The position numbers were made by a program, and so were the translations under genes. 64,000 bases of DNA, from assembly GCF_006715395.1 (NCBI RefSeq), contig NZ_VFNC01000002.1:1178001-1242000 (forward strand), read 5' to 3'. Below are positions 1 through 64,000 of the stretch, piece after piece (position 1 is the stretch's first letter; the number at the start of each line of letters is the position of its first letter). The notes below the pieces were generated by a model. The model saw nothing but the letters and a program-made list of their open reading frames with translations. It was not told the DNA's origin and searched no databases. This DNA comes from Streptomyces sp. SLBN-31 (GTDB taxonomy: Bacteria; Actinomycetota; Actinomycetes; Streptomycetales; Streptomycetaceae).

Positions 1-1264
1 CGGTGGCGTAGCGCGTCTTCTTGGCGGCCCTGCGGGCCTCGTGCAGGGCCTTGTCGAGGTCCTTCCCCGGCGGCAGGTCCAGCGCGTGCGCCATGCGCGC
101 TGCCAGGCGGTCGTACTCCTTGAGGATCGCCTTGGGCATCGCCTTGCGCGGCTTGCGGCCTGCCTTGCGGCGCAGTGGGGGCTGCTGGGTCAGCGTGGCG
201 AGGGAGTCCAGCAGGGCGAGGTAGCGGGGCGAGTTCAGGGCGTCGAGGGTGCGTCGGCGCCCCTCGGCGGTACCGGCGACGTGCCACGCCTTCAGCCGGG
301 CGGCGACCGGTCCGAGGACCAGCTCCGGGGGCGCGGCGCCGACGCGCGCGTCGAGGCGTTCTTCGAGGACCTCGCGGTCGCGGGCCTCGGCCAGCTCCCC
401 GCCCAGCCATTTCAGGTCCTCGCGGATCGGGTCGGTGATCTCCCGGTCCAGTACGGACCGGTACGACCGCAGGACGCTGCGCAGCCGGCGGCAGGCGACG
501 CGGAACTTGTGGACCGAGTCGGGCAGGTCGCGCCGTACCGCGGGATCGAGGGCCACGAGGGTGCGCACCTGCTCGTCGACGTAGCGGAGGACCTTGTCTC
601 CCGCCGAGCCGGGTACGACCCGCTCGGCGCGGGCGTCCGGCAGGCGTGGCGCGCTGAGTCCCGTCTCCTCCAGGGCCCGGGCCAGCTTGGAGGGGTGGGC
701 CGCCCGTTCGATGCCGCTCTTGCGCAGCGCCTTCTCCACGAGGTCCAGCACCGCGGGATCGGCGTCCTCGGCGAGCTCGACCTCCATCTCGGTCCAGGCG
801 GCCAGGGTGGTGGTGCCGCCCAGGGACTCGGCGCGGACGCTGTCGACGGTCAGCTCGGCCAGCACCTTCTCGTCGGGACCGACGAGGTGCCGGGTGCTGC
901 GGGTGGACCGGACACGGACGACGGGGGCCAGCGGCGCCCCGCGGGTGCGGGAGAGGGCGAGGTCGCGCAGGTCGTCCGGGACCGTCTGGGACAGCGGCGC
1001 CTGGACCTCCTCCCGGCTGTCTCCGGCAAGGGGCAGCTTCAGGTGCCAGCCGGCATCGGGCCCGCCCGTCCTGCGCCGCAGCGTGGCCGACGCGCCGGCC
1101 AGGCGCAGGTCCTCGGTGTCGTGGTACACGGCGTCCAGGTCCTCGGAACCCCGCTCCACGACCGACACCACGCCGTCCGCGCCGGTGAGTTCGCGGAGCC
1201 ACGCCGTGTCGCCGGCCGACGGAGCGGCGTACTTTCGCTCTGTCTCACGCTTCGACTGGGTCAT
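1..1264 (-). CDS. CYTH and CHAD domain protein (3' end beyond the window)
   Basis: The reverse frame begins at ATG 1264 and stays open to the left edge, so the C-terminus is missing. The first residues, MTQSKRETERKYAAP, contain the ExExK signature (ETERK) of CYTH triphosphate-tunnel enzymes, which bind or cleave triphosphate groups with a divalent metal. From about residue 215 the protein becomes an Arg/Lys/His-rich helical region (VHKFRVACRRLRSVLRSYR, then HEARRAAKKTRYA at the edge), typical of CHAD domains, which bind polyphosphate. The domain order CYTH then CHAD is common in actinobacteria and suggests a polyphosphate-associated enzyme. The start is the first ATG and places the CYTH motif at the expected N-terminal position. 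The actual substrate cannot be told from sequence. Confidence 0.9.
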   Translation of the reverse strand, partial: MTQSKRETERKYAAPSAGDTAWLRELTGADGVVSVVERGSEDLDAVYHDTEDLRLAGASATLRRRTGGPDAGWHLKLPLAGDSREEVQAPLSQTVPDDLRDLALSRTRGAPLAPVVRVRSTRSTRHLVGPDEKVLAELTVDSVRAESLGGTTTLAAWTEMEVELAEDADPAVLDLVEKALRKSGIERAAHPSKLARALEETGLSAPRLPDARAERVVPGSAGDKVLRYVDEQVRTLVALDPAVRRDLPDSVHKFRVACRRLRSVLRSYRSVLDREITDPIREDLKWLGGELAEARDREVLEERLDARVGAAPPELVLGPVAARLKAWHVAGTAEGRRRTLDALNSPRYLALLDSLATLTQQPPLRRKAGRKPRKAMPKAILKEYDRLAARMAHALDLPPGKDLDKALHEARRAAKKTRYAT

Positions 1265-1362
1265 ATATGTCGCGTGGCCGCATCCGGGCCGCTCAAACAC
1301 CCCGCGGGCCTCGCTCACCTACGCGGCCGTGCCGCACGGGCGGGGAGCGGAGGGGCGCGGAT

Positions 1363-1902
1363 TCAGCGGGGTGTTCTGGCGAAGGTGTACGGCGCGGAGA
1401 CGAACGAGCTGTGATGGTCGGCCGCGCGCAGGGCGGCCGTCAGGCGCTCGCGCGGCTTGAGGCCGAGCCCGGCCGTGGCGTGCAGGGCGCCCAGCGCCAG
1501 GTCGTCGCCGCAGCCCACGGCTGCGTAGCCCGCGGCGGGCTCGCCGACCTGGTAGTCGTCGTGGATCTCGAAGAGTCGGCCCTGGACGCCGACGAGGAAG
1601 GCGCCGGCCTGTTCCTGTTCGGAGTCCTTGCGGGCCCATCCGCCCTCCTTGAGGCAGGTGCGCACCGCGTCGACGAAGGTCGTGACCATGAAACGGTCGA
1701 GATCGCCCTCGGGGTGCGGGGCCTGGAAGGCGTGGTGCAGGAGCTGGCCCATGCGGAACGAGGTGGTGAAGCCGAGTACGTAGGGGCCGTTGGTGAAGAC
1801 CTTCGGGTCGCGGCGGATGGTGAGCTGCGAGCCGCTGCTGCCCGCGGAATCGCCCGCGAGGTGGACGCGCCGTCGATGGACCAGGCCGACGATGACGGTC
1901 AA
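1363..1902 (-). CDS. Ntn-hydrolase-like protein (proteasome-fold family), function unknown
   Basis: A 179-residue protein beginning TVIVGLVHRRRVHLAGDSAG. The pattern of a short beta strand, a residue pair such as DSAG, and later YVLGFTTSFRMGQLL resembles proteasome-fold (Ntn-hydrolase) proteins of unknown role in actinobacteria and phages. I chose TTG 1902 because GGAGGTGG sits directly upstream and the frame above it is repetitive. It lies about 100 bp downstream of the CYTH-CHAD start on the same strand, but that gap has no clear terminator, so co-transcription is open. No signal peptide or membrane segment is visible. The catalytic N-terminal nucleophile is not obvious: Thr follows the initiator, which would fit only if the initiator is removed. 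Confidence 0.7.
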   Translation of the reverse strand: MTVIVGLVHRRRVHLAGDSAGSSGSQLTIRRDPKVFTNGPYVLGFTTSFRMGQLLHHAFQAPHPEGDLDRFMVTTFVDAVRTCLKEGGWARKDSEQEQAGAFLVGVQGRLFEIHDDYQVGEPAAGYAAVGCGDDLALGALHATAGLGLKPRERLTAALRAADHHSSFVSAPYTFARTPR

Positions 1903-1989
1903 GTCACCACCTCCACGCGTTCGTTGGGACTTCGCAGTGCTCCATGGTCTCGTTCTGCCCGCCGGCCGGGCGGATCTACCGCTTCCGTG

Positions 1990-2332
1990 CCCTTCCCGGA
2001 AGCCGCCGCGCCCTTCCCGAAAGCGCTCCGCGTCCTTCCCGGAAGCGTGCCGTCTCCCTCCCGGAAGGGTGCCGCCTCCCTCCCGAAAGCCAGCCGCCCC
2101 CTCCCGAAAGCGCGCCGCCCCCTCCCGAAAGCGCGCCGCCTCCCTCCCGGAAGCCAGCCGCCTCCCTCCCGGAAGCCACGCCGCCTCCCTCCCAAAAGCG
2201 CGCCGTCTCCCTCCCGAAAGCCAGCCACCTCCCTCCCGAAAGCCAGCCGCCCCCCTCCCGAAAGCGCGCCGCCTCCCTCCCGAAAGCCAGCCACCTCCCT
2301 CCCGGAAGCCACGCCGCCTCCCTCCCGGATGC
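1990..2332. repeat. Tandem array of about fifteen 22-bp repeats between divergent genes
   Basis: The gap between the Ntn-like gene (reverse) and the MFS gene (forward) holds an almost uninterrupted head-to-tail array. Each unit has the core CCTCCCGAAAGC or CCTCCCGGAAGC followed by CAGCCG, CGCGCCG or CACGCCG. Most units are 22 bp, with a few of 20, 21 or 23 bp. The left units are more diverged (CCTTCCCGGAAGC) and the right units nearly identical, which suggests growth by unequal exchange. The array stops just before the MFS promoter. Two helical turns per unit would put every core on one face of the DNA. Confidence 0.9.
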
Positions 2333-2343
2333 GAACCCCGCCC

Positions 2344-2373
2344 TTGTCCCCGCCGTCGGACCTCGCCTAGCCT
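2344..2373 (+). promoter_or_regulatory. Promoter of the MFS gene, leaderless
   Basis: TTGTCC at 2344-2349 and TAGCCT at 2368-2373 are separated by 18 bp. The GTG start at 2380 lies six bases after the -10 box, so transcription probably starts on the start codon. The promoter sits immediately downstream of the 22-bp repeat array. Confidence 0.55.
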
Positions 2374-2379
2374 GAGTTT

Positions 2380-3588
2380 GTGCCGCAAGTAAACAAAGCC
2401 CGATCGCACAGCGCCGTGCCGGGCCCCCGCAGCGACCTCGCCCGGCTCCGTGTCGTCCTCACGGTCTTCTTCGCCCTCGACGGCTTCGTCTTCGCCGGCT
2501 GGGTCGTCCGCATCCCCGCGATCAAACAGCAGACGGGCGCCTCCGCCAGCGCCCTCGGTCTGGCCCTGCTCGGCGTCTCCGCCGGCGCGGTCGTCACGAT
2601 GATGCTCACCGGCCGCCTCTGCCGGCGCTTCGGCAGCCACCCGGTCACCGTCGTCTGCGGCGTCCTGCTCTCGCTGAGCGTCGCGCTGCCCCCGCACACC
2701 CACTCGGCGCTCGCCCTGGGCCTCGTCCTCCTGCTCTTCGGCGCCGCCTACGGCGGCATCAACGTCGCCTTCAACAGCGCGGCCGTCGACCTCGTCACCA
2801 CACTGCGCCGGCCGATCATGCCCAGTTTCCATGCCGCGTTCAGCCTGGGCGGCATGATCGGCGCCGGGCTCGGCGGGCTGGTCGCCGGGCAGCTCTCCCC
2901 CGCGTGGCACCTATTCGGCCTGACCCTCGTCGGGCTGCTGGTGACCGCCGTCGCCGGACGCGCCCTGCTGCGCATCGAGCCGCCCCGACCCGCCGACCGG
3001 CCGGCCGACGCCCCGTACGACGGCCCACGCCGACCGGACGCCCGCACCCGTGGGCTGGTCGTCGTCTTCGGCCTCATCGCCCTGTGCACGGCGTACGGCG
3101 AGGGCGCCATGGCCGACTGGGGCGCCCTGCACCTCGAACAGGACCTCGGCGGCTCCCCCGGGGCCGCCGCCCTCGGGTACTCCTGCTTCGCGCTCGCCAT
3201 GACGGCCGGGCGGCTGACCGGCACGACCCTGCTCGAACGGCTCGGCCGTACCCGTACCGTCGTCGTCGGCGGGAGCACCGCCGCGGCCGGCATGCTGACC
3301 GGGGCCCTGGCGCCCTCCCTCTGGGCGGCGCTGGTGGGCTTCGCCGTCACCGGCCTCGGCCTCGCCAACCTCTTCCCGGTCGCCGTGGAACGCGCCGGGA
3401 CGCTCGCGGGCCCCAGCGGGGTCGCGATCGCCTCCACCCTCGGCTACGGCGGCATGCTGCTGGGCCCGCCGGCCATCGGCTTCATGGCGGACTGGTTCTC
3501 GCTTCCCGCGGCGCTGACCAGCGTCGCGATACTGGCCGCGGTCGCCGCGCTCATCGGCTTCGCGACCCGGCGGGCGACGGCGCCCTGA
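2380..3588 (+). CDS. MFS transporter, 12-segment type
   Basis: A 402-residue integral membrane protein with about twelve hydrophobic segments in two halves split by a hydrophilic loop near residues 200-225 (RPADRPADAPYDGPRRPDAR). The segment after helix 2 carries the MFS loop pattern GRLCRRFGSHPV, and AYGGINVAFNSAAVDL with MPSFHAAFSLGGMIGAGLGG matches the FucP/YfkF-like branch seen in Streptomyces. The substrate is unknown. The start is GTG 2380, placed by the promoter six bases upstream; the first codons (CCG CAA GTA AAC AAA) are AT-richer than the rest, as is usual for leaderless starts. The divergent repeat array upstream is the likely control region. Confidence 0.85.
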   Translation: MPQVNKARSHSAVPGPRSDLARLRVVLTVFFALDGFVFAGWVVRIPAIKQQTGASASALGLALLGVSAGAVVTMMLTGRLCRRFGSHPVTVVCGVLLSLSVALPPHTHSALALGLVLLLFGAAYGGINVAFNSAAVDLVTTLRRPIMPSFHAAFSLGGMIGAGLGGLVAGQLSPAWHLFGLTLVGLLVTAVAGRALLRIEPPRPADRPADAPYDGPRRPDARTRGLVVVFGLIALCTAYGEGAMADWGALHLEQDLGGSPGAAALGYSCFALAMTAGRLTGTTLLERLGRTRTVVVGGSTAAAGMLTGALAPSLWAALVGFAVTGLGLANLFPVAVERAGTLAGPSGVAIASTLGYGGMLLGPPAIGFMADWFSLPAALTSVAILAAVAALIGFATRRATAP

Positions 3589-3613
3589 CCCGGCCCGGCG
3601 GTTCCGGACGCGG

Positions 3614-4378
3614 TCAGCGGTCCCGCAGTCGTACGAGGTGGTACAGCACCGGTATCGCGGTGGTGTGGTTCTCCCGCAGCGTGGGCCGCAGGAAGCGGTA
3701 GAAGCTCGGCTTGCCGAACTGGCGCAGCGCCGCGGCGGGCAGGCTGAGGTCCCAGCGGGCGTGGGCGACGTGGGTGTAGGGCGAGGCGTCGGCGTCGAGG
3801 GGTTCGAGCAGCAGGGCGTTGTCCAGGCCGGTCTCGGTGGCGTACCAGCCGGTGAGGTGCTCCCAGAGTTCGGCGACGCGTCGCGGGTCCTCGCCGGCGA
3901 GGTAGTGGAAGAGGAACAGTCCCTGCCGGGTGCGGTCGACGTCGGCCACGCACTTGCCGCAGCGGGCGGTGAGCACCTGCATCTCCCGGCCGTGGTGTTC
4001 GAGTCGTCTGCGCAGGTCGCGGTAGGCGGCGGTGCGCTGCACGGCCGGGATGTCCTGCGGCGTCCTGGTCTCCACGAGCACGGCCACGTCGTGGGGGGCG
4101 CGGGGCGGCCCGTCCGGTGGGTTCCAGCCGATCGCCGGTGCCGTGGCGGCCGCCCGGTACACGCTGGCCCGCTTGACCTCGGCCAGGCTGGCCAGGTCCT
4201 CGGCCTCGGCGCGCAGCATGTCGAGCAGGAGCGCCCGGTCGCGGTGGTGGCCCGGCCTGCCGGGTCCGGCCGCCGACGGCAGGAGCGTCGCGGCGAGGTG
4301 GAGGTAGCCCGACGGCGGCGGCTCGGTGAGCGGGGCCGGGTGGAACTTCGGGCGGGGGTGGACGAGGGTGACGCTCAT
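3614..4378 (-). CDS. Conserved hypothetical protein
   Basis: A 254-residue soluble protein that I do not recognise. It begins MSVTLVHPRPKFHPAPLTEP; this ATG was chosen because GGGAG lies about eight bases upstream. Visible features are TARCGKCVADVDRTRQGLFL with a CxxC pair, FLFHYLAGEDPRRVAELWEHLTGWY, and a C-terminal FGKPSFYRFLRPTLRENHTT. No membrane segment or signal peptide is seen. It converges on the MFS gene with a 25-bp gap. The CxxC and the phrase about substrate-like aromatic residues near the end are the only clues, and I infer no function from them. Confidence 0.7.
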   Translation of the reverse strand: MSVTLVHPRPKFHPAPLTEPPPSGYLHLAATLLPSAAGPGRPGHHRDRALLLDMLRAEAEDLASLAEVKRASVYRAAATAPAIGWNPPDGPPRAPHDVAVLVETRTPQDIPAVQRTAAYRDLRRRLEHHGREMQVLTARCGKCVADVDRTRQGLFLFHYLAGEDPRRVAELWEHLTGWYATETGLDNALLLEPLDADASPYTHVAHARWDLSLPAAALRQFGKPSFYRFLRPTLRENHTTAIPVLYHLVRLRDR

Positions 4379-4491
4379 GGGATCTCCCGCGGGGCGGTGT
4401 CTTCCCTGGTGTCCTGGCACCTACCCGATGGCAGCCGCCTCACGCCCCCGCCACGGCCCCGGCCCACTCGCGGCGCCGCGCTCATCCGCAG

Positions 4492-4800
4492 GGGTTCCTC
4501 TCCGCGTTCGCCGCTCTGCCCGACCGCTCCAGCGGCATCGCCTCCGCCCTGACGGATTTGGCCGCGGACACGTCACTCTTCTCCGCCCCGGGCGTCCTGG
4601 GACCGTTCCGCCGGGTGGCCGCCACGGTGCCGGCCCGCGGCGCCTTCCTCGCCGAGCGCGGCATCGCCCCGGACGCCGTCCTCACCCTCGACGCCTTCCG
4701 TGAACTGCCCCTGTCCGATGTGGAGTCGAGGCCCCGCGGGGCGCGCACCCCCGGCTGGCGAAAATGCCTGCGGTCCCCTGCCCGGACCGACGTACTCTGA
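4492..4800 (+). pseudogene. Remnant resembling the N-terminus of a phenylacetate-CoA-ligase-type enzyme
   Basis: A frame of about 100 codons reads FLSAFAALPDRSSGIASAL and then FRRVAATVPARGAFLAERGI-APDAVLTLDAFRELPL. This follows the pattern of the start of PaaK-type adenylate-forming enzymes, where a helix ending in AFLAERGI is followed by a phrase such as DFRELPLT. After that point similarity ends (SDVESRPRGARTPGW) and the frame stops at 4800. The ATP-binding and AMP-binding motifs of the family are absent, so if the relationship is right this is a truncated relic. A small independent gene starting near 4558 is the alternative. Confidence 0.4.
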
Positions 4801-4827
4801 CCTCCGCTGTCTGCCGAGGGAGAACAC

Positions 4828-7272
4828 ATGGGGATCCGTAGCCTGACCCGTAGCGAAGCCGAGCGACGGGCCGCGCTGCTCACGGTCGAGCGGTACGACG
4901 TGGAGATCGACCTCACCGCTCTGCCCACCGGGCCGGAGGTCCGCTGCGTCTCCACCATCACCTTCACCTGCCACGAGGCGGGCGCCGAGACCTTCGTGGA
5001 CTGCGCGGCCCAGGTGCGCGGCGCCACGCTGAACGGCGCCGCACTCGCCCCCGGTGACGACGGCCGCATCCCGCTGCCCGCCCTGGCCGGGCACAACGTG
5101 CTGCGCGTGGAGAGCGTCCAGTCCGACACGGCCGCCGGTCCGGGGGTGCACCGGGCCGTCGATCCCGCGGACGGCGAGGTCTACGTGTGGATGAGCTTCG
5201 AGCCGGACGAGGCCCGGTTCGTGTGGGCGTGCTTCGACCAGCCCGACCTCAAGGCCCCGCACGCCTTCACGGTCACGGCCCCGGCCGCCTGGACCGTGAC
5301 CAGCAACTCCGGTGACGCCCGCGTCGAGGACCTGGGCGGGTCCCGGCGCTGGACCTACCCGGACACCCCGCCGCTGTCGGTGTACAACACCGTCGTCAAC
5401 GCGGGCCCCTTCCACGAGATCCGCCGCGAGGCCGACGGCCGCGACCTGGGCCTGTACGCCCGCCGCTCGCTCGCCGAGGTCCTCGACCGCGACGCCGACG
5501 AGATCTTCACCCTCACCCGCCAGGGCCTCGCCTTCTACGGCGAGGCCTTCGCCATGCCGTTCCCGCAGCGCCGCTACGACCAGGTGTTCATGCCGGAGTT
5601 CGGCGGCGCGATGGAGAACTACGGCTGCGTGACCTGGTCGGACGCCTTCCTGCGGCGGGCCGAACCGACGCCCGCCGAGCGGGAGTTGCTCGCCGTCGTG
5701 CTGCTGCACGAGATGGCGCACATGTGGTTCGGCAACATCGTCACCATGCGCTGGTGGGACGACCTGTGGCTGAACGAGGCGTTCGCGGAGTTCGCCTGTC
5801 ACTGGGCAGCCGAGGGCGCCACCCGCTACACCGACGCGTGGGCGGGCCATCTGGCGGCCGACAAGCTCAGGGCGTACCTGGCCGACCAGGGTCCCGCCTC
5901 GCACCCGATCCACCAGCCCATCCACGACGTCGCCCAGGCCGCGTCCATCTTCGACAGCATCACCTACCCCAAGGGCGCCTCCGTCCTGCAGCAGCTCATG
6001 ACGTACGTCGGCGAGGACCGCTTCCGGGCGGGCATGGCCGCCTACTTCGCCCGCCACGCCTGGGGCAACACCTCGCTCCAGGACCTCGTCGACGCCCTCG
6101 CCGAGGCCGGCGGGCGCGACCTGGACGCGTGGCGCGCCGCCTGGCTGGAGAGGGCGGGCACCGACCGGTTCTCCCTGGAGCGGGACGGCGAGAGCGTGAC
6201 GCTGGTGGCCGCCGACACTCCTCGCCCGCAGGTGCTGGCCGTCGGCGCGTACCAGCGGAAGGGCGGTGACGGCGAGGCGCTGGAGCGCGCCGCGCTGGTG
6301 CGCGTCGAGGTGACCGGGTCCCGGACCCCCGTGACCGGCCTGCCGCCCACCGCGGACCTGCTGCTCGTCAACGACGACGACCTCACCTTCGCCACGACCC
6401 GCCCCGACCCCACGACGAGGGACGCCTTCTTCGGTACGGCGGCACAGCTGCCCACCGCCATCTCCCGTGGCGTGGCCGTGTCCACGGTGTGGGACATGCT
6501 GGTCACCGGCGAGGCCACGGCGGCGGAGGCCGGACGGTGCGTCACCGCGGTGCTGTCGGCCGAGACGTCCGACGCCGTGATCGAGCCGTATCTGGACCTC
6601 GCCGCGAACATCGCCGAACTGTGGGCGCCGCCCGCCGAGCGCGCCGGGCTGACGGCGGCGGTGGCCGCGGCCTGTCGCGAACTGGCCGCGGACCCCGGCC
6701 GCCGGCAGGTGGCGCTGCGCGGTCTGGCCCGCACCGCGACGGGCCCGGACGACCTGGCCTGGCTGCGCGAGCGGGCGGGCGACGACGTGGACCTGCGCTG
6801 GCGTGCGCTGGTCCGCGAGGCGGAGCTGGGCGGGGACGTCGCCGCCGAGACCGCGCTGCTGCTCGAACACGATCCGGACCCCGACGCCCGGATCCGCGCC
6901 CTCGCCGTACGCGCCGCCCGGCCCGACGCCGCAGCGAAGGCCGAGGTCTGGCAGCGGCTGGCCGTGGACCGCGAGGTCCCCGTCTCCGCGGTCGGCCAGA
7001 TCGCGACGGCCTTCTGGCGCCCGGACCAGGACGATCTGCTGGCCCCCTACACCCAGCTGTACCTGGAGGCGATCCCCCAGCTGCACGTCGGCGGGATGAT
7101 CCCGGCGATGGGCTACACCCGGCACCTGTTGTCCCCGTACGCCGTCGATGCCGACTACCTCGACAAGGCCCGCCAGGCCTCCGCCGAGGCGCCCCCGGTG
7201 GTCCGCACCACCCTCCTGGAGCGTTCGGACGCCATCGCCCGCATGCTCCGGGCCCGCGCCGGGGCCGCCTGA
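4828..7272 (+). CDS. pepN: Aminopeptidase N (M1 family)
   Basis: An 814-residue cytosolic zinc aminopeptidase that removes N-terminal residues from peptides. The substrate motif GGAMEN is at residues 259-264. The zinc site HEMAH is at 294-298 with the third ligand Glu317 in WLNEAF, giving the expected HExxH-18x-E spacing. Residues 1-190 form the beta-rich N-terminal domain (VSTITFTCHEAG), and the C-terminal half is the helical ERAP1-like domain (LRWRALVREAELGGDVAAE). The ATG at 4828 follows GAGGGAGAA. Length fits the actinobacterial family, which runs somewhat above 800 residues. It is convergent with the acetyltransferase gene across a hairpin terminator. Confidence 0.95.
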   Translation: MGIRSLTRSEAERRAALLTVERYDVEIDLTALPTGPEVRCVSTITFTCHEAGAETFVDCAAQVRGATLNGAALAPGDDGRIPLPALAGHNVLRVESVQSDTAAGPGVHRAVDPADGEVYVWMSFEPDEARFVWACFDQPDLKAPHAFTVTAPAAWTVTSNSGDARVEDLGGSRRWTYPDTPPLSVYNTVVNAGPFHEIRREADGRDLGLYARRSLAEVLDRDADEIFTLTRQGLAFYGEAFAMPFPQRRYDQVFMPEFGGAMENYGCVTWSDAFLRRAEPTPAERELLAVVLLHEMAHMWFGNIVTMRWWDDLWLNEAFAEFACHWAAEGATRYTDAWAGHLAADKLRAYLADQGPASHPIHQPIHDVAQAASIFDSITYPKGASVLQQLMTYVGEDRFRAGMAAYFARHAWGNTSLQDLVDALAEAGGRDLDAWRAAWLERAGTDRFSLERDGESVTLVAADTPRPQVLAVGAYQRKGGDGEALERAALVRVEVTGSRTPVTGLPPTADLLLVNDDDLTFATTRPDPTTRDAFFGTAAQLPTAISRGVAVSTVWDMLVTGEATAAEAGRCVTAVLSAETSDAVIEPYLDLAANIAELWAPPAERAGLTAAVAAACRELAADPGRRQVALRGLARTATGPDDLAWLRERAGDDVDLRWRALVREAELGGDVAAETALLLEHDPDPDARIRALAVRAARPDAAAKAEVWQRLAVDREVPVSAVGQIATAFWRPDQDDLLAPYTQLYLEAIPQLHVGGMIPAMGYTRHLLSPYAVDADYLDKARQASAEAPPVVRTTLLERSDAIARMLRARAGAA

Positions 7273-7298
7273 CGGACCCGGCCCCTTCGCCCACGCCC

Positions 7299-7325
7299 GG
7301 CCGGGACTCCTCGGGGATCCCGGCC
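7299..7325. terminator. Hairpin between convergent pepN and GNAT genes
   Basis: GGCCGGGA at 7299-7306 pairs perfectly with TCCCGGCC at 7318-7325 across an 11-base loop. There is no T-run, as is usual for Streptomyces terminators. Its place between two convergent stop codons suggests it serves both directions. Confidence 0.5.
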
Positions 7326-7336
7326 GCCGTCCGCCC

Positions 7337-7792
7337 TCAGGGGTTCCGGGCGGGGGCCGGGGCGCGCAGCATGAAGACGTCGACCGGGTCCTCGCTCTGC
7401 GGCTCGAAGCCGAACCGCTCGTAGAGGCGTCGCGCCGGGCTGCCCTGCAGCACGTTCAGGCGGACGGGGACACCGGCACGGTCGCACCGTCCCAGCAGTT
7501 CGCGCAGCACCGCCGATCCGATGCCGCGCCCCTGGAGAGGTGGGTCGAGGAGGAAGTGCTCCAGCCAGTGCGCGTCCTCGGCGGGCCGCAGGGCCACGCA
7601 GCCGGCGAACGCGCCGTCGACCTCGATGATCGAGGTGTGCGCCGGTTCGAATCCGTCCCGCAACCGCTGCCGCACCCGGTGCTCGTCGTACCGCCCGAGT
7701 CGCTCCAGATGGGGCCGCATCACCACGGCCCGCAACTCCACCACCGGCTCGAGATCCGCCCACGTCGCCGACCGTATGTCCCAGTCCTCCAT
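7337..7792 (-). CDS. GNAT-family N-acetyltransferase
   Basis: A 151-residue acetyl-CoA-dependent acyltransferase of unknown substrate. The acetyl-CoA pyrophosphate loop is visible as PPLQGRGIGSAVLRELL, preceded by the beta4 strand WLEHFLLDP and followed by RLNVLQGSPARRLYERFGF, a standard GNAT motif B. I chose ATG 7792 (MEDWDIRSATWADLEP) because TAGCGT lies seven bases upstream, consistent with a leaderless start; a GTG three codons further up is possible. It stands alone between a terminator and a VOC remnant. Confidence 0.88.
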   Translation of the reverse strand: MEDWDIRSATWADLEPVVELRAVVMRPHLERLGRYDEHRVRQRLRDGFEPAHTSIIEVDGAFAGCVALRPAEDAHWLEHFLLDPPLQGRGIGSAVLRELLGRCDRAGVPVRLNVLQGSPARRLYERFGFEPQSEDPVDVFMLRAPAPARNP

Positions 7793-7919
7793 GATCACCA
7801 CGCTAACGGGACGGACCGGGGCGGTACGCAGGCGTCCGTCATTCAGGACGGAGCCCGGCCTACTTGCCGCCTGGCGTCGGTGTCCTGCGAGCGATCCGGA
7901 AAGGCAGGGCCGTCATGTC

Positions 7920-8155
7920 CGAGCAGCGTCGAGGAAGGCCCCCGTGTCGTCGGTGACGACCCAGGGCGCGACCCCTTCGGCCACATCTGGTGGGTGGTCG
8001 CCCGCGTCGAGGACGTCTCCGAGGAGGAGATGTGGAAGCGGCTGCGGGAGCCTGGGTACGCCGAGGTCGTGCGCGTGTCCCTGGAAACGTTCGACGCCGA
8101 ACTCGGCGGCCGGAGCCGGGGGCGCGGCAGCGCCCCGGTGCGGACGACCGGCTGA
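7920..8155 (+). pseudogene. C-terminal remnant of a PhnB-like VOC/glyoxalase protein
   Basis: The frame ending at 8155 contains RDPFGHIWWVVARVEDVSEE followed by EMWKRLREPGYAEV. This matches the end of PhnB-like vicinal-oxygen-chelate proteins, where DPFGHxWW closes the fold. Family members are about 150 residues, but here only about the last 75 are recognisable and no start codon or N-terminal beta-alpha-beta-beta-beta module precedes them. The upstream sequence (7802-7920) shows no VOC similarity in any frame. I read it as a decayed gene. Confidence 0.6.
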
Positions 8156-8204
8156 CGGAACGGTCGCCTTCGGCCGGCCGCGCTCCGTCCGGCACAATCC
8201 CCTC

Positions 8205-8936
8205 ATGGAGACAGCGGAGTTCTTGGAGACCCTGGACCGGGAGGGCCGGCTGCTGGCCGCGGCCGCCGAGCGGGCCGGCACCGACGCCAAGGTGCCGACC
8301 TGTCCGGACTGGACGGTACGGGATCTGCTGCGGCACACCGGGGTGGTGCACCGCTGGGCGGCCGGCTTCGTCGGCGAGGGGCACGCCTCGCCCCGCCCCA
8401 TGGGCGATCCGCCCGGGCTCGACGGCGCCGAGCTGCTCGCCTGGTTCCGTGCGGGGCATCGGGCTCTCGTCGAGACCCTCGCCGCCGCCCCGTCCGACGT
8501 GGAGTGCTGGCACTTCCTGCCCGCGCCGTCCCCGCTCGCGTTCTGGACCCGGCGGCAGGCACACGAGACGACCGTGCACCGGATCGACGCCGAGGCGGCA
8601 CGCGGCGGGGCGCCCGGCGAGATCGCGAGCGAGTTCGCCGCGGACGGTGTCGACGAGCTGCTGAGGGGGTTCCACGCCCGCGCCAGGAGCAGGGTCCGCA
8701 GCGAGCGGCCCCGGGTCCTCCGGGTTCGGGCGACGGACGTCGACGGCGCGGTGTGGACCGTACGCCTGGCCGCCGAGCCGCCGGTGACCGTGCGGGACGA
8801 CAGCGGTGCCGCCGACTGCGAAGTGGCCGGGCCCGCCGCGCAGTTGTACCTGTCCCTGTGGAACCGGCTGCCGTTCCCGAGCGTGACCGGGGACGCCTCG
8901 GTCGCCGCGCTGTGGCGCGAGAGGTCCGCCGTCTGA
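8205..8936 (+). CDS. Maleylpyruvate isomerase/DinB-family, mycothiol-dependent type enzyme
   Basis: A 243-residue protein of the MDMPI family, whose members use mycothiol or act as metal-dependent transferases. The N-terminal four-helix DinB-like metal domain is shown by VPTCPDWTVRDLLRHTGVVH (first His ligand region) and by FWTRRQAHETTVHRIDAE (second and third ligand region). The C-terminal domain (VWTVRLAAEPPVTVRDDSGA and LYLSLWNRLPF) is the SCP2-like half common in the family. CACAAT at 8193-8198 lies six bases before ATG 8205, so the mRNA is probably leaderless. The precise reaction is unknown. It converges on the MarR gene with a 12-bp gap. Confidence 0.88.
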   Translation: METAEFLETLDREGRLLAAAAERAGTDAKVPTCPDWTVRDLLRHTGVVHRWAAGFVGEGHASPRPMGDPPGLDGAELLAWFRAGHRALVETLAAAPSDVECWHFLPAPSPLAFWTRRQAHETTVHRIDAEAARGGAPGEIASEFAADGVDELLRGFHARARSRVRSERPRVLRVRATDVDGAVWTVRLAAEPPVTVRDDSGAADCEVAGPAAQLYLSLWNRLPFPSVTGDASVAALWRERSAV

Positions 8937-8948
8937 GGCCGAGAGCCC

Positions 8949-9326
8949 TCAGCCCGCCAGCATCTTCGTCAGGACCGCGCGCTGTACCGGCAGCACCTCG
9001 CCGTACAGCGCGCGCCCCTTCTCCGTGAGCGCCACCCGCACGCCCCTGCGGTCCTCGGGGCACATGGCGCGGTCGACCAGACCGTCCTTCTCCAGCCGGG
9101 CGATCAGGCGCGACAACGCGCTCTGGCTCAGATGGACCCGCTCGGCGATCTCCTGCACGCGGTAGGTGCAGGACTCGCCGGACAGCACGTCGAGCACCTC
9201 GAAGTCGCTGGCACACAGGCCGTGTCGGTGCAGTGCGCGGTCGAGTTCGCACTGGGTGCGGGCATGCAGCGCGAGGATGTCCCGCCACTGGTCCACGAGC
9301 GCCTGCTCGGCCTTCTTCGCCGCCAT
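8949..9326 (-). CDS. MarR-family transcriptional regulator of the adjacent exporter
   Basis: A 125-residue winged-helix repressor. The recognition region is YRVQEIAERVHLSQSALSRL followed by the wing DRAMCPEDRRGVRVALTEKG, a classic MarR pattern with the DRR wing tip. Two Cys residues in the middle (CTY, MCPEDRR) could serve redox or electrophile sensing, though this is only a possibility. I use ATG 9326 because TACGGT lies about six bases upstream and the frame above it runs into the divergent promoter. It is divergent from the DHA2 exporter and almost certainly controls it through the palindrome at 9370-9383. Confidence 0.9.
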   Translation of the reverse strand: MAAKKAEQALVDQWRDILALHARTQCELDRALHRHGLCASDFEVLDVLSGESCTYRVQEIAERVHLSQSALSRLIARLEKDGLVDRAMCPEDRRGVRVALTEKGRALYGEVLPVQRAVLTKMLAG

Positions 9327-9369
9327 GGCCGCACCGTAGCAGAGAAACGAATTCATTGCATTGGAATTA

Positions 9370-9404
9370 AATGCGTTTGCATTCGATGCATGCGCATGTA
9401 GTGT
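9370..9404 (+). promoter_or_regulatory. Exporter promoter with overlapping MarR operator
   Basis: TTTGCA at 9376-9381 and TAGTGT at 9399-9404 are spaced by 17 bp. The palindrome AATGCGTTTGCATT (9370-9383, arms AATGC and GCATT) covers the -35 box, the expected place for a repressor. A further AT-rich imperfect repeat (ATTCATTGCATTGGAATT) lies to the left, toward the marR start. The exporter ATG at 9413 is about nine bases after the -10 box. Confidence 0.65.
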
Positions 9405-9412
9405 CTGTGGAC

Positions 9413-10897
9413 ATGACCTCTCCGCTCACCAACCCCGCGGCCCCGGTTTCGGCGGTCCGCTGGACTCCCCGGCTGTGGGGCACCCTGCTGGTGCTGTGCG
9501 CCGCGATGTTCCTGGACGCCCTCGACGTGTCGATGGTCGGCGTCGCCCTGCCGTCCATCGGCTCCGACCTCGGCCTGTCCACCTCGACCCTGCAGTGGAT
9601 CGTCAGCGGCTACATCCTGGGTTACGGCGGTCTGCTCCTGCTCGGCGGCCGCACCGCCGACCTGCTCGGCCGGCGCCAGGTCTTCCTGATCGCCCTGGGT
9701 GTCTTCGCGCTCGCCTCGCTGCTGGGCGGCCTCGTCGACTCCGGCCCGCTGCTGATCGCCAGCCGGTTCGTCAAGGGACTCAGCGCCGCCTTCACGGCAC
9801 CGGCGGGACTGTCCATCATCACCACGACCTTCGCCGAGGGACCGCTGCGCAACCGCGCCCTGTCGATCTACACCACCTGCGCGGCCACCGGCTTCTCCAT
9901 GGGCCTGGTCCTCTCCGGACTGCTGACGGAGGCCAGTTGGCGCCTGACCATGCTGCTGCCCGCGCCGATCGCCCTGATCGCGCTGCTGGCCGGCCTGAAG
10001 CTGCTGCCGCGCAGCGAACGCGAGAAGGACCACAACGGCTACGACATCCCCGGCGCCGTTCTCGGCACCGCCTCGATGCTGCTGCTGGTCTTCACCGTCG
10101 TGCAGGCACCCCAGGCCGGCTGGGCCTCGGCCCGCACCCTGCTGTCCTTCCTGGCCGTAGCCGTCCTGCTGACCGTGTTCGTCCTGGTCGAGCGCCGCTC
10201 CCCCGGCCCGCTGATCCGGCTCGGCGTACTGCGCTCCGGCAGCCAGATCCGCGCCCAGCTCGGCGCGGTGGCCTTCTTCGGCTCGTACGTCGGCTTCCAG
10301 TTCCTGACCACCCTCTACATGCAGTCGCTGCTGGGCTGGTCGGCGCTGCACACGGCGCTCGCCTTCCTGCCCGCGGGCGCGCTGGTCGCGGTGTCCTCCA
10401 CCAAGGTGGGCTCGATCGTCGACCGGTTCGGCACCCAGCGGCTGATCGCGGCGGGCTTCGCCCTGATGGTGCTCGGGTACGCGCTGTTCCTGCGCGTCGA
10501 TCTCGACCCCGTCTACGCCGCCGTCATCCTGCCGTCGATGCTGCTCATCGGCGCGGCCTGCGCACTGGTCTTCCCCTCGCTCAACATCCAGGCCACGAAC
10601 GGCGTCGAGGACCACGAGCAGGGCATGGTCTCCGGTCTGCTCAACACCTCGGTGCAGGTGGGCGGCGCGATCTTCCTGGCCGTGGTGACAGCGGTGGTGA
10701 CCGCCCACGCGCCGCAGCACGCCACCGCCCAGAGCGTGCTGGACAGCTACCGGCCCGGCTTCCTGGTCGTCACCGGGGTCGCGGCGGCAGGCCTGCTCAT
10801 CACCCTCACCGGCCTGCGCACCCGCCGGCCGGCACACTCGGTGGTCGTCGCCAAGTCCACCTCCCTGGAGGCGGATCGCGTGCCCGTACGCGACTAG
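9413..10897 (+). CDS. DHA2-type MFS exporter, 14 segments (EmrB/QacA family)
   Basis: A 494-residue proton-driven drug exporter. Diagnostic phrases are AAMFLDALDVSMVGVALPSI (motif D1 in helix 1), LLLGGRTADLLGRRQVF (motif A), ASRFVKGLSAAFTAPAGLS (motif B) and TGFSMGLVLSGLL (motif C, antiporter signature). The extra central pair of helices gives fourteen segments. I chose ATG 9413 (MTSPLTNPAAP) since an upstream in-frame ATG at 9371 would begin within the operator. The divergent MarR gene suggests induction by a toxic compound. A strong hairpin follows 17 bp after the stop. Confidence 0.93.
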   Translation: MTSPLTNPAAPVSAVRWTPRLWGTLLVLCAAMFLDALDVSMVGVALPSIGSDLGLSTSTLQWIVSGYILGYGGLLLLGGRTADLLGRRQVFLIALGVFALASLLGGLVDSGPLLIASRFVKGLSAAFTAPAGLSIITTTFAEGPLRNRALSIYTTCAATGFSMGLVLSGLLTEASWRLTMLLPAPIALIALLAGLKLLPRSEREKDHNGYDIPGAVLGTASMLLLVFTVVQAPQAGWASARTLLSFLAVAVLLTVFVLVERRSPGPLIRLGVLRSGSQIRAQLGAVAFFGSYVGFQFLTTLYMQSLLGWSALHTALAFLPAGALVAVSSTKVGSIVDRFGTQRLIAAGFALMVLGYALFLRVDLDPVYAAVILPSMLLIGAACALVFPSLNIQATNGVEDHEQGMVSGLLNTSVQVGGAIFLAVVTAVVTAHAPQHATAQSVLDSYRPGFLVVTGVAAAGLLITLTGLRTRRPAHSVVVAKSTSLEADRVPVRD

Positions 10898-10913
10898 AGG
10901 GAGTCTCCATGCT

Positions 10914-10948
10914 TGCGCCCGGCGGGAGTTGGTTGCCCGCCGGGCGCA
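10914..10948 (+). terminator. Strong hairpin terminator after the exporter gene
   Basis: TGCGCCCGGCGGG (10914-10926) and CCCGCCGGGCGCA (10936-10948) form a perfect 13-bp stem with a nine-base loop. It separates the exporter from the small membrane protein gene that starts at 10968. Confidence 0.75.
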
Positions 10949-10967
10949 CGGCTGTGAGACTGAACGG

Positions 10968-11252
10968 ATGGACGGGCACGGGGGACGGCCGCACAAGGCC
11001 GAGCGGGACGCACTGACCGTGGAGGTCGGATTCGCGCTGGTCAGTGCGGCTTTCCTGGCCGCCTTGGTGTTCGCGGCCGTCGTCGGCCCGGCGTTCCTCT
11101 TCGGCCTGCCCGACCTGCTGTCGGCGCTGCTGTTTCAGGTGGGCCTGGCGCTCGCCCCGGTCGTGTTCGTCGTCCGGGTCGTGTACGTCCTGGTGGATTT
11201 CCGGCGTGGCGCTCAGCCCAGCCAGCCCGGCCGGACCAGTCCCGACTCGTAG
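10968..11252 (+). CDS. Small two-helix membrane protein (DUF6332-like)
   Basis: A 94-residue protein with a charged N-terminus (MDGHGGRPHKAERDALTVEV) and two hydrophobic segments, roughly residues 20-43 (FALVSAAFLAALVFAAVVGP) and 47-75 (ALLFQVGLALAPVVFVVRVV), ending in a polar tail. This layout matches the small DUF6332-type proteins of Streptomyces, of unknown role. The 3' end overlaps the convergent response-regulator gene by 40 bp. The terminator hairpin ending at 10948 leaves little room for its own promoter, so it may depend on readthrough or a promoter inside the hairpin region (GAGACT at 10955-10960). Confidence 0.7.
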   Translation: MDGHGGRPHKAERDALTVEVGFALVSAAFLAALVFAAVVGPAFLFGLPDLLSALLFQVGLALAPVVFVVRVVYVLVDFRRGAQPSQPGRTSPDS

Positions 11253-11878
11253 GCGAGGACCACCAGTTGGGCCCGGTCGCGGGCGCCCAGTTTGACCATC
11301 GTACGGCTGACGTGGGTCTTCGCGGTGAGCGGGCTGACGACCAGGCGGCGGGCGATCTCCTCGTTGGACAGACCGATGCCGACCAGCGCCATCACCTCCC
11401 GTTCACGCTCGGTGAGTTCGGCGAGGGCGTCCACGGCGGCGGGCTCCTTCGAGCGGGCCGCGAACTCGGCGATCAGCCGCCGCGTCACCCCCGGGGAGAG
11501 CAGGGCGTCCCCCTCGACCACCGCCCGCACCGCGCGCAGCAGTTCCTCCGGTTCGGTGTCCTTGACCAGGAAGCCCGAGGCGCCCGAGCGGATCGCCTCG
11601 AAGACGTACTCGTCGAGTTCGAACGTGGTCAGCATGACCACCTTCACCTCGCCCGGAGCGGTGTCCCCGGTGATGCGGCGGGTCGCGGCAAGACCGTCCA
11701 GCACCGGCATGCGGATGTCCATCAGCACGACGTCGGGGCGCAGTTCACCCACCTTGCGCAGCGCCTCCTCGCCGTCGGCGGCCTCCCCGGCCACCTCGAT
11801 GTCCGGTTGCGCGTCGAGCAGCGCCCGGAAGCCTGCCCGTACCAGTGACTGGTCGTCGGCGAGCAGTACACGGATCAC
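11213..11878 (-). CDS. NarL/LuxR-family response regulator
   Basis: A 221-residue two-component regulator. The receiver domain has the acidic pair ADDQ, phosphoacceptor Asp54 in VLMDIRMPVLDG, the Thr in VVMLTTF and Lys in FLVKDTEPEEL. The C-terminal LuxR helix-turn-helix is LTEREREVMALVGIGLSNEE followed by IARRLVVSPLTAKTHVSR. Its start ATG overlaps the stop of the kinase gene by 4 bp, so the pair is translated together. Nothing nearby is an obvious target, so the signal is unknown. Confidence 0.95.
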   Translation of the reverse strand: MIRVLLADDQSLVRAGFRALLDAQPDIEVAGEAADGEEALRKVGELRPDVVLMDIRMPVLDGLAATRRITGDTAPGEVKVVMLTTFELDEYVFEAIRSGASGFLVKDTEPEELLRAVRAVVEGDALLSPGVTRRLIAEFAARSKEPAAVDALAELTEREREVMALVGIGLSNEEIARRLVVSPLTAKTHVSRTMVKLGARDRAQLVVLAYESGLVRPGWLG

Positions 11879-13113
11879 CGGTCGTCCTCCTTCGCCGCGG
11901 GCTTCAACGGCAGTACGGCGAGCACCCGGAAGCCCCCGTCGGGGCGCGGGCCCGCCTCGATCGTGCCACCCAGGGCGGCGGCCCGCTCACGCATTCCGGC
12001 CAGGCCGTTGCCGCTGCCGCCGGCGTCCGCGCCGGTGGCGGGGCCGTCGTCGTCGACCCGCAGCCGCAGCGCCCCGGCATCGTGGCCGACGCGCACGCGC
12101 GCGTGCCGTGAGCCGGAGTGCCGTACGACGTTGGTGAGCGCCTCCTGCACGATGCGGAACGCGGCCAGGTCCGTGCCCGGCGCGAGCCGCGGCGGCGCCC
12201 CCTCCACGTCCACCGTCAGACCGGCGCTCGCCGCCTGCTGCACCAGCTCCGGCAGCCGGTCCAGGCCCGGCGCGGGCGCGCGCGGCGCGTCTCCGGGCGT
12301 ACGGAGCGTGTCGAGGACGTGGCGGACCTCGCCGAGCGCCTCCTTGCTGGCGGACTTGATGGTCGTGAGCGCGGCGCGCGCCTGCTCGGGGTCGGTGTCG
12401 AGCAGAGCCAGGCCGACACCCGCCTGCACGTTGATCACCGAGATGCTGTGCGCGAGGACGTCGTGGAGTTCGCGGGCGATGCGCAGCCGCTCCTCGTCGG
12501 CCCGGCGCCGCGTCGCCTGTGCCCGTTCGGCCCGGTCGCGGGCCCACTGCTCACGGCGGGCGCGGGCGAGTTCCGCCAGCGCCACGACCGCCGCGACCCA
12601 GGCGGCGATCACGCCCTCCTGCGCCCAGGACGCGGGGTGGCCCCCGGCCGGCGGCAGCCATCGGTACAGCCAGTGGGCCACCAGCACATGCCCCGCCCAC
12701 AGCATGCCGACCGCGCCCCAGGCCGCCCTGCGGTGCCCCGCGACGACGGCGCTGAAGCAGGCCACGACGACGGTGAGGAACACGGGCCCGTACGGATACC
12801 CCGCACCCAGGTAGGCCAGCACGGCGGCCGCCGTGCCGAACACCACCGCCACCGGGTACCGGCGCCGCCACAGGAGCAGCCCCGACGCGACCAGCAGCAG
12901 CGCCCATGCGAAGACGTCCAGATCCGCCCGTTCGCCGTGCTGCCGGTGGGCGGCGAAATGGGAGCCGAACAGCACGAAGGCCGTGAGCAGCACGGTGGAG
13001 CGCCACGGCCACCGGGCCGCCCGCTCCGCCTCGCCGCGGCGGGCGGCCCACGGCGGCCCGTGCCGCCCCCGCCACGGCGGGCCGCCCCCGCGCACGCCCT
13101 GCTGCTCGTCCAT
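11875..13113 (-). CDS. Histidine kinase, NarL-partner type (HisKA_3)
   Basis: A 412-residue membrane sensor kinase. The N-terminal half has about four to five hydrophobic segments (STVLLTAFVLFGSHFA; VFAWALLLVASGLLLW; VVFGTAAAVLAYLG) with only short loops, so it probably senses something in or at the membrane. The phosphoacceptor His217 is in RIARELHDVLAHSISVINVQ, the HisKA_3 signature. The ATPase domain shows FRIVQEALTNVVRHS (N box) and GNGLAGMRERAAALGG (G box). ATG 13113 (MDEQQGVRGG) was preferred over an upstream start; the 4-bp overlap with the regulator gene marks an operon. Confidence 0.94.
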   Translation of the reverse strand: MDEQQGVRGGGPPWRGRHGPPWAARRGEAERAARWPWRSTVLLTAFVLFGSHFAAHRQHGERADLDVFAWALLLVASGLLLWRRRYPVAVVFGTAAAVLAYLGAGYPYGPVFLTVVVACFSAVVAGHRRAAWGAVGMLWAGHVLVAHWLYRWLPPAGGHPASWAQEGVIAAWVAAVVALAELARARREQWARDRAERAQATRRRADEERLRIARELHDVLAHSISVINVQAGVGLALLDTDPEQARAALTTIKSASKEALGEVRHVLDTLRTPGDAPRAPAPGLDRLPELVQQAASAGLTVDVEGAPPRLAPGTDLAAFRIVQEALTNVVRHSGSRHARVRVGHDAGALRLRVDDDGPATGADAGGSGNGLAGMRERAAALGGTIEAGPRPDGGFRVLAVLPLKPAAKEDDR

Positions 13114-13189
13114 GACGGCCACGCTAGACGCCGTCACGCCCGGTGGGCGTCAGCCGGGCGAGGTGATCACACGTACTCCCCGGGAAGTA

Positions 13190-13405
13190 CGACAGGTGAG
13201 TCGCTGTGGGCGCGCACATCCGCATCGACCGGGTAGTGCGGCAGGTGGGGTCGCTGTGGGCGCGCCCATCCGGATCGAGGCGCGACGGCCTGACGGGGCG
13301 ACGAGGCGCGGCAGCGCGGTCGACGAGGCACGGCGGCGCGGTGGACGAGGCACGGCTGCCCGACGGGGCGAACCATACGCGGCTGCGCGGTGGACTAGGC
13401 ACGGC
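13190..13405. repeat. Intergenic repeats: 50-bp pair plus 22-bp units
   Basis: The 480 bp between the kinase start and the TetR stop contain no convincing gene. TCGCTGTGGGCGCGC occurs at 13201 and again at 13251 within a 50-bp imperfect duplication. From 13299 come units of exactly 22 bp (13299, 13321, 13343) built on CGACGAGGCACGGC, then an interrupted unit and another near 13391. The remaining part to 13593 is GC-rich with scattered relics of the same motif (GACGAGGCGCGCCC near 13504). Confidence 0.7.
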
Positions 13406-13593
13406 TGCCCTGGCTGACATACGCGCGCCTGCCCGAGCGAACGGGCGCAGCCGCCCAGGCCGAAGTGGGCGCGCCCGCCCCGACGAGTCCGGCCGCCTCG
13501 GTCGACGAGGCGCGCCCGCCCGGGGGGACGAGGTCGATGGGCGCGGCCGGCCGCGTCGGTGACCTCGCCCGGCGTATCCATGAGGCAGCCGCC

Positions 13594-14301
13594 TCAGCGC
13601 CTCGCCGACGGGCGGTCCGAGAGTCCGACGCCCAGGGCGAGTTGGCCCGCGGCATGCCGGAAGAACGCCTCCCGGTCCTCGACGACCCGGTTGAACTGGC
13701 CGAACAGCTCGAACCCCACCAGCCCGAACAGCTGCGCCCAGGCGGCGACCAGCGCCGCCGCGACCTCGGGCGGCAGATCGGGGGCGATGTCGGCGGCGAG
13801 GCGCTCGGCCTCCGGGCGCAGTTCGGCGGCCAGCGGGGGGAAGGTCACGCCGGGGTTCTTGATCGCGTCGCGCACGATGCCGATCAGCAGCAGGCCGACC
13901 CGGGAGGCGGCGGGGACGGTGGTCTGCGGGGCGACGTAACCGGGCACCGGTGAGCCGTAGATGAGGGCGTACTCGTGGGGGTGCGCGAGGGACCAGGCGC
14001 GTACGGCTTCGCAGACGGCGATCCAGCGCCGGGTGGGCTTGGCGTCGGAGACGGCCTCGGCCGCCGCCTCGGCCGCCGCGCCCAGGGAGTCGTAGGCGTC
14101 GATGATGAGCGCCGTCAGCAGGTCGTCGCGGCTGGGGAAGTACCGGTAGAGGGCGGAGGAGACCATGCCCAGCTCGCGGGCGACGGCCCGCAGCGAGAGC
14201 TTGGTCGCGCCCTCCGAGGCGAGTTGCCGGCGGGCCTCGTCCTTGATGGCGGCGGTGACTTCGATCCGGGCTCGGGCGCGGGCGCTGTGGGGGGTACTCA
14301 T
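13594..14301 (-). CDS. TetR-family repressor
   Basis: A 235-residue regulator. The N-terminal helix-turn-helix reads LSLRAVARELGMVSSALYRY followed by FPSRDDLLTALIIDAYD, the usual TetR pattern. The C-terminal region (LFGLVGFELFGQFNRVVEDR) resembles the TetR_C_13 type ligand domain. ATG 14301 was chosen since CACACT lies seven bases upstream, so it is probably leaderless. It is divergent from the nitroreductase-like gene at 14477, and the gap holds five phased copies of a palindromic motif that this protein most likely binds, controlling both genes. Confidence 0.93.
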   Translation of the reverse strand: MSTPHSARARARIEVTAAIKDEARRQLASEGATKLSLRAVARELGMVSSALYRYFPSRDDLLTALIIDAYDSLGAAAEAAAEAVSDAKPTRRWIAVCEAVRAWSLAHPHEYALIYGSPVPGYVAPQTTVPAASRVGLLLIGIVRDAIKNPGVTFPPLAAELRPEAERLAADIAPDLPPEVAAALVAAWAQLFGLVGFELFGQFNRVVEDREAFFRHAAGQLALGVGLSDRPSARR

Positions 14302-14324
14302 GCGTGGCAGTGTGCCACGAAAAC

Positions 14325-14455
14325 AGAGCAGTGCACACAAACGAGAGCGCTGCACAAAAAAGAGAGCAGTGCTCTTGCTTTGGATCGGCGATCCGGTGCA
14401 GACTGCTCCTCGTAGGGAAAACCGAGAGCACCGCTCACAAAAGAGAGCGCCGCTC
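14325..14455. promoter_or_regulatory. Five phased operator-like palindromes between tetR and the ddn-like gene
   Basis: Five copies of AGAGCNNYGCWC start at 14325, 14344, 14363, 14425 and 14444. The first three and the last two are each spaced by exactly 19 bp. Site 3 (AGAGCAGTGCTCT) is the most symmetrical. Each is preceded by an A-rich stretch. TTGCTT (14375-14380) and CAGACT (14399-14404, spacing 18) form a candidate forward promoter lying between the two groups; site 1 falls in the likely tetR promoter. Confidence 0.75.
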
Positions 14456-14476
14456 ACCCACTCCATGGGGGACATC

Positions 14477-14932
14477 ATGTCCGCGCACGTCCACGTCCAG
14501 AAGCCCGGTTGGTTCACCGTCAACGTCTTCAACCGCGCGGTCGCCTGGATGACCCGCCGCGGCCTCAGCGTCTGGGGCTCCCGGGTCCTGGCGGTGCGCG
14601 GCCGCAAGAGCGGCGAGTGGCGCACCACCCCCGTCAACCTGCTGACCGTCGACGGGCAGCAGTACCTGCTCGCCCCGCGCGGTCACGTCCAGTGGACGCA
14701 CAACATGCGCGCCGCCGGCGGCGGTGAACTGCGCCTGGGCAAGAACGTGGACGTGTTCACCGCCGTCGAGGTCGCCGACGACGACAAGGTCCCGCTGCTG
14801 CGGGCCTACCTCAAGCGCTGGAAGGCCGAGGTCGGAGTCTTCTTCAACGGCGTGGGCCCGGACTCCCCCGACGCCGACCTGCGCCGCATCGCGGCCGACC
14901 ACCCCGTCTTCCGGATCACCGTCACGAACTGA
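14477..14932 (+). CDS. Deazaflavin-dependent nitroreductase family protein (Ddn-like)
   Basis: A 151-residue split-beta-barrel protein of the DDN/F420H2-dependent reductase family. Signature parts are VLAVRGRKSGEWRTTPVNLL and the strand TVDGQQYLLAPRGHVQWTHN, with Gly-Arg-Lys-Ser-Gly and WxxN as in cofactor-binding members. It probably reduces a small electrophile or quinone with F420 in the cytosol. The ATG at 14477 follows GGGGGAC at a good distance; an ATG at 14465 is less likely. Its 3' end overlaps the convergent flavoprotein gene by 11 bp. Control by the divergent TetR is strongly suggested by the operator array. Confidence 0.9.
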   Translation: MSAHVHVQKPGWFTVNVFNRAVAWMTRRGLSVWGSRVLAVRGRKSGEWRTTPVNLLTVDGQQYLLAPRGHVQWTHNMRAAGGGELRLGKNVDVFTAVEVADDDKVPLLRAYLKRWKAEVGVFFNGVGPDSPDADLRRIAADHPVFRITVTN

Positions 14933-16187
14933 CCTCGGCGCCCTCATCGCCCACCGGGCCGGCCGTCACGCCGCCGGCCGGACGCCGGTCCAGCGCGCTC
15001 AGGGCGCGATGCGCCATCGGGTGGGTGCGCACGAGCTCGCCGAGGGACGTCGAACCCTGGGTGATCTCCTTGAACGCGTTCCACGCGGGCCGGAACCCCG
15101 TCAGCACCGCGTGGAACAGACCGGGACGGCGCTCGAAGACCGTCAGCATCCGTTTGCCGACGCTCATCTCGACACCGAGCCCCGCCTTGATCGCGAACGC
15201 GTAGTTCAGGGCCTGCCGCCGGGCGTCCACCGCGTCGTGCGCCTCGGCGATCCGCACCGCCCACTCTCCCGCGAGCCGCCCGGAGCGCAGCGCGAAGGAG
15301 ATGCCCTCGCGCGTCCACGGCTCCAGCAGTCCGGCCGCGTCGCCGCACACCAGCACCCGGCCGCGCGACAGGGGCGAGTCGTCGGCCCGGCAGCGGGTCA
15401 GGTGGCCGGAGGAGATGCTCGGCTCGAACCCGGCGAGACCGAGCCGGCCGATGAACTCCTCCAAGTACCGCTTGGTGGCCGCGCCTTCGCCGCGGGCCGA
15501 GATCACACCGACCGTGAGCGTGTCCCCCTTGGGGAACACCCAGCCGTAACTGCCGGGCATCGGCCCCCAGTCGATCAGGACCCGCCCCTTCCAGTCCTCG
15601 GCGACGGTCTCGGGCACCGGGATCTCCGCCTCGAGGCCGAGGTCCACCTGGTCGAGCTTGACGCCGACGTGCGCTCCTATCCGGCTCGCGCTGCCGTCCG
15701 CGCCGACCACGGCCCTGGCGAGCAGCGTCTCGCCGCCCTGCAGGACCACGGCGACCGTGCGCCGGTCGGGGACCGCCGAGCCGTGCTGCTCGACGCGCTG
15801 CACGGTGACGCCGGTCCGCAGCTCGGCGCCCGCCTTCTGCGCGTGCTCGACGAGCTGCTGGTCGAACTCGGGCCGGTTGATCAGCCCGAAGAGCATCTGC
15901 CGGGAGCGGCGGGTGCGGGTGAAGCGGCCGTTGTTGGAGAAGGTGACCGCGTGCACGCGGTCCCGCAGCGGCAGCTCGAAGCCGGGCGGCAGGCTGTCGC
16001 GCGAGGGCCCGATGATGCCGCCGCCGCACGTCTTGTAGCGCGGCAGCTCCGCCTTCTCCAGCAACAGCACACGCCGTCCCGCCACCGCGGCCGCGTAGGC
16101 GGCCGAGGCCCCCGCGGGTCCCGCGCCCACCACGACGACGTCCCACACCCGCTGCACGTCGTCCGCCGAAGAGTTCTCGCTGCTCAC
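14922..16187 (-). CDS. Geranylgeranyl-reductase-family FAD oxidoreductase
   Basis: A 421-residue flavoprotein. The FAD-binding Rossmann motif is VVVVGAGPAGASAAYAA at residues 17-33, followed by LLEKAELPRYKTCGGGI, and the second FAD motif is VLVCGDAAGLLEPWTREGIS. The phrase GPMPGSYGWVFPKGDTLTVG is typical of the geranylgeranyl reductase family, which saturates prenyl chains such as those of menaquinone. I infer a menaquinone or lipid role only from the family. The start is GTG 16187. It is divergent from the dipeptidase gene with a 130-bp gap. Confidence 0.9.
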   Translation of the reverse strand: MSSENSSADDVQRVWDVVVVGAGPAGASAAYAAAVAGRRVLLLEKAELPRYKTCGGGIIGPSRDSLPPGFELPLRDRVHAVTFSNNGRFTRTRRSRQMLFGLINRPEFDQQLVEHAQKAGAELRTGVTVQRVEQHGSAVPDRRTVAVVLQGGETLLARAVVGADGSASRIGAHVGVKLDQVDLGLEAEIPVPETVAEDWKGRVLIDWGPMPGSYGWVFPKGDTLTVGVISARGEGAATKRYLEEFIGRLGLAGFEPSISSGHLTRCRADDSPLSRGRVLVCGDAAGLLEPWTREGISFALRSGRLAGEWAVRIAEAHDAVDARRQALNYAFAIKAGLGVEMSVGKRMLTVFERRPGLFHAVLTGFRPAWNAFKEITQGSTSLGELVRTHPMAHRALSALDRRPAGGVTAGPVGDEGAEVSS

Positions 16188-16319
16188 GATGGTCTACTGC
16201 TCCCGATCAAGCCGCTGCCGCACCTGTCCACCGCATCCTACGGCGGACGTCGTCGCAGGCCACTGTGGGAGGATCCCGATATCCACCTGTACAACGTCGC
16301 ACCCACGAGGAGCGTGCCC

Positions 16320-17675
16320 ATGTCGTCGAATCCGGTCGCCGAGACCGTCGCCTCGCTCATGCCGCGAGCGCGGGACGAGCTCGCCGAACTGGTGGCCTTC
16401 AAGTCGGTGGCGGACTTCGACCAGTTCCCCAGGAGCGAGAGCGAGGGCGCCGCGCGCTGGATCGCCGACGCGCTGACCGCCGAGGGCTTCCAGGACGTGG
16501 CCCTGCTGGACACCCCGGACGGCACCCAGTCCGTCTACGGCCACCTGCCCGGACCCGAGGGCGCCAGGACCGTCCTGCTCTACGCCCACTACGACGTGCA
16601 GCCCCCGCTGGACGAGGCAGGCTGGGCCACCCCGCCCTTCGAGCTGACCGAGCGCGACGGCCGCTGGTACGGGCGCGGGGCCGCCGACTGCAAGGGCGGT
16701 GTGATCATGCACCTGCTCGCGCTGCGCGCCCTGAAGGCCAACGGCGGCGTCCCGGTCCATGTGAAGGTCATCGCCGAGGGCTCGGAGGAGCAGGGCACGG
16801 GCGGTCTGGAGCGGTACGCCGAGGAGCACCCCGACCTCCTGGCCGCCGACACCATCGTCATCGGCGACGCGGGCAACTTCCGCGTCGGCCTGCCGACGGT
16901 CACCTCCACCCTGCGCGGCATGACGATGCTCCGAGTCCGCGTCGACACCCTCGAAGGCAACCTGCACTCGGGCCAGTTCGGCGGCGCCGCCCCGGACGCG
17001 CTGGCCGCGCTGATCCGCGTACTGGACTCGCTGCGCGCGGAGGACGGCTCGACCACGGTCGACGGGCTGAGCGCGGACGGCCCCTGGGAGGGCCTGCAGT
17101 ACGACGAGGAGCAGTTCCGCAAGGACGCCAGGGTGCTGGACGGAGTGCGGCTGATCGGCTCGGGCACGGTCGCCGACCGCATCTGGGCGCGGCCGGCCGT
17201 CACCGTCCTCGGCATCGACTGCCCGCCGGTCGTCGGCGCCACCCCGTCCGTGCAGGCGAGCGCCCGCGCGCTGGTCAGCCTGCGGGTGCCGCCGGGCGCG
17301 GACGCGGCCGAGGCGACCAAGCTGCTGCAGGCCCATCTGGAGGCGCACACCCCGTGGGGTGCCCGCGTGGCCGTCGAGCAGATCGGTCAGGGCCAGCCGT
17401 TCAGCGCCGACACCACCAGTCCGGCATACGCGGCGATGGCGGGGGCGATGGCGGTCGCCTACCCCGGCCAGGAGATGCAGTACGCCGGCCAGGGCGGCTC
17501 GATCCCGCTGTGCAACACGCTCGCCACGCTCTACCCGGAGGCGGAGATCCTGCTGATCGGTCTGAGCGAGCCGGTTGCGCAGATCCACGCGGTCAACGAG
17601 AGCGTTTCGCCCGAGGAACTGGAGCGGCTGTCGGTGGCCGAGGCCCTGTTCCTGCGCAACTACGCGGCGAACTGA
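16320..17675 (+). CDS. M20-family dipeptidase
   Basis: A 451-residue two-zinc peptidase of the PepV/carnosinase-like branch, which cleaves dipeptides in the cytosol. Metal-site motifs are LLYAHYDVQPP, GRGAADCKGGVIMH and VIAEGSEEQGTGG (Glu-Glu general base and ligand), and the final ligand region is HAVNESVSPEE. The lid domain spans about residues 195-310 (TLEGNLHSGQFGGAAPDALA). The ATG at 16320 follows GAGGAG. It is followed 19 bp after its stop by a UUCG-loop hairpin. Confidence 0.95.
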   Translation: MSSNPVAETVASLMPRARDELAELVAFKSVADFDQFPRSESEGAARWIADALTAEGFQDVALLDTPDGTQSVYGHLPGPEGARTVLLYAHYDVQPPLDEAGWATPPFELTERDGRWYGRGAADCKGGVIMHLLALRALKANGGVPVHVKVIAEGSEEQGTGGLERYAEEHPDLLAADTIVIGDAGNFRVGLPTVTSTLRGMTMLRVRVDTLEGNLHSGQFGGAAPDALAALIRVLDSLRAEDGSTTVDGLSADGPWEGLQYDEEQFRKDARVLDGVRLIGSGTVADRIWARPAVTVLGIDCPPVVGATPSVQASARALVSLRVPPGADAAEATKLLQAHLEAHTPWGARVAVEQIGQGQPFSADTTSPAYAAMAGAMAVAYPGQEMQYAGQGGSIPLCNTLATLYPEAEILLIGLSEPVAQIHAVNESVSPEELERLSVAEALFLRNYAAN

Positions 17676-17693
17676 GCCGCTTCGCCGTCGGCA

Positions 17694-17723
17694 GAGGGTC
17701 CTCGCCTTCGGGCGGGGGCCCTC
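17694..17723 (+). terminator. Hairpin with TTCG tetraloop after the dipeptidase gene
   Basis: GAGGGTCCTCGCC (17694-17706) and GGCGGGGGCCCTC (17711-17723) form a 13-bp stem, with two G-U pairs in RNA, closed by TTCG. The next gene starts at 17738, so its promoter box TACGGT (17725-17730) abuts the hairpin. Confidence 0.65.
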
Positions 17724-17737
17724 CTACGGTCGTCCGC

Positions 17738-18442
17738 ATGGACGTCGTAGAGCTGCTGCCGCGGCTGTATCTTCTGCGTTTTCCCGTGGGCCAGGCCTAT
17801 CTGTGGTGCGACGCCGACGAGTTGACGCTCGTCGACGCGGGTCCGGCAGGCTCGGGGGCCGCCGTCGCGGCCGTTGCCGAGCCGCTCGGCACGATCCGCC
17901 GCATCGTGCTCACCCACTTCCACGAGGACCATGTGGGCGGCGCGGGCGAGCTCGCCGCGCTGACCGGCGCCGAGGTGGTGGCCCACCACCTGGACGCCCC
18001 CGCGATCCGGGGCGAAGTGCCGGGCCCGCCGCCGGTGTTCGAGGACTGGGAGCTGCCGATCCACGCGGAGGCCGCCCGCCGTCTCCCCGAGGCCCCCTTC
18101 GTCCGCCCTTCGCTGATCACCGAAGTCACCGACGGTGACGTCCTCGGCTTCGGCAACGGTGCCCACGTCCTGCACACCCCCGGTCACACGGACGGCAGCA
18201 TCGCCGTCCATCTGCCGCGTCGGCGGGTGCTGTTCACGGGTGACACCGTGGCGGCGTCGCCGGTCGACGGCGGGGTGATGCCGGGCGTGTTCAACCTGCA
18301 CCGGCCCCGGTTGCTCGCCTCGTTGCACCGACTGGCCTCGCTGGACTGCGACGTGGCGTGCTTCGGGCACGGTGATCCGGTCGTCGGCCAGGCCGGCACG
18401 GTCCTTCGCCGAACGGCGGACAGGCACCCGGTCCGACCCTGA
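17738..18442 (+). CDS. MBL-fold metallo-hydrolase
   Basis: A 234-residue protein of the metallo-beta-lactamase fold. The HxHxDH zinc motif is IVLTHFHEDHVGG, the next His is in VLHTPGHTDGSIAVH, the Asp bridge in VLFTGDTVAAS and the last His in ACFGHGDPVV. This complete set of ligands indicates an active di-metal hydrolase, of unknown substrate. TACGGT lies seven bases before the ATG, so the mRNA is probably leaderless. The kinase-like gene follows 10 bp downstream and is probably co-transcribed. Confidence 0.92.
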   Translation: MDVVELLPRLYLLRFPVGQAYLWCDADELTLVDAGPAGSGAAVAAVAEPLGTIRRIVLTHFHEDHVGGAGELAALTGAEVVAHHLDAPAIRGEVPGPPPVFEDWELPIHAEAARRLPEAPFVRPSLITEVTDGDVLGFGNGAHVLHTPGHTDGSIAVHLPRRRVLFTGDTVAASPVDGGVMPGVFNLHRPRLLASLHRLASLDCDVACFGHGDPVVGQAGTVLRRTADRHPVRP

Positions 18443-18452
18443 CCATGGAGGT

Positions 18453-19526
18453 ATGTCCTCCGTCGCCCGCATCGCCCGCATCGCCCGCATCGCCCGCCAT
18501 ACCGAACTCGCCACAGAGCTGGCCCTGTTGGGGGACGCCGAGCTGGCCGATCTGCTGGCGGCCGGGACGCCCGCGGGCGTCGGCATCGGCGGGCGCTACG
18601 TGCTGGTCGAGGTGGCGGGCACCCCCCTGTTCGTGAAGCGGGTGCCGCTCACGGACATCGAGTTGCTGCCGCCGAACGCCCGCTCCACGGTGAACGTCTT
18701 CGACCTGCCGGCCGCCTGCCACTACGGCACCGGACGCAGTCCCGGCTTCGGCGCCTGGCGCGAGCTGGCCACGCACACGATGACGACGAACTGGGTGCTG
18801 TCCGACGCCTTCCCCGGCTTTCCGCTGCTGCACCACTGGCGGGTGCTGCCGGACGACGTACAGCCCCTGCCCGAGGAACTGGCCGATGTGGACGGCACGG
18901 TGGCCTACTGGGGCGGCGCCCCGCAGGTACGCGAGCGCCTGGAGGCCCTGCGGACGGCGTCCGCGAGCCTGACGCTGTTCCTGGAGTACTTCCCGCACAC
19001 CCTCCACGACTGGCTCGACACGCAGGTCCGCACCGAGGACTCGGATCGGATCTGCACGCGGGTGGACGACTGGCTCGGCGCGCTGACCGGCTTCCTCCGG
19101 CGCCGTCAACTCCTCCACTTCGACGTCCACTTCCAGAACGTCCTCACCGACGGCGCCGACTTCTTCCTCACCGACTACGGCCTGGCGTTCGGCCCCCGCT
19201 TCCGCCTCTCCCGGCCGGAGCACGCCTTCTTCGACCGGCACCGGGACTACGACCTCTTCCACGGCCGCGCCCACCTGGTGAACTGGCTCGTCACCGCCCT
19301 GTACGGATACGACAGGCTGGAGCGGGAGGCCTTCGTACGCGCCTGCGCGGTCGGGGCCCGTGCCGACGGCGTCCCGAAGGCGGCTGCCGCGATCATCTCC
19401 AGGGACGCGCCGCTCACAGCCGTCCTCAACGGCTTCCTCAGCCGTCTGCGCCGGGAGGGCAGGCGGACGCCGTACCCGTACGAGGAACTCCGTCTCGCCC
19501 ACGACACCTCCACGCTCTCCGCGTAG
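18453..19526 (+). CDS. Protein-kinase-like family protein
   Basis: A 357-residue protein with kinase-fold hallmarks. The catalytic loop LLHFDVHFQNVL gives Asp224 and Asn229, and FFLTDYGLAF gives Asp241 of a DYG in place of DFG. The usual Gly-rich loop is weak (GGRYVLVEVAGTPLFVKRVP), with Lys in FVKRV as the candidate ATP-binding residue. The HDVH/FDVH-type loop is closer to aminoglycoside-phosphotransferase and small-molecule kinases than to Ser/Thr kinases. The ATG at 18453 follows GGAGG. The N-terminus carries a Ala-Arg-Ile repeat (ARIARIARIAR) encoded by a 9-bp tandem repeat. The target is unknown. Confidence 0.75.
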   Translation: MSSVARIARIARIARHTELATELALLGDAELADLLAAGTPAGVGIGGRYVLVEVAGTPLFVKRVPLTDIELLPPNARSTVNVFDLPAACHYGTGRSPGFGAWRELATHTMTTNWVLSDAFPGFPLLHHWRVLPDDVQPLPEELADVDGTVAYWGGAPQVRERLEALRTASASLTLFLEYFPHTLHDWLDTQVRTEDSDRICTRVDDWLGALTGFLRRRQLLHFDVHFQNVLTDGADFFLTDYGLAFGPRFRLSRPEHAFFDRHRDYDLFHGRAHLVNWLVTALYGYDRLEREAFVRACAVGARADGVPKAAAAIISRDAPLTAVLNGFLSRLRREGRRTPYPYEELRLAHDTSTLSA

Positions 19527-19599
19527 TGGCACGCGAGGGGAGCGGCGAAAGTGGCACACGCAGGTGGACCGGAAACGGGTGTGCGGATGGATGGATGAA

Positions 19600-20643
19600 T
19601 CAGCCGAGCGGAATGCCCGCCTCGAGGTAGAGCGCCGCGCCGCGTTCCCGCGCCCGCAGGGCCCAGCGCAGCCGCTCGTAGCGGACCGGCGGCAGCAGGT
19701 CGGCGGCCTCCTGCTCGCTGACGAAACGCCAGTCGCGCAGTTCGGGCCCCGGCAGCAGCAGCCGCTCCGCCTCGGCGGATTCGAGCCGGCCGCCGTCGAA
19801 CAGGAGCCGCAGCCCGCCGAAGCCGGGCGGCGCGGGCGCCTCCCAGTCGACGACCAGCAGCCGCGGTACGTCGTCCAGGTGGATGCCGGTCTCCTCGGCG
19901 ACCTCGCGCATGCCGGCGCGGGCGGGTGCCTCGCCCGGTTCCACGACGCCGCCGGGGAACTCCCAGCCGGCTTTGTAGGTGGGGTCGACGAGGAGGACGC
20001 GGTCCTGTTCGTCGAAGAGGAGGACGCCGGCGGCGAGCGTCTCGGCGGTCGGCTCGGGCGTCTGCACTATGTCGCACACCGGCACCTGACCGCTGCCCAC
20101 CGCCTCCGCGACGCGGACCGCGGCCTCGTACGGGGTGAGAGCACCGGTGTCGACGGGGTGGGCGTCGGCGGTGAGCCAGCCGGCCAGGGCGCTGCGGTAC
20201 GGCTCGATGTGGTCGTACGACCACTGCCGTATCCGCATCTCGCCGTCGGGGAGGTCGGGCGGGACCTCCCGGGCGGCTATTCGCTCGCGCAGGATCGTTT
20301 CGGCCGGGGCGAGGAGCACATGCCGGACCGTGATGCGACGGGCGGCGAGCCCGCCGAAGATCTCGTCGCGGTACTCCTGGCGCAGCAGGGTCATGGGGAC
20401 CACGAGCGTCCCGCCGAGTTCCGCGAGCATGGCGGCCGCCGTGTCGATCACCAGACGCCGCCAGATCGGCAGGTCCTGGTAGTCGCCGACCTCGGCGAGG
20501 TGCTTGGCCGGGAGCAGGTGTGCCAGCGCTCCGCCGACGACCTCGGGGTCGAAGAGCGTGCTGTTCGGGATCAGTTCGATCAGTTCCCGTGCGGTGGTCG
20601 TCTTCCCCGCACCGAACGCGCCGTTGATCCAGACGACGGTCAC
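19600..20643 (-). CDS. TmrB-like ATP-binding kinase fused to a NUDIX hydrolase
   Basis: A 347-residue two-domain protein. Residues 1-180 begin VTVVWINGAFGAGKTTTARE, a Walker A closely matching TmrB-type tunicamycin-resistance kinases, with FDPEVVGGALAHLLP and the downstream RERIAAREVPPD. Residues about 200-347 are a NUDIX domain; the box reads GGVVEPGEAPARAGMREVAE then ETG, with all expected Gly, Glu and Arg residues. TmrB proteins are thought to modify tunicamycin and similar nucleosides, whereas NUDIX domains cleave nucleoside diphosphate derivatives, so both halves may act on the same nucleotide-like compound. GTG 20643 was chosen because AGAGGGGGA lies just upstream. Confidence 0.88.
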   Translation of the reverse strand: MTVVWINGAFGAGKTTTARELIELIPNSTLFDPEVVGGALAHLLPAKHLAEVGDYQDLPIWRRLVIDTAAAMLAELGGTLVVPMTLLRQEYRDEIFGGLAARRITVRHVLLAPAETILRERIAAREVPPDLPDGEMRIRQWSYDHIEPYRSALAGWLTADAHPVDTGALTPYEAAVRVAEAVGSGQVPVCDIVQTPEPTAETLAAGVLLFDEQDRVLLVDPTYKAGWEFPGGVVEPGEAPARAGMREVAEETGIHLDDVPRLLVVDWEAPAPPGFGGLRLLFDGGRLESAEAERLLLPGPELRDWRFVSEQEAADLLPPVRYERLRWALRARERGAALYLEAGIPLG

Positions 20644-20729
20644 AGGTCCCCCTCTTCTGTTGGCCCCCTGAGGCTTGCCCGCTCCACCCTGCCACGGAAA
20701 CCAGCCCCAGTTGAGGGCACACATGGAGC

Positions 20730-20764
20730 GGCGCCGGTGCTCCCGGGGCGGGAGCACCGGCGCC
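20730..20764 (-). terminator. Perfect 14-bp hairpin after the small secreted protein gene
   Basis: GGCGCCGGTGCTCC (20730-20743) pairs perfectly with GGAGCACCGGCGCC (20751-20764) across a seven-base loop. It begins 14 bp after the stop of the reverse-strand gene at 20779 and separates it from the kinase-NUDIX gene. Confidence 0.75.
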
Positions 20765-20778
20765 GTGCCGCCAGGGCC

Positions 20779-20982
20779 TTATCCGAGGGTCTTGTCCGCG
20801 TCGGAGAAGCTGCCCTCGCCGACGGTGTCGGTGACCGTGCCCACGGTGTCGTCGACGCCGAGGTCACTGAGCACGGGGTGATCGCCGAGGACGTGGTGGT
20901 CCCCGGTGTGCGTGGGGCTGATCGCCGCGACGACGAACCCGGCGGCGAGGGAGGCGATGGCCATCATGCTGCGCTTCTTCAT
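20779..20982 (-). CDS. Small secreted protein, function unknown
   Basis: A 67-residue protein starting MKKRSMMAIASLAAGFVVAA, a clear signal peptide of about 25 residues with a Lys-Lys-Arg N-region. The mature part (about 40 residues) is acidic and rich in Asp, Gly, Val and Thr (LGVDDTVGTVTDTVGEGSFS). It has no Cys and no sorting motif. The short internal repeat DTVGTVTDTVGEG is notable. It resembles small extracytoplasmic proteins of Streptomyces of unknown role. It is divergent from the alpha-galactosidase gene and shares the palindrome at 21065. Confidence 0.75.
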   Translation of the reverse strand: MKKRSMMAIASLAAGFVVAAISPTHTGDHHVLGDHPVLSDLGVDDTVGTVTDTVGEGSFSDADKTLG

Positions 20983-21064
20983 GCCCCGATCAACTGCCGG
21001 ACCCGGGCGGGGGTCACGCATCCGGGAGGCGTGGGGCGTGGCGACATCCGACGATCACCCCGTT

Positions 21065-21080
21065 ATTGGTCTGAACCAAT
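21065..21080. promoter_or_regulatory. Palindrome resembling a DasR-type operator
   Basis: ATTGGTCTGAACCAAT has perfect six-base arms around CTGA. It matches 12 of 16 positions of the DasR site ACTGGTCTAGACCAGT known from Streptomyces. It lies 120 bp before the alpha-galactosidase ATG, between the two divergent genes. A different GntR-type regulator is equally possible. Confidence 0.5.
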
Positions 21081-21199
21081 GAAGGAACCTCACACTACCG
21101 CACCTCTTCCAACACGGTCCGACACGTTCTACCGTAAACGCGCACCGATGACGGGGACATGGCGTCATCCCACCTTTGTGTGTTCGGAGGAACGTAACG

Positions 21200-23236
21200 A
21201 TGCGTCACCCGCACACCCGCACATCCCGCCGAAGAATGCTCGGAGCGCTCACCGCGGGCCTCCTGGGCACCGCCGGACTCGCCGCACCGGCCGCCGTCGC
21301 AGCACCCGCCCCGAAGCCCGCCGCCGAGACCGCCGCTCCCGCCCTCGCCGACGGTCTCGCCCTCACCCCTCCGATGGGATTCAACAACTGGAACTCCACG
21401 CACTGCCGTGCCGAGTTCAACGAGTCCATGGTCAAGGGAATCGCGGACCTGTTCGTCGAGAAGGGCCTCAAGGACGCGGGCTACCGGTACGTCAACCTCG
21501 ACGACTGCTGGGCCCTGCCGAACCGGGACGCGGACGGCCGGCTCGTCCCGGATCCGGCCCGGTTCCCGAACGGGATCAAGGCCGTCGCGGACTACGTGCA
21601 CTCCAAGGGCCTCAAGCTCGGCATCTACACCAGCGCCGGCACCAAGACATGCGACAGCGTCGGCTTCCCGGGCGCGCTCGGACACGAGTACAGCGACGCC
21701 CGGCAGTTCGCCGACTGGGGCGTGGACTACCTCAAGTACGACAACTGCAACAACCAGGGTGTGGACGCCAAGGTGCGCTACACCACCATGCGCGACGCCC
21801 TCAAGGCGACCGGGCGGCCGATCGTCTACAGCATCTGCGAATGGGGCGAGAACAAGCCGTGGGAATGGGCCGCCGACGTCGGTCATCTGTGGCGCACCAC
21901 GGGCGACATCAGTGACAACTGGGGCTCGATGCTGGGCATTCTGAAGCAGAACCTGCCGCTCGCCCCGTACGCCGGTCCAGGGCACTGGAACGACCCCGAC
22001 ATGCTGGAGGTGGGCAACGGCGGCATGACCGACACCGAGTACCGCAGCCACTTCTCCATGTGGTCGGTCATGGCCGCCCCGCTGCTCATCGGGTCGGACC
22101 TGCGCAAGGCCACTCCTGCGACCTTCGACATCCTCGACAACAAGGAGGTCATCGCCGTCGACCAGGACCCGCTGGGCAAGCAGGGGACGGTCGTCTCCTC
22201 GTCGGGCGGCCGCTGGGTCGTGGCCAAGGAGATGAAGGACGGCAGCCGCGCGGTGGCCCTCTTCAACGAGAACGGCACCGCCCAGCACATCTCCACCACC
22301 GCACAGGCCGTCGGCCTGCCCGGCGCCCGCGGCTACACCCTGCGCGACCTGTGGCGGCACAGCAGCTACAACACCGCGGGCACGATCTCGGCGACCGTCC
22401 CGGCGCACGGCACGGTGCTGCTGCGCATCTCGGCCGACCGCGCCTGGGCCACCCACCCGCCGGCCGTGGAACTGGGCCTGAACCGCAGCCCCTTGGTCGA
22501 GGCGGGCACACCCGCCACGCTCACCTCCGTCGTCACCGACTGGGGCCGCACGCCGGCCACACGGGTCTCGGTCTCGCTCACCGGACCGGACGGATGGGCG
22601 GTCCGGGCGGCCTCACGCCCCACCGCGGCCCTGCTGCCCACCGGCCGCTCCCTGAGCACCAGGTGGACGGTCACCGCTCCACAGGGGACGCCGACGGGCT
22701 CGTACGACCTGACACTCAGGGCGAGTTACCGCTCGCCGACCGGTCTGCGCGCCACGCAGGTCCTGCCGCTGACCCTGTCCGTCGTCGTTCCGCCGCCCTC
22801 CGGAACCTCCGGGCTCGGCGACCTGCCGTGGCTGTCGGCCACCAACGGCTACGGGCCGGTCGAGCGCAACACCAGCAACGGGGAGAGCGCCGCCGGTGAC
22901 GGACATCCGATCACCATCGGCGGGACGGTGTACGCCAAGGGCCTCGGCGTCCACGCGAGCAGCGAGGTCGAGTACTACACCGGCAAGGCCTGCGAGAAGG
23001 TCACCGCGGACGTCGGGGTCGACGACGAGAAGGGTGCCAACGGCACCGTCGCCTTCGAGATCTGGGCCGACGGCACGAAGGTCGCCTCGACCGGCGTCCT
23101 GACCAACGCGATGCCCGCCCAGTCGCTCACCGCGGACGTGACCGGCACCCAGGTGGTCCGGCTCGTCGTCACCGACGGCGGGGACGGGATCGACTCCGAC
23201 CACGCCGACTGGGCGAACGCGCAGGTGAGCTGCTGA
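21200..23236 (+). CDS. Secreted alpha-galactosidase (GH27) with NPCBM domain
   Basis: A 678-residue extracellular enzyme that removes alpha-linked galactose from plant galactomannans or raffinose-type sugars. The N-terminus HTRTSRRRMLGALTAGLLG is a twin-arginine-like signal. The GH27 barrel (about 50-330) has MGFNNWNSTHC, nucleophile Asp181 in YLKYDNC and the acid-base region GHWNDPDMLEVGNGGM (262-277). A beta-sandwich C-terminal domain follows (about 340-425), then an NEW3-like module (about 430-530, ELGLNRSPLVEAGTPATLTS) and a final NPCBM carbohydrate-binding domain (about 545-678, TVYAKGLGVHASSEVEY). ATG 21200 is preceded by GGAGGAAC. Confidence 0.95.
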   Translation: MRHPHTRTSRRRMLGALTAGLLGTAGLAAPAAVAAPAPKPAAETAAPALADGLALTPPMGFNNWNSTHCRAEFNESMVKGIADLFVEKGLKDAGYRYVNLDDCWALPNRDADGRLVPDPARFPNGIKAVADYVHSKGLKLGIYTSAGTKTCDSVGFPGALGHEYSDARQFADWGVDYLKYDNCNNQGVDAKVRYTTMRDALKATGRPIVYSICEWGENKPWEWAADVGHLWRTTGDISDNWGSMLGILKQNLPLAPYAGPGHWNDPDMLEVGNGGMTDTEYRSHFSMWSVMAAPLLIGSDLRKATPATFDILDNKEVIAVDQDPLGKQGTVVSSSGGRWVVAKEMKDGSRAVALFNENGTAQHISTTAQAVGLPGARGYTLRDLWRHSSYNTAGTISATVPAHGTVLLRISADRAWATHPPAVELGLNRSPLVEAGTPATLTSVVTDWGRTPATRVSVSLTGPDGWAVRAASRPTAALLPTGRSLSTRWTVTAPQGTPTGSYDLTLRASYRSPTGLRATQVLPLTLSVVVPPPSGTSGLGDLPWLSATNGYGPVERNTSNGESAAGDGHPITIGGTVYAKGLGVHASSEVEYYTGKACEKVTADVGVDDEKGANGTVAFEIWADGTKVASTGVLTNAMPAQSLTADVTGTQVVRLVVTDGGDGIDSDHADWANAQVSC

Positions 23237-23302
23237 CACCGGAAAGGTCGTGCCGGCAGCCCGCCTGAAACGTTCCTGCCGCCGACGCCCCGGCAGCGCG
23301 AC

Positions 23303-24250
23303 TCAGACCGCGGCCGCGTCCGCCCGCTTGGCGAGCGCGGCCGCCGCCGCTCCCACCAGCCCGGCGTCCGTGCCCATCTGCGCCGGGGTGATCTGAAGGC
23401 GCTGCACGAAGGACAGGGTCGCGTAGTCGCCCAGCGCCTTGCGCAGCGGGGTGAACAGGACGTCGCCGGCCTTGCCCACTCCCCCGCCGATCACGGCGAT
23501 GTCGATCTCGACGAGCGTCGCGGTGGCCGCGATCCCGGCGGCCAGCGCCTGGGCGGCCCGCTCGAACGACGCCACCGCGACCGGGTCGCCGGCTCGCGCG
23601 GCCTCCGCCACCGCGGCGGCGGAGGCGTCTCCGTCCGGACCCGGCCGCCAGCCGTTCTCGATCGCCCGGCGGGCGATGTTGGGCCCGCTGGCGATGCGCT
23701 CCACACACCCCCGCGAGCCGCACGGGCACAGGTCACCGTCGAGATCCACGCTGATGTGGCCGATGTGACCGGCGTTCCCGGTGGGTCCCGGGTGCAGCTG
23801 GCCGTTCAGGACCAGACCGCCGCCGACACCGGTGGAGACCACCATGCACAGCGCGTTGTCGTGGCCGCGGGCGGCGCCCTGCCAGTGCTCGGCGGCCGTG
23901 ATGGCCACGCCGTCGCCGATCAGCTCGACGGGCAGGCCGCCGGCTGCCTCCTGGACCCTGCGCACGAGCGGGTAGTCGCGCCAGCCCGGCACGTTCACCG
24001 GGCTGACGGTACCGGCGGAGGCGTCCACCGGGCCGGCGCTGCCGATACCGAAGGCCGTGGCGCGTCCCCACAGGGGCGAGGCGGTCAGTTCACCGACGAC
24101 CTCCTCCACGGCGCCCATCACGATGTCGCCGTTCTCCTGCGCGGGCGTCGCGCGCTGCGCGCGGACCAGGATCCGGCCGTGGCCGTCCACCAACGCCCCG
24201 GCGATCTTGGTGCCGCCGATGTCGAGCGCGGCCACGAGGTCGGTGTGCAT
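23303..24250 (-). CDS. ROK-family sugar kinase (glucokinase-like)
   Basis: A 315-residue ROK kinase that phosphorylates a hexose. The phosphate loop is AALDIGGTKIAGALVDG near the start, the substrate region is GNAGHIGHISVD, and the ROK zinc motif is CPCGSRGCVERIASG (CxCGxxGCxE, complete). The catalytic Asp lies in ELIGDGVAIT. The ATG at 24250 gives a normal-length protein; the frame further up has no domain similarity. It is divergent from the LacI-family regulator, and next to the alpha-galactosidase, so it may handle the sugars released. Confidence 0.93.
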   Translation of the reverse strand: MHTDLVAALDIGGTKIAGALVDGHGRILVRAQRATPAQENGDIVMGAVEEVVGELTASPLWGRATAFGIGSAGPVDASAGTVSPVNVPGWRDYPLVRRVQEAAGGLPVELIGDGVAITAAEHWQGAARGHDNALCMVVSTGVGGGLVLNGQLHPGPTGNAGHIGHISVDLDGDLCPCGSRGCVERIASGPNIARRAIENGWRPGPDGDASAAAVAEAARAGDPVAVASFERAAQALAAGIAATATLVEIDIAVIGGGVGKAGDVLFTPLRKALGDYATLSFVQRLQITPAQMGTDAGLVGAAAAALAKRADAAAV

Positions 24251-24387
24251 CAGAGTCGGACTCCCCGTCAAACCATCGAATCCCGGTGGACCAGGGGAAC
24301 TTACCCCTTCGGCCACGGGGATGAGCGGGCCGGCCTCGCGGTGGGGGCGCAGGCCGGAGATTGTGGTGGACAGTCTCTCGCGCATAT

Positions 24388-24399
24388 GACAACGTTGTC
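24388..24399. promoter_or_regulatory. LacI-type operator palindrome
   Basis: GACAACGTTGTC is a perfect 12-bp palindrome with a central CG, the typical form of a LacI-family operator. It sits between the divergent ROK kinase and lacI-type genes, 137 bp from the kinase start, and probably mediates autoregulation or kinase control. Confidence 0.7.
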
Positions 24400-24497
24400 C
24401 AGGCTCTATGCTCGACGCCACATCCTCATACAAACTCATGGTCCGACGCATCCCCGTGGACAAGACCCGTCGACGAGACAGGACAGGACAGCGCATC

Positions 24498-25547
24498 GTG
24501 CCCGAGACCGCCCGCCGCACCGACCGATTTTCCGGCAGCCGCTACGGCAACCGTCCGACCATGAAGGACGTGGCCGCGCGGGCCGGGGTCGGGCTGAAGA
24601 CCGTCTCCCGCGTGGTCAACGGCGAACCCGGGGTCACCCCGGAGACCGAACGCCGCGTCCAGGAGGCCATCGAAGCGCTGGGCTTCCGCCGCAACGACAG
24701 CGCCCGCGTCCTGCGCAAGGGCCGCACCGCCAGCATCGGCCTGGTCCTCGAGGACCTGGCCGACCCGTTCTACGGCCCCCTCAGCCGCGCGGTCGAGGAG
24801 GTGGCCCGTGCGCACGGCGCCCTGCTCATCAACGGCTCCAGCGCGGAGGACCCGGACCGCGAGCAGGAGCTGGCGTTGGCGCTGTGCGCCCGCCGGGTGG
24901 ACGGACTGGTGATCATCCCGGCCGGTGACGACCACCGCTATCTGGAGCCCGAGGTCAAGGCGGGCGTGGCCACGGTGTTCGTGGACCGGCCGGCCGGGAG
25001 GATCGACGCGGACGTCGTCCTCTCGGACAACTTCGGCGGTGCCCGCAGCGGGGTCGCCCACCTGATCGCCCACGGCCACCGCAGGATCGGCTTCATCGGC
25101 GACATGCCCCGTATCCACACGGCCGCCGAGCGTCTGCGCGGCTACCGGGCGGCCATGGAGGACGCCGGCATACCGGTCGAGGACTCCTGGATGTCCCTCG
25201 GCGTCACGGACCCGGAGCGGGTGCGCCGGGCCGCCGAGGACATGCTGACCGGCCCCGACCCCGTCACCGCGATCTTCGCGGGCAACAACCGGGTGACCGT
25301 CACCGTGGTGCGCGTCCTCGCCGAGCAGAGCCGCCGGGTGGCCTTCGTCGGCTTCGACGACATCGAGCTCGCGGATCTGCTCCAGCCGGGGGTGACCGTG
25401 GTGGCCCAGGACGCGGCGGCGCTCGGCCGGACCGCCGCCGAGCGGCTCTTCCGCCAGCTGGACGGCGAACTGATCGCACCGGAACGCATCGAACTGCCCA
25501 CTCGCCTGATCACCCGCGGCTCGGGCGAACTGCCACCGGCGGACTGA
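24498..25547 (+). CDS. LacI-family transcriptional regulator
   Basis: A 349-residue sugar-responsive repressor. The DNA-binding domain is TMKDVAARAGVGLKTVSRVV followed by the hinge helix phrase RRNDSARVLRKGRTASIGLV. The periplasmic-binding-like core shows ADPFYGPLSRAVEEVA, LVIIPAGDDHRYLEPEV and AFVGFDDIELADLL, ending with a normal C-terminus. I chose GTG 24498 (VPETARRTDRF); ATG 24438 and a start at 24408 would add residues with no domain similarity. It very likely binds GACAACGTTGTC at 24388. The divergent ROK kinase is its likely target. Confidence 0.9.
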   Translation: MPETARRTDRFSGSRYGNRPTMKDVAARAGVGLKTVSRVVNGEPGVTPETERRVQEAIEALGFRRNDSARVLRKGRTASIGLVLEDLADPFYGPLSRAVEEVARAHGALLINGSSAEDPDREQELALALCARRVDGLVIIPAGDDHRYLEPEVKAGVATVFVDRPAGRIDADVVLSDNFGGARSGVAHLIAHGHRRIGFIGDMPRIHTAAERLRGYRAAMEDAGIPVEDSWMSLGVTDPERVRRAAEDMLTGPDPVTAIFAGNNRVTVTVVRVLAEQSRRVAFVGFDDIELADLLQPGVTVVAQDAAALGRTAAERLFRQLDGELIAPERIELPTRLITRGSGELPPAD

Positions 25548-25554
25548 GCGGCCG

Positions 25555-26670
25555 GTGGACGAGGCGAGGCGCAAGGAACGGAGTCCGGAGGACCGGACAC
25601 CGGGGAACCGGCTGCGCCGAGGGCGGATGACGCAGGACCGGCGGTCTCGGGACCGGGCGGCGGAGGAGCGGAATCCGGAGGACGGAGCGCCGGAGGGCTG
25701 GGCGCCCGAGGACCGGATGCGCCGGGGTCGGACGGCGGAGGAGCGGCTGCCCCGCGAGCGGGCGGCGGAGGAGCGGTTCCCGGGGGACCAAGTGGTCGAT
25801 GGGCCATGGTCCGACGACCCGAGTCCGGAGGACCGGGGGCCGGACGAGCAGCCGTGGGGGCGGCGGGGTGTGCGGGAAGCGGGAGCGTCATTGGCGGCGC
25901 TGGGGCTGGACTGTGTGCCGCGGGAGGAGCCGTTGCTCTATCCCGGGGCCTGGCCCGCCGAGTCGGGGCTGCTCGACGGGGACCGGCTGCTGCCGCTGGA
26001 CCGACTGGTGCACGAGGACCGCGTTCCCGTCCTGGCGGTCGGCTCCAACGCCTGCCCCGGCCAACTGCGCTACAAGATGGCCGAGTCGGGGATCACCGCG
26101 CCCATCCCCATGGTCCGCGCCCGGGTCACCGGCATCGACGTCGGCGTCTCCGCGCATGTGAGCCGTCCCGGATATGTCTCGGCGTCGCCGTTCCAAGCAC
26201 CGGATGCCGTACACGAGTTGTTCGTGACCTGGTTCGACGCCGAGCAGCTCGCGGTGATCGACGCCAGCGAGGGTGTACCGCTGCCGCACGGCAACTACCG
26301 GCGCGCCTGGCTGCCCGCGCCCGAGGTGCGGATCGAGCTGGAGGACGGAAGCCGGCTGCCCGGCGCCCACATCTACGTCAACCGGCGCGGAGTGCTGCGC
26401 AACGGCACCGACATCCCGCGCCGGCACCCGGGGCAGCGGCGGCTGCTCACCGAACTCCTCGTCGGATCGGCCCGGTTGAGGGAGTTGTTCGGCGTCACAC
26501 CCGAGGAGTTCTGCGCACGGGCCCGCGCCGACGCGTGGCTGCGCGAACGGGGCGCCCGGGTGTTCGCCGAGGAGAAGATGGTGACGGCGTCCGGTCTGGA
26601 GAGGTTCGTAGGAGATCAGCAGACCGGCAGCCCGGGGACGGGTTCGTCGTTGTCCCCGCCCTTGATGTAG
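25555..26670 (+). CDS. Protein with a gamma-glutamylcyclotransferase-like core and a repetitive N-terminus
   Basis: Up to 371 residues. The first 105 are low complexity with recurring PEDR and AEER words (RRSRDRAAEERNPEDGAPEG), highly charged and probably disordered. From about residue 106 the protein looks folded: VPVLAVGSNACPGQLRYKM is a GGCT-like opening, then YVSASPFQAPDAVHELFVTW and LPGAHIYVNRRGVLRNGTDI. GTG 25870 follows GGGGGCGGCGGGG and may be the true start; the upstream frame, though open and GC3-rich, may be only repeats. It starts 8 bp after the lacI stop. I do not recognise a specific function. Its 3' end overlaps the reverse-strand remnant by 55 bp. Confidence 0.65.
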   Translation: MDEARRKERSPEDRTPGNRLRRGRMTQDRRSRDRAAEERNPEDGAPEGWAPEDRMRRGRTAEERLPRERAAEERFPGDQVVDGPWSDDPSPEDRGPDEQPWGRRGVREAGASLAALGLDCVPREEPLLYPGAWPAESGLLDGDRLLPLDRLVHEDRVPVLAVGSNACPGQLRYKMAESGITAPIPMVRARVTGIDVGVSAHVSRPGYVSASPFQAPDAVHELFVTWFDAEQLAVIDASEGVPLPHGNYRRAWLPAPEVRIELEDGSRLPGAHIYVNRRGVLRNGTDIPRRHPGQRRLLTELLVGSARLRELFGVTPEEFCARARADAWLRERGARVFAEEKMVTASGLERFVGDQQTGSPGTGSSLSPPLM

Positions 26671-27130
26671 ACGTCGCTGACGTAGACGTTCGTGCTGCCG
26701 CTGTCGTCGTCCGTCTTCGCCCACCAGACGTTGGTCCACTGCCCGTACGTCTCGCGGCGCCCCAGATTCTGCTGGCAGTAGAAGTAGTTGACGCCCGCGT
26801 CAAGGACCCCGGCCTCGGTGCCGGAGGCGGTGGAGGACTTCGCGGTGCGCCAGACGGTGCAGTCGTACGTGCCGCCGCCGACGGGGGTGCGGGCCGGGGC
26901 GGGGGTGGTCGCGGTCCCTCCGCCGGTCGTGCCGCCCGTGGTGCCGCCACACCCTTTGCTCCCGCTCCCCGAGGTGGCTCCCGCCCCGCCGCGTGAGGAG
27001 TTCGCGGTGGCGGAGGCCGAGGCGCGGCCCGTCGGCGGGGCCTCGCCCTTCTTGCCGCCGGACGCCGTCGGCTCGGGGGTTTTCTCGGGAGCGGCGGTGA
27101 CGGTGTCGGCCGGCGGTGACTGCCGTGACC
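26616..27130 (-). pseudogene. Start-less frame for a secreted-type protein (decayed or 5' truncated)
   Basis: A reverse frame of about 170 codons ends at TGA 26616. It reads from a Pro/Ala/Gly/Ser-rich linker (PEKTPEPTASGGKKGEAPPT) into a compact domain (TPVGGGTYDCTVWRTAKS; GVNYFYCQQNLGRRETYGQ; WTNVWWAKTDDDSGSTNVYV) and a final GLPVC. Four Cys residues could form disulfides, as in cell-surface or secreted domains. I could find no ATG, GTG or TTG in this frame from the stop back into the 3' end of the upstream gene at 27137. No signal peptide or membrane anchor remains, so I call it a 5'-truncated gene. A sequencing error upstream is the alternative. Confidence 0.6.
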
Positions 27131-27136
27131 GGCCCG

Positions 27137-28441
27137 CTACTTGGCGGACGCGGTCAGGTCGCCGCGCCGGGGCGCCGCGAAGCCCTCCAGGTCGGCCCGG
27201 GTGAGGCCGGTGAGTCGGGCCACCTCGGCGATGTCGAGGGCGCCGCAGTCCAGGCCGCGCAGCAGGTAACCGCTGAGGGCCTTGGCGGTGGCGGGCTCGT
27301 CCATGACGTCGCCGCCGGCCCGGTTGGCGTAGCGGGCGAGCCGGGCGGCGGCCTGTTCGAAGCCCTCGCGGTAGAAGGCGAAGACGGCGGCGTAGCGGGT
27401 GGGGAGGTGCCCGGGGTGCATGTCCCAGCCCTGGTAGTAGGCGCGGGCGAGGGCCCGCCGGGTCAGTCCGTAGTGCAGCCGCCAGGCGTCGTGCACCTTC
27501 TGCGTCGGCCCTACGGGCAGCACGTTGGTCGAGCCGTCCGACACCCGCACCCCGGTCCCCGCCGCCGCGACCTGCATGACCGCCTTGGCGTGGTCGGCGG
27601 CCGGGTGGTCACTGGCCTGGTGGGCGGCGGAGACGCCGAGGCAGGCGCTGTAGTCGAAGGTGCCGTAGTGCAGTCCGGTGGCGCGCCCGTCGGCGGCCCG
27701 GATCATGCGGGCGACGGTGGCGGTGCCGTCGGTGGCGAGGATGGACTGGCTGGTCTCGATCTGGATCTCGAAGCCGATCCGGCCGGCGTCCAGGCCGTGC
27801 GCCTTCTCGAAGGCCTCCAGGAGCCGGGCGAAGGCGCTCACCTGCTCGGCGTACGTCACCTTCGGCAGGGTCAGCACCAGCCCGTCGGGCAGGCCGCCGG
27901 CCCGCATCAGGCCGGTGAGGAAGACGTCGAGGGTGCGGATGCCGCGGTCGCGCACCGGCGCTTCCATGCACTTCATGCGGATGCCCATGTACGGGGCCCC
28001 CGTGCCGTTCTCGTACGCCTCGGCGATCAGCCGGGCCGCGCGGGCGGCGGTCTCGTCCTCCTCGGCGTCCGGGCGCGGGCCGTAGCCGTCCTCGAAGTCG
28101 ACGCGCAGGTCCTCGACGGGCTCGTGCTCCAGTTTGGCGCGCACGCGCGTGTAGACGGGCTCGGCGAGGTCGTCGGCGAGGCCGAGGACGGCGGCGAAGG
28201 AGGCGGCGTCCGGGGCGTGTTCATCGAGGGCGGCGAGGGCCTGGTCGCCCCAGGAGCGGATGGTGTCGGCGGCGAAGACGTCACCGGGGACGTAGACGGT
28301 GTGGACGGGCTGACGGGTGCCGGGGTCGCCGGGGTAGCGGCGCTCCAGTTCGGCGTCGACCGGGGCGAGGGAGGCACTGATCTCCTCGCTGACGGCGCCC
28401 GCGAGGCTCGTCGCCACCGTCTCCTGCTGGCCCTGACCCAT
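27137..28441 (-). CDS. DUF6986 protein, HpcH/citrate-lyase-beta-like
   Basis: A 434-residue protein with a lyase-like TIM-barrel pattern. Phrases include VYVPGDVFAADTIRSWGDQA, DLRVDFEDGYGPRPDAEEDE (acidic metal-site pattern), MGIRMKCMEAPVRDRGIRTL and IGFEIQIETSQSILATDGT (metal-binding Glu and the ETSQS pattern). HpcH/HpaI and citrate-lyase-beta enzymes cleave or form C-C bonds beside a carboxylate using Mg2+. The actual substrate is unknown. The start is ATG 28441, and an IclR-type palindrome lies only 17 bp upstream. In my memory of Streptomyces the gene is often near purine-degradation regulators, which would suit that operator, but this is inference. Confidence 0.85.
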   Translation of the reverse strand: MGQGQQETVATSLAGAVSEEISASLAPVDAELERRYPGDPGTRQPVHTVYVPGDVFAADTIRSWGDQALAALDEHAPDAASFAAVLGLADDLAEPVYTRVRAKLEHEPVEDLRVDFEDGYGPRPDAEEDETAARAARLIAEAYENGTGAPYMGIRMKCMEAPVRDRGIRTLDVFLTGLMRAGGLPDGLVLTLPKVTYAEQVSAFARLLEAFEKAHGLDAGRIGFEIQIETSQSILATDGTATVARMIRAADGRATGLHYGTFDYSACLGVSAAHQASDHPAADHAKAVMQVAAAGTGVRVSDGSTNVLPVGPTQKVHDAWRLHYGLTRRALARAYYQGWDMHPGHLPTRYAAVFAFYREGFEQAAARLARYANRAGGDVMDEPATAKALSGYLLRGLDCGALDIAEVARLTGLTRADLEGFAAPRRGDLTASAK

Positions 28442-28457
28442 CCCACACCCTCCAGCT

Positions 28458-28488
28458 TTCCGCTCTACGGAATCAACAATCCGTAGAG
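28458..28488. promoter_or_regulatory. IclR-type operator and inverted repeat before the DUF6986 gene
   Basis: TTCCGCTCTACGGAA (28458-28472) has TTCCG and CGGAA arms around five bases, the general form of IclR-family sites in Streptomyces. It overlaps a second inverted repeat, CTCTACGGA (28463-28471) and TCCGTAGAG (28480-28488), eight bases apart. Both lie in the divergent promoter region of the DUF6986 and EEP genes. Confidence 0.55.
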
Positions 28489-28653
28489 TGAAGGTATCCG
28501 TGCCCGGTCGGCCCGGTCAACACCGTGTCCACGGGCCGACCACGCGATGACCTCGGCATGTTCACTCCCCGCCGCACCCCGGGTATCACACTGCTCGACG
28601 CACAACTCCCCCCACGCGAGACTCGTCCGGCCCGTGCGACCGAAGGAGCCCCC

Positions 28654-29586
28654 GTGCCCGAACAGCGCCGAGTCACCCGCCGTCTGGGCCTGCGGGCCCT
28701 GTTCGCCGCGGCCCTCACCGCGCCCCTCTCCGGAGCCGCCGCCATCTCCGTCTCGTCACCGGTGCAGGCCCGGGTCCGCAGCGCCCCGGTGCGCGGGCAT
28801 CAGGGCCCCCGTCTGCAGGTGATGACCTTCAACCTGCGTTTCGCGAGCACCAGGGAGCCCAACAGCTGGAGCGACCGCCGGCCCGTGATGCGCGAACTGC
28901 TGCGCCGTGCGCGTCCCCATGTCATCGGCACCCAGGAGGGCCTGTACCAACAGCTGCGGGACATCGAGTCCGACCTGGGCGCCCACTACGACTGGATCGG
29001 CACCGGCCGTGAGGGCGGCAGCCGCGACGAGTCCACGGCGGTCTACTACGACAACCGGCGGCTGGCGCCCGTCGAGCACTACACCTACTGGCTCTCGGAC
29101 ACGCCGGAGACCATCGCCTCCAACACCTGGGGCGCCGCCTTCCCCCGCGTCGTCACCTGGATCAGATTCCGCGATCTCGCCGACGGCGGGCGGGAGTTCT
29201 ACGTCTGCAACACCCACTTCGACCACGCGAGCCAGTACGCGCGGGAACGCAGCGCCGATCTGATGACCCAGCGGATCGCCGCGCTCCGGCACCCGCTGCC
29301 GGTCGTGGTGACGGGCGACTTCAACGCCGCCGCGCACAAGAACCCCGCCTACGACCGGATGCGGTCCACGGGTCTGGTCGACGCCTGGGACGCGGCGGCC
29401 GAGCGCGGCACGCTCTACGCCACCTTTCACGGCTACCAAGGGCTGAAACCGGACGGCGACCGGATCGACTGGATCCTCACCAACGCTGGAGTGACCGTGC
29501 ACCGCGCGGCGATCGACACCTTCTCCGCGCACGGCCGGTACCCCAGCGACCACCTGCCGGTGCGGGCCTGGCTGAGCCTGGCATGA
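28654..29586 (+). CDS. Secreted endonuclease/exonuclease/phosphatase-family hydrolase
   Basis: A 310-residue phosphoesterase of the EEP (exonuclease III) fold. Active-site motifs are MTFNLRFAS, VIGTQEGLYQQ (metal Glu), CNTHFDHASQ, VVTGDFNAAAHK and YPSDHLPVRAWL (catalytic His). Residues 1-38 (RRVTRRLGLRALFAAALTAP) look like a signal peptide, so the enzyme is exported. GTG 28654 was chosen since GAAGGAG precedes it and the signal peptide starts there; longer frames from 28525 have no support. An alkaline or sugar-phosphate ester substrate is possible. It ends at a strong hairpin. Confidence 0.9.
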   Translation: MPEQRRVTRRLGLRALFAAALTAPLSGAAAISVSSPVQARVRSAPVRGHQGPRLQVMTFNLRFASTREPNSWSDRRPVMRELLRRARPHVIGTQEGLYQQLRDIESDLGAHYDWIGTGREGGSRDESTAVYYDNRRLAPVEHYTYWLSDTPETIASNTWGAAFPRVVTWIRFRDLADGGREFYVCNTHFDHASQYARERSADLMTQRIAALRHPLPVVVTGDFNAAAHKNPAYDRMRSTGLVDAWDAAAERGTLYATFHGYQGLKPDGDRIDWILTNAGVTVHRAAIDTFSAHGRYPSDHLPVRAWLSLA

Positions 29587-29587
29587 G

Positions 29588-29629
29588 ACGAGGCCCCCGC
29601 GACCGTTCGTGCGGTCGCGGGGGCCTCGT
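29588..29629. terminator. Perfect 18-bp bidirectional terminator
   Basis: ACGAGGCCCCCGCGACCG (29588-29605) and its exact complement CGGTCGCGGGGGCCTCGT (29612-29629) flank a six-base loop. It lies between the convergent EEP and etfA genes, 2 bp after one stop and 18 bp from the other. Confidence 0.85.
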
Positions 29630-29646
29630 TCGGCAGGTGTCGGTGA

Positions 29647-30609
29647 TCAGCCCTTGCGGGCCTTGATCTCCTCGGTGAGGGCGGGGACGACGTCGAAGAG
29701 GTCGCCGACGACGCCGTAGTCCACGAGGTCGAAGATCGGGGCCTCGGCGTCCTTGTTGACCGCCACGATGGTCTTGGAGGTCTGCATGCCGGCCCGGTGC
29801 TGGATGGCGCCGGAGATGCCGTTGGCGATGTACAGCTGCGGCGAGACGGACTTGCCGGTCTGGCCGACCTGGTTGGTGTGCGGGTACCAGCCGGCGTCGA
29901 CGGCGGCACGCGAGGCGCCCACCGCGGCACCCAGGGAGTCGGCGAGGGCCTCGATGATCGCGAAGTTCTCGGCGCCGTTGACACCGCGGCCGCCGGAGAC
30001 CACGATCGCGGCCTCGGTCAGCTCGGGGCGGCCGGTCGACTCACGCGGGGTGCGGGAGATGACCTTGGTGCCGGTGGCCTGCTCGGAGAAGGACACCTGA
30101 AGGGCCTCGACCGCACCGGCGGCCGGGGCGGCCTCCACCGCGGCGGAGTTGGGCTTGACCGTGATGACCGGCGTGCCCTTGGAGACGCGGGACTTGGTGG
30201 TGAAGGAGGCGGCGAACACCGACTGCGTGGCCACCGGGCCCTCGTCGCCGGCCTCCAGGTCGACGGCGTCGGTGATGACGCCCGAGCCGAGACGCAGCGC
30301 CAGACGCGCGGCGATCTCCTTGCCCTCGGCGGAGGACGGCACCAGCACGGCGGCCGGGGATACGGCGGCGACGGCGGCCTGCAGCGCGTCGACCTTCGGC
30401 ACGACCAGGTAGTCGGCGTACTCGGACGCCTCGTGGGTGAGGACCTTGACGGCGCCGTGCTCGGCCAGCGCGGCGGCGGTGCCGGCGGCACCCGCGCCCA
30501 GCGCGACGGCGACCGGCTCGCCGATGCGGCGCGCGAGGGTCAGCAGCTCCAGGGTGGGCTTGCGGACGGCACCGTCCACGTGATCGACGTAGACGAGAAC
30601 TTCAGCCAT
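29647..30609 (-). CDS. etfA: Electron transfer flavoprotein, alpha subunit
   Basis: A 320-residue subunit that binds FAD and, with the beta subunit, carries electrons from acyl-CoA and other dehydrogenases to the quinone pool. The C-terminal FAD domain is clear: [60 protein letters not shown] and [20 protein letters not shown]. The start is ATG 30609 ([11 protein letters not shown]). It follows etfB by 74 bp on the same strand and shares its operon. It ends at the strong hairpin at 29588-29629. Confidence 0.97.
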
Positions 30610-30683
30610 GGGAACGAAACTCCTTGCGGATGTGCGAAGTCTGAGGGGCGGAAAGGGAGTTGAGCCTTAAGGGCCGGGGGCCC

Positions 30684-31472
30684 TTAGATGAACTTCTGGC
30701 TCGCGAGGAACTCGGCGAGCTGCTTGCCGCCCTCGCCCTCGTCCTTGACGATCGTGCCCGCGGTCCGCGCCGGGCGCTGGGCCGCCGCCTCGACCTTCGT
30801 CCAGGCACCTTCGAGACCGACCTCTTCGGCGTCGATCTCGAGGTCGGACAGGTCCCAGGACTCCACCGGCTTCTTCTTCGCCGCCATGATGCCCTTGAAG
30901 GACGGGTAGCGCGCCTCGCCCGACTGGTCGGTCACCGACACCACCGCCGGCAGCGAGGCCTGAAGCTGCTCCGAGGCCGTGTCGCCGTCGCGACGCCCCT
31001 TGACCGTGCCGTCCTCGACCGAGACCTCCGACAGCAGCGTCACCTGCGGCACGCCCAGGCGCTCGGCCAGCAGCGCCGGGACCACGCCCATGGTGCCGTC
31101 GGTGGAGGCCATACCGGAGACGACCAGGTCGAAGCCGGCCTTCTCGATCGCCTTGGCCAGCACCAGCGAGGTGCCGATGGCGTCGGTGCCGTGCAGGTCG
31201 TCGTCCTCGACGTGGATCGCCTTGTCCGCACCCATCGACAGCGCCTTGCGCAGGGCGTCCTTGGCGTCCTCCGGGCCCACCGTCAGGACGGTGACCTCGA
31301 CGTCGTCGTCGGAGTTCTCCGAGATCTGCAGCGCCTGCTCGACGGCGTACTCGTCGAGCTCGGAGAGCAGACCGTCCACGTCGTCCCGGTCGACGGTCAG
31401 GTCATCGGCGAAGTGCCGGTCGCCAGTGGCGTCGGGCACGTACTTCACAGTGACAACGATCCTCAAGCTCAC
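30684..31472 (-). CDS. etfB: Electron transfer flavoprotein, beta subunit
   Basis: A 262-residue subunit that pairs with etfA and binds AMP. It begins SLRIVVTVKYVPDATGDRHF and has the beta-ETF signature LVLAKAIEKAGFDLVVSGMA and VPALLAERLGVPQVTLLSEV. The start is GTG 31472 with GGAGAG upstream. It is the first gene of the etfBA operon. A -10-like TATGCT and an 8-bp inverted repeat lie about 50 bp before the start. Confidence 0.97.
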   Translation of the reverse strand: MSLRIVVTVKYVPDATGDRHFADDLTVDRDDVDGLLSELDEYAVEQALQISENSDDDVEVTVLTVGPEDAKDALRKALSMGADKAIHVEDDDLHGTDAIGTSLVLAKAIEKAGFDLVVSGMASTDGTMGVVPALLAERLGVPQVTLLSEVSVEDGTVKGRRDGDTASEQLQASLPAVVSVTDQSGEARYPSFKGIMAAKKKPVESWDLSDLEIDAEEVGLEGAWTKVEAAAQRPARTAGTIVKDEGEGGKQLAEFLASQKFI

Positions 31473-31502
31473 GCCGGCTCTCCTACTGCATCGTCATTTC
31501 GG

Positions 31503-31527
31503 TGCTGCCTACCTTCAGGCAGCATAG
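31503..31527 (-). promoter_or_regulatory. etfB promoter box overlapping an inverted repeat
   Basis: TGCTGCCT (31503-31510) and AGGCAGCA (31517-31524) are perfect 8-bp arms six bases apart. On the reverse strand the candidate -10 box TATGCT occupies 31522-31527, so the repeat lies on and just after it. It could be an operator or a 5' RNA hairpin. No convincing -35 box is seen. Confidence 0.45.
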
Positions 31528-31692
31528 GCGCCTCTAGCGGCCGATCCCGATCGGGGCGACCCCGCGCTCCGAGCGAAATATTACTCGTCAGTACACCCAG
31601 TTGGTTCCCGCTAAGCAAGCGCTTTGAACTGTGACCTTCGCAACGCAGCGTAATCGGAATCCGACCGTCTCGCAGGGCGAAGCCGGCGACGA

Positions 31693-32256
31693 TCAGTCAC
31701 GCAGACCGTTGAACCGGCCCTGGTGGTACAGGAGGGGACGGCCGGGGCCGGCGGGGTCACCGAGGACGACCTCGGCCACCACGATGCGATGGTCCCCGGC
31801 CGGCACGCGGGCGACGACCCGGCACACGAGCCAGGCTAGGACGTCGTCGAGGACGGGGACTCCCTCGGGCCCCTCGCGCCAGGCGGTGGATGCCCCGAAG
31901 CGGTCGGCGCCGCTCCTGGCGAAGGTGGCGGCCAGCTCCTGCTGGTGCTCGCCGAGTATGTGGACCCCGACGTGGTCCGTCCCCGATATGGCGGGCCAGC
32001 TGGAGGCGCCGGTGCCGACGCCGAAGGAGAGCATCGGGGGTTCGGCGGAGACGGAGCTGAGGGAGGTGGCGGTGAAGCCGACCGGGCCGGCCTCGCCCCG
32101 CGCGGTGATCACGGCGACGCCCGCCGCGTGCCGCCGGAAGACGGAGCGCAGCAGGTCGGGAGAGGCGAGGCGAACGCTGTGGGCGTCGAGGTCGGGAGTG
32201 GCCGGCACGGCGGTGTCCTTCTGCGAGGAGGGGCGAGCGGAGTCGGGGCTGCTCAA
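31693..32256 (-). CDS. Flavin reductase family protein
   Basis: A 187-residue protein with a flavin-reductase-like split barrel. Key phrases are VFRRHAAGVAVITARGEAGP, GFTATSLSSVSAEPPMLSFG (flavin binding) and DHVGVHILGEHQQELAATFA, ending with RPLLYHQGRFNGL. It would supply reduced FMN to a monooxygenase. Its ATG overlaps the TGA of a cysteine-containing leader peptide by 4 bp, so its translation is coupled to that peptide. This suggests a role in sulfur metabolism. No partner monooxygenase is encoded nearby. Confidence 0.9.
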   Translation of the reverse strand: MSSPDSARPSSQKDTAVPATPDLDAHSVRLASPDLLRSVFRRHAAGVAVITARGEAGPVGFTATSLSSVSAEPPMLSFGVGTGASSWPAISGTDHVGVHILGEHQQELAATFARSGADRFGASTAWREGPEGVPVLDDVLAWLVCRVVARVPAGDHRIVVAEVVLGDPAGPGRPLLYHQGRFNGLRD

Positions 32257-32333
32257 CAGCCGGGACAGCGCGCGCTCGCGGTGCGGGCCAGGTCGATGTG
32301 GGCCCGCCCGTGCAGCAGGATTTCCGTGGGCAT
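32253..32333 (-). CDS. Leader peptide, 26 residues, ending in cysteine codons
   Basis: A small frame from ATG 32333 encodes a 26-residue peptide, with C-terminal part GRAHIDLARTASARCPGC. The pattern R-x-H-x-D-L-x-R-x-x-S-A-x-C matches the putative leader peptides found in front of sulfur-metabolism genes in Streptomyces. It ends with Cys codons at positions 23 and 26 and then TGA, overlapping the flavin-reductase start by 4 bp. A promoter with TTGACT lies upstream and its -10 box is six bases before the ATG, so the mRNA is leaderless. It may sense cysteinyl-tRNA by stalling. It is too short for most gene finders. Confidence 0.75.
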   Translation of the reverse strand: MPTEILLHGRAHIDLARTASARCPGC

Positions 32334-32339
32334 GCAGTC

Positions 32340-32369
32340 AGGCTGGCGATACGTGGCGCACACAGTCAA
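32340..32369 (-). promoter_or_regulatory. Promoter of the leader peptide and flavin reductase
   Basis: On the reverse strand TTGACT (32364-32369) and CAGCCT (32340-32345) are separated by 18 bp. The leader ATG (32333) comes six bases after the -10 box, indicating a leaderless transcript. Confidence 0.65.
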
Positions 32370-32415
32370 GTACGTTACGGCATGTGGGAGATGCCTCACC
32401 GTCCACGTCAAGGGC

Positions 32416-32829
32416 TCAGACGGCCTCCCCCAGTGCGGCGATGACGTCGGCCTTGCGGGGCTGGCCGGTCGCGCGCCGCACGACCCGGCCGTCGGCGTCG
32501 AGGACCAGCACCGTCGGGGTCTTGAGGATGTCCAGTTCGCGGACCAGCTCCAGGCGGTCCTCCGCATCGATCTCGACGTGCCTCACGCCGGGCACCATGC
32601 CGGCCACCTCGCCGAGGATCCTGCGGGTGGCCCGGCAGGGGGCGCAGAAGGCGCTGGAGAACTGCACGAGGGTGGCTCGCTCGCCGAGTTCCCCGCCCAG
32701 TTCGGCCGCGTCGAGCCGCTTTCCGTCGTCGCGCCCGCGCACGCGCACCCTCCCGCTCCGCTGTCGGTGCAGCACTCCGAAGGCGCCCGCCACCGCGAGC
32801 ACCGCCACGCACACCACCACTCCGGTCAT
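32416..32829 (-). CDS. Membrane-anchored thioredoxin-like protein
   Basis: A 137-residue thioredoxin-fold protein. An N-terminal hydrophobic helix (TGVVVCVAVLAVAGAFGVL) acts as an anchor or signal. The redox motif CAPC has Cys62 and Cys65 in FSSAFCAPCRATRR, and the cis-Pro is in ILKTPTVLVLDADG. It probably reduces or oxidises disulfides at the membrane. The start codon ATG 32829 has no close partner on the same strand; the divergent DUF4395 gene starts 75 bp away, and this pairing is common. Confidence 0.9.
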   Translation of the reverse strand: MTGVVVCVAVLAVAGAFGVLHRQRSGRVRVRGRDDGKRLDAAELGGELGERATLVQFSSAFCAPCRATRRILGEVAGMVPGVRHVEIDAEDRLELVRELDILKTPTVLVLDADGRVVRRATGQPRKADVIAALGEAV

Positions 32830-32904
32830 CGACTGCTCCAGCGTTCACAAGACTGCAAAGATTCCCGAGCCCCTGAATCATTTTCCATGCGGAATGCTTG
32901 ATTC

Positions 32905-33312
32905 ATGGACATCGATGTGAGGGGTCCGCGCTTCGGCGCGGTCGTGACGACCCTGGTGCTGGTCCTCGTGCTCGTCACCGGGAGCGCCTGGCTGCTGGCC
33001 TGGCAGACGCTGGTCTTCGCCCTGGGCGCGGCCGGACGTTCGCCCTACGGCTGGCTGTTCCGCATGGTCGTACGGCCCCGGATCGGGCCGCCGACCGAGT
33101 TCGAGTCGCCGCGGCCGCCGCGGTTCGCCCAGGCGGTGGGACTGGTTTTCGCCGTTCTCGGACTCGTCGGGTACTGGCTCGGGCCCGCCTGGCTGGGGAT
33201 GGCCGCGACGGGGCTCGCGCTCGCGGCCGCCTTCCTGAACGCCGCGTTCGGATACTGCCTGGGCTGCGAGATGTATCTGCTGGTGCGCAGGGTGACACCG
33301 CGCACCGAGTAA
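32905..33312 (+). CDS. DUF4395 membrane protein
   Basis: A 135-residue membrane protein with about four hydrophobic segments (GAVVTTLVLVLVLVTGSAWL; AQAVGLVFAVLGLVGYWLG; GMAATGLALAAAFLNAAFGY) and an ending FGYCLGCEMYLLVRR, with the conserved CxxC of DUF4395. Such proteins are often beside thioredoxin or sulfurtransferase genes and are suspected to take part in sulfur or thiol redox at the membrane. ATG 32905 is at the expected place; it is divergent from the thioredoxin gene. Confidence 0.85.
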   Translation: MDIDVRGPRFGAVVTTLVLVLVLVTGSAWLLAWQTLVFALGAAGRSPYGWLFRMVVRPRIGPPTEFESPRPPRFAQAVGLVFAVLGLVGYWLGPAWLGMAATGLALAAAFLNAAFGYCLGCEMYLLVRRVTPRTE

Positions 33313-33499
33313 AGGGGGTTTAAAAGGGCGAGGTGGATCACCGGGGCGGACGTGACGAGGATCTCCGCCGCCGACCGGAACTTGGGCTGGCTCCCGGGCC
33401 GTTCTTCGGGCACGATCTGCGACATGCCGTAACCTACGGCTGCGTAACTTTCCGCTGGGAATCTCTTCCCAGGCCGAGAAGGAAGGGTCCACCCCGTCC

Positions 33500-34228
33500 A
33501 TGGCAGAGCTTGTCTACCGCCCCGTCATCGGTCTCGCGCTCACGTTGTTCAAGGCGTGGGACCTGAAGATCGACTGCAAGGGGTCGGAGAACATCCCGCG
33601 CTCGGGCGGCGCCGTGCTGGTGAGCAACCACATCAGCTATCTGGACTTCATCTTCGACGGCCTCGCGGCACTGCCGCAGAAACGACTTGTTCGCTTCATG
33701 GCGAAGGAGTCCGTCTTCCGGCACAAGATCTCCGGCCCGCTGATGCGCGGCATGAAGCACATCCCCGTGGACCGCGAGCAGGGCGAGGCGGCGTACGCGC
33801 ACGCGCTGGAATCGCTGAGGTCCGGTGAGATCGTCGGGGTGTTCCCCGAGGCGACCATCTCCCAGTCCTTCACCCTGAAGTCCTTCAAGTCCGGTGCCGC
33901 GCGCCTGGCCCAGGAGGCGGGCGTCCCGCTGATCCCGATGGCGGTGTGGGGGACGCAGCGGCTGTGGACCAAGGGGCATCCGCGCAACTTCAAGCGCAGC
34001 CACACCCCGATCACCATCCGGGTCGGCGAGGCGATCGAGGCGTCCAAGGACAAGTACGCCGGCGCGATCACCCGTCAGCTGCGCGAGCGGGTGCAGGAAC
34101 TGCTCGAGGCCGCCCAGCGCGCCTACCCCGTCCGCCCCAAGGACGCCGACGACACCTGGTGGATGCCGGCCCATCTGGGCGGTACGGCCCCCACGCCCGA
34201 GCAGGTACGGGAGTCCGAGGCACGCTGA
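33500..34228 (+). CDS. Lysophospholipid/1-acyl-glycerol-3-phosphate acyltransferase (PlsC-like)
   Basis: A 242-residue acyltransferase of phospholipid synthesis. Motif I is VSNHISYLDFIFDG (NHxxxxD), motif II RGMKHIPVDRE, motif III GVFPEATISQS, motif IV GVPLIPMAVWGT. In motif III the usual EGT is EAT, an expected variant in actinobacteria. It would add the second acyl chain to lysophosphatidic acid at the membrane. The C-terminus ends DTWWMPAHLGGTAPTPEQ, a tail shared by Streptomyces paralogues. The ATG 33500 has GGAAGGG upstream. The 190 bp before it contain no gene. Confidence 0.92.
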   Translation: MAELVYRPVIGLALTLFKAWDLKIDCKGSENIPRSGGAVLVSNHISYLDFIFDGLAALPQKRLVRFMAKESVFRHKISGPLMRGMKHIPVDREQGEAAYAHALESLRSGEIVGVFPEATISQSFTLKSFKSGAARLAQEAGVPLIPMAVWGTQRLWTKGHPRNFKRSHTPITIRVGEAIEASKDKYAGAITRQLRERVQELLEAAQRAYPVRPKDADDTWWMPAHLGGTAPTPEQVRESEAR

Positions 34229-34468
34229 GACGGCGCCGGCGGCCGGCCCCGGACCGGCGATGCGAAAAAGTCACCTGCGCTTCCCCGGAAACGGCCTCCT
34301 GACGGCCCGTCGCCCCCACGGTGCGCCCGCTTCATCCCCACCCCGGACGACGGCCCCGTCCGCCGCCACTCAAGCCCCTCCAGGCGTCGGCCACGGCTTC
34401 CGCGCCGACCGCCCGAACTCGGCGTCAGCGCTGCTCAGGCCTAGGATCCCGGGGCGGAAGGGGATCTG

Positions 34469-35197
34469 ATGGACCGGAACATACGCACGGTGGAGGACGC
34501 CCTGCGGCTCCTGGACGGGCTGTTCGCCTCGACAGCCGACCGCTGGACGGGGAGCGCGGGCTCCTGGTGGGACGACTTCTACGCGGACCGCTCCAGACCC
34601 GTCCCGTTCTTCGCCGCGAAGCCCGACGAGAACCTCGTCTCCCACGTCGGCCGCGGCCTGGTCACCCCGGGCCGCGCCCTGGACCTGGGCTGCGGCCCGG
34701 GCCGCAACGCGCTGCACCTCGCCTCGCTGGGCTTCGAGGTCGACGCCGTGGATCTGTCGCCGGTGGCGGTCGACTGGGCACGGGAACGCGCCCGCGAGAC
34801 GGGCGCCCAGGTCCGCTTCCTGTGCGGCGACGCCTTCGCACTGCTCGACGACGGGATCCTCGGCCGCTACGACCTGATCTACGACTCCGGCTGCTTCCAC
34901 CACCTGCCGCCGCACCGCCGCATCAGCTACCTGGCGCTGCTCGACCGATGTCTCGCGCCCGGCGGCCTGTTCGGCCTCACGTGTTTCGCAGCCGGCGCCA
35001 TGGGGTCCGAGCTGCCCGACGCGGAGTTCTACCTGCGCGGCCGCCTGGAGGGCGGCCTCGCCTACACCCCCGAGTCGCTGCGCCGGATCTTCTCCGGTCT
35101 GACGGAGATCGAGTTACGGCGGATGCGGGACGAGCCGCCCGACTCCGCCCGCTTCGGCGAACCCTTCCTGTGGACCGGCCTGTTCCGCCGCCCCTGA
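34469..35197 (+). CDS. Class I SAM-dependent methyltransferase, with a TTA codon
   Basis: A 242-residue methyltransferase. The SAM-binding motif is ALDLGCGPGRNALHLASLGF (motif I), then DAVDLSPVAVDWARERAR and LIYDSGCFHHLPPHRR. The substrate is unknown. Leucine 216 is encoded by TTA (35114-35116), rare in Streptomyces and read only by the bldA tRNA, so translation is probably developmentally controlled. The ATG 34469 follows GGAAGGGGA. It converges on the B3/4-domain gene with an 8-bp gap. Confidence 0.9.
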   Translation: MDRNIRTVEDALRLLDGLFASTADRWTGSAGSWWDDFYADRSRPVPFFAAKPDENLVSHVGRGLVTPGRALDLGCGPGRNALHLASLGFEVDAVDLSPVAVDWARERARETGAQVRFLCGDAFALLDDGILGRYDLIYDSGCFHHLPPHRRISYLALLDRCLAPGGLFGLTCFAAGAMGSELPDAEFYLRGRLEGGLAYTPESLRRIFSGLTEIELRRMRDEPPDSARFGEPFLWTGLFRRP

Positions 35198-35205
35198 GCC
35201 CGCGC

Positions 35206-35907
35206 TCAGCCGGCGGATCTCGCCGCGTGTACGTCGATCCGCGCACCTGGGCTGAACTTCTCCAGCAGCTCGGCGAGTTCGGCCCCCGCCGCCTCCAACT
35301 CGGCGTCCGGAAGCGGGGCCATGCCCTCCAGCAGGAAGATGCCCGAGACGGTCTCCTCGGTGAGCCGGGTGCGCGGGCCCTGGCGCCAGTTCCAGCGGCG
35401 GCAGGTCACACCGGCGTCGTCGCGCCACACCACCTCGCCCGCGTCGGGGTGTTCGACGACCTCCTCGCCTCCGGCCACCGTCACGAAGTCCTCGTCGCCC
35501 GCGGCCCGTACGAGCCGCATCCCGCCCCGGATGCGGTCGACGTCCTCGCCGCCCACCGGGATCAGGTGGGCGACGCTGACGGCGTTGTAGAGGTCGACCA
35601 GGAGGTTGACGCGGGGCAGGCCGGCGTCCGACAGGGCCCTCTTCGCCAGCGCCTCGGCCGAGTTGCGGGTGCGGGAGGGCTTGGAGCCGAACGCGGTGTA
35701 CACCGCGCGCCAGGCGGCCATGTGCGGGTCCTCGTGCGGGGCGCGGCCGTCCAGGCGAGTGGCGAGACGGCGGGCCGCGTCGTCCAGCAGGGCCGAACTC
35801 CCGGCAGTGCTGGGCCCGTTGACCAGGCCGTGCGCCTCGATCGCCAGGTGGGTGAAGCCGGGCGCGAGGGCGCGCACCTCGTCGGACACGGTCAGCGAGA
35901 GGGTCAT
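35206..35907 (-). CDS. B3/4 domain protein (tRNA-synthetase-editing-like)
   Basis: A 233-residue protein that resembles the B3/B4 editing domain of phenylalanyl-tRNA synthetase beta, a freestanding form widespread in bacteria. Recognisable pieces are YTAFGSKPSRTRNSAEALAK and RVNLLVDLYNAVSVAHLIPV, and GGEDVDRIRGGMRLVRAAGD. Such proteins may clear mischarged tRNAs. ATG 35907 (MTLSLTVSDEVRALAPG) is preferred to one at 35943 since that would overlap the upstream gene heavily. The upstream transglutaminase-like gene stops 8 bp before it, so they are one operon. Confidence 0.88.
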   Translation of the reverse strand: MTLSLTVSDEVRALAPGFTHLAIEAHGLVNGPSTAGSSALLDDAARRLATRLDGRAPHEDPHMAAWRAVYTAFGSKPSRTRNSAEALAKRALSDAGLPRVNLLVDLYNAVSVAHLIPVGGEDVDRIRGGMRLVRAAGDEDFVTVAGGEEVVEHPDAGEVVWRDDAGVTCRRWNWRQGPRTRLTEETVSGIFLLEGMAPLPDAELEAAGAELAELLEKFSPGARIDVHAARSAG

Positions 35908-35915
35908 CGTCTGCC

Positions 35916-36488
35916 TCAGAGTGCGGTGGGGAGCGTCTTCCACAGGTACGCCCGGTCGGGGGCGGACCTGAGTGCGTCGAGGACGGCCGGGTGTGGTTCA
36001 GCATACAGGACCGGATAGTCCAGCTCATTGAACTCCGGGTCCGGCGCGAAGGCCAGGCGCTCCCCGTCGAGGGAGAACTGCGCGTCCACGCCGGGTTTGT
36101 TGCCGCGCGGGTCCTGCCGGTGCCAGGCGCCGTTGAAGCGGACGGCGACCAGGCCGTGGAGCACGTCGAACTTCTGGTAGCAGAGCGCGGTCGGGATGTC
36201 CTCCGCCCGCAGCAGGGCCGCCAGCGCGTGGGCCTTCGCGTAGCAGATGCCGGTGCCCTGCTCCAGGACGTCGGAGGCCCGCCAGGTGACGCGCGGATCC
36301 CCGGAGTCCTGGGAATGCGGGATGGTGTCGCGAACGAACTCGAACGCCAGCCGCGCATAGGCATACGAGTCCTCGGCATCCCGCGCGAGTCGGGCCGCCG
36401 TCCGCCTGACGAGCGGATGGTGATGGTCGATGACCTCGTCGGCGGCCAGATACGCGGACAGGTCGGGGGTGTTCTGGATCAGCTCCAT
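35916..36488 (-). CDS. Transglutaminase-like cysteine-protease-fold protein
   Basis: A 190-residue protein with the transglutaminase catalytic triad: Cys in LEQGTGICYAKAHALAALLR, His in DVLHGLVAVRFNGAWH, and Asp in RQDPRG. The N-terminal helical part (MELIQNTPDLSAYLAADEV) is shared by small bacterial members. It may hydrolyse or ligate peptide or amide bonds in the cytosol, as no signal peptide is seen. It is coupled to the B3/4 gene. A promoter with TTGACG and TATGCT directly precedes it, with the -10 box eight bases from the ATG. Confidence 0.88.
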   Translation of the reverse strand: MELIQNTPDLSAYLAADEVIDHHHPLVRRTAARLARDAEDSYAYARLAFEFVRDTIPHSQDSGDPRVTWRASDVLEQGTGICYAKAHALAALLRAEDIPTALCYQKFDVLHGLVAVRFNGAWHRQDPRGNKPGVDAQFSLDGERLAFAPDPEFNELDYPVLYAEPHPAVLDALRSAPDRAYLWKTLPTAL

Positions 36489-36496
36489 GCCCGCAG

Positions 36497-36526
36497 AGCA
36501 TAGAAACGCGATCACCCGACCGTCAA
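36497..36526 (-). promoter_or_regulatory. Promoter of the transglutaminase-like gene
   Basis: On the reverse strand TTGACG (36521-36526) and TATGCT (36497-36502) are separated by 18 bp. ATG 36488 begins eight bases later. A palindrome, GCATAGATATGC, lies upstream near 36545-36556 and could bind a regulator. Confidence 0.55.
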
Positions 36527-36571
36527 TGACTTTACGGGCGATCGCATATCTATGCATCCGAAGCGTGGGAT

Positions 36572-37645
36572 CTACTGGCGCGCCATCTCCTCCTTCAGCG
36601 CCGCCACGAACGCGTCCACGTCGTCCTCGGTCGTGTCGAACGCGCACATCCAGCGCACGACACCGGCCGCCTCGTCCCAGAAGTAGAACCGGAAGCGCTT
36701 CTGCAACCGCTCGCTCACGTCGTGCGGGAGCCTGGCGAAGACGCCATTGGCCTGCACCGGGTAGAGGATCTCCACGCCGTGCACGGCGCGCACGCCCTCG
36801 GCCAGGCGCTGGGCCATCTCGTTGGAGTGGCGGGCATTGCGCAGCCACAGGTCCTTGGCGAGCAGGGCCTCCAGCTGCACCGACACGAAGCGCATCTTGG
36901 AGGCGAGCTGCATGGACAGCTTGCGCAGGTGCTTCATGTGGCTCACGGCGTTCGGATCGATCACCACGACCGCCTCGCCGAAGATCGCGCCGTTCTTCGT
37001 CCCGCCGAGGGAGAGGATGTCGACGCCGACCGCGTTGGTGAACGTCCGCATCGGGACGTCCAGCGACGCGGCGGCGTTGGCGATGCGGGAGCCGTCCAGG
37101 TGCACCTTCATGCCGTGCGCGTGGGCGTGCTCGCAGATCGCGCGGATCTCCTCGGGCGTGTAGAGGGTGCCGAGCTCCGTGCTCTGGGTGATCGAGACGA
37201 CCTGCGGCATGGCGCGGTGCTCGTCCTCCCACCCGTACGCCTGCCGGTCGATCAGCTCCGGCGTGAGCTTGCCGTCGGGCGTGGGGACCGTGAGCAGCTT
37301 CAGGCCGCCCATGCGCTCGGGCGCACCGCCCTCGTCGACGTTGATGTGGGCGCTCTCGGCGCAGATCACCGCGCCCCAGCGGTCGGTGACCGCCTGGAGC
37401 GCGACGACGTTGGCGCCGGTGCCGTTGAAGACCGGGAAGGCCTCCGCCGTGGCCCCGAAGTGGCTGCGGATGATCCGCTGGAGGTTCTCGGTGTACTCGT
37501 CCTCGCCATAGGCGACCTGGTGCCCGCCGTTGGCCAGGGCCAGGGCGGCGAGCACCTCCGGGTGTGCCCCGGCGTAGTTGTCGCTGGCGAAGCCGCGGAC
37601 GTCCGGGTCGTGGTGGCGACGGGCGTCGGTCTTCGGGGGGTTCAC
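36572..37645 (-). CDS. Low-specificity L-threonine aldolase
   Basis: A 357-residue PLP enzyme that splits threonine or related beta-hydroxy amino acids into glycine and an aldehyde. The PLP lysine is in VDILSLGGTKNGAIFGEA, and the family begins FASDNYAGAHPEVLAAL and EYTENLQRIIRSHFGATAEA, as in the aldolase group. The start GTG 37645 overlaps the TGA of the SDR gene by 4 bases (GTGA), indicating coupling. GTG 37663 would add six residues and has GGAAAG upstream, so it is an alternative. Confidence 0.93.
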   Translation of the reverse strand: MNPPKTDARRHHDPDVRGFASDNYAGAHPEVLAALALANGGHQVAYGEDEYTENLQRIIRSHFGATAEAFPVFNGTGANVVALQAVTDRWGAVICAESAHINVDEGGAPERMGGLKLLTVPTPDGKLTPELIDRQAYGWEDEHRAMPQVVSITQSTELGTLYTPEEIRAICEHAHAHGMKVHLDGSRIANAAASLDVPMRTFTNAVGVDILSLGGTKNGAIFGEAVVVIDPNAVSHMKHLRKLSMQLASKMRFVSVQLEALLAKDLWLRNARHSNEMAQRLAEGVRAVHGVEILYPVQANGVFARLPHDVSERLQKRFRFYFWDEAAGVVRWMCAFDTTEDDVDAFVAALKEEMARQ

Positions 37646-38391
37646 GGCTTGTCGGTCAGCCACAGACGCTTTCCGTTCACTTCGGCGGCGGGCTTGCTCC
37701 AGACGTCTGCGATGGCCTCCGCGAGGTCCTTGACGTCCGTGAAGCCCGCGAACTTCGCGTTGGGGCGCTCGGCGCGCATGGCATCGTGCACCAACGCCTT
37801 CACCACCAGGATCGCAGCCGCCGACGTCGGCCCCTCGGAGCCCCCGGCCTTGCGGAAGTAGTCGGCCATGGCGAGCGTCCACGCCTCGGCGGCGGCCTTG
37901 GCGGCGGCGTACGCGGCGTTCCCGGCGGTCGGCTTGGAGGCGCCGGCGGCGCTGATCAGGACGTAGCGGCCGCGGTCGCTGCGCTGGAGCGCCTCGGAGA
38001 AGGCGAGCGAGGTGTGCTGCACGGTGCGGATGAGCAGCAGCTCCAGGAAGTCCCAGTCGTCGAGGCTGGTCTTGATGAAGGTCTCGCTGCCGCGCCAGCC
38101 GCCGACGAGGTGGACGACGCCGTCGACGCGGCCGAAGTCCTTCTCGATGTGCGTGGCCCAGTCCCGGGTGGACTCGAGGTCCAGCAGGTCGACGGACTCA
38201 CCGGTGACCGTGGCGCCGCCCGAGGCGTACCGGGCCGCGTCCACGGCCTCCGCGAGCCGCTCGGGATCGTTGTCGGCGCCGACGACGGTCGCCCCGGCCT
38301 CGGCCAGCCGCAGCAGCGCGGCCCGTCCGGCGGGTCCGCCCGCGCCGGCCACCGCGATCACCGCACCGCTGAGAGCTCCGTTCCCCGCCAT
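37642..38391 (-). CDS. SDR-family oxidoreductase
   Basis: A 249-residue NAD(P)-dependent short-chain dehydrogenase. The cofactor loop is VIAVAGAGGPAGRAALLRL, a GxxGxxG variant, with ADNDPERL following. The catalytic Ser and Tyr-Lys are in RYVLISAAGASKPTAG and NAAYAAAKAAAEAW. The ATG at 38391 follows AGGAGG. It is the middle gene of DUF6421 - SDR - threonine aldolase. The substrate is unknown; its place suggests it reduces or oxidises a hydroxy compound used or made by the aldolase, but this is only inference. Confidence 0.92.
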   Translation of the reverse strand: MAGNGALSGAVIAVAGAGGPAGRAALLRLAEAGATVVGADNDPERLAEAVDAARYASGGATVTGESVDLLDLESTRDWATHIEKDFGRVDGVVHLVGGWRGSETFIKTSLDDWDFLELLLIRTVQHTSLAFSEALQRSDRGRYVLISAAGASKPTAGNAAYAAAKAAAEAWTLAMADYFRKAGGSEGPTSAAAILVVKALVHDAMRAERPNAKFAGFTDVKDLAEAIADVWSKPAAEVNGKRLWLTDKP

Positions 38392-38441
38392 GTTCTTCGC
38401 CTCCTGAGCTTGCTGAGCAGTGTTCCCGGTGCCGCGCACGC

Positions 38442-39839
38442 TCACGCGGCGGCCCGCTCGGCGCTCTGCGCCGTGATGCCCCGGGTCGAGGCGATCACGT
38501 TCTTGAGCTTCTTGGAGAGGGCCTCATAGAACATGCTCAGCGGAAACTCGTCCGGAAGCACGTCATCGACGAGTTTCCGGGGCGGCTGGCTCAGGTCGAG
38601 TGCGTCGGGGCCCTTGGCCCACTTGGAGCCCGGGTGCGGGGCGAGGTAGGTGGAGACCAGCTCGTACCCGGCGAACCAGTGGACGAGCTTGGGGCGGTCG
38701 ATGCCGTCGCGGTAGAGCTTCTCGATCTCGGCGCACAGCTCGTTGGTGACCTGCGGGGCGCGCTGCCAGTCGATGTGCAGCTTGTTGTCGGTCCAGCGGA
38801 CGACGTCGTGCTTGTGCAGGTAGGCGAAGAGCAGCTGGCCGCCCAGACCGTCGTAGTTGCGCACCCGCTCGCCGGTGACCGGGAAGCGGAACATGCGGTC
38901 GAAGAGGACCGCGTACTGCACGTCACGGGCCTGCGGGACGCCGTCGGCCTGGAGCTTGACGGCCTCCTTGAAGGCGGTGAGGTCGCAGCGCAGCTCCTCC
39001 AGGCCGTACATCCAGAACGGCTGGCGCTGCTTGATCATGAACGGGTCGAAGGGCAGGTCGCCGTGGCTGTGGGTGCGGTCGTGGACCATGTCCCACAGGA
39101 CGAAGGCCTCCTCGCAGCGCTTCTGGTCGTGGACCATCGCGGCGATGTCCTCGGGCAGCTGAAGGCCCAGGATGTCGACGGCGGCGTCGGTGACCCGGCG
39201 GAAGCGGGCGGCCTCGCGGTCGCAGAAGATGCCACCCCAGGAGAATCGTTCCGGCGCCTCGCGGACGGCGATGGTCTCGGGGAAGAGGACGGCGGAGTTG
39301 GTGTCGTACCCGGCGGTGAAGTCCTCGAACTTGATGCCGCAGAACAGCGGGTTGTCGTAGCGAGTGCGCTCCAGCTCGGCCAGCCAGTCGGGCCAGACCA
39401 TGCGCAGCACGACCGCCTCGAGGTTGCGGTCGGGGTTGCCGTTCTGGGTGTACATCGGGAAGACGACCAGGTGCTGCAGGCCGTCCGCGCGGTGCGCGGC
39501 GGGCTGGAAGGCCAGCAGCGAGTCCAGGAAGTCGGGCACCTGGAAGCCGTCCACGGACCACCGCTCCAGGTCCTTGACCAGGGCCTCGTGGTAGGCGGTG
39601 TCGTGCGGGAGCAGCGGGGAGAGCTCCTCGACGGCCTCCGCGACACGCCGTACGGCGGCCTCCACATCGGCAAGGTCGGGGGCACCCTCGGCCTCGAAGT
39701 CGATCGACCCGTCCTTGGACTGCCATGGCCGGATCCGCTCCACGGCATCCTTGAGCACCGGCCACGCCGGGTGCTCGACCACCCTGGTCGCGGGAGGAAC
39801 CTGGTCCCCCGAAGCCGCCTGCACAAGAATTTCCGTCAT
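38442..39839 (-). CDS. DUF6421 protein
   Basis: A 465-residue soluble protein with a phrase VVFPMYTQNGNPDRNLEAVV and DMVHDRTHSHGDLPFDPFMI, rich in His and Asp that could bind a metal. It lacks any signal peptide. I recognise it as a Streptomyces-type family of unknown function (DUF6421), very conserved and about this length. The ATG at 39839 has GGAGG upstream. It heads the operon with the SDR and threonine aldolase genes (gaps 50 bp and a 4-bp overlap). Confidence 0.85.
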   Translation of the reverse strand: MTEILVQAASGDQVPPATRVVEHPAWPVLKDAVERIRPWQSKDGSIDFEAEGAPDLADVEAAVRRVAEAVEELSPLLPHDTAYHEALVKDLERWSVDGFQVPDFLDSLLAFQPAAHRADGLQHLVVFPMYTQNGNPDRNLEAVVLRMVWPDWLAELERTRYDNPLFCGIKFEDFTAGYDTNSAVLFPETIAVREAPERFSWGGIFCDREAARFRRVTDAAVDILGLQLPEDIAAMVHDQKRCEEAFVLWDMVHDRTHSHGDLPFDPFMIKQRQPFWMYGLEELRCDLTAFKEAVKLQADGVPQARDVQYAVLFDRMFRFPVTGERVRNYDGLGGQLLFAYLHKHDVVRWTDNKLHIDWQRAPQVTNELCAEIEKLYRDGIDRPKLVHWFAGYELVSTYLAPHPGSKWAKGPDALDLSQPPRKLVDDVLPDEFPLSMFYEALSKKLKNVIASTRGITAQSAERAAA

Positions 39840-39875
39840 GTCCCATCCTCCACGGGAGAAGCTTGCGTAAGGAGA

Positions 39876-39904
39876 CCGTATACATACGGGCTTTCTCCCA
39901 GCAA
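39876..39904 (-). promoter_or_regulatory. DUF6421 operon promoter with palindrome
   Basis: On the reverse strand TTGCTG (39899-39904) and TATACG (39877-39882) are 16 bp apart. The perfect palindrome CCGTATACATACGG (39876-39889) covers the -10 box, the position of a repressor site. The operon start is 37 bp further on. Confidence 0.55.
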
Positions 39905-40225
39905 GAGCGCCCTCCGGAAATTATCCTGCGCACCCGCATCGTCACGGAACTTTTTCCTGCCCGACGCAGTGAAAACGGCTCCGCCGGGTATACGACGGCA
40001 CCGCACGGGTATCAGCCAACCGGTCAATGCCCGCAGGACTCGCCCACGCCCGGGTGAGCGGCCCCGGCCACAAGGGCCGTACAGGCCCCGTACGCCACGC
40101 CGATCCCCCGTGTACGCAGGGGTTCATCGCGCGGCCGGGCCGTTAGGCTGCGGCTCTGCCCGCGCGGCCGTCCGCTCCGGTCCGCGCGCGGTCCGAGCCG
40201 CCCGTCGACGGAAGCGAGTTGAACT
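39905..40225. other. Intergenic stretch without a gene
   Basis: Between the DUF6421 promoter and the GDPD start I see no coding frame. The sequence near 39905-40000 is AT-richer (AATTATCCTGCG, GGAACTTTTTCCTG), with the inverted repeat GGAACTTTTTCC at 39948-39959, which could be an operator. The part from 40000 is GC-rich up to the gdpD ribosome site GGAAGCGAG. Confidence 0.5.
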
Positions 40226-40909
40226 TTGAACTTCCTTACCATCGGTCACCGCGGAGTCATGGGTGTCGAGCCCGAGAACACCCTCCGTTCCTTCGTCGCC
40301 GCCCAGCAGGCCGGCCTCGACGTCATCGAACTCGATCTGCACCTGAGCAAGGACGGCGCACTCGTCGTCATGCACGACACCGACGTGGACCGCACGACCG
40401 ACGGCACCGGCCCCATCGCCGAGAAGACCCTCGCCGAGCTGCGCGCCCTGGACGCCGGCCGCGGCGAGCACGTGCCGGTCTTCGAGGAGGTCCTGGACGC
40501 GGTGCGCACGCCGCTGCAGGCCGAGATCAAGGACGTGCAGGCCGCCCGGGCGCTGGCCGAGGTGATGCTCAAGCGGGACCTGGTCGCCCGGGTGGAGGTG
40601 TCCTCCTTCCACGACGAGGCGGTCGCCGAGATTGCCCGCCTCGTGCCCGGGGTGCGCACCGCGCTGATCGGCAGCCGCTTCGGCACCGACATCGTCGACC
40701 GCGCGGTCGAGGCCGGCGCGGCGACCGTCTGCCTCAACATCCGCCGGCTCACGCTGGAGATCGTGGAGCGGGCCCGCAAGGCGGACCTGCGGATCATCGG
40801 CTGGGTGGTCAACACCCAGGATCATCTGCGTCTGGTCAGGGCCCTGCAGCTGGACGGCGCGACCACCGACTACCCGGAGATCAAACGCACCGCCCGCTTC
40901 ACGGCGTGA
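40226..40909 (+). CDS. Glycerophosphodiester phosphodiesterase
   Basis: A 227-residue cytosolic enzyme that releases an alcohol from glycerophosphodiesters. Motifs: TIGHRGVMGVEPENTL (HRG and PENT), DVIELDLHLSKDGALVVMHD (E-x-D metal ligands and HD). The core is complete to YPEIKRTARF. TTG 40226 was chosen because it directly starts the family sequence NFLTIGHRG and GGAAGCGAG lies upstream. It converges on the GNAT gene with a 3-bp gap. Confidence 0.93.
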   Translation: MNFLTIGHRGVMGVEPENTLRSFVAAQQAGLDVIELDLHLSKDGALVVMHDTDVDRTTDGTGPIAEKTLAELRALDAGRGEHVPVFEEVLDAVRTPLQAEIKDVQAARALAEVMLKRDLVARVEVSSFHDEAVAEIARLVPGVRTALIGSRFGTDIVDRAVEAGAATVCLNIRRLTLEIVERARKADLRIIGWVVNTQDHLRLVRALQLDGATTDYPEIKRTARFTA

Positions 40910-40912
40910 CGC

Positions 40913-41449
40913 TCAGCCGAGCTCCTTGACCAGCAGCTCGAACTGCAGGTCGTCGCGCTGCGGGATACCGAAGCGCTCGTCGCCGTACGGGAAAGGGGTC
41001 ATCCTTCCCGTACGGCGGTAGCCGCGGCGCTCGTACCAGGCGATGAGGTCCTCGCGTACGGAGATCACGGTCATGTGCATCTCGCTGACGCCCCACGCCT
41101 CGCGCGCCGCGCGCTCCGCCTCCGCGATGATCACCTTGCCGAGGCCGCCGCCCTGGAGTCGCGGGCTGACCGCGAACATCCCGAAGTAGGCGTGGGCGCG
41201 GCGGTGTTCGAGCTGGCAGCAGGCGATGACCACGCCGTCGCGCTCGACCGTGAGCAGACGGCTGTCGGGGGACTTGATGACCGCGAGCACACCCTCCTGG
41301 TCGGTGCGCTGCCCCTCCAGGATGTCCGCCTCCGTGGTCCACCCGGCCCGGCTGGACTCTCCGCGGTACGCCGACTCGATCAGCGCGACCAGGGCGTCGA
41401 CGTCGGCGTCGGTGGCGTCGCGGAAGGTCAGTCCGGCGGCGGTTTCCAT
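40913..41449 (-). CDS. GNAT-family N-acetyltransferase
   Basis: A 178-residue acetyltransferase. The acetyl-CoA loop is VSPRLQGGGLGKVIIAEAER, where the usual Q/RxxGxG/A is QGGGLG, and the following helix and VISVREDLIAWYERRGYRRT complete the fold. ATG 41449 (METAAGLTFRDATDADVDAL) is chosen as the natural start of the beta1 strand; a start at 41479 would add ten residues. The substrate is not evident. Confidence 0.9.
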   Translation of the reverse strand: METAAGLTFRDATDADVDALVALIESAYRGESSRAGWTTEADILEGQRTDQEGVLAVIKSPDSRLLTVERDGVVIACCQLEHRRAHAYFGMFAVSPRLQGGGLGKVIIAEAERAAREAWGVSEMHMTVISVREDLIAWYERRGYRRTGRMTPFPYGDERFGIPQRDDLQFELLVKELG

Positions 41450-41524
41450 GGGGCGGCTCTCCGATCTCTGACACGGCACGGCACGGCACCGATGAGGGTA
41501 ACGCCGCCACTAGGCTTCGGGTGC

Positions 41525-41917
41525 ATGGTGCACGTTCTCAGCAGTCGTACCCTGCTCCGGCCCTCGGACCCCGAGCGCTCCCGCCGCTTCTACGGCGAGC
41601 AGCTGGGCCTGGCCGTCTACCGCGAGTTCGGCACCGGGCCGGACCGCGGCACCGTCTACTTCCTCGGCGGTGGCCACCTGGAGGTGTCGGGACGCTCCGA
41701 TGCCCCGCCCTCCCCCGCCGTACGGCTGTGGCTGCAGGTCGAGGACGCCGACACGGCGCACGAGGAGCTGCGCGCCAAGGGGGTCGCGATCGTGCGGCCC
41801 CCGGTGCGCGAGCCCTGGGGGCTGATCGAGATGTGGATCGAGGACCCGGACGGGACGCGGATCGTGCTGGTGGAAGTGCCGGCGGACCATCCCATCCGGT
41901 ACCGGCCCGGCATCTGA
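41525..41917 (+). CDS. VOC-family protein
   Basis: A 130-residue glyoxalase/bleomycin-resistance-fold protein with two beta-alpha-beta-beta-beta modules: SSRTLLRPSDPERSRRFYGE begins the first, and LWLQVEDADTAHEELRAKGV begins the second; PWGLIEMWIEDPDGTRIVLV closes it. The metal-binding His/Glu pattern is partial, so it may be a binding protein rather than a lyase. TAGGCT lies eight bases before ATG 41525, suggesting a leaderless start. It converges on the glycosidase gene. Confidence 0.88.
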   Translation: MVHVLSSRTLLRPSDPERSRRFYGEQLGLAVYREFGTGPDRGTVYFLGGGHLEVSGRSDAPPSPAVRLWLQVEDADTAHEELRAKGVAIVRPPVREPWGLIEMWIEDPDGTRIVLVEVPADHPIRYRPGI

Positions 41918-41948
41918 ACCGCCTGCGGTGGTACCGGAGCACCCCGGA

Positions 41949-44510
41949 TCAGGGGCGCGCCGCGAGAGGGGTCACCGTGATCCGGTCGATCACCGGGGCG
42001 TAGGGCGAGCGCTGGCCGTGGGGGTTCCGGGTGTCCCCGTCGAAGTCGGGGAGTTCGTCGGCGGTGAGGGTGACGGTGTTGGTGCCCTCGCCCAGGGTGA
42101 CGGGGACGGTGAGGTGCCGGAAGTCGTTGAAGTGGAAGGTGGTCGGGAAAAGCGCCCGGTGCGGGGCCGCCCCGTTGACGGAGATGTCCGCGTGACGGCA
42201 GATGGGGTCGGGGTTGTAGTGCGTGGCGGGGGCCTGTTCGCCGTTGGAGTAGCGGATGGTCAGCGCGTGCCGGCCGGCGTGCGCCGCCGTCACGGTGAGG
42301 GTCAGCGCGTTGGCGGGACCGGCGCCGATGCCGTCGACCGCCTTGCCGCCGGTGGCACGGGAGTACGCGGTCACCTCGGCGGCACCGGACAAGGTGCCCT
42401 CCTCGGCGGCGTAGGCGGTCGTGGGCAGCAGGCCGCGCGACGGGCCGACGGTCAGCCGGTCCACGACCAGATGCTCCGAAGTCCCCGTCACCGTCACCTT
42501 GTTGACGCCGCCGGCGAGGAAGAGCGGGACGGGTCCGCGCGCCAACGGCCCCGTCTCCTCCCCGTTGACGGTGAGCAGGCCCTCACCGGGGCCGAGCAGG
42601 TCGACGGTGACCGTCGCCTCGCCGTCGCCGGCGGCGTGCACCCAGAAGGTGACGGTGCCGCCGCGCGGGAGGACCACGGCGCCGGGGCCGCCGGCGCCGC
42701 GATACGTGCAGTCGACTCGCGCTCCCGCCCCGAGCGCCGCGAACTCGGCTTCGTAGGCGTCCACTTGGTGTTCGTCGCGCAGGACGAGGTCCAGTCGGTC
42801 GATCACGGCGTCGCCCATGGTCGCGCCGAGGTCGGGGTCCAGGGCGGCAAGGGTGATGCGGTGCGGGCCACGGGTCAGCCCGGCGCGGGTGTCCGTGTGT
42901 CCCCACACGGCCCACTTGTAGCCGAGCGGCAGCAGCAGTTCGCGCGGGTCCTCGCCGTCGATGCGCAGGAAGACGTTGGTGGGGCCCGACTCGCGCACCA
43001 GGTCGGCTTGGTTGTGGGAGTTGGCGAAGACCCGGATGTCGTACGTCCCGTCCTGAGGCACCTCGACGTCGAAGGCGAGGACGCCGTCGGAGCCGGTGCG
43101 CAGGCCGCCCACGTGATAGCCGCCGGAGGTGGCGAACTTGTCGACGGCGGAGGGGGACCCCTCGGGGCCGTTCCGCGAGTAGCCGCCGCCCGTGTAGAGC
43201 GCGTCCTCCGCCTCGTACGTCCCGCGCCAGCCGGTCGACGGCGCGAGCGGCACGGCCCCGTTGCCGCCCGGGGAGATGATCAGCTGGTAGGCGGACATCT
43301 CGTCGAGGCCGGTCAGCGGAAGCGTCACCCTGCCCGCGGTGACCGGCAGTTCGACGTCGCGCAGCCGCGACGGCTGTGCGGAGGCACCCACTTGGCCGGT
43401 CCAGGGGATCTCCTGCAGCCGCAGGTGGACCCGGGTGCCGAAGAGCTCCGCGTCGACGCCCTCGACGACCAGGTCCGCCGCCCCGCCCGCGCCGCCGAAC
43501 AGCACCCGCGCCTGGCGCTTGTCCCGGTCGAGCGTGGCGACGCCCTGCAGCGTGTACTGCGCGTTGGGGTGCGGCGCGGTGACCCGCACGGTGCTGCCGG
43601 ACATCTGGCCGTAGGCGTTGAACAGCCACCACTGCCCGTTGGCCTTGTTCGCCTCCACCGCCGAGTCGTTGAGATTGCCGGCGATGTTCCAGTACGCCAT
43701 GTCGGCGTCGACCTTCGACTCCTCGACGGCGGCGATCCACTGGATCATCTGGCCGGGAACGGAGAGGTGGTAGTTGTGCGCGTACTCGTTGAGGTTGACG
43801 GGAAGCGGGCCGATGCCCAACTCCTTCTCCATGGCGCGGTACTCGGCGACTCGCGTGCGGACCTCGTCCGGGGACGACAGCTCGTGCCAGGTCACCACGT
43901 CCGGCAGTACGTCGTGGTCGCGCGCGAACTCCAGGAAGCCCCGCACCTCGGGGTAGAGGATGCTGGTGTTGGGGCCGGCGACGCGTGCGCCGGGGTCGAT
44001 CTCCTTGATGAGGCGGTGGGCCCGCGTCCAGGCCGAGAAGAAGGGACCGGGCTCGGTCCGCCAGGAGACCCCGTCGTAACTCCACTCCCCCGTGCCGAAC
44101 ATGTTGCCCTCGGGCTCGTTGAACGGCACCCACACGAGGTGGGACGTGAGCGCGCCGAGCCGCTGCGCCTGCCGCACCTGCCGGCGGACGGTCTCCAGGT
44201 GGCCGGCGAGCCTTTCCTCGCCGGTGGCGCCCGGCCATTCGTAGGGGAAACCGCGGTGGAAGTCGGTCGTGTACACGTAGACGTCCCTGCCGCCCGAGGC
44301 GACGAAGGACGGCAGGATCTCCAGGGCGTCGGCGCCGGGGTGCTGGACGCCGTCCTGGGCCTTGGTGGTGACCGTGCGGACGTACATGCCCTCGACCACC
44401 GCGCGGCTGGGAACGCCGTCGCCGTAGAGGCCGTAGAGCGTGCCGCTCGCGCCGCCGTGGAAGGGGCCCGTCTCGGTGCCCAGGTCGACAGTGAGCGTCT
44501 CGGCCGTCAC
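41949..44510 (-). CDS. Large clan-A glycoside hydrolase (GH39-like) with carbohydrate-binding modules, no export signal
   Basis: An 853-residue enzyme. Residues 1-450 are a clan-A beta/alpha barrel: acid-base Glu132 in LVWVPFNEPEGNMFG and candidate nucleophile Glu242 in LPVNLNEYAHNYHLS. The C-terminal half contains repeated CBM6/35-type modules (GTYEAEDALYTGGGYSRNG; DAYEAEFAALGAGARVDCTY; AAEEGTLSGAAEVTAYSRAT), each with the YEAE or AEEG start of the fold. GTG 44510 follows AGAGGG. There is no signal peptide, and the N-terminus (VTAETLTVDLGTETGPF) goes directly into the barrel fold. GH39 enzymes act on beta-xylosides or iduronides; the substrate here is open. Confidence 0.8.
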   Translation of the reverse strand: MTAETLTVDLGTETGPFHGGASGTLYGLYGDGVPSRAVVEGMYVRTVTTKAQDGVQHPGADALEILPSFVASGGRDVYVYTTDFHRGFPYEWPGATGEERLAGHLETVRRQVRQAQRLGALTSHLVWVPFNEPEGNMFGTGEWSYDGVSWRTEPGPFFSAWTRAHRLIKEIDPGARVAGPNTSILYPEVRGFLEFARDHDVLPDVVTWHELSSPDEVRTRVAEYRAMEKELGIGPLPVNLNEYAHNYHLSVPGQMIQWIAAVEESKVDADMAYWNIAGNLNDSAVEANKANGQWWLFNAYGQMSGSTVRVTAPHPNAQYTLQGVATLDRDKRQARVLFGGAGGAADLVVEGVDAELFGTRVHLRLQEIPWTGQVGASAQPSRLRDVELPVTAGRVTLPLTGLDEMSAYQLIISPGGNGAVPLAPSTGWRGTYEAEDALYTGGGYSRNGPEGSPSAVDKFATSGGYHVGGLRTGSDGVLAFDVEVPQDGTYDIRVFANSHNQADLVRESGPTNVFLRIDGEDPRELLLPLGYKWAVWGHTDTRAGLTRGPHRITLAALDPDLGATMGDAVIDRLDLVLRDEHQVDAYEAEFAALGAGARVDCTYRGAGGPGAVVLPRGGTVTFWVHAAGDGEATVTVDLLGPGEGLLTVNGEETGPLARGPVPLFLAGGVNKVTVTGTSEHLVVDRLTVGPSRGLLPTTAYAAEEGTLSGAAEVTAYSRATGGKAVDGIGAGPANALTLTVTAAHAGRHALTIRYSNGEQAPATHYNPDPICRHADISVNGAAPHRALFPTTFHFNDFRHLTVPVTLGEGTNTVTLTADELPDFDGDTRNPHGQRSPYAPVIDRITVTPLAARP

Positions 44511-44637
44511 GGCGCCCTCTTTCGTTCGAGATCCCGTACGCCAGCCGAAGATCCGAACCGGCCTGGTCGAACCTAGGGAGCGGCCGGGGATCGCGTCAAC
44601 GGGGGTCCGGTCTACGAAAATTTCCGGAAGCCGCCGC

Positions 44638-45177
44638 TCAGGCCCGCAGCATGCCCGGGGTGCCCTCCAGCCGGCCGAGCAACTCGCCCAGCAGGTCGGC
44701 GAGTTCGCCCTGGCCTCGCGGGTCGAGGACGGAGAGCACGGCGGTCTCGTAGGCGAGTTGCTCGGGCAGGATCGAGTCGACGAGGTCCCGGCCGGCGTCG
44801 GTGAGGCGGACGTGGGCGACGCGTCGGTCACGGGTGTCACCGCGGCGCTCCACCAGGCCACGCTCGGTGAGCGCCTTCAGCCGCTTGGTGACGGCGGCGC
44901 CGGAGGAGAAGGTCTCCCGCGCCAGTTCGCTGGGGGTGAGTTCGTGGCCGGTGCGCCGCAGCGCGCCGAGCAGGTCGAACTCCGGGCGGCTCAGGCCCGC
45001 CTGGCGCAGCGGGGCGTCCTCGGCCTGCTGCAGGAGGGCGGCGCAGCGGTTGATCCGGCCGATGATCTCCATGGGACCGGTGTCGAGGCCGGGGTGGACG
45101 GCCTGCCACTGCCGGACGACCGCGGAGACGGTGTCGCCCCCGGTCGCGCCCTGCCGCCGCCCGTTCGCTGCCGTCAT
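44638..45177 (-). CDS. MarR-family regulator, coupled to the FUSC gene
   Basis: A 179-residue winged-helix regulator. Recognition helix LTPSELARETFSSGAAVTKR and wing GDTRDRRVAHVRLTDAG are clear. Its ATG overlaps the stop of the FUSC gene by 4 bp (ATGA), so the two are co-translated. The palindrome TTTACTAGTAAA in front of the FUSC gene is its probable operator, giving autoregulation of the whole operon. Confidence 0.92.
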   Translation of the reverse strand: MTAANGRRQGATGGDTVSAVVRQWQAVHPGLDTGPMEIIGRINRCAALLQQAEDAPLRQAGLSRPEFDLLGALRRTGHELTPSELARETFSSGAAVTKRLKALTERGLVERRGDTRDRRVAHVRLTDAGRDLVDSILPEQLAYETAVLSVLDPRGQGELADLLGELLGRLEGTPGMLRA

Positions 45178-46826
45178 GGCCGTACGTCCTCCCTCGCGCC
45201 GCGCAGCCCCAGCTGCCGTACCGTCGCCGCGAGCGTACGGTGTCCGGCCTGCTCGGCGCCCACGACCCGCTCCTGGGGCAGCGCGCGCTGCCACCATTCC
45301 CCGGACGCGGCGTCCACGGTTGCGCGCAGGTCGGCCAGAGCCGCGGCGAGCCCGCGCCGGGCGGCTTCCAGGGCGGCGGGGGCGGCGGGCCCGGCCAGCA
45401 GACGGGCGGTGCGTTCGCGGACGCGCTCGACGTCGGCCAGCGCGTGCTCGACGCGGTCGCCGGAACGGCGGTTGGTCACGGCCACGGCGACGAGGAAGCC
45501 GACCAGGGCACCGACGAGGGTGTCGACGACGCGCTCGGTGATGAGCTCTCCGGGCGCCTGGTAGCGGTTGAACTCGGTGATGAGCAGGGCCATCGGGGTC
45601 ACACAGACGGTCCCGAGCCAGTAGTTGCGGCCGATCAGGGCCTCGGCGCCGAAGTTGAAGGCGAGGCAGCACAGGACCAGGGCCGGCCGCCCGAGGTGGG
45701 CGAGCGGGGCGACGGCGGCGAAGAGCAGCACGCCGAGGATGTTGCCGACGACGCGCTGGACGCCCCGGCTCCAGGTGAGGGTGAGGTTGGCCTGGTAGAG
45801 GGACGCCGCGGTGACCAGGGCCCAGTAGGGGCGGCCGACGCCGAGGGCGAGGGAGGCGTAGCCGGCCAGGGCGCAGCCCAGTGCGGTGCGGACGGCGAGG
45901 GGGGTGAGCGGGCCGAGCCTGGTCCACAACGGCCGTGCCGGGACGGCGAGTTCAGCGTCGACGCCGAGGAGTTCGTCGGCGTCCCGCGGTTCGTGGAACT
46001 CGGGGATCGGGCCGCTGCCGCACAGGTCGCGCGACCAGGTGCGCAGCAGTTCGGGGTCGGTGTCGGCGGGGGCGGCGAGGGCGACCTCGGCGCGCACCAG
46101 GAGGCGCTCCAGGGCCCGCCGGGCGGAGGGGTCACCGGAGGCCAGGAGGGCCTGCCAGGCGGCCTGGATCGCGGCGGCCGCTGCGGCGCGGGATCGGGGG
46201 TGGCCGTCGTCGGCGCCGTGGGTGGCGGCGCAGGCGGCGGCCGCGTCGAGGGCCTGGGCGGTGGCCCGGCGTTCCGGGCCGTGCGGGCGCAGCAGGCCGG
46301 GCGCCATGCCGACCAGCCAGGCCCAGGCGCCCGCCGCGAGGGCCAGGGCGAGATGGCCGGGGAGCTGCGCCAGGGCCTGCGGGACGAAGAGGGAGGCGGA
46401 GCTGATGAAGGTGAGCACGACGTTGCCGGGCGGGCCGACCCGGGTCACGTCGCACAGCACCTTCTGCGCCGCCGCGAGCACCGCGCCCACGGTGACCAGG
46501 ACGACCGCGCTGGAGGTGAGGGAGGCCGCGGTCAGGGCGACGGCGAGGCCGCCGACCATGCCCAGGACGACCCAGGCCAGAACGCGGGCCCGGGCGGCGT
46601 AGGGGCGGTTGTGGGCGTACAGGGCGCACAGCGATCCGGCCATCGTGTACATGGCCAGGTCTTGCCGGCCTAGGGCCAGCAGGAGGAGGTTGGGCGGGGC
46701 GACCGAGGCGACCACGCTCAGCGCGGGCTTGAACCAGATGGCCGAGGGGCGACCGAGACGCAGGACGCCGGCCAGCGGGAGTCGGCGGGCGCGGGGGGCG
46801 GTGGGGACGGGGGTCGCACGGCTCAT
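45174..46826 (-). CDS. FUSC-family aromatic-acid-type exporter
   Basis: A 550-residue membrane protein with two sets of about five to six hydrophobic segments around a cytoplasmic region rich in Ala and acidic residues (residues about 190-300). The FUSC core is shown by GRPYWALVTAASLYQANLTL and GVQRVVGNILGVLLFAAVAP, and VDTLVGALVGFLVAVAVTN. FUSC proteins (AaeB, fusaric-acid-resistance type) export aromatic acids. ATG 46826 was chosen; it starts 22 bases from the operator palindrome. Pairing with a MarR regulator suggests induction by its substrate. Confidence 0.9.
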   Translation of the reverse strand: MSRATPVPTAPRARRLPLAGVLRLGRPSAIWFKPALSVVASVAPPNLLLLALGRQDLAMYTMAGSLCALYAHNRPYAARARVLAWVVLGMVGGLAVALTAASLTSSAVVLVTVGAVLAAAQKVLCDVTRVGPPGNVVLTFISSASLFVPQALAQLPGHLALALAAGAWAWLVGMAPGLLRPHGPERRATAQALDAAAACAATHGADDGHPRSRAAAAAAIQAAWQALLASGDPSARRALERLLVRAEVALAAPADTDPELLRTWSRDLCGSGPIPEFHEPRDADELLGVDAELAVPARPLWTRLGPLTPLAVRTALGCALAGYASLALGVGRPYWALVTAASLYQANLTLTWSRGVQRVVGNILGVLLFAAVAPLAHLGRPALVLCCLAFNFGAEALIGRNYWLGTVCVTPMALLITEFNRYQAPGELITERVVDTLVGALVGFLVAVAVTNRRSGDRVEHALADVERVRERTARLLAGPAAPAALEAARRGLAAALADLRATVDAASGEWWQRALPQERVVGAEQAGHRTLAATVRQLGLRGAREDVRP

Positions 46827-46847
46827 GGAGACAAGCTTAGCAGGTGT

Positions 46848-46859
46848 TTTACTAGTAAA
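46848..46859. promoter_or_regulatory. MarR-type operator before the FUSC-MarR operon
   Basis: TTTACTAGTAAA is a perfect 12-bp palindrome, AT-rich in an otherwise GC-rich region, 22 bp before the FUSC start. It is most probably bound by the MarR protein encoded second in the operon. Confidence 0.75.
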
Positions 46860-46989
46860 TCATTTCGTCATGGGCCGCTCACCTGCCGTGCTCCCTCGAA
46901 TGCTCCCCGTGTACATCCTTGCGCTCGCGTGCGCACCGGGCGGCCCGGGCATCGACGCACTGTCGAGACCGTCGAGCGGGGAGGTGCGC

Positions 46990-47532
46990 GTGCACGGACC
47001 GGCTTCGCCCGGCTGGCTGCTGGTCGCGCTGTGTACGACGACCGGGGCCTACTGTCTGCTGCGGATGCGCAGCAGAGTCGAGGAACAGCGCCGCTCCGCG
47101 GGCGGCGAGGCGCTGATGGGCTTCGGAATGGCCGCGATGGCCGTACCGGCGGCGGCGGTCGGCCAGCCGTCGTGGGCCTGGCCCGGTTACGCGGTCCTGT
47201 TCGGGTCCGCCGCGCTGCGCGCCCTGTGGGCGGCGCGGCGGGACCCGCACCATCTGCACCACCTGGTCGGCGCCTCGGCGATGGTCTACATGGCGGTGGT
47301 GATGGCCGCCTCTCCGGGCCACCACACCGGGCACGGCGGGCCGGCCGGGGTGCCACTGCTCACGGGTGCGCTGCTGCTCTACTTCACCGGCTACGTCCTG
47401 GTGTCCGGCGTCCGGCTGATACCCGTGGCCGCGGGCGGCGGGACCGTGGGATGGGGGGACCGGCCGGAGCTGGCGAGGGCGTGCCGGCTGTCGATGGGCA
47501 TCGCGATGGTGGCGATGCTGATCACGCTCTGA
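46990..47532 (+). CDS. DUF5134 membrane protein
   Basis: A 180-residue membrane protein with about five hydrophobic segments. It begins VHGPASPGWLLVALCTTTGA and has GFGMAAMAVPAAAVGQPSWA, conserved in the DUF5134 family of actinobacteria; His-rich HHLHHLVGASAMVYMAVVMA and SPGHHTGHGG could bind a metal such as copper. GTG 46990 was chosen because GGGGAGG precedes it at the right distance and homologues start with HGP. The function is unknown. Confidence 0.85.
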   Translation: MHGPASPGWLLVALCTTTGAYCLLRMRSRVEEQRRSAGGEALMGFGMAAMAVPAAAVGQPSWAWPGYAVLFGSAALRALWAARRDPHHLHHLVGASAMVYMAVVMAASPGHHTGHGGPAGVPLLTGALLLYFTGYVLVSGVRLIPVAAGGGTVGWGDRPELARACRLSMGIAMVAMLITL

Positions 47533-47700
47533 GCGCCGCCGTGGAGGCCGGCCGGCCCCGCGTAGCCACCGCCGCTGATCACGCGCCGAGCGCCGCCGGC
47601 CCCCAGGGTGGCCACCGCCACTGATCACGCGCCGAGCGCCGTCGCGGAAGCCGGCCGGCCCCGCGGCTGATCACGCGCCGAGCGCCGTCGCGGCAGCCGC
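47518..47700. repeat. Four tandem copies of the DUF5134 gene end
   Basis: CTGATCACGCKCYGAGCGCCG occurs at 47518 (last codons and stop of the gene), 47575, 47621 and 47667. Spacing is 57, 46 and 46 bp, with GGCCGGCCCCGCG and CCACCGCC filling the intervals. The three downstream copies are non-coding. The rest of the gap to 47825 is GC-rich with no gene. Confidence 0.8.
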
Positions 47701-47825
47701 CCCCGCACGGCCACCGCCGTCACCTCGCACGCGGCGCCGGGCCGGAAGGGGCCCGCGCGGGAACCCGTGGAGGACACGGCCCTCCGCGTAAGCCACGGGC
47801 CTCCCCCGTCGGCGAGGATCACTCC

Positions 47826-48515
47826 ATGCACAACACGTCCGTCGATTCCCCGCCCCGCCCGCCGGACCACCGCCCCGCTGCGCGCGCCGCGGGGGCGGCG
47901 GGTGTCCTGGCGGTGTGCTCGGCCCTCCTGCTCGCCCTGGTCGTGGCCGAGTGGCACCCGTTGATGGCCCTCGACAGTGACGTGGCCCGCACCACCCACC
48001 GCCGGGCCGTGGACGAACCCGGCCTCACCCACGTCTGCCGCATCCTGACCGACTGGGTCTGGGACCCCTGGACGATGCGCCTCGCGACCGCGCTCGCCGT
48101 GGTGTGGCTGGTGTGGCGGCGCTCGGCGCGGTGGACCGCGTACTGGCTGGCGGCCTCGGTCACCCTGGGTTCAGTGCTCCAGCAGGGGCTGAAGGCCGCG
48201 GTCGGCCGTCCGCGCCCCGTCTGGCCCGACCCCGTGGACTCGGCGCGCTACGCGGCCTTCCCCTCGGGTCACGCGATGACCGCCACCGTCGTCTGCGGGC
48301 TGCTGCTGTGGCTGGTCCACCACTACGGCGCGGGGCCCGCCCTGCGGCGAACGGCACTGTGGCCGGCGGTGGTCTCGGCGGTCGGTGTCGGCCTGACCCG
48401 CGTGTGGCTGGGCGTGCACTGGCCCTCGGACGTGCTGGGGGGCTGGCTGCTCGGGGCGACCCTGGTCGCCGTCGCCGTCGCCGTCCATCAGCGGTGGGGC
48501 CCCGAGCGCGCCTGA
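47826..48515 (+). CDS. PAP2-family phosphatase
   Basis: A 229-residue membrane phosphatase with five to six hydrophobic segments. The tripartite signature is complete: KAAVGRPRPVW, AFPSGHAMTATV and TRVWLGVHWPSDVLGGWLL. It probably removes phosphate from undecaprenyl diphosphate or phosphatidic acid outside the membrane. The ATG at 47826 is preceded by GAGGAT, either a ribosome site or a -10 box for a leaderless mRNA. The HAD gene follows after 46 bp. Confidence 0.93.
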   Translation: MHNTSVDSPPRPPDHRPAARAAGAAGVLAVCSALLLALVVAEWHPLMALDSDVARTTHRRAVDEPGLTHVCRILTDWVWDPWTMRLATALAVVWLVWRRSARWTAYWLAASVTLGSVLQQGLKAAVGRPRPVWPDPVDSARYAAFPSGHAMTATVVCGLLLWLVHHYGAGPALRRTALWPAVVSAVGVGLTRVWLGVHWPSDVLGGWLLGATLVAVAVAVHQRWGPERA

Positions 48516-48561
48516 GCGAGGTCCTCTCGTACGGCGGAACCTCGCACCGTAGGATCCACCC

Positions 48562-49251
48562 ATGCTCGCCGTCCTCTTCGACTTCTCCGGCACCCTGTTC
48601 CGCATCGAGTCCACCGAGTCCTGGCTGCGCGCCGTGTTGCAAGAGGCCGGGACGGCGCTTCCGGAGCAGGAGTTGCTGCAAGCGGCGAAGGCCCTGGAGG
48701 CGGCGGGCGCTCTGCCGGGCGGGGCGTTCCCGCTCCAGGTGCCCGCGGACCTCGCCGAGCTGTGGCGGGTGCGGGACGCGAGCGCCGAGCTGCACCGGGC
48801 CGCCTACACCGGCCTCTCCCGTAAGGTGCCACTGCCCGACCCCGCCCTGCACGACGCGCTGTACGACCGGCACATGACGCCGGCCGCGTGGGCGCCGTAC
48901 CCCGACGCCGCCGAGGTGCTGTACGCGCTGTGCGAGCGCGGGCTCGGCATCGGCGTGGTCAGCAACATCGGCTGGGACCCGCGGCCCGTCTTCGAGGCAC
49001 ACGACCTGGACCGGTTCGTGGACACGTATGTGCTGTCGTACGAGCACGGCATCCAGAAACCCGATCCGCGGCTGTTCGCCCTCGCCTGCGAGGCCCTCGA
49101 GGTCGAACCCCGCGAGGCGCTGATGGTGGGCGACAGCCGGGAGGCGGACGGCGGGGCGGCGGCTCTGGGATGCCGGGTGCACTTCGTGGACCATCTGCCC
49201 GTCGCGCAGCGGCCGGGCGCACTGCGTCCGGTGCTGGATTTGGTCGGCTGA
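48562..49251 (+). CDS. HAD-family hydrolase with Ser in place of the second catalytic Asp
   Basis: A 229-residue haloacid-dehalogenase-fold protein. Motif I reads LFDFSGTLF: the nucleophile Asp7 is present but Ser9 replaces the usual Asp+2 acid-base. Motif II is GVVSNIGWD, motif III and IV IQKPDPRLFALA and MVGDSREADG, all normal. TAGGAT lies six bases before ATG 48562, so the mRNA is probably leaderless. HADs without the second Asp are usually not efficient phosphatases, so its chemistry may be dehalogenase- or transferase-like. Confidence 0.9.
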   Translation: MLAVLFDFSGTLFRIESTESWLRAVLQEAGTALPEQELLQAAKALEAAGALPGGAFPLQVPADLAELWRVRDASAELHRAAYTGLSRKVPLPDPALHDALYDRHMTPAAWAPYPDAAEVLYALCERGLGIGVVSNIGWDPRPVFEAHDLDRFVDTYVLSYEHGIQKPDPRLFALACEALEVEPREALMVGDSREADGGAAALGCRVHFVDHLPVAQRPGALRPVLDLVG

Positions 49252-49267
49252 ACCGCGTCCGCGGCGC

Positions 49268-49516
49268 CTACTCCAGATATCCCTCCACCTGCGAGGAGGG
49301 ACGCACACTCGCCTCGTCCGGGTTCTCCCCGAACTCCGCCTTGGCGCGCCGCTGGCGCAACAGGTCCCAGCACTGGTCGAGTTCACGCTCCAGCCGGCCG
49401 AGCCGCTGCTGTTCCGTCTCGCCGTCGATCTCACCGGAGGCGAGAGAGGTGCGGAGCCTGCGCTCGTCCTCGACCATCTCCGAGATCCTGGCCAGGATCC
49501 GCTCGTCCTGTTCCAT
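49268..49516 (-). CDS. DUF2630 small protein
   Basis: An 82-residue, highly charged, all-helical protein (MEQDERILARISEMVEDERR; QQRLGRLERELDQCWDLLRQ), ending DEASVRPSSQVEGYLE. The pattern matches the DUF2630 family, widespread in actinobacteria, predicted as a coiled coil. The ATG at 49516 was chosen as the start of the helix; a longer frame from 49552 has an Arg-rich start without support. It converges on the HAD gene with a 16-bp gap. Function unknown. Confidence 0.85.
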   Translation of the reverse strand: MEQDERILARISEMVEDERRLRTSLASGEIDGETEQQRLGRLERELDQCWDLLRQRRAKAEFGENPDEASVRPSSQVEGYLE

Positions 49517-49745
49517 GCCCCTACGCCTCCTCGGCTCGACACCGATGACCACTGTAGGGACGCGGAGGCCGCTGTGCGACGGGAGTGCAAGAACCGGAGG
49601 TCGCGGCCGTGAGGGAGCGGAAACAGTAGCCTCAGGACACCTTCGGGGCGGTATGACCGCCCGCCTGAGACGATCCCCCGCGTCGCCCCAGACGGACGGC
49701 AGCCCTGACCACGCCCTTAAGAGGCGGCGGCCCGGATGCGTTGAG

Positions 49746-49769
49746 TATAGTTGGCTGGCAGCCAGTCAA
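49746..49769. promoter_or_regulatory. Operator and -10 box of the TetR gene
   Basis: TTGGCTGGCAGCCAGTCAA (49751-49769) is an inverted repeat of 9-bp arms about one central base, with one mismatch. TATAGT (49746-49751) is a good -10 box overlapping its left edge. The tetR ATG lies 16 bp after the repeat, so autorepression is likely. Confidence 0.7.
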
Positions 49770-49784
49770 CGCAGGAGTTACAGC

Positions 49785-50480
49785 ATGTCCCCGCGCAGCG
49801 CCTCGGTCAATGAAGAGTTGCGGAGACGTTCCCGGGAGCGGCTCCTGCAGGCGGCTGTCGAGATGGTCGGCGAGCACGGCTACGAGGCGACGACGCTCGG
49901 CGACATCGCGGACCGGGCCGGCTCGGCGCGCGGTCTGGTGTCGTACTACTTCCCGGGGAAGCGGCAGTTGGTGCAGTCGGCGGTGCACCGGCTGATGCAC
50001 CGCACGCTGGAGGAGGCGCTGGAGCGCGAACCGCGCACCGAGGACGCGCGGGAGCGGATGGCGCGGGCCATCGACGCGATCCTCGGCCTGGCCCGGGACC
50101 GGCCGGTGTTGATGCGCCAGCACATGGCGGGGCTGCTGCAGGCCGAGGGGTTCATGCAGTGCCCGGAGCAGCAGCGGCTCGCCGAACTGCTGCGGGACAC
50201 CGTCGCCCGGCACGGTTCGCGGGACGCGGCCACCGACTACCCCATGCTGCGCTCCCTGTTGATGGGCGCCGTCTACGCGATGGTGCTGCCGAACGTTCCG
50301 ATGCAACTGACCACCCTGCGGGCCGAGTTGTTCGCGCGTTACCGGCTCGACTGGGAGATGGGCGTCCCGCCGGACACCGGGGAAGCGTCCGGCGGGACTC
50401 AACCGTCCGACCTGTCACGGTTCTTCGCCACGGGCGAGGGTCCGGACGAGGGATCGGAGGTCTCGGCCGGGTCGAAGTAG
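49785..50480 (+). CDS. TetR-family regulator
   Basis: A 231-residue regulator. The helix-turn-helix is TTLGDIADRAGSARGLVSYY followed by FPGKRQLVQSAVHRLM, a clear TetR pattern. The C-terminal ligand domain includes LMRQHMAGLLQAEGFMQCPE and AVYAMVLPNVPMQLTTLRAE. ATG 49785 follows GCAGGAG. The inverted repeat just upstream is its likely operator. No target other than itself is obvious, since the next gene is convergent. Confidence 0.93.
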   Translation: MSPRSASVNEELRRRSRERLLQAAVEMVGEHGYEATTLGDIADRAGSARGLVSYYFPGKRQLVQSAVHRLMHRTLEEALEREPRTEDARERMARAIDAILGLARDRPVLMRQHMAGLLQAEGFMQCPEQQRLAELLRDTVARHGSRDAATDYPMLRSLLMGAVYAMVLPNVPMQLTTLRAELFARYRLDWEMGVPPDTGEASGGTQPSDLSRFFATGEGPDEGSEVSAGSK

Positions 50481-50514
50481 CCCGGCACCACCGGGAGCAG
50501 AACAACTCGGCGGC

Positions 50515-50982
50515 TCAGCGCCGAGCGTGACGGGGAGTCAGGAAACCCGCTTCACGCGCCTGCGAGATCATCCGCAGTGACTTGCGGCGGCTGTGCCCGG
50601 TCGCGCACATCACCGCGAGGACAGGGTCGACGCCCTCCTCCTGGGCCGCGCGGTACTCCTGCGCCACCAGCCACCGCCCCTCGATCCCGCGCGGCCAGGA
50701 CGGCCGGGCCCGACGTCCGCCCCCGGCCCCCTCGCCCTCCGCGCCCGGCTCCCCGGTGGCGCCGCACGCCTCGAAGAGCGGCTCCTCGATCCACTCGGCG
50801 AGCACGGCGAGGTCGTCCAGGGACAGCGCCGGCTGCGCCCGGACGTCCTCCAGGCAGACACACCCCCCGCCGACCACGGCGAGCGCGTCGACCCGGGCGC
50901 CATCGGTGAACGCCAGCCGGACCTGGAACCACGCCGTACTGTCCCCGCCCTCCCGCACTTCCCACGCGGGCCACACGGACAC
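50515..50982 (-). CDS. DUF6214 protein
   Basis: A 155-residue cytosolic protein beginning VSVWPAWEVREGGDSTAWFQ and continuing with VRLAFTDGARVDALAVVGGG and QPALSLDDLAVLAEWIEEPL, matching the DUF6214 family of Streptomyces. The C-terminal EEGVDPVLAVMCATGHSRRK is also conserved. I chose GTG 50982, with GGATGGGG upstream. A GTG at 51036 is possible, but the 18 codons between have several A/T-ending codons (GCA TCC TTT CTT AAT CTT TCT GAT), unlike the rest of the gene. Function unknown. Confidence 0.8.
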   Translation of the reverse strand: MSVWPAWEVREGGDSTAWFQVRLAFTDGARVDALAVVGGGCVCLEDVRAQPALSLDDLAVLAEWIEEPLFEACGATGEPGAEGEGAGGGRRARPSWPRGIEGRWLVAQEYRAAQEEGVDPVLAVMCATGHSRRKSLRMISQAREAGFLTPRHARR

Positions 50983-51171
50983 GGCCCCATCCGTCGGACA
51001 ACGATCAGAAAGATTAAGAAAGGATGCTTCTAGCACACACGCAACGTAACCGCATGATCACTTTCCCTACGAACGGACACGCACGCGGTGGCTCGCCGAC
51101 ACCCTGTCAGCGCAGCACCGGCGGTGCCATCCTTGAGCCGTCCGCGATCTCCCGCCGTGAGGAGTTCCGCC

Positions 51172-52533
51172 GTGCTGCATGTCGCCGTGGTCGGCTCCGG
51201 GCCGAGCGGTTGCTACACCGCCCAGAATCTGGTCCAGGCGGACCCGGAGGTCCTCGTCGACGTCCTGGACCGCCTGCCGTGCCCGTACGGACTGGTGCGG
51301 TACGGGGTGGCACCGGACCACGAGAAGATCAAATCCCTGCAGAACAACCTCCGTTCGGTGCTGGAGCACGAGCGGGTGCGGTTCCTCGGTGGCGTCCGGG
51401 TCGGCCCGGGCGGGATACCGGCCTCACGGCTGCGCGAGTCGTACCACGCGGTGGTGTACTGCGTGGGCGCGGCCACCGACCGGCACCTGGGCATCCCGGG
51501 CGAGGACCTGCCGGGCAGCTGGTCGGCGACGCAGTTCGTGGCCTGGTACAGCGCCCATCCGGACGCCGCCGACGACGGGTTCGTACGCGACGCCCGCTCC
51601 GCCGTGGTCATCGGCGTCGGCAATGTGGCGGTGGACGTCACCCGGATGCTCGCCCGGGGCGCGGCCGAGCTGAGCACGACCGACATACCGCAGGCGGCCC
51701 TCGGCGCGCTGGCCGCCAGCCGGGTCACCGACATCCACATGGTGGGGCGGCGAGGGCCCTCGCAGGCCCGCTTCACCACCAAGGAGCTGCGCGAGCTGAG
51801 CGGTCTGCCGGACACCGAAGTCACCGTCGACCCCGCGGAGTTGGCACTGGACCCGGCCTACGCCGATCCGTCCGCGCTGCCGACGGCGCGGCGCCGCAAC
51901 GTGGAGGTGCTGCGGGGCTGGTCGTCCGCCCCTCCACGCGCTGGATCGGCCGCCCGGACCGCGTCCCGCAGGATCGCCCTGCGGTTCTTCCTGCGTCCCG
52001 TCGAACTGCTCGCCGACAAAGGGCGGGTGGGCGCGGTGCGCTTCGAGCGGACCGTGTGCGACGGGGACGGCGGTGTCACGGGCACGGGGCGGTACGAGGA
52101 GATCGAGGCGCAGTTGGTGCTGCGCTCGGTGGGCTATCGGGGTCTGCCGCTGGAGGGGCTGCCGTTCGACGCGGCGCACGGCACCGTGCCGCATCTCGCC
52201 GGGCGGGTGCTGCGCGACGGTGCCGTCGGGCCCGGCGAATACGTGGCCGGCTGGATCAAGCGCGGCCCGACCGGCGTGATCGGCACCAACCGGCCGGACG
52301 CCAAGGAAACGGCGACCTCCCTGCTGGAGGACGCCCCCGTGCTGCTGCGCAGGGACGTGCCCGGCGACCCGCTCGCGGCGCTGCGGGCGACCGGTGTCGA
52401 GCCGGTGACGTGGGCCGGCTGGCAGGCGATCGAACGTGCCGAGGCGGCGCTCGGGGCCTCGCTGGGGCGGAGAGTGGTCAAGCTGGCCGACTGGGAGTCG
52501 CTGCTGGCGGCGGCGCGGACGGCGGCCCCGTAG
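51172..52533 (+). CDS. FprA-type NADPH-ferredoxin/adrenodoxin reductase
   Basis: A 453-residue flavoprotein that passes electrons from NADPH to ferredoxin. The FAD motif is VAVVGSGPSGCYTAQNLVQ at the N-terminus, and LPCPYGLVRYGVAPDHEKIK is the family's signature. The NADPH motif is VVIGVGNVAVDVTRMLARGA, and AGWIKRGPTGVIGTNRPDA is near the end. I chose GTG 51172, preceded by GAGGAG; a longer frame from 51088 has no support. It may supply a P450 or another ferredoxin-dependent enzyme, none of which is nearby. Confidence 0.93.
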   Translation: MLHVAVVGSGPSGCYTAQNLVQADPEVLVDVLDRLPCPYGLVRYGVAPDHEKIKSLQNNLRSVLEHERVRFLGGVRVGPGGIPASRLRESYHAVVYCVGAATDRHLGIPGEDLPGSWSATQFVAWYSAHPDAADDGFVRDARSAVVIGVGNVAVDVTRMLARGAAELSTTDIPQAALGALAASRVTDIHMVGRRGPSQARFTTKELRELSGLPDTEVTVDPAELALDPAYADPSALPTARRRNVEVLRGWSSAPPRAGSAARTASRRIALRFFLRPVELLADKGRVGAVRFERTVCDGDGGVTGTGRYEEIEAQLVLRSVGYRGLPLEGLPFDAAHGTVPHLAGRVLRDGAVGPGEYVAGWIKRGPTGVIGTNRPDAKETATSLLEDAPVLLRRDVPGDPLAALRATGVEPVTWAGWQAIERAEAALGASLGRRVVKLADWESLLAAARTAAP

Positions 52534-52653
52534 CGGAGTCCGCCGCCTGTGGGTGGGCAGTACACAGAACGGCAACACGACAGAAATCAACAAACTGTTC
52601 AAGCCTCGTACGGTCTCGTGCTGTTCGGATGCCCCCGCCGCCCTGGAGTTCCC

Positions 52654-54039
52654 ATGACCTCACCCGCCCCCGTCCATCCCGTCGACGAGGTCCCGCCCGT
52701 ACGGCAGTTGGCCGCCTTCGGGCTGCAGCACGTGCTCGCGATGTACGCGGGCGCGGTGGCCGTCCCGCTGATCGTCGGCGGGGCCATGAAGCTGTCGCCG
52801 GCGGACCTGGCGTACCTGATCACCGCCGATCTGCTGGTGTGCGGCATCGCCACGCTCGTGCAGTGCGTGGGGTTCTGGCGGTTCGGCGTCCGGCTGCCGA
52901 TCATGCAGGGCTGTACGTTCGCCGCGGTGTCGCCGATGGTGCTCATCGGGACGACCGGTGGCGGTCTGCCCGCGATCTACGGGTCGGTGATCGTCGCAGG
53001 ACTCGCGATCGTGCTCCTGGCGCCGGTGTTCGGGCGGCTGCTGCGCTTCTTCCCGCCGCTGGTGACCGGCACCGTGATCCTGATCATCGGGGTGTCACTG
53101 CTGCCCGTGGCGGGCAACTGGGCCGCGGGCGGCGCCGGTTCGAAGGACTTCGGCGAGCCGAAGAACCTCGGCCTGGCCCTGTTCGTGCTGCTGGTGGTGC
53201 TCGGCGTCCAGCGGTTCGCGCCCGTTTTCCTGAGCCGCATCGCGGTGCTGATCGGCATCGCGGTGGGGCTGGCGGTGGCGGTCTCGTTCGGCTTCACGGA
53301 CTTCGGCGGCGTCACCGACGCGGACTGGCTGGGCATCAGCACGCCGTTCCACTTCGGCGCGCCCGCCTTCCACGCCTCGGCGATTGTCTCGATGCTGGTG
53401 GTGGCGCTGGTGACGATGACCGAGACCACCGGTGACCTGATCGCCGTCGGCGAGCTCACCGGGCGCGCGGTCGAGCCGCGCTCGCTGGCGGACGGGCTGC
53501 GCGCCGACGGCCTGTCGACCGTGCTGGGCGGGGTCTTCAACACCTTCCCGTACACGGCGTACGCGCAGAACGTGGGCCTCGTCGGGATGACCCGGGTGCG
53601 CAGCCGCTGGGTGGTGGCCGCCGCGGGCGGCATCCTCGTGCTGCTCGGCCTGCTGCCCAAGCTGGGCGCGGTGGTCGCGGCGATACCGGCGCCGGTGCTG
53701 GGCGGCGCGGGGCTGGTGATGTTCGGGACGGTGGCCGCGAGCGGCCTGCGCACCCTCGCGCAGGTGGACTTCAAGGACAACCACAACCTCACGGTCGTAG
53801 CGGTGTCGGTGGCCGTGGGCATGCTCCCGGTCGGCGTACCGACGGTCTACGAGCAGTTCCCCGACTGGTTCCGGACCGTGATGAACAGCGGCATCAGCGC
53901 GGGCTGTCTGACGGCGATCGGGCTGAACCTGCTGTTCAACCACCTTCCAGCGAAGGGGGCTTCAGTCCCCGAGGCGGGCGGCCTGCCGGCCGGCGGCGGC
54001 GAGCAGGGCGTCGAGCAGTCCCGGGAAGAGGTCGTCTAG
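52654..54039 (+). CDS. NCS2-family nucleobase permease
   Basis: A 461-residue membrane transporter for uracil, xanthine or uric acid, with about 12-14 hydrophobic segments. Characteristic phrases are LPIMQGCTFAAVSPMVLIGT (the Q and TF pair), VALVTMTETTGDLIAVGELT (the TMTETTGD signature with the conserved Glu), GVFNTFPYTAYAQNVGLVGM and LTRVRSR. ATG 52654 follows TGGAG. The final 25 codons (SVPEAGGLPAGGGEQGVEQS) lie antisense to the 3' end of the ArsR gene, an overlap of 78 bp. Confidence 0.93.
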   Translation: MTSPAPVHPVDEVPPVRQLAAFGLQHVLAMYAGAVAVPLIVGGAMKLSPADLAYLITADLLVCGIATLVQCVGFWRFGVRLPIMQGCTFAAVSPMVLIGTTGGGLPAIYGSVIVAGLAIVLLAPVFGRLLRFFPPLVTGTVILIIGVSLLPVAGNWAAGGAGSKDFGEPKNLGLALFVLLVVLGVQRFAPVFLSRIAVLIGIAVGLAVAVSFGFTDFGGVTDADWLGISTPFHFGAPAFHASAIVSMLVVALVTMTETTGDLIAVGELTGRAVEPRSLADGLRADGLSTVLGGVFNTFPYTAYAQNVGLVGMTRVRSRWVVAAAGGILVLLGLLPKLGAVVAAIPAPVLGGAGLVMFGTVAASGLRTLAQVDFKDNHNLTVVAVSVAVGMLPVGVPTVYEQFPDWFRTVMNSGISAGCLTAIGLNLLFNHLPAKGASVPEAGGLPAGGGEQGVEQSREEVV

Positions 54040-54312
54040 GTCGTCCCGGCGCAGGCCGTTCATCTTGGCCGTGCCCCGGTAGCACTGCCGGATCACCCCG
54101 GCCTCGCGCAGCACCCGGAAGTGGTGCGTGGTCGTGGACTTGGTCACCGGCAGCGCGAACTGCGAACACGTGAGCTCGTCGTCGGCGGCGAGCTCACGCA
54201 CAATCTGCAGCCGCATCGGATCGGAGAGCGCGTGCAGCACGGCTTCCAGGCGGATGTCCTCGCTCGCGGGGTGCGGCAGGTCGCGACTGCTGGTGGCGGG
54301 GGCGGTACTCAC
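53962..54312 (-). CDS. ArsR-family regulator of the OYE gene
   Basis: A 116-residue winged-helix repressor. Recognition helix CSQFALPVTKSTTTHHFRVL and the following wing REAGVIRQCYRGTAKMNGL are clear ArsR-type. Cys residues in ELTCSQF and IRQCYRG could sense electrophiles or metals. The start is GTG 54312. It is divergent from the OYE gene and probably binds the two 16-bp sites between them. Its 3' end overlaps the permease gene. Confidence 0.92.
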   Translation of the reverse strand: MSTAPATSSRDLPHPASEDIRLEAVLHALSDPMRLQIVRELAADDELTCSQFALPVTKSTTTHHFRVLREAGVIRQCYRGTAKMNGLRRDDLDDLFPGLLDALLAAAGRQAARLGD

Positions 54313-54322
54313 GGGACCATTG

Positions 54323-54372
54323 TACGAGGGGCATCGTAGTTTGACACTCGACGTACTACGATGGTTATCGTA
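54323..54372. promoter_or_regulatory. Twin operator and promoter between arsR and the OYE gene
   Basis: Two 16-bp sites, TACGAGGGGCATCGTA (54323-54338) and TACGATGGTTATCGTA (54357-54372), are 34 bp apart. The second is a perfect palindrome apart from its four central bases. Between them TTGACA (54341-54346) and TTATCG (54365-54370) form an OYE promoter with 18-bp spacing, the -10 box inside site 2. Site 1 lies at the arsR start. Confidence 0.8.
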
Positions 54373-54411
54373 CGAGCGTCATTCGGTCCCGCGAGAACGG
54401 AGCAGCTCGTC

Positions 54412-55491
54412 ATGAGCGCCCTCTTCCAGCCCTTCACCCTGCGTGACGTGACCATTCCGAACCGGGTGTGGATGGCCCCGATGTGCCAGTACTCGGCCGA
54501 CCCCGAGGGCCCCGGGACCGGCGCGCCGAACGACTGGCACTTCACCCACCTCGCGGCCCGCGCGGCCGGGGGCACGGGCCTGATCCTCACCGAGGCCACG
54601 GCCGTGTCGCCCGAGGGCCGCATCTCCCCGTACGACCTGGGCATCTGGAACGACGCGCAGGTCGAGGCGTTCCGGCGGATCACCCGCTTCCTCGCCTCCC
54701 AGGGCACGGTGCCCGGCATCCAGCTCGCCCACGCCGGCCGCAAGGCCTCGACCGACCGGACGTGGAAGGGTGGCGGACCGGTGGGTCCGGAGGCGTACGG
54801 CTGGCAGCCGCTCGCGCCGAGCGCGGTCGCGTTCGACGACCGGCACGTGGTGCCGACCGAGCTGTCGGTGGAGCAGATCCAGGAGATCGTCGGCCAGTTC
54901 GCCGACGCCGCCCGCCGCGCCCTCGCCGCCGGTTTCGAGGTCGCCGAGATCCACGGCGCCCACGGCTACCTGATCAACGAGTTCCTCTCGCCCCACTCCA
55001 ACCACCGCACCGACGCCTACGGCGGCTCCTACGACAACCGCACCCGTTTCGCCCTCGAGGTCGTGGACGCCGTTCGGGAGGTGTGGCCCGAGGACAAGCC
55101 GCTGTTCTTCCGGATCTCGGCGACCGACTGGCTTCAGGACGGCGGCTGGACGGCCGACGACACCGTCCGGTTCGCCGCGGACCTCCGGGCCCACGGCATC
55201 GACCTGCTGGACGTCTCCACCGGTGGCAACGCCTCCGGTGTGCGCATCCCGGTCCGTCCCGGCTACCAGGTGCCGTTCGCGGCCCGGGTGAAGGCCGAGA
55301 CCGCCCTGCCCGTGGCCGCCGTCGGCCTCATCACCGACGCCGAACAGGCCGAGAAGATCCTGGCCAACGACGAGGCCGACGCCGTGCTGCTGGGCCGCGA
55401 GCTGCTGCGCAACCCCTCCTGGGCGCGGCACGCGGCGCGGGAGCAGGGCGGGGACGTGCACGTGCCGGACCAGTACCACCGGTCCGTGTAG
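54412..55491 (+). CDS. Old Yellow Enzyme, YqjM-like
   Basis: A 359-residue FMN-dependent ene-reductase that uses NADPH to reduce activated C=C or nitro compounds. Family motifs: NRVWMAPMCQYSADPEG (Cys sensing the FMN state, as in YqjM), GIQLAHAGRKAST, VAEIHGAHGYLINEFLSPHS (substrate His-Ala-His), LFFRISATDWLQDG and VSTGGNASG, AVGLITDAEQAE. ATG 54412 follows CGGAGCAG. The divergent ArsR suggests induction by electrophiles. It is followed by a reverse-strand small gene with only one base between stops. Confidence 0.95.
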   Translation: MSALFQPFTLRDVTIPNRVWMAPMCQYSADPEGPGTGAPNDWHFTHLAARAAGGTGLILTEATAVSPEGRISPYDLGIWNDAQVEAFRRITRFLASQGTVPGIQLAHAGRKASTDRTWKGGGPVGPEAYGWQPLAPSAVAFDDRHVVPTELSVEQIQEIVGQFADAARRALAAGFEVAEIHGAHGYLINEFLSPHSNHRTDAYGGSYDNRTRFALEVVDAVREVWPEDKPLFFRISATDWLQDGGWTADDTVRFAADLRAHGIDLLDVSTGGNASGVRIPVRPGYQVPFAARVKAETALPVAAVGLITDAEQAEKILANDEADAVLLGRELLRNPSWARHAAREQGGDVHVPDQYHRSV

Positions 55492-55492
55492 C

Positions 55493-55666
55493 TCACTGCG
55501 GGTCGAAGTCGGAGCCGGCCGCGACGGCGTGGCCGTGCAGGCCCTGCCATGCCTGGTGCTGGGCCAGCTCGGCCACCTCGCGGGTCTCCGCCACGACGTC
55601 ACCGCGTTCCCGGACGAGGCTTTCGTAGACGGGTAGGTGATCGATGTGGGTCGCGTTCGATGTCAC
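55493..55666 (-). CDS. Small conserved hypothetical protein, 57 residues
   Basis: A 57-residue protein from GTG 55666, with GAAGGA upstream. It reads TSNATHIDHLPVYESLVRER, then GDVVAETREVAELAQHQAWQ. It is probably helical and acidic, with no membrane segment. I recall similar short proteins in Streptomyces but no function. Its 3' end is 1 bp from the OYE stop. The region to 55779 holds no gene. Confidence 0.7.
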   Translation of the reverse strand: MTSNATHIDHLPVYESLVRERGDVVAETREVAELAQHQAWQGLHGHAVAAGSDFDPQ

Positions 55667-55778
55667 GGCTTGATCCTTCTCGGTGCGGTACGGACGACCA
55701 GCAAATAAAACAGAGCCAGGTGGTCGTAAGCGCGGAGAAGACGGACGCTTTCTGTGCCTATGGTGCGAACATCCTGTG

Positions 55779-58700
55779 TCACCGGGCCAGCCGCCGCACC
55801 GCCTCCTCCAGCCCGGGCACGGCCCGCTGCCCCGCAAGCGCCAGCGCGATCGCCGCGGCGACACCCGCCCAGGCGACCGGTCCCAGCGGGGTGCAGCCGA
55901 ACAACCCGCTGACGCCCGGGGTCTGGATCAGGGCGACCAGCGCCACCGCGGAGCCGATCGACGTGACCCGCACCAGCGGGCTGTCCCGGCGGTCCAGCAG
56001 GGTCTGCGCCAGCTGGGTGCCGACCACCCCGCACAGGGCCATCGTGCCGGAACGGCGGGCCGTGCCCGGTGTGAAGCGGCCGAACAGCCACGCCGCGGTC
56101 GCGCCCAGACTGGTCGTCAGGGCACGGTCCCGGATCTGCCGGATCAGCGGCGCGCCCAGCACGTCGGAGGTGTCCTCCGGCGACCCGGCCGCCGCCGCCT
56201 GCGCCTTCTCGTCCGGCGTCACCGCCACCGCCATCGCCGGGAACAGGTCGGTGAACAGGTTCACCAGCAGCATCTGCCGGGTGGACAGCGGCGCTCGGCC
56301 CGACAACAGCGTGCCGAGGATGCCGAAGCCGACCTCGCCGGCGTTGCCGCCGATCAGGATGGCGATGGCGTCGGCGACGCTGTGCCACAGGGCACGGCCC
56401 TCGTGGATCGCCTCGATCAGGACCGACAGGTCGTCCTCGGTGAGAACCAGGTCGGCGGCGTTGCGGGCGGCCGCCGAACCCCGGGCGTTGATGCCGACGC
56501 CGACGTCGGCCGCCCGGATCGCGGCGGCGTCGTTGGCGCCGTCGCCGACCATGGCGACGACCCGGCCCGCGTCCCGCAGCGCCTCGACGACCTGCAGCTT
56601 CTGCTCGGGCGCGACCCGGGCCACCACACCCACGTGCTCCAGCATCCGCGCCCTGGCCGAGCGGTCCGCGGCCGTCAGCTCGTCGCCGGTGACCACGACC
56701 GTGTCCTCGGGCCAGCCGAGGTCGGTGGCGATGGACCGCGCGGTCTGCGGATGGTCGCCGGTGAGCATGACCGGCCGCACGCCCGCCTCGCTCAGGCCCC
56801 GCAGCAGAGCCGGGGAGGTCTCCCGCGGCGGGTCCGACAGCGCCAGCAGTCCGACGAACTCCAGTTCCTGCAAGGGCTGTTGGAGTACGTCCGGGTCGCT
56901 CTCGCCGTCCGCCGGCCGGCGTTCGGCCACGGCCAGCACGCGCAGCCCGTCGGCGGCCAGCGCGGACGCCGTGTCAAAGACGTGGGAGGGCAGGCCGGCG
57001 CAGGCCGGCAGGATGTTCTCCGGCGCCCCCTTGACCACCAGCATCCGTGTGCCGTCCGCGCCCCGTCCGACGGCGGCGGCGTAGCCGCGGGCGGCCTCGA
57101 ACGGCAGCCCCTCGAGCTGGCTCCAGTCAGGGTCGGGGCCGGCCGCGTCGAGCACCGCCTCGTCGGTGGCGTGCACGATCCGGTCGGTGTCGCCGTTCTG
57201 GGGACAGGCGCGCGCCGCGACCCGCAGCGTGGGCACGGCCGCGTCGTCGTCCACGGCGTGGACATCACCGTCGGCGTCCGAGACCCGGGTCAGGCGCAGC
57301 GCGTTCTCGGTGAGGGTGCCGGTCTTGTCGAAGCAGATGATGTCCATCCGGCCCAGCGCCTCGAGCGTGCGCGGGGTGCGGACCAGGACACCGCGGCGGC
57401 TGAGCCGCCGGGCGGCGGCGAGCTGGGCCACCGTGGCCACCAGCGGCAGCCCTTCGGGTACGGCGGCCACGGCGACGGCCACCCCACCGGCGACCGCCTC
57501 GCGGATGGGGGTGCGGCGCAGCAGCGCGAGCCCGGTCACCGCCGCTCCCCCGGCCAGGGTCAACGGCAGTGCCTTGGCGGTGAGTTCCTGCAGCCTGCCC
57601 TGCACTCCGGCGGCCGGGGGCGTACGGGAGGCGAGGTGGACGGCGCGGGCGGCCTCGGTGCGCTCGCCGGTGTCCACCACGACGGCGCGGGTCTGTCCCG
57701 CGACCACGGTGGTGTGCTCGAAGACCATGCAGCTGCGCTCGGCGACCGCGGCGTGCGGTGTCGGGTCGGTCTGCTTCTCCACCGGCAGGGACTCCCCGGT
57801 CAGCGCGGACTCGTCGACCTCCAGCCCGTCCTGCCACAGCAGCCGCGCGTCGGCCGGGACCACGTCGTCGGCACCGAGTTCGATCACGTCGCCGGGCCGC
57901 AGCCGGGCCGCGTCGACGATGCGGGTGCCGCCCTGCTCGGCCTCGTCCCGGGGCGCGACGCGCGCCATCTGCTTGTGCTCGTCCAGCAGCCCGGACAGGG
58001 CCCGCTCGGCCCGCAGCCGCTGGAACCCGCCGACCAGGGCGTTCAAGTCGAGCGCGCCCACGACCAGCAGGGCGTCAACGGCGGAGCCGAGGATCGCCTC
58101 GGCGGCCGAGCCGACCACCAGCACCGGGGTGAGGGGATCGTCCAGCTCCCCGCGCACGGCCTGGGCCAGCTGCACCGACCAGCGCGCCGGTGCGAACAGC
58201 GGATGCCGGCCCACGCGGCGGGCGGCCCGACCCGCCTGGGCCGTCACCCGCCGCCTCTCGCCCGGTTCCGCCTCGGCCAGACGCTTCAGGTGACGTCGTA
58301 CGCCCTTGTGGTCCAGTTCGTGCCAGGCCACCCGGGGGCGCGGGTGCGGAGCGGGTGCCGCCGCCACGCGCAGGGCCGCGCGGGCGCCGGAGAACAGGGC
58401 CACGGCCGCGCTCACGTCGACCGGGGTGTGGCGCAGACCGGGCCACGGCGGGCGGTTGCGGCCCCGGGCGCTGGACTCGCCGACCGCCACCAGGATCCCG
58501 GACAGTGTGGCGCCGGAGCGGGCGAGCGTCTGCGACCTGCGGCCGACCGCGCGCGCCGCCGGGATGGCGGCCAGCAGCCGCCACGCGTCGCTCAGACCGT
58601 GCGGCGCCAGCACGTCCGCGCCCCACACGACGGCACCGTCGTGATCCGTCAGCGCGACCGCCACGTCACCGGCGAGCAGCCCGGTCAGTACGTCCGTGTC

Positions 58701-60074
58701 GTCCGCCGACCGGGGCCGGGCGACGGTGACCACCGTGGCGCCTTCCTCGCGCAGCCGGCGCACCGCCTCGCCCAGCGACTCTTCGGCGGGCAGCACGGTG
58801 TCGGCGAGACCGGTGAAGTCGGCGAGCGCCGGATCGTCCCCCAGCACGACGCGCAGCCCCGCCCTCCGAGCCGCGTCCAGGACCGGCTCGGCCCACTTGT
58901 CCGCTCCCTCGCCCGGTGTGCGCAGGGCGCTCGGGTGCAGGACGACGGTGTCGGCCATCTCCAGCTCTCGCAGGCGCTCGGTGTCACGGACCAGCACCCC
59001 GGTCCGCGACAGCGCGGTGCTCAGCACGGCGTGGAAGGCCGCGGGACCGTAGCGCGCCGCCTTGGGCGAGCCCGCGAGGACCGCCTCGGCGGCCTCGTTG
59101 GTGTCGCGCTTGACCAGCAGGGCGGCCACGGCACCGAGCAGACTGCCGACGGAGGCGTGACCGGCGTACTCCTGCGCCGGGGACGTCCGCAGCGGCGGGC
59201 GCGGCGAATGATCCGCCGGTACGCCGCACCGGTCGGGGGTGCACACCTCGTCGTGCGCCGTTTCGAACGCGGTCACCCGGGCCACCGTCTCGACCAGCTG
59301 GCAGGAGCGCAGCGCCCCGTCGAGCACCAGGGCGGTCGGGGTCCGGCCGGCCCCGTGCACGGCCGCGTTGACGCCGGCCAGCAGCAGGTCCATCCGGGTA
59401 CGGCCGAGCCGGTCCCGCAGCCAGCCGCGGACCCTGGGGTTCTCGCGCAGCAGCGTCACCAGCGCGGTCACCTGGCGTGGCGTCGGCGGCAGCCGCAGGC
59501 CGTAGCCGGCCAGCGCGAGCGCGACTCCCAGCCCGTCGGCCGCGAGGGCCATCGCGGCGGCCCGTACCCCGGCCGGGTCGGCGGGGTGGGCGAACTCCTC
59601 CACCGCCTCGTCGGTCGGCACCAGGCCGTGCCGTTCGGCGGCCTCGCCCGCCGCCTCCACGACCCGGTCGCCGAGCGTCTCCTCGGCGGCGACCACCACC
59701 AGCCTGCGCAGTCCGCCGTCCCAGTACGCGTACGCCACGTCCGGCCGCTCGGCCAGGGTCTCCGCGACCCGCCGCGCCAGATGCTCCTTCCCGCCCTCCC
59801 GACGCACCCGCTCCGGCTCCTCGGGGCGCAGTGCGAGATGCGTCCTGGTGCCGACCCGCCAGGGCCCCCGGCTGCCCGGCAGCGCCGCCCGGGCGACGCG
59901 CGTGACGTGCGCGACGCCGTCCGCGCCGCGCACCCCGGCCCGGGCCGCCCCCGCCACGGCCCCGGCCGCCGTGCCCACCGCGGGAGCCGTCCCGCGGACC
60001 AGCAGCCGCGGCCCTGCCACGGCGAGCCGGCCCGCGGTGGCGGCGGGCCGTGTCAGCAGTCCCAGAACCATCAC
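55779..60074 (-). CDS. CtpI-like cation-transporting P-type ATPase, 1431 residues
   Basis: A very large P-type ATPase. The core has phosphorylated Asp916 in IICFDKTGTLTENAL, the ion site AVPEGLPLVATVAQLAAARR before it, the TGES loop ESALTGESLPVEKQTD, and the hinge AMVGDGANDAAAIRAADVG. The PEGLP ion motif points to Ca2+/Mn2+-like substrates. About 600 residues before the core are an unusual N-terminal region with a cryptic second HAD-like segment (LEMADTVVLHPSALRTPGEG). The whole architecture resembles CtpI of mycobacteria (about 1600 residues). Its start overlaps the upstream gene stop by 4 bp. The ion is unknown. Confidence 0.93.
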   Translation of the reverse strand: MMVLGLLTRPAATAGRLAVAGPRLLVRGTAPAVGTAAGAVAGAARAGVRGADGVAHVTRVARAALPGSRGPWRVGTRTHLALRPEEPERVRREGGKEHLARRVAETLAERPDVAYAYWDGGLRRLVVVAAEETLGDRVVEAAGEAAERHGLVPTDEAVEEFAHPADPAGVRAAAMALAADGLGVALALAGYGLRLPPTPRQVTALVTLLRENPRVRGWLRDRLGRTRMDLLLAGVNAAVHGAGRTPTALVLDGALRSCQLVETVARVTAFETAHDEVCTPDRCGVPADHSPRPPLRTSPAQEYAGHASVGSLLGAVAALLVKRDTNEAAEAVLAGSPKAARYGPAAFHAVLSTALSRTGVLVRDTERLRELEMADTVVLHPSALRTPGEGADKWAEPVLDAARRAGLRVVLGDDPALADFTGLADTVLPAEESLGEAVRRLREEGATVVTVARPRSADDTDVLTGLLAGDVAVALTDHDGAVVWGADVLAPHGLSDAWRLLAAIPAARAVGRRSQTLARSGATLSGILVAVGESSARGRNRPPWPGLRHTPVDVSAAVALFSGARAALRVAAAPAPHPRPRVAWHELDHKGVRRHLKRLAEAEPGERRRVTAQAGRAARRVGRHPLFAPARWSVQLAQAVRGELDDPLTPVLVVGSAAEAILGSAVDALLVVGALDLNALVGGFQRLRAERALSGLLDEHKQMARVAPRDEAEQGGTRIVDAARLRPGDVIELGADDVVPADARLLWQDGLEVDESALTGESLPVEKQTDPTPHAAVAERSCMVFEHTTVVAGQTRAVVVDTGERTEAARAVHLASRTPPAAGVQGRLQELTAKALPLTLAGGAAVTGLALLRRTPIREAVAGGVAVAVAAVPEGLPLVATVAQLAAARRLSRRGVLVRTPRTLEALGRMDIICFDKTGTLTENALRLTRVSDADGDVHAVDDDAAVPTLRVAARACPQNGDTDRIVHATDEAVLDAAGPDPDWSQLEGLPFEAARGYAAAVGRGADGTRMLVVKGAPENILPACAGLPSHVFDTASALAADGLRVLAVAERRPADGESDPDVLQQPLQELEFVGLLALSDPPRETSPALLRGLSEAGVRPVMLTGDHPQTARSIATDLGWPEDTVVVTGDELTAADRSARARMLEHVGVVARVAPEQKLQVVEALRDAGRVVAMVGDGANDAAAIRAADVGVGINARGSAAARNAADLVLTEDDLSVLIEAIHEGRALWHSVADAIAILIGGNAGEVGFGILGTLLSGRAPLSTRQMLLVNLFTDLFPAMAVAVTPDEKAQAAAAGSPEDTSDVLGAPLIRQIRDRALTTSLGATAAWLFGRFTPGTARRSGTMALCGVVGTQLAQTLLDRRDSPLVRVTSIGSAVALVALIQTPGVSGLFGCTPLGPVAWAGVAAAIALALAGQRAVPGLEEAVRRLAR

Positions 60075-61459
60075 ACCCCCTCCCCCGAAGCACGCCCACC
60101 GACGCCCCCGTCGTCCGACCCGCTCTCGGCAGCCCCGGGCTCCGGCGCCTCGGGACCGGGCAGATCCTCCACATCACGGGCGAGCACGGGACCCGGCGCC
60201 TCGGTACCGGACGCCTGCGGCACGCCACCGGCGCCCTTCTCCGCGGCCGCCCCGGGCTCCGGCGCCTCAGGACCGGGCAGATCCTCCACATCACGGGCGA
60301 GCACGGGACCCGGCGCCTCGGTACCGGACGCCTGCGGCACGCTACCGGCGCCCTTCTCCGCGGCCGCCCCGGGCTCCGGCGCCTCAGGACCGGGCAGATC
60401 CTCCACATCACGGGCGAGCACGGGACCCGGCGCCTCGGTACCGGACGCCTGCGGCACGCCACCGGCGCCCTTCTCCGCGGCCGCCCCGGGCTCCGGCGCC
60501 TCAGGACCGGGCAGATCCTCCACATCACGGGCGAGCACGGGACCCGGCGTCTGACCCGGCGTCTGCCGCGTGTCACCGGGCACCGGCGCCATCGCACCGG
60601 CTTCCGGCGTCTCCACGCCCGTCCATCCGGGACCCGCCGCCTGCGTGTCGGACAGCTGCCGCCCATCGCCGGTCACCGGCTCCATCGCGCCCAGGACCGG
60701 CGCGTGCCGCCCCAGAATCCGCTCCTCGTCGTCGGTCGTCGTCTCGGCCTCGCCGGGGGCCGGCGCCCTGGGGCCCGTGGGCAGCTGGGTGTCACCGGTG
60801 ATCACCGGCTGCTCGTCGGACGGGAGGCCGCCGGGCGCTCCGCCCCTACCGGCCCCGGGCGTCGTGCCCACATCACCCGAGGGCGCTTCGAACACCTGGC
60901 CCGAGGAGGTGTCAGGCCCCTGGCCCGAGGAGGTGTCAGGCCCGTGGCCAGAAGACCTCTCGGAGCCCTGGCCGAACATCTCGGCCCCCTGGCCCGAGGA
61001 CGCCTCGGACCCCCGGCCCGAAGGCGTCTCGCGCCCCTCGCCCGCGCGCATCTCCCCCATCTCGTCCGCGGGCGTCTCCGGCTCCTCGGGTTCCTCGTCC
61101 AGCGGGATCACCCCGATCTCACCCGCGGGTACGCCACCCCCGGACTCCCCCGAGCCCCGGGAGTCCCCGGCGTCCCCGGAACGCTCCCGCTCCTCCGGTC
61201 GCGGCTGTGTCAGCCAGGCCACCGCCGCGCCCGTGAGGGCGACGGGCCACTCCACGACACCCGCGACACCGAGCACCCCGGCCCCCGTGTACACCGCCAG
61301 GCGCCGCCCCCGCGGTGACACGGCCCCGACCTTGTCCAGCGCTCCCCCGGCCACCCTGCTCACCATCCCGGCGCCGGGCACGTGCCGCAGCGCCGAGGCC
61401 GCGGTCCGCAGCGGCTCCGGAAGGGTCGTCGACGACGACCGTTGCTCCTGCCGAGCCAT
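60071..61459 (-). CDS. Membrane protein with 39-residue C-terminal repeats, coupled to the P-type ATPase
   Basis: A 462-residue protein. Residues 1-90 contain a Ser/Thr start and a hydrophobic region (LAVYTGAGVLGVAGVVEWPV and ALTGAAVAWLT). The rest is acidic, Pro/Gly/Glu-rich, disordered, and ends in repeats of 39 residues (117 bp) containing PGPVLARDVEDLPGPEAPEP, in three full copies and one partial. Its stop overlaps the ATPase start (60074) by 4 bp, so the proteins are made together. ATG 61459 follows GAGGAG. The repeats could bind cations, or the partner ATPase. Confidence 0.8.
   Translation of the reverse strand: MARQEQRSSSTTLPEPLRTAASALRHVPGAGMVSRVAGGALDKVGAVSPRGRRLAVYTGAGVLGVAGVVEWPVALTGAAVAWLTQPRPEERERSGDAGDSRGSGESGGGVPAGEIGVIPLDEEPEEPETPADEMGEMRAGEGRETPSGRGSEASSGQGAEMFGQGSERSSGHGPDTSSGQGPDTSSGQVFEAPSGDVGTTPGAGRGGAPGGLPSDEQPVITGDTQLPTGPRAPAPGEAETTTDDEERILGRHAPVLGAMEPVTGDGRQLSDTQAAGPGWTGVETPEAGAMAPVPGDTRQTPGQTPGPVLARDVEDLPGPEAPEPGAAAEKGAGGVPQASGTEAPGPVLARDVEDLPGPEAPEPGAAAEKGAGSVPQASGTEAPGPVLARDVEDLPGPEAPEPGAAAEKGAGGVPQASGTEAPGPVLARDVEDLPGPEAPEPGAAESGSDDGGVGGRASGEGV
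60131..60550. repeat. 117-bp in-frame tandem repeats (about 3.6 copies)
   Basis: CAGATCCTCCACATCACGGG recurs at 60161, 60278, 60395 and 60512, exactly 117 bp apart. Copies differ at very few bases (one G/S change and a C/A in the CTCAGG/CTCGGG word). Each encodes 39 residues of the coupled membrane protein's C-terminus. The near-identity suggests recent expansion. Confidence 0.9.
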
Positions 61460-61592
61460 GACTCTCCTCGATCCGTATGAGTTCGCTTTGCCGGATTGGC
61501 CGGGTTCCCGCTCTGCGCCACGTCATCCGGACACGAAGGAGAGAGAGCGCCGCGAGGAAGCGGCGCCCGGAAGCGGTTGCGAACGCCGCGAT

Positions 61593-61616
61593 GGCCGGAG
61601 ATCGCCGCCTCCGGCC
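61593..61616 (-). terminator. Hairpin after the PHB-depolymerase-like esterase gene
   Basis: GGCCGGAG (61593-61600) and CTCCGGCC (61609-61616) are perfect 8-bp arms across eight bases, 20 bp after the reverse-strand stop at 61637. A second hairpin, GCGCCGC and GCGGCGC (61547-61566), lies further downstream. Confidence 0.55.
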
Positions 61617-61636
61617 ACCGCGACACTCGGGACGAG

Positions 61637-62962
61637 TCAACTCGACGAACAGGCGGTCCCGTTGAGCGTGAAGGCGGCGGGCGCCGCACTGTTGCCGCTG
61701 TGGTTGGCCTGATAGCCGATGCTCACGCTCGCGTTCGGGGCGATCGTCCCGTCGTACGACGCGTTGGTGGCCGTCACCGCACCGCTGCTCGGCGCGTACG
61801 TGGCGCCCCAGCCGTTGGTGATGGTCTGCCCGGCGGGCAGGGTGAAGCCGAGCTGCCAGCCGTTGATCGTCGTGGTGCCGGTGTTGGTGACGGTCATCGA
61901 GCCGGTCAGGCCCGTGCTCCAGGCGCTGGTGGTGGCGGTCACCCTGCAGGCGCCGGGCTGCGGCTGGGGTGCGGGACCCGAGGTGCCGAGGCCGAAGAAG
62001 GTCAGCGCCCTTGATGCCATGCCGTAGGTGTAGAGGTTGTGGCCGACGCCCTGGAGACTGATCGCCTCGACGGGCGCCTGGTCACCGGTGGAGCCGTAGC
62101 GGGTGCGGGTCCAGCCGGAGGCGGGCGTGTCGGTGGCGGCCGGGGTCTGGCCGACGCCGAGGACGTCGGTCCACTGCTTGATCTCCTCCCCGAAGTTGGG
62201 GTAGCGCAGCGTCGCGTCGTCGGTGCCGTGCCACAGCTGCATGCGCGGTCGGCGCCCGGTGTAGCCGGGGTATGCGCCGCGCACCAGGTCGCCCCACTCC
62301 CGCGGGGTGTGGGTGACGGTGCCGTTCGCGCAGGCGCTGTTCCACTCGGAGCCGTCGGTGGTGGCGAAGCAGCCGAAGGGCACGCCGGAGAAGGCCGCGC
62401 CGGCCGCGAACACGTCCGGGTAGTCGCCGAGCAGGACGTTCGTCATCATCGCTCCGGAGGAGATGCCGGTGGCGAAGATCTTGCCGGGGTCCGCGCTGTA
62501 GGTCCGGGTGACCCAGTCGATCATGGACTTGATGCCGACGGGGTCGCTGCCGCCGCCGCGCTTGAGGGCCTGGGGCGAGGAGACGTCGAAGCACTTGCTG
62601 GCCCGGGTGACCGAGGGGTAGATCACGACGAAGCCGTAGGTGTCGGCGAGTTGCGCCCACTCGGTGCCGTTGTACATGGCCGGCCCGGAGCCGGTGCAGT
62701 AGTGCACGGCCACGACGACCGCGGGGTGCGCGGTGACGCCGGCGGGCACGTAGAGGTACATCCGCAGGTTGCTGGGGTTGGTCCCGAAGTTCGTGACCTC
62801 GGTGAGGGTGGCGGTGGGGACGGCGGCGCGCGTGGCGGCGGCGGCCGGCGGCGCGGTGAGGGTCACCGCGGCGAGTAACGGCAGCAGTACGGCGACCAGC
62901 GCCGACAGGATCGTCCGCAACGGTCTGCTCACGGTCGCGCGGGGGCGGGTGCGGGTGGACAC
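61637..62962 (-). CDS. Secreted PHB-depolymerase-family esterase with CBM2, TTA codon in the signal peptide
   Basis: A 441-residue exported enzyme. The signal peptide (RTILSALVAVLLPLLAAVTL) precedes an alpha/beta-hydrolase domain (VVAVHYCTGSGPAMYNGTEW; nucleophile Ser in IFATGISSGAMMTNVLLG; MQLWHGTDDATLRYPNF with Asp; EAISLQGVGHNLYTYG with His). Such esterases cut ferulic or acetyl groups from plant xylan. Residues about 340-441 form a CBM2 cellulose-binding module (CRVTATTSAWSTGLTGSMTV). Leu29 is encoded by TTA (62876-62878), implying bldA control. GTG 62962 was chosen. A CebR-like site lies 131 bp upstream. Confidence 0.93.
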   Translation of the reverse strand: MSTRTRPRATVSRPLRTILSALVAVLLPLLAAVTLTAPPAAAATRAAVPTATLTEVTNFGTNPSNLRMYLYVPAGVTAHPAVVVAVHYCTGSGPAMYNGTEWAQLADTYGFVVIYPSVTRASKCFDVSSPQALKRGGGSDPVGIKSMIDWVTRTYSADPGKIFATGISSGAMMTNVLLGDYPDVFAAGAAFSGVPFGCFATTDGSEWNSACANGTVTHTPREWGDLVRGAYPGYTGRRPRMQLWHGTDDATLRYPNFGEEIKQWTDVLGVGQTPAATDTPASGWTRTRYGSTGDQAPVEAISLQGVGHNLYTYGMASRALTFFGLGTSGPAPQPQPGACRVTATTSAWSTGLTGSMTVTNTGTTTINGWQLGFTLPAGQTITNGWGATYAPSSGAVTATNASYDGTIAPNASVSIGYQANHSGNSAAPAAFTLNGTACSSS

Positions 62963-63092
62963 GTCCTTGTGCTCCCTTCTGGGCGTTCCGGAAATACGGG
63001 CCACCCCTTCCGGAAGACACTCGGGAACTCCCGGGAATCTCCCGGAAAAGAGGAGGCGTGCGTCCCGCATGGTGACATGGACACAACCGTCA

Positions 63093-63106
63093 TGGAAGCG
63101 CTCCCA
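63093..63106. promoter_or_regulatory. CebR-like operator
   Basis: TGGAAGCGCTCCCA differs at one position from the 14-bp CebR site TGGGAGCGCTCCCA that controls cellulose-degrading genes in Streptomyces. It lies upstream of the CBM2 esterase, in the divergent region shared with the pectate lyase. Confidence 0.7.
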
Positions 63107-63179
63107 CGCGACTTCCGCACCCAGATCCGGACAAGCCCTTGCACCGCACCGACCGGACCGAATTCTTTTGCGCAAAGCG

Positions 63180-63208
63180 TTGACCAGAAAGCGCTTTCCC
63201 CCTACGGT
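63180..63208 (+). promoter_or_regulatory. Pectate lyase promoter with LacI-type palindrome in the spacer
   Basis: TTGACC (63180-63185) and TACGGT (63203-63208) are separated by exactly 17 bp. The spacer holds the perfect palindrome GAAAGCGCTTTC (63187-63198), the form of a LacI-family operator. Another palindrome, TTTGCGCAAA (63167-63176), lies before the -35 box. A third, GAACATCGTTC (63286-63296), is downstream. Confidence 0.75.
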
Positions 63209-63336
63209 CCGTTCAGCGATGTGACTTGCAGGCGCCCTCCGGGGGTCAAAGGGTCACAATGCCCCCGCGTCACGCTCAACATGGCGAACATCGTTCACAT
63301 ATACGATCACGCACGCTGTCGAAGGGACGCACCCGC

Positions 63337-64000
63337 ATGCGTACTCGCCCCCCACGTACACACGCGCAAAGATCCACAGCGGTGACGGCCACGGCGGCCG
63401 CCCTCGCCGCCGTCACCGTCCTCGCTCTCCCCCAGTCCGCCTCGGCGGCGGAGTCCTCGCCGGTCGGGTTCGGTGCCGGCACCACCGGCGGCGCCGGCGC
63501 CACGACGACGACCGTCTCTACGCTGTCGGCGTTCAAGTCGGCCGTCACCGGAAGCACCGCGAAGGTCGTCAGGGTCAGTGGCCTGATCCCACTGAGCGGC
63601 CAGGTGGACGTCGGCTCCAACACCACGGTGCTCGGCGTCGGTTCGTCGTCCGGGTTCACCGGCGGCGGACTGCGGCTGAAGAACGCCACCAACGTGATCA
63701 TCCGCAACCTGAACATCAGCAGGGCGGTCGGCACGGACGCCATCACGGTCCAGAAGTCGACCAAGGTCTGGATCGACCACAACTCCCTGTCGTCCGACCG
63801 TACCCACGGCAAGGATTACTACGACGGCCTGGTCGACATCACCCACGCGTCCGACTACGTGACCGTCTCCTGGAACACCTTCAAGGACCACTACAAGGGT
63901 TCCCTTGTCGGCCACAGCGACAACAACGCGAGCGAGGACACCGGGCACCTGCGGGTGACGTACCACCACAACTGGTTCGACAACGTGAACTCCCGCATCC
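63337..64000 (+). CDS. Secreted pectate lyase, family PL1 (3' end beyond the window)
   Basis: The frame from ATG 63337 runs off the right edge after about 221 residues. A signal peptide (AVTATAAALAAVTVLALPQS) is followed by a right-handed beta-helix of the PL1 type: GTTGGAGATTTTVSTLSAFK, TNVIIRNLNISRAVGTDAIT, STKVWIDHNSLSSD and VTVSWNTFKDHYKGSLVGHS, with HHNWFDNVNSRI at the edge, the conserved catalytic-site region. It would cleave pectate outside the cell with Ca2+. GAAGGGA lies upstream. It is divergent from the esterase gene and has a promoter with an operator in the spacer. Confidence 0.93.
   Translation, partial: MRTRPPRTHAQRSTAVTATAAALAAVTVLALPQSASAAESSPVGFGAGTTGGAGATTTTVSTLSAFKSAVTGSTAKVVRVSGLIPLSGQVDVGSNTTVLGVGSSSGFTGGGLRLKNATNVIIRNLNISRAVGTDAITVQKSTKVWIDHNSLSSDRTHGKDYYDGLVDITHASDYVTVSWNTFKDHYKGSLVGHSDNNASEDTGHLRVTYHHNWFDNVNSRI

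Follow-up and report, generated by a model that had tools for sequence, protein, structure and literature searches.

A 19-bp lattice of predicted TetR operators across the divergent promoters of tetR and a ddn-like gene in Streptomyces

TetR-family repressors acting through several sites are already known, as the consulted parts of the work on EthR, SCO7222, ActR and CprB make clear. In mycobacteria, dimers of EthR are reported to bind the ethA/ethR intergenic operator cooperatively, as a homo-octamer, and to repress both genes (PMC5403819, in the part consulted). For SCO7222/SCO7223 and ActR of Streptomyces coelicolor three palindromic operators in a divergent intergenic region and three EMSA complexes are described (PMC3511530, in part), and QacR, CprB and SlmA place two dimers on one DNA site, with cooperative binding by CprB and QacR, a shared site of 22-32 bp for CprB, QacR, CgmR and MS6564, and CprB dimers on opposite sides (PMC4150764, in part). 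The MerR-like Streptomyces protein BldC, in turn, forms cooperative multimers on a variable number of promoter repeats (PMC5859096, in part). A sequence-only reading of the locus treated here had described it as going beyond the one site that TetR regulators commonly have, which was an overstatement, since Tn10 TetR has two operators and SCO7222 and ActR have three (PMC3511530, in part).

The locus lies in a window of 64 kb (the whole stretch of DNA that was analysed) from Streptomyces sp. SLBN-31, and resembles the EthR-ethA/ethR system in its divergent pair of tetR and oxidoreductase genes. It departs from that system in having one conserved 11-bp palindrome per putative dimer, an exact 19-bp pitch, a number of sites that varies by whole units and quantised promoter distances. 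With SCO7222 and ActR it shares a TetR-family repressor and several palindromes in a divergent intergenic region, but the SCO7222 operator TGGAACGNCGTTCCA is unlike the lattice motif, and the sections consulted describe neither a fixed pitch nor a copy-number series for SCO7222 or ActR (PMC3511530). Unlike the shared sites of QacR, CprB and SlmA, as far as the cited part of that work goes, the palindromes found here are separate and repeat at 19 bp, and successive dimers would spiral round the helix. The repeats of BldC are AT-rich, direct and bound head to tail (PMC5859096, in part), whereas here the protein is of the TetR family and the units are palindromes with half-sites GAGCR/YGCTC, and a direct-repeat filament of the BldC type was rejected on these grounds. 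Judged by title, the open-access papers listed included no report of the motif or of quantised operator ladders, and the core spellings led, among the matches listed, to papers that by title concern eukaryotes or viruses.

We consider it probable, at about 0.72, that TetR dimers stack side by side at 19 bp and cooperatively cover both promoters, extra units tuning repression. The tetR product scored above the Pfam cut-offs for both PF00440 (44.3 bits) and PF13305 (89 bits), as a TetR_C_33-type repressor should, and its closest solved TetR structures by sequence are Rv1816 (5d1r, E 4.6e-34) and SCO4313 (2oi8, E 7.1e-30). Matches to tetR at E<=1e-50 occur in 180 genomes out of a sample of 246 from the genus Streptomyces, and tetR and the ddn-like gene are divergent in 80/80 loci, these being the best 80 of 516 confirmed tetR matches. 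The ddn-like gene, which has a second ATG at 14477, is followed by a convergent gene of the geranylgeranyl reductase family (14922-16187, minus strand) that overlaps it by 11 bases, and quinone or isoprenoid chemistry may be common to the two. Plasmid iterons were discarded as an explanation, no rep gene being present among the neighbours examined (tetR, the ddn-like gene, a two-component pair and the geranylgeranyl reductase family gene).

Table 1. Features of the tetR/ddn region, with positions in the window.
Feature	Position	Strand	Description
tetR	13594-14301	-	Repressor of 235 aa with TetR_N and TetR_C_33; residues 45-55 form the recognition helix, GMVSSALYRYF
Predicted tetR -10, CACACT	14309-14314	-	Ends about 7 nt before the tetR ATG; putative function
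Predicted operator 1, AGAGCAGTGCAC	14325-14336	+	tetR-proximal; overlaps the putative tetR -35 region; in-phase slot -38
Predicted operator 2, AGAGCGCTGCAC	14344-14355	+	Slot -19; kept in distant genera too
Predicted operator 3 (anchor), AGAGCAGTGCTC	14363-14374	+	Flush against the ddn -35; strongest slot
ddn -35, TTGCTT	14375-14380	+	TTGCTT in 45/81 regions; TTGAC-type in most distant loci
Degenerate in-phase predicted operator, GATCGGCGATC	14383-14393	+	Exactly +19 from the third copy; in the spacer between -35 and -10
ddn -10, CAGACT	14399-14404	+	18-bp spacer from -35; in the 62-bp gap between site groups
Predicted operator 4, AGAGCACCGCTC	14425-14436	+	About +15 from the putative start site
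Predicted operator 5, AGAGCGCCGCTC	14444-14455	+	19 bp past operator 4; in the 5' UTR
ddn-like gene	14465-14932	+	F420H2-dependent quinone reductase / TIGR00026 family (PF04075 + TIGR00026); presumed target gene

The sequence-only reading had reported five copies of AGAGCNNYGCWC phased by 19 bp, and both statements hold: the copies stand on the plus strand at the starts of operators 1 to 5 (Table 1), with start-to-start spacings of 19, 19, 62 and 19. It had overlooked a sixth, degenerate copy in phase with the others, and its arrangement of three plus two copies is specific to this strain. The sites are palindromes of the form GAGCR-S-YGCTC on a 19-bp lattice between tetR and the ddn-like gene, so that at the level of sequence operator-like palindromes are present at the divergent promoter, as expected for a TetR-family repressor. 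In the 64-kb window AGAGCNNYGCWC has 6 matches, the sixth being the palindrome at 14364-14375 read on the minus strand, whereas 100 shuffles averaged 1.14 and never exceeded 4. The whole genome contains 53 matches, near the 46 of the reversed control; a single copy is therefore uninformative, and the evidence lies in the 19-bp phasing. Two terminator-like hairpins flagged on the minus strand (14363-14375 and 14445-14459) are operators 3 and 5 themselves, which disposes of terminators, and RNA hairpins are unlikely because slots upstream of the putative ddn start site are conserved as well.

A candidate promoter had also been placed between the upstream and the downstream copies, in agreement with a conserved TTGCTT-18-CAGACT at 14375-14404. 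In all 81 regions compared (the window and the best 80 of 516 tetR matches, 333 bases each) the ddn -10 is CASACT (78), CATACT (2) or CACAAT (1), and it follows the GCTC of the anchor after 24 nt in 71/81 regions and after 23 nt in 10/81. A sigma-70 consensus scan found no promoter, and the assignment is made from conservation across the regions, not from that scan. On the other side, the predicted tetR -10 recurs in orthologues (motif AGTST, 80/81 of the same regions), and its closeness to the ATG suggests that the tetR mRNA is possibly leaderless.

The 80 loci added to the window come from named genomes and are related to one another. Sites number 2-10 per region at <=1 mismatch to GAGCNNNGCTC in 81/81 regions, and perfect sites number one in 3 regions, two in 47 and three to five in 31. 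Close relatives that carry this gene pair might have lacked the copies, which would have counted against the sequence-only reading, but all 80 best loci have the pair and at least two copies at <=1 mismatch. With 2 to 10 copies across the 81 regions, the symmetry of three upstream and two downstream copies is not conserved. Within 80 bp we counted 406 pair distances, mostly 19 (115), 38 (63), 57 (36), 53 (33) and 76 (22), and 236 of them are multiples of 19; each of 20 block-shuffled controls of the 81 regions had 0-4 pairs, with 19 and 38 absent among them, and these controls, with the shuffles of the window, rule out chance. Spacing within groups is nearly exact, 38 bp being found 63 times and 39 bp five times. 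Over 80 regions, the four best of up to 250 offsets from the anchor were 0 (mean 7.88 of 8, in part by construction, as anchors were picked by the same motif), -19 (6.19), -38 (5.09) and +19 (4.80), against a background with mean 2.20 and sd 0.88; one region (L061) lacked an anchor, and where six others offered more than one candidate, the last was used. Between -35 and -10 the +19 slot takes the form of a degenerate GATCNNCGATC, of which GATCGGCGATC is the version in the window, and on these scores the lattice is best described as slots of graded quality rather than as three plus two sites.

Between the tetR -10 and the anchor, the distance changes in steps of 19 bp, as 36, 55, 74, 93, 112 and so on, and its value modulo 19 is 16-18 in 76 of the 80 loci measured (L025 was not measurable) and exactly 17 in 58. 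In two species whose TetR proteins are 97% identical (L055 and L027), this distance differs by 57 bp. On a quick tetR tree with 76 labelled loci (L025, L043, L065, L069 and L086 unlabelled), in which 28/78 inner branches are poorly supported, rung number is weakly clustered, with at least 30 changes against a shuffled mean of 34.2 and values as low in 3/200 shuffles; well-supported branches alone force fewer changes, for example 7 for the commonest class. The 19-bp units thus appear to have been gained and lost repeatedly, for which no exact number is claimed. Near-copy neighbouring units occur in L014 and L050, and therefore tandem duplication or slippage is indicated.

Beyond this set, a first group of 40 distant loci (L273-L312; 37 belong to other genera, and the 3 Streptomyces loci include two second copies) was drawn from 114 genomes with a match, and a further 40 loci all belong to other genera, the two groups together representing 77 of the 84 matched non-Streptomyces genomes. 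At least one site at <=1 mismatch is present in 38/40 loci of the first group and at least two in 33/40, with ddn adjacent in 5/40, and in the further 40 loci at least one perfect site is present in 39 and at least two in 37. In the first group, the gene that replaces ddn beside tetR often resembles at its start what we take, by eye, to be either a protein like NAD-binding epimerases or a small membrane protein. Among the distant loci, 68 could be anchored (L292, L311 and L312 had been set aside, and an anchor was missing from 9 of the remaining 77), and in these the best offset was 0 (mean 7.99 of 8, again in part by construction) and the second best -19 (mean 5.44). For the first 40 loci, anchor and downstream site are 34-35 bp apart in 13 and 40-53 bp apart in 19; in the other 8 the downstream site is unassigned, and the arrangement of anchor plus downstream site was not found. 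In the 13 loci at 34-35 bp, the centre of the downstream site by our reading always begins with AT, which gives GAGCAT at the expected -10; such a centre occurs once among the 19 loci at 40-53 bp. These counts suggest a basic plan of three dimers, of which the first sits at -35, the second covers the -10 or the bases shortly after the start, and the third is set back by 19 bp, a ladder that Streptomyces would have lengthened.

The exact spacing of the sites could in part come from tandem duplication rather than from contact, and TetR might bind its sites independently, several operators raising occupancy and the 19-bp spacing being a relic of duplication, as would fit the near-identical neighbouring units of L014 and L050 and the frequency of 19-bp steps. 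We regard this as rather unlikely, because the spacing stays exact though spacers and even operator letters diverge (L399, L296), off-by-one distances are as rare as the counts at 38 and 39 bp show, and the -19 slot is second best in the 68 distant anchored loci, although the majority of them contain few sites. Spacing kept so strictly at 19 bp speaks for contact between adjacent dimers, in favour of the part of the sequence-only reading that suggested cooperative binding; the loop around the promoter, which it also suggested, is unsupported. With several sites at a fixed pitch, the intergenic region may carry several dimers, as it would for an EthR-like cooperative multimer.

In the stacked arrangement that we infer, TetR would bind as a dimer to each GAGCR-S-YGCTC palindrome, e.g., GAGCAGTGCTC. 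The strongest operator would be the one that abuts the ddn -35; at least one other lies shortly after the start site, the promoter spacer contains a weaker one, and copies in the same phase extend back over the tetR promoter. Neighbouring dimers would pack side by side at the fixed 19-bp pitch, about 1.8 turns, in a chain winding round the helix, and cooperative coverage of the whole interval would occlude the promoters and shut off both ddn and tetR until a ligand releases TetR. The 19-bp units, gained or lost via tandem duplication or slippage, would tune the strength or the steepness of repression.

The repression loop proposed earlier, in which upstream and downstream TetR dimers touch and the promoter is looped out, appears very unlikely. 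Sites do flank the promoter in all 81 regions, and the modal distance between anchor and downstream site, 53 bp (30/81), corresponds to 5.05 turns. Against the loop, these gaps spread over 52-62 bp in 80/81 regions, about one whole helical turn, in contrast to the near-exact spacing within groups, so that the two groups of sites do not keep to a single helical face, and in 13/40 distant loci the gap is of 34-35 bp with the downstream site on the expected -10. DNA loops of 53 bp are moreover very stiff.

The sites are very probably operators of the adjacent TetR, as judged from the distribution of both. When non-Streptomyces genomes were searched with DNA alone, 21 out of 354 contained the 19-bp pair, and by hand comparison 16 of these have it directly at the start of this tetR, the remaining five being G368, G377, G419, G465 and G612. 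No tetR match reaches E<=1e-50 in 66 Streptomyces genomes, although some carry a diverged, partial or broken tetR (L343, L345, L348), and in 59 of the 66 no ddn match reaches E<=1e-20 either. Three of the 7 ddn homologues in these genomes have a tetR match next door and perfect sites, and the four without an adjoining tetR have no perfect site, L346 and L349 showing a single one-mismatch site each and L347 matching only the last half of Ddn, with its true upstream region outside the view. In L343 (G224) the tetR beside the ddn homologue matches in two separate pieces and looks broken or misassembled; the sites are still present. Since sites accompany tetR where ddn is not adjacent, and ddn without an adjoining tetR has no perfect sites, ddn was rejected as the partner of the array.

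A further link is offered by the recognition helix. Residue 48 is Ser in 157/160 loci, with GAGC half-sites in 150, mixed ones in 5 and no site in 2, and Ala, Thr or Pro in three, with GAAC in L312 and L399 and GAAC/GATC in L296. The replacement of GAGC by GAAC or GAAC/GATC thus separates 3/3 non-Ser48 loci from 0/157 Ser48 loci (nominal Fisher p 1.5e-6, which serves as a guide only, the loci being related and the true p larger); in the three exceptional proteins, residues neighbouring 48 differ too. L296 and L399 keep the 19-bp pair despite their changed half-sites. This covariation ties the motif and the TetR together. No site was present upstream of the five paralogues listed, which have about 36-39% identity and other recognition helices (e.g., TVQALYHYF, SGPALYRYF), nor upstream of the tetR paralogue in the genome of the window.

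Could the lattice nonetheless belong to another DNA-binding protein, or to a dispersed family of palindromic repeats of Streptomyces merely found beside tetR? Arrays with the same core and pitch at other loci favour this, as does the genome G184, with 19-bp arrays and no tetR match at E<=1e-8, and by hand count at least one 19-bp pair is present in 15/66 genomes without a tetR match at E<=1e-50. The core, however, covaries with residue 48 of TetR, the pattern lies at this tetR in 16 of the 21 non-Streptomyces genomes that contain it, and sites track tetR rather than ddn, and we deem the possibility very unlikely. Since similar arrays exist elsewhere, including in G184, a 19-bp lattice need not mean this TetR, and the dispersed arrays speak against a simple one-regulator story. 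The pair pattern was found in 138/246 Streptomyces genomes, at many places besides tetR, with 10 matches in all for the reversed control. The loci fetched for dispersed pairs contain 45 array placements, 40 of them distinct: by rough ORF calls, 16 are within an ORF, 11 between tandem, 10 between convergent and 2 between divergent ORFs, and 1 is at the end of its locus. By hand count, the close pairs listed for 6 of 16 genomes, one of these in part, number 75 at spacings of 12-41 bp, six of the pairs being at the tetR locus itself; 34 are at 19 bp and 22 at 38, and among the 19 at other spacings nine derive from one tandem repeat in G234.

Individual arrays are diverse. The genome of the window has GAGC palindromes at 39- and 19-bp spacing (C2:2749615-2749702; L126 3016-3103) inside a gene that we assume, by eye, to be of the Gfo/Idh/MocA type, and the array recurs in several other Streptomyces. 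Among 29 relatives, selection on this intragenic array was not detected, as the site-making codons GCA (8/29) and GCT (12/29) are unconstrained and the top windows of synonymous conservation of the gene fall outside the array. A 19-bp pair also lies inside an ORF call of the same genome (C1:1754702-1754731; L167), and similar sequences are listed for several other Streptomyces; in three of these the gene is presumably XdhC-like, again by eye. In G047, G050, G105 and G184, 19-bp arrays are found upstream of one gene type (L198, L200, L202) and beside another (L192, L196, L199, L204), which we take, from the protein beginnings, to be cydA-like and Hen1-like, respectively. In L186 (2678-2916, G021:C15) a stop codon is immediately followed by a lattice of 19-bp slots with 9 perfect sites, which lies between convergent ORF calls and is not an ordinary promoter operator. 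In L170 (2908-2970) and L174 (3143-3367) palindromes alternate at 19 and 14 bp inside an ORF call, in units of 33 bp or 11 codons, and are possibly a coding repeat. More speculatively, and with considerable doubt on our part, TetR may form an extendable lattice of side-by-side units that grows rung by rung at 19 bp, the dispersed arrays, among them those located between convergent genes, being landing strips for the same or a sister TetR, either silencers or chromosome-organising sites instead of ordinary operators.

The locus and its relatives amount to a natural dose series, with the same repressor and promoter and 2 to 10 phased operators in named species, which would allow a direct measurement of how cooperativity depends on the number of operators and on their spacing. 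The covariation of residue 48 with one operator base would provide a simple, testable specificity code. Were the dispersed arrays bound as well, a TetR of one gene would be a genome-wide DNA-coating protein.
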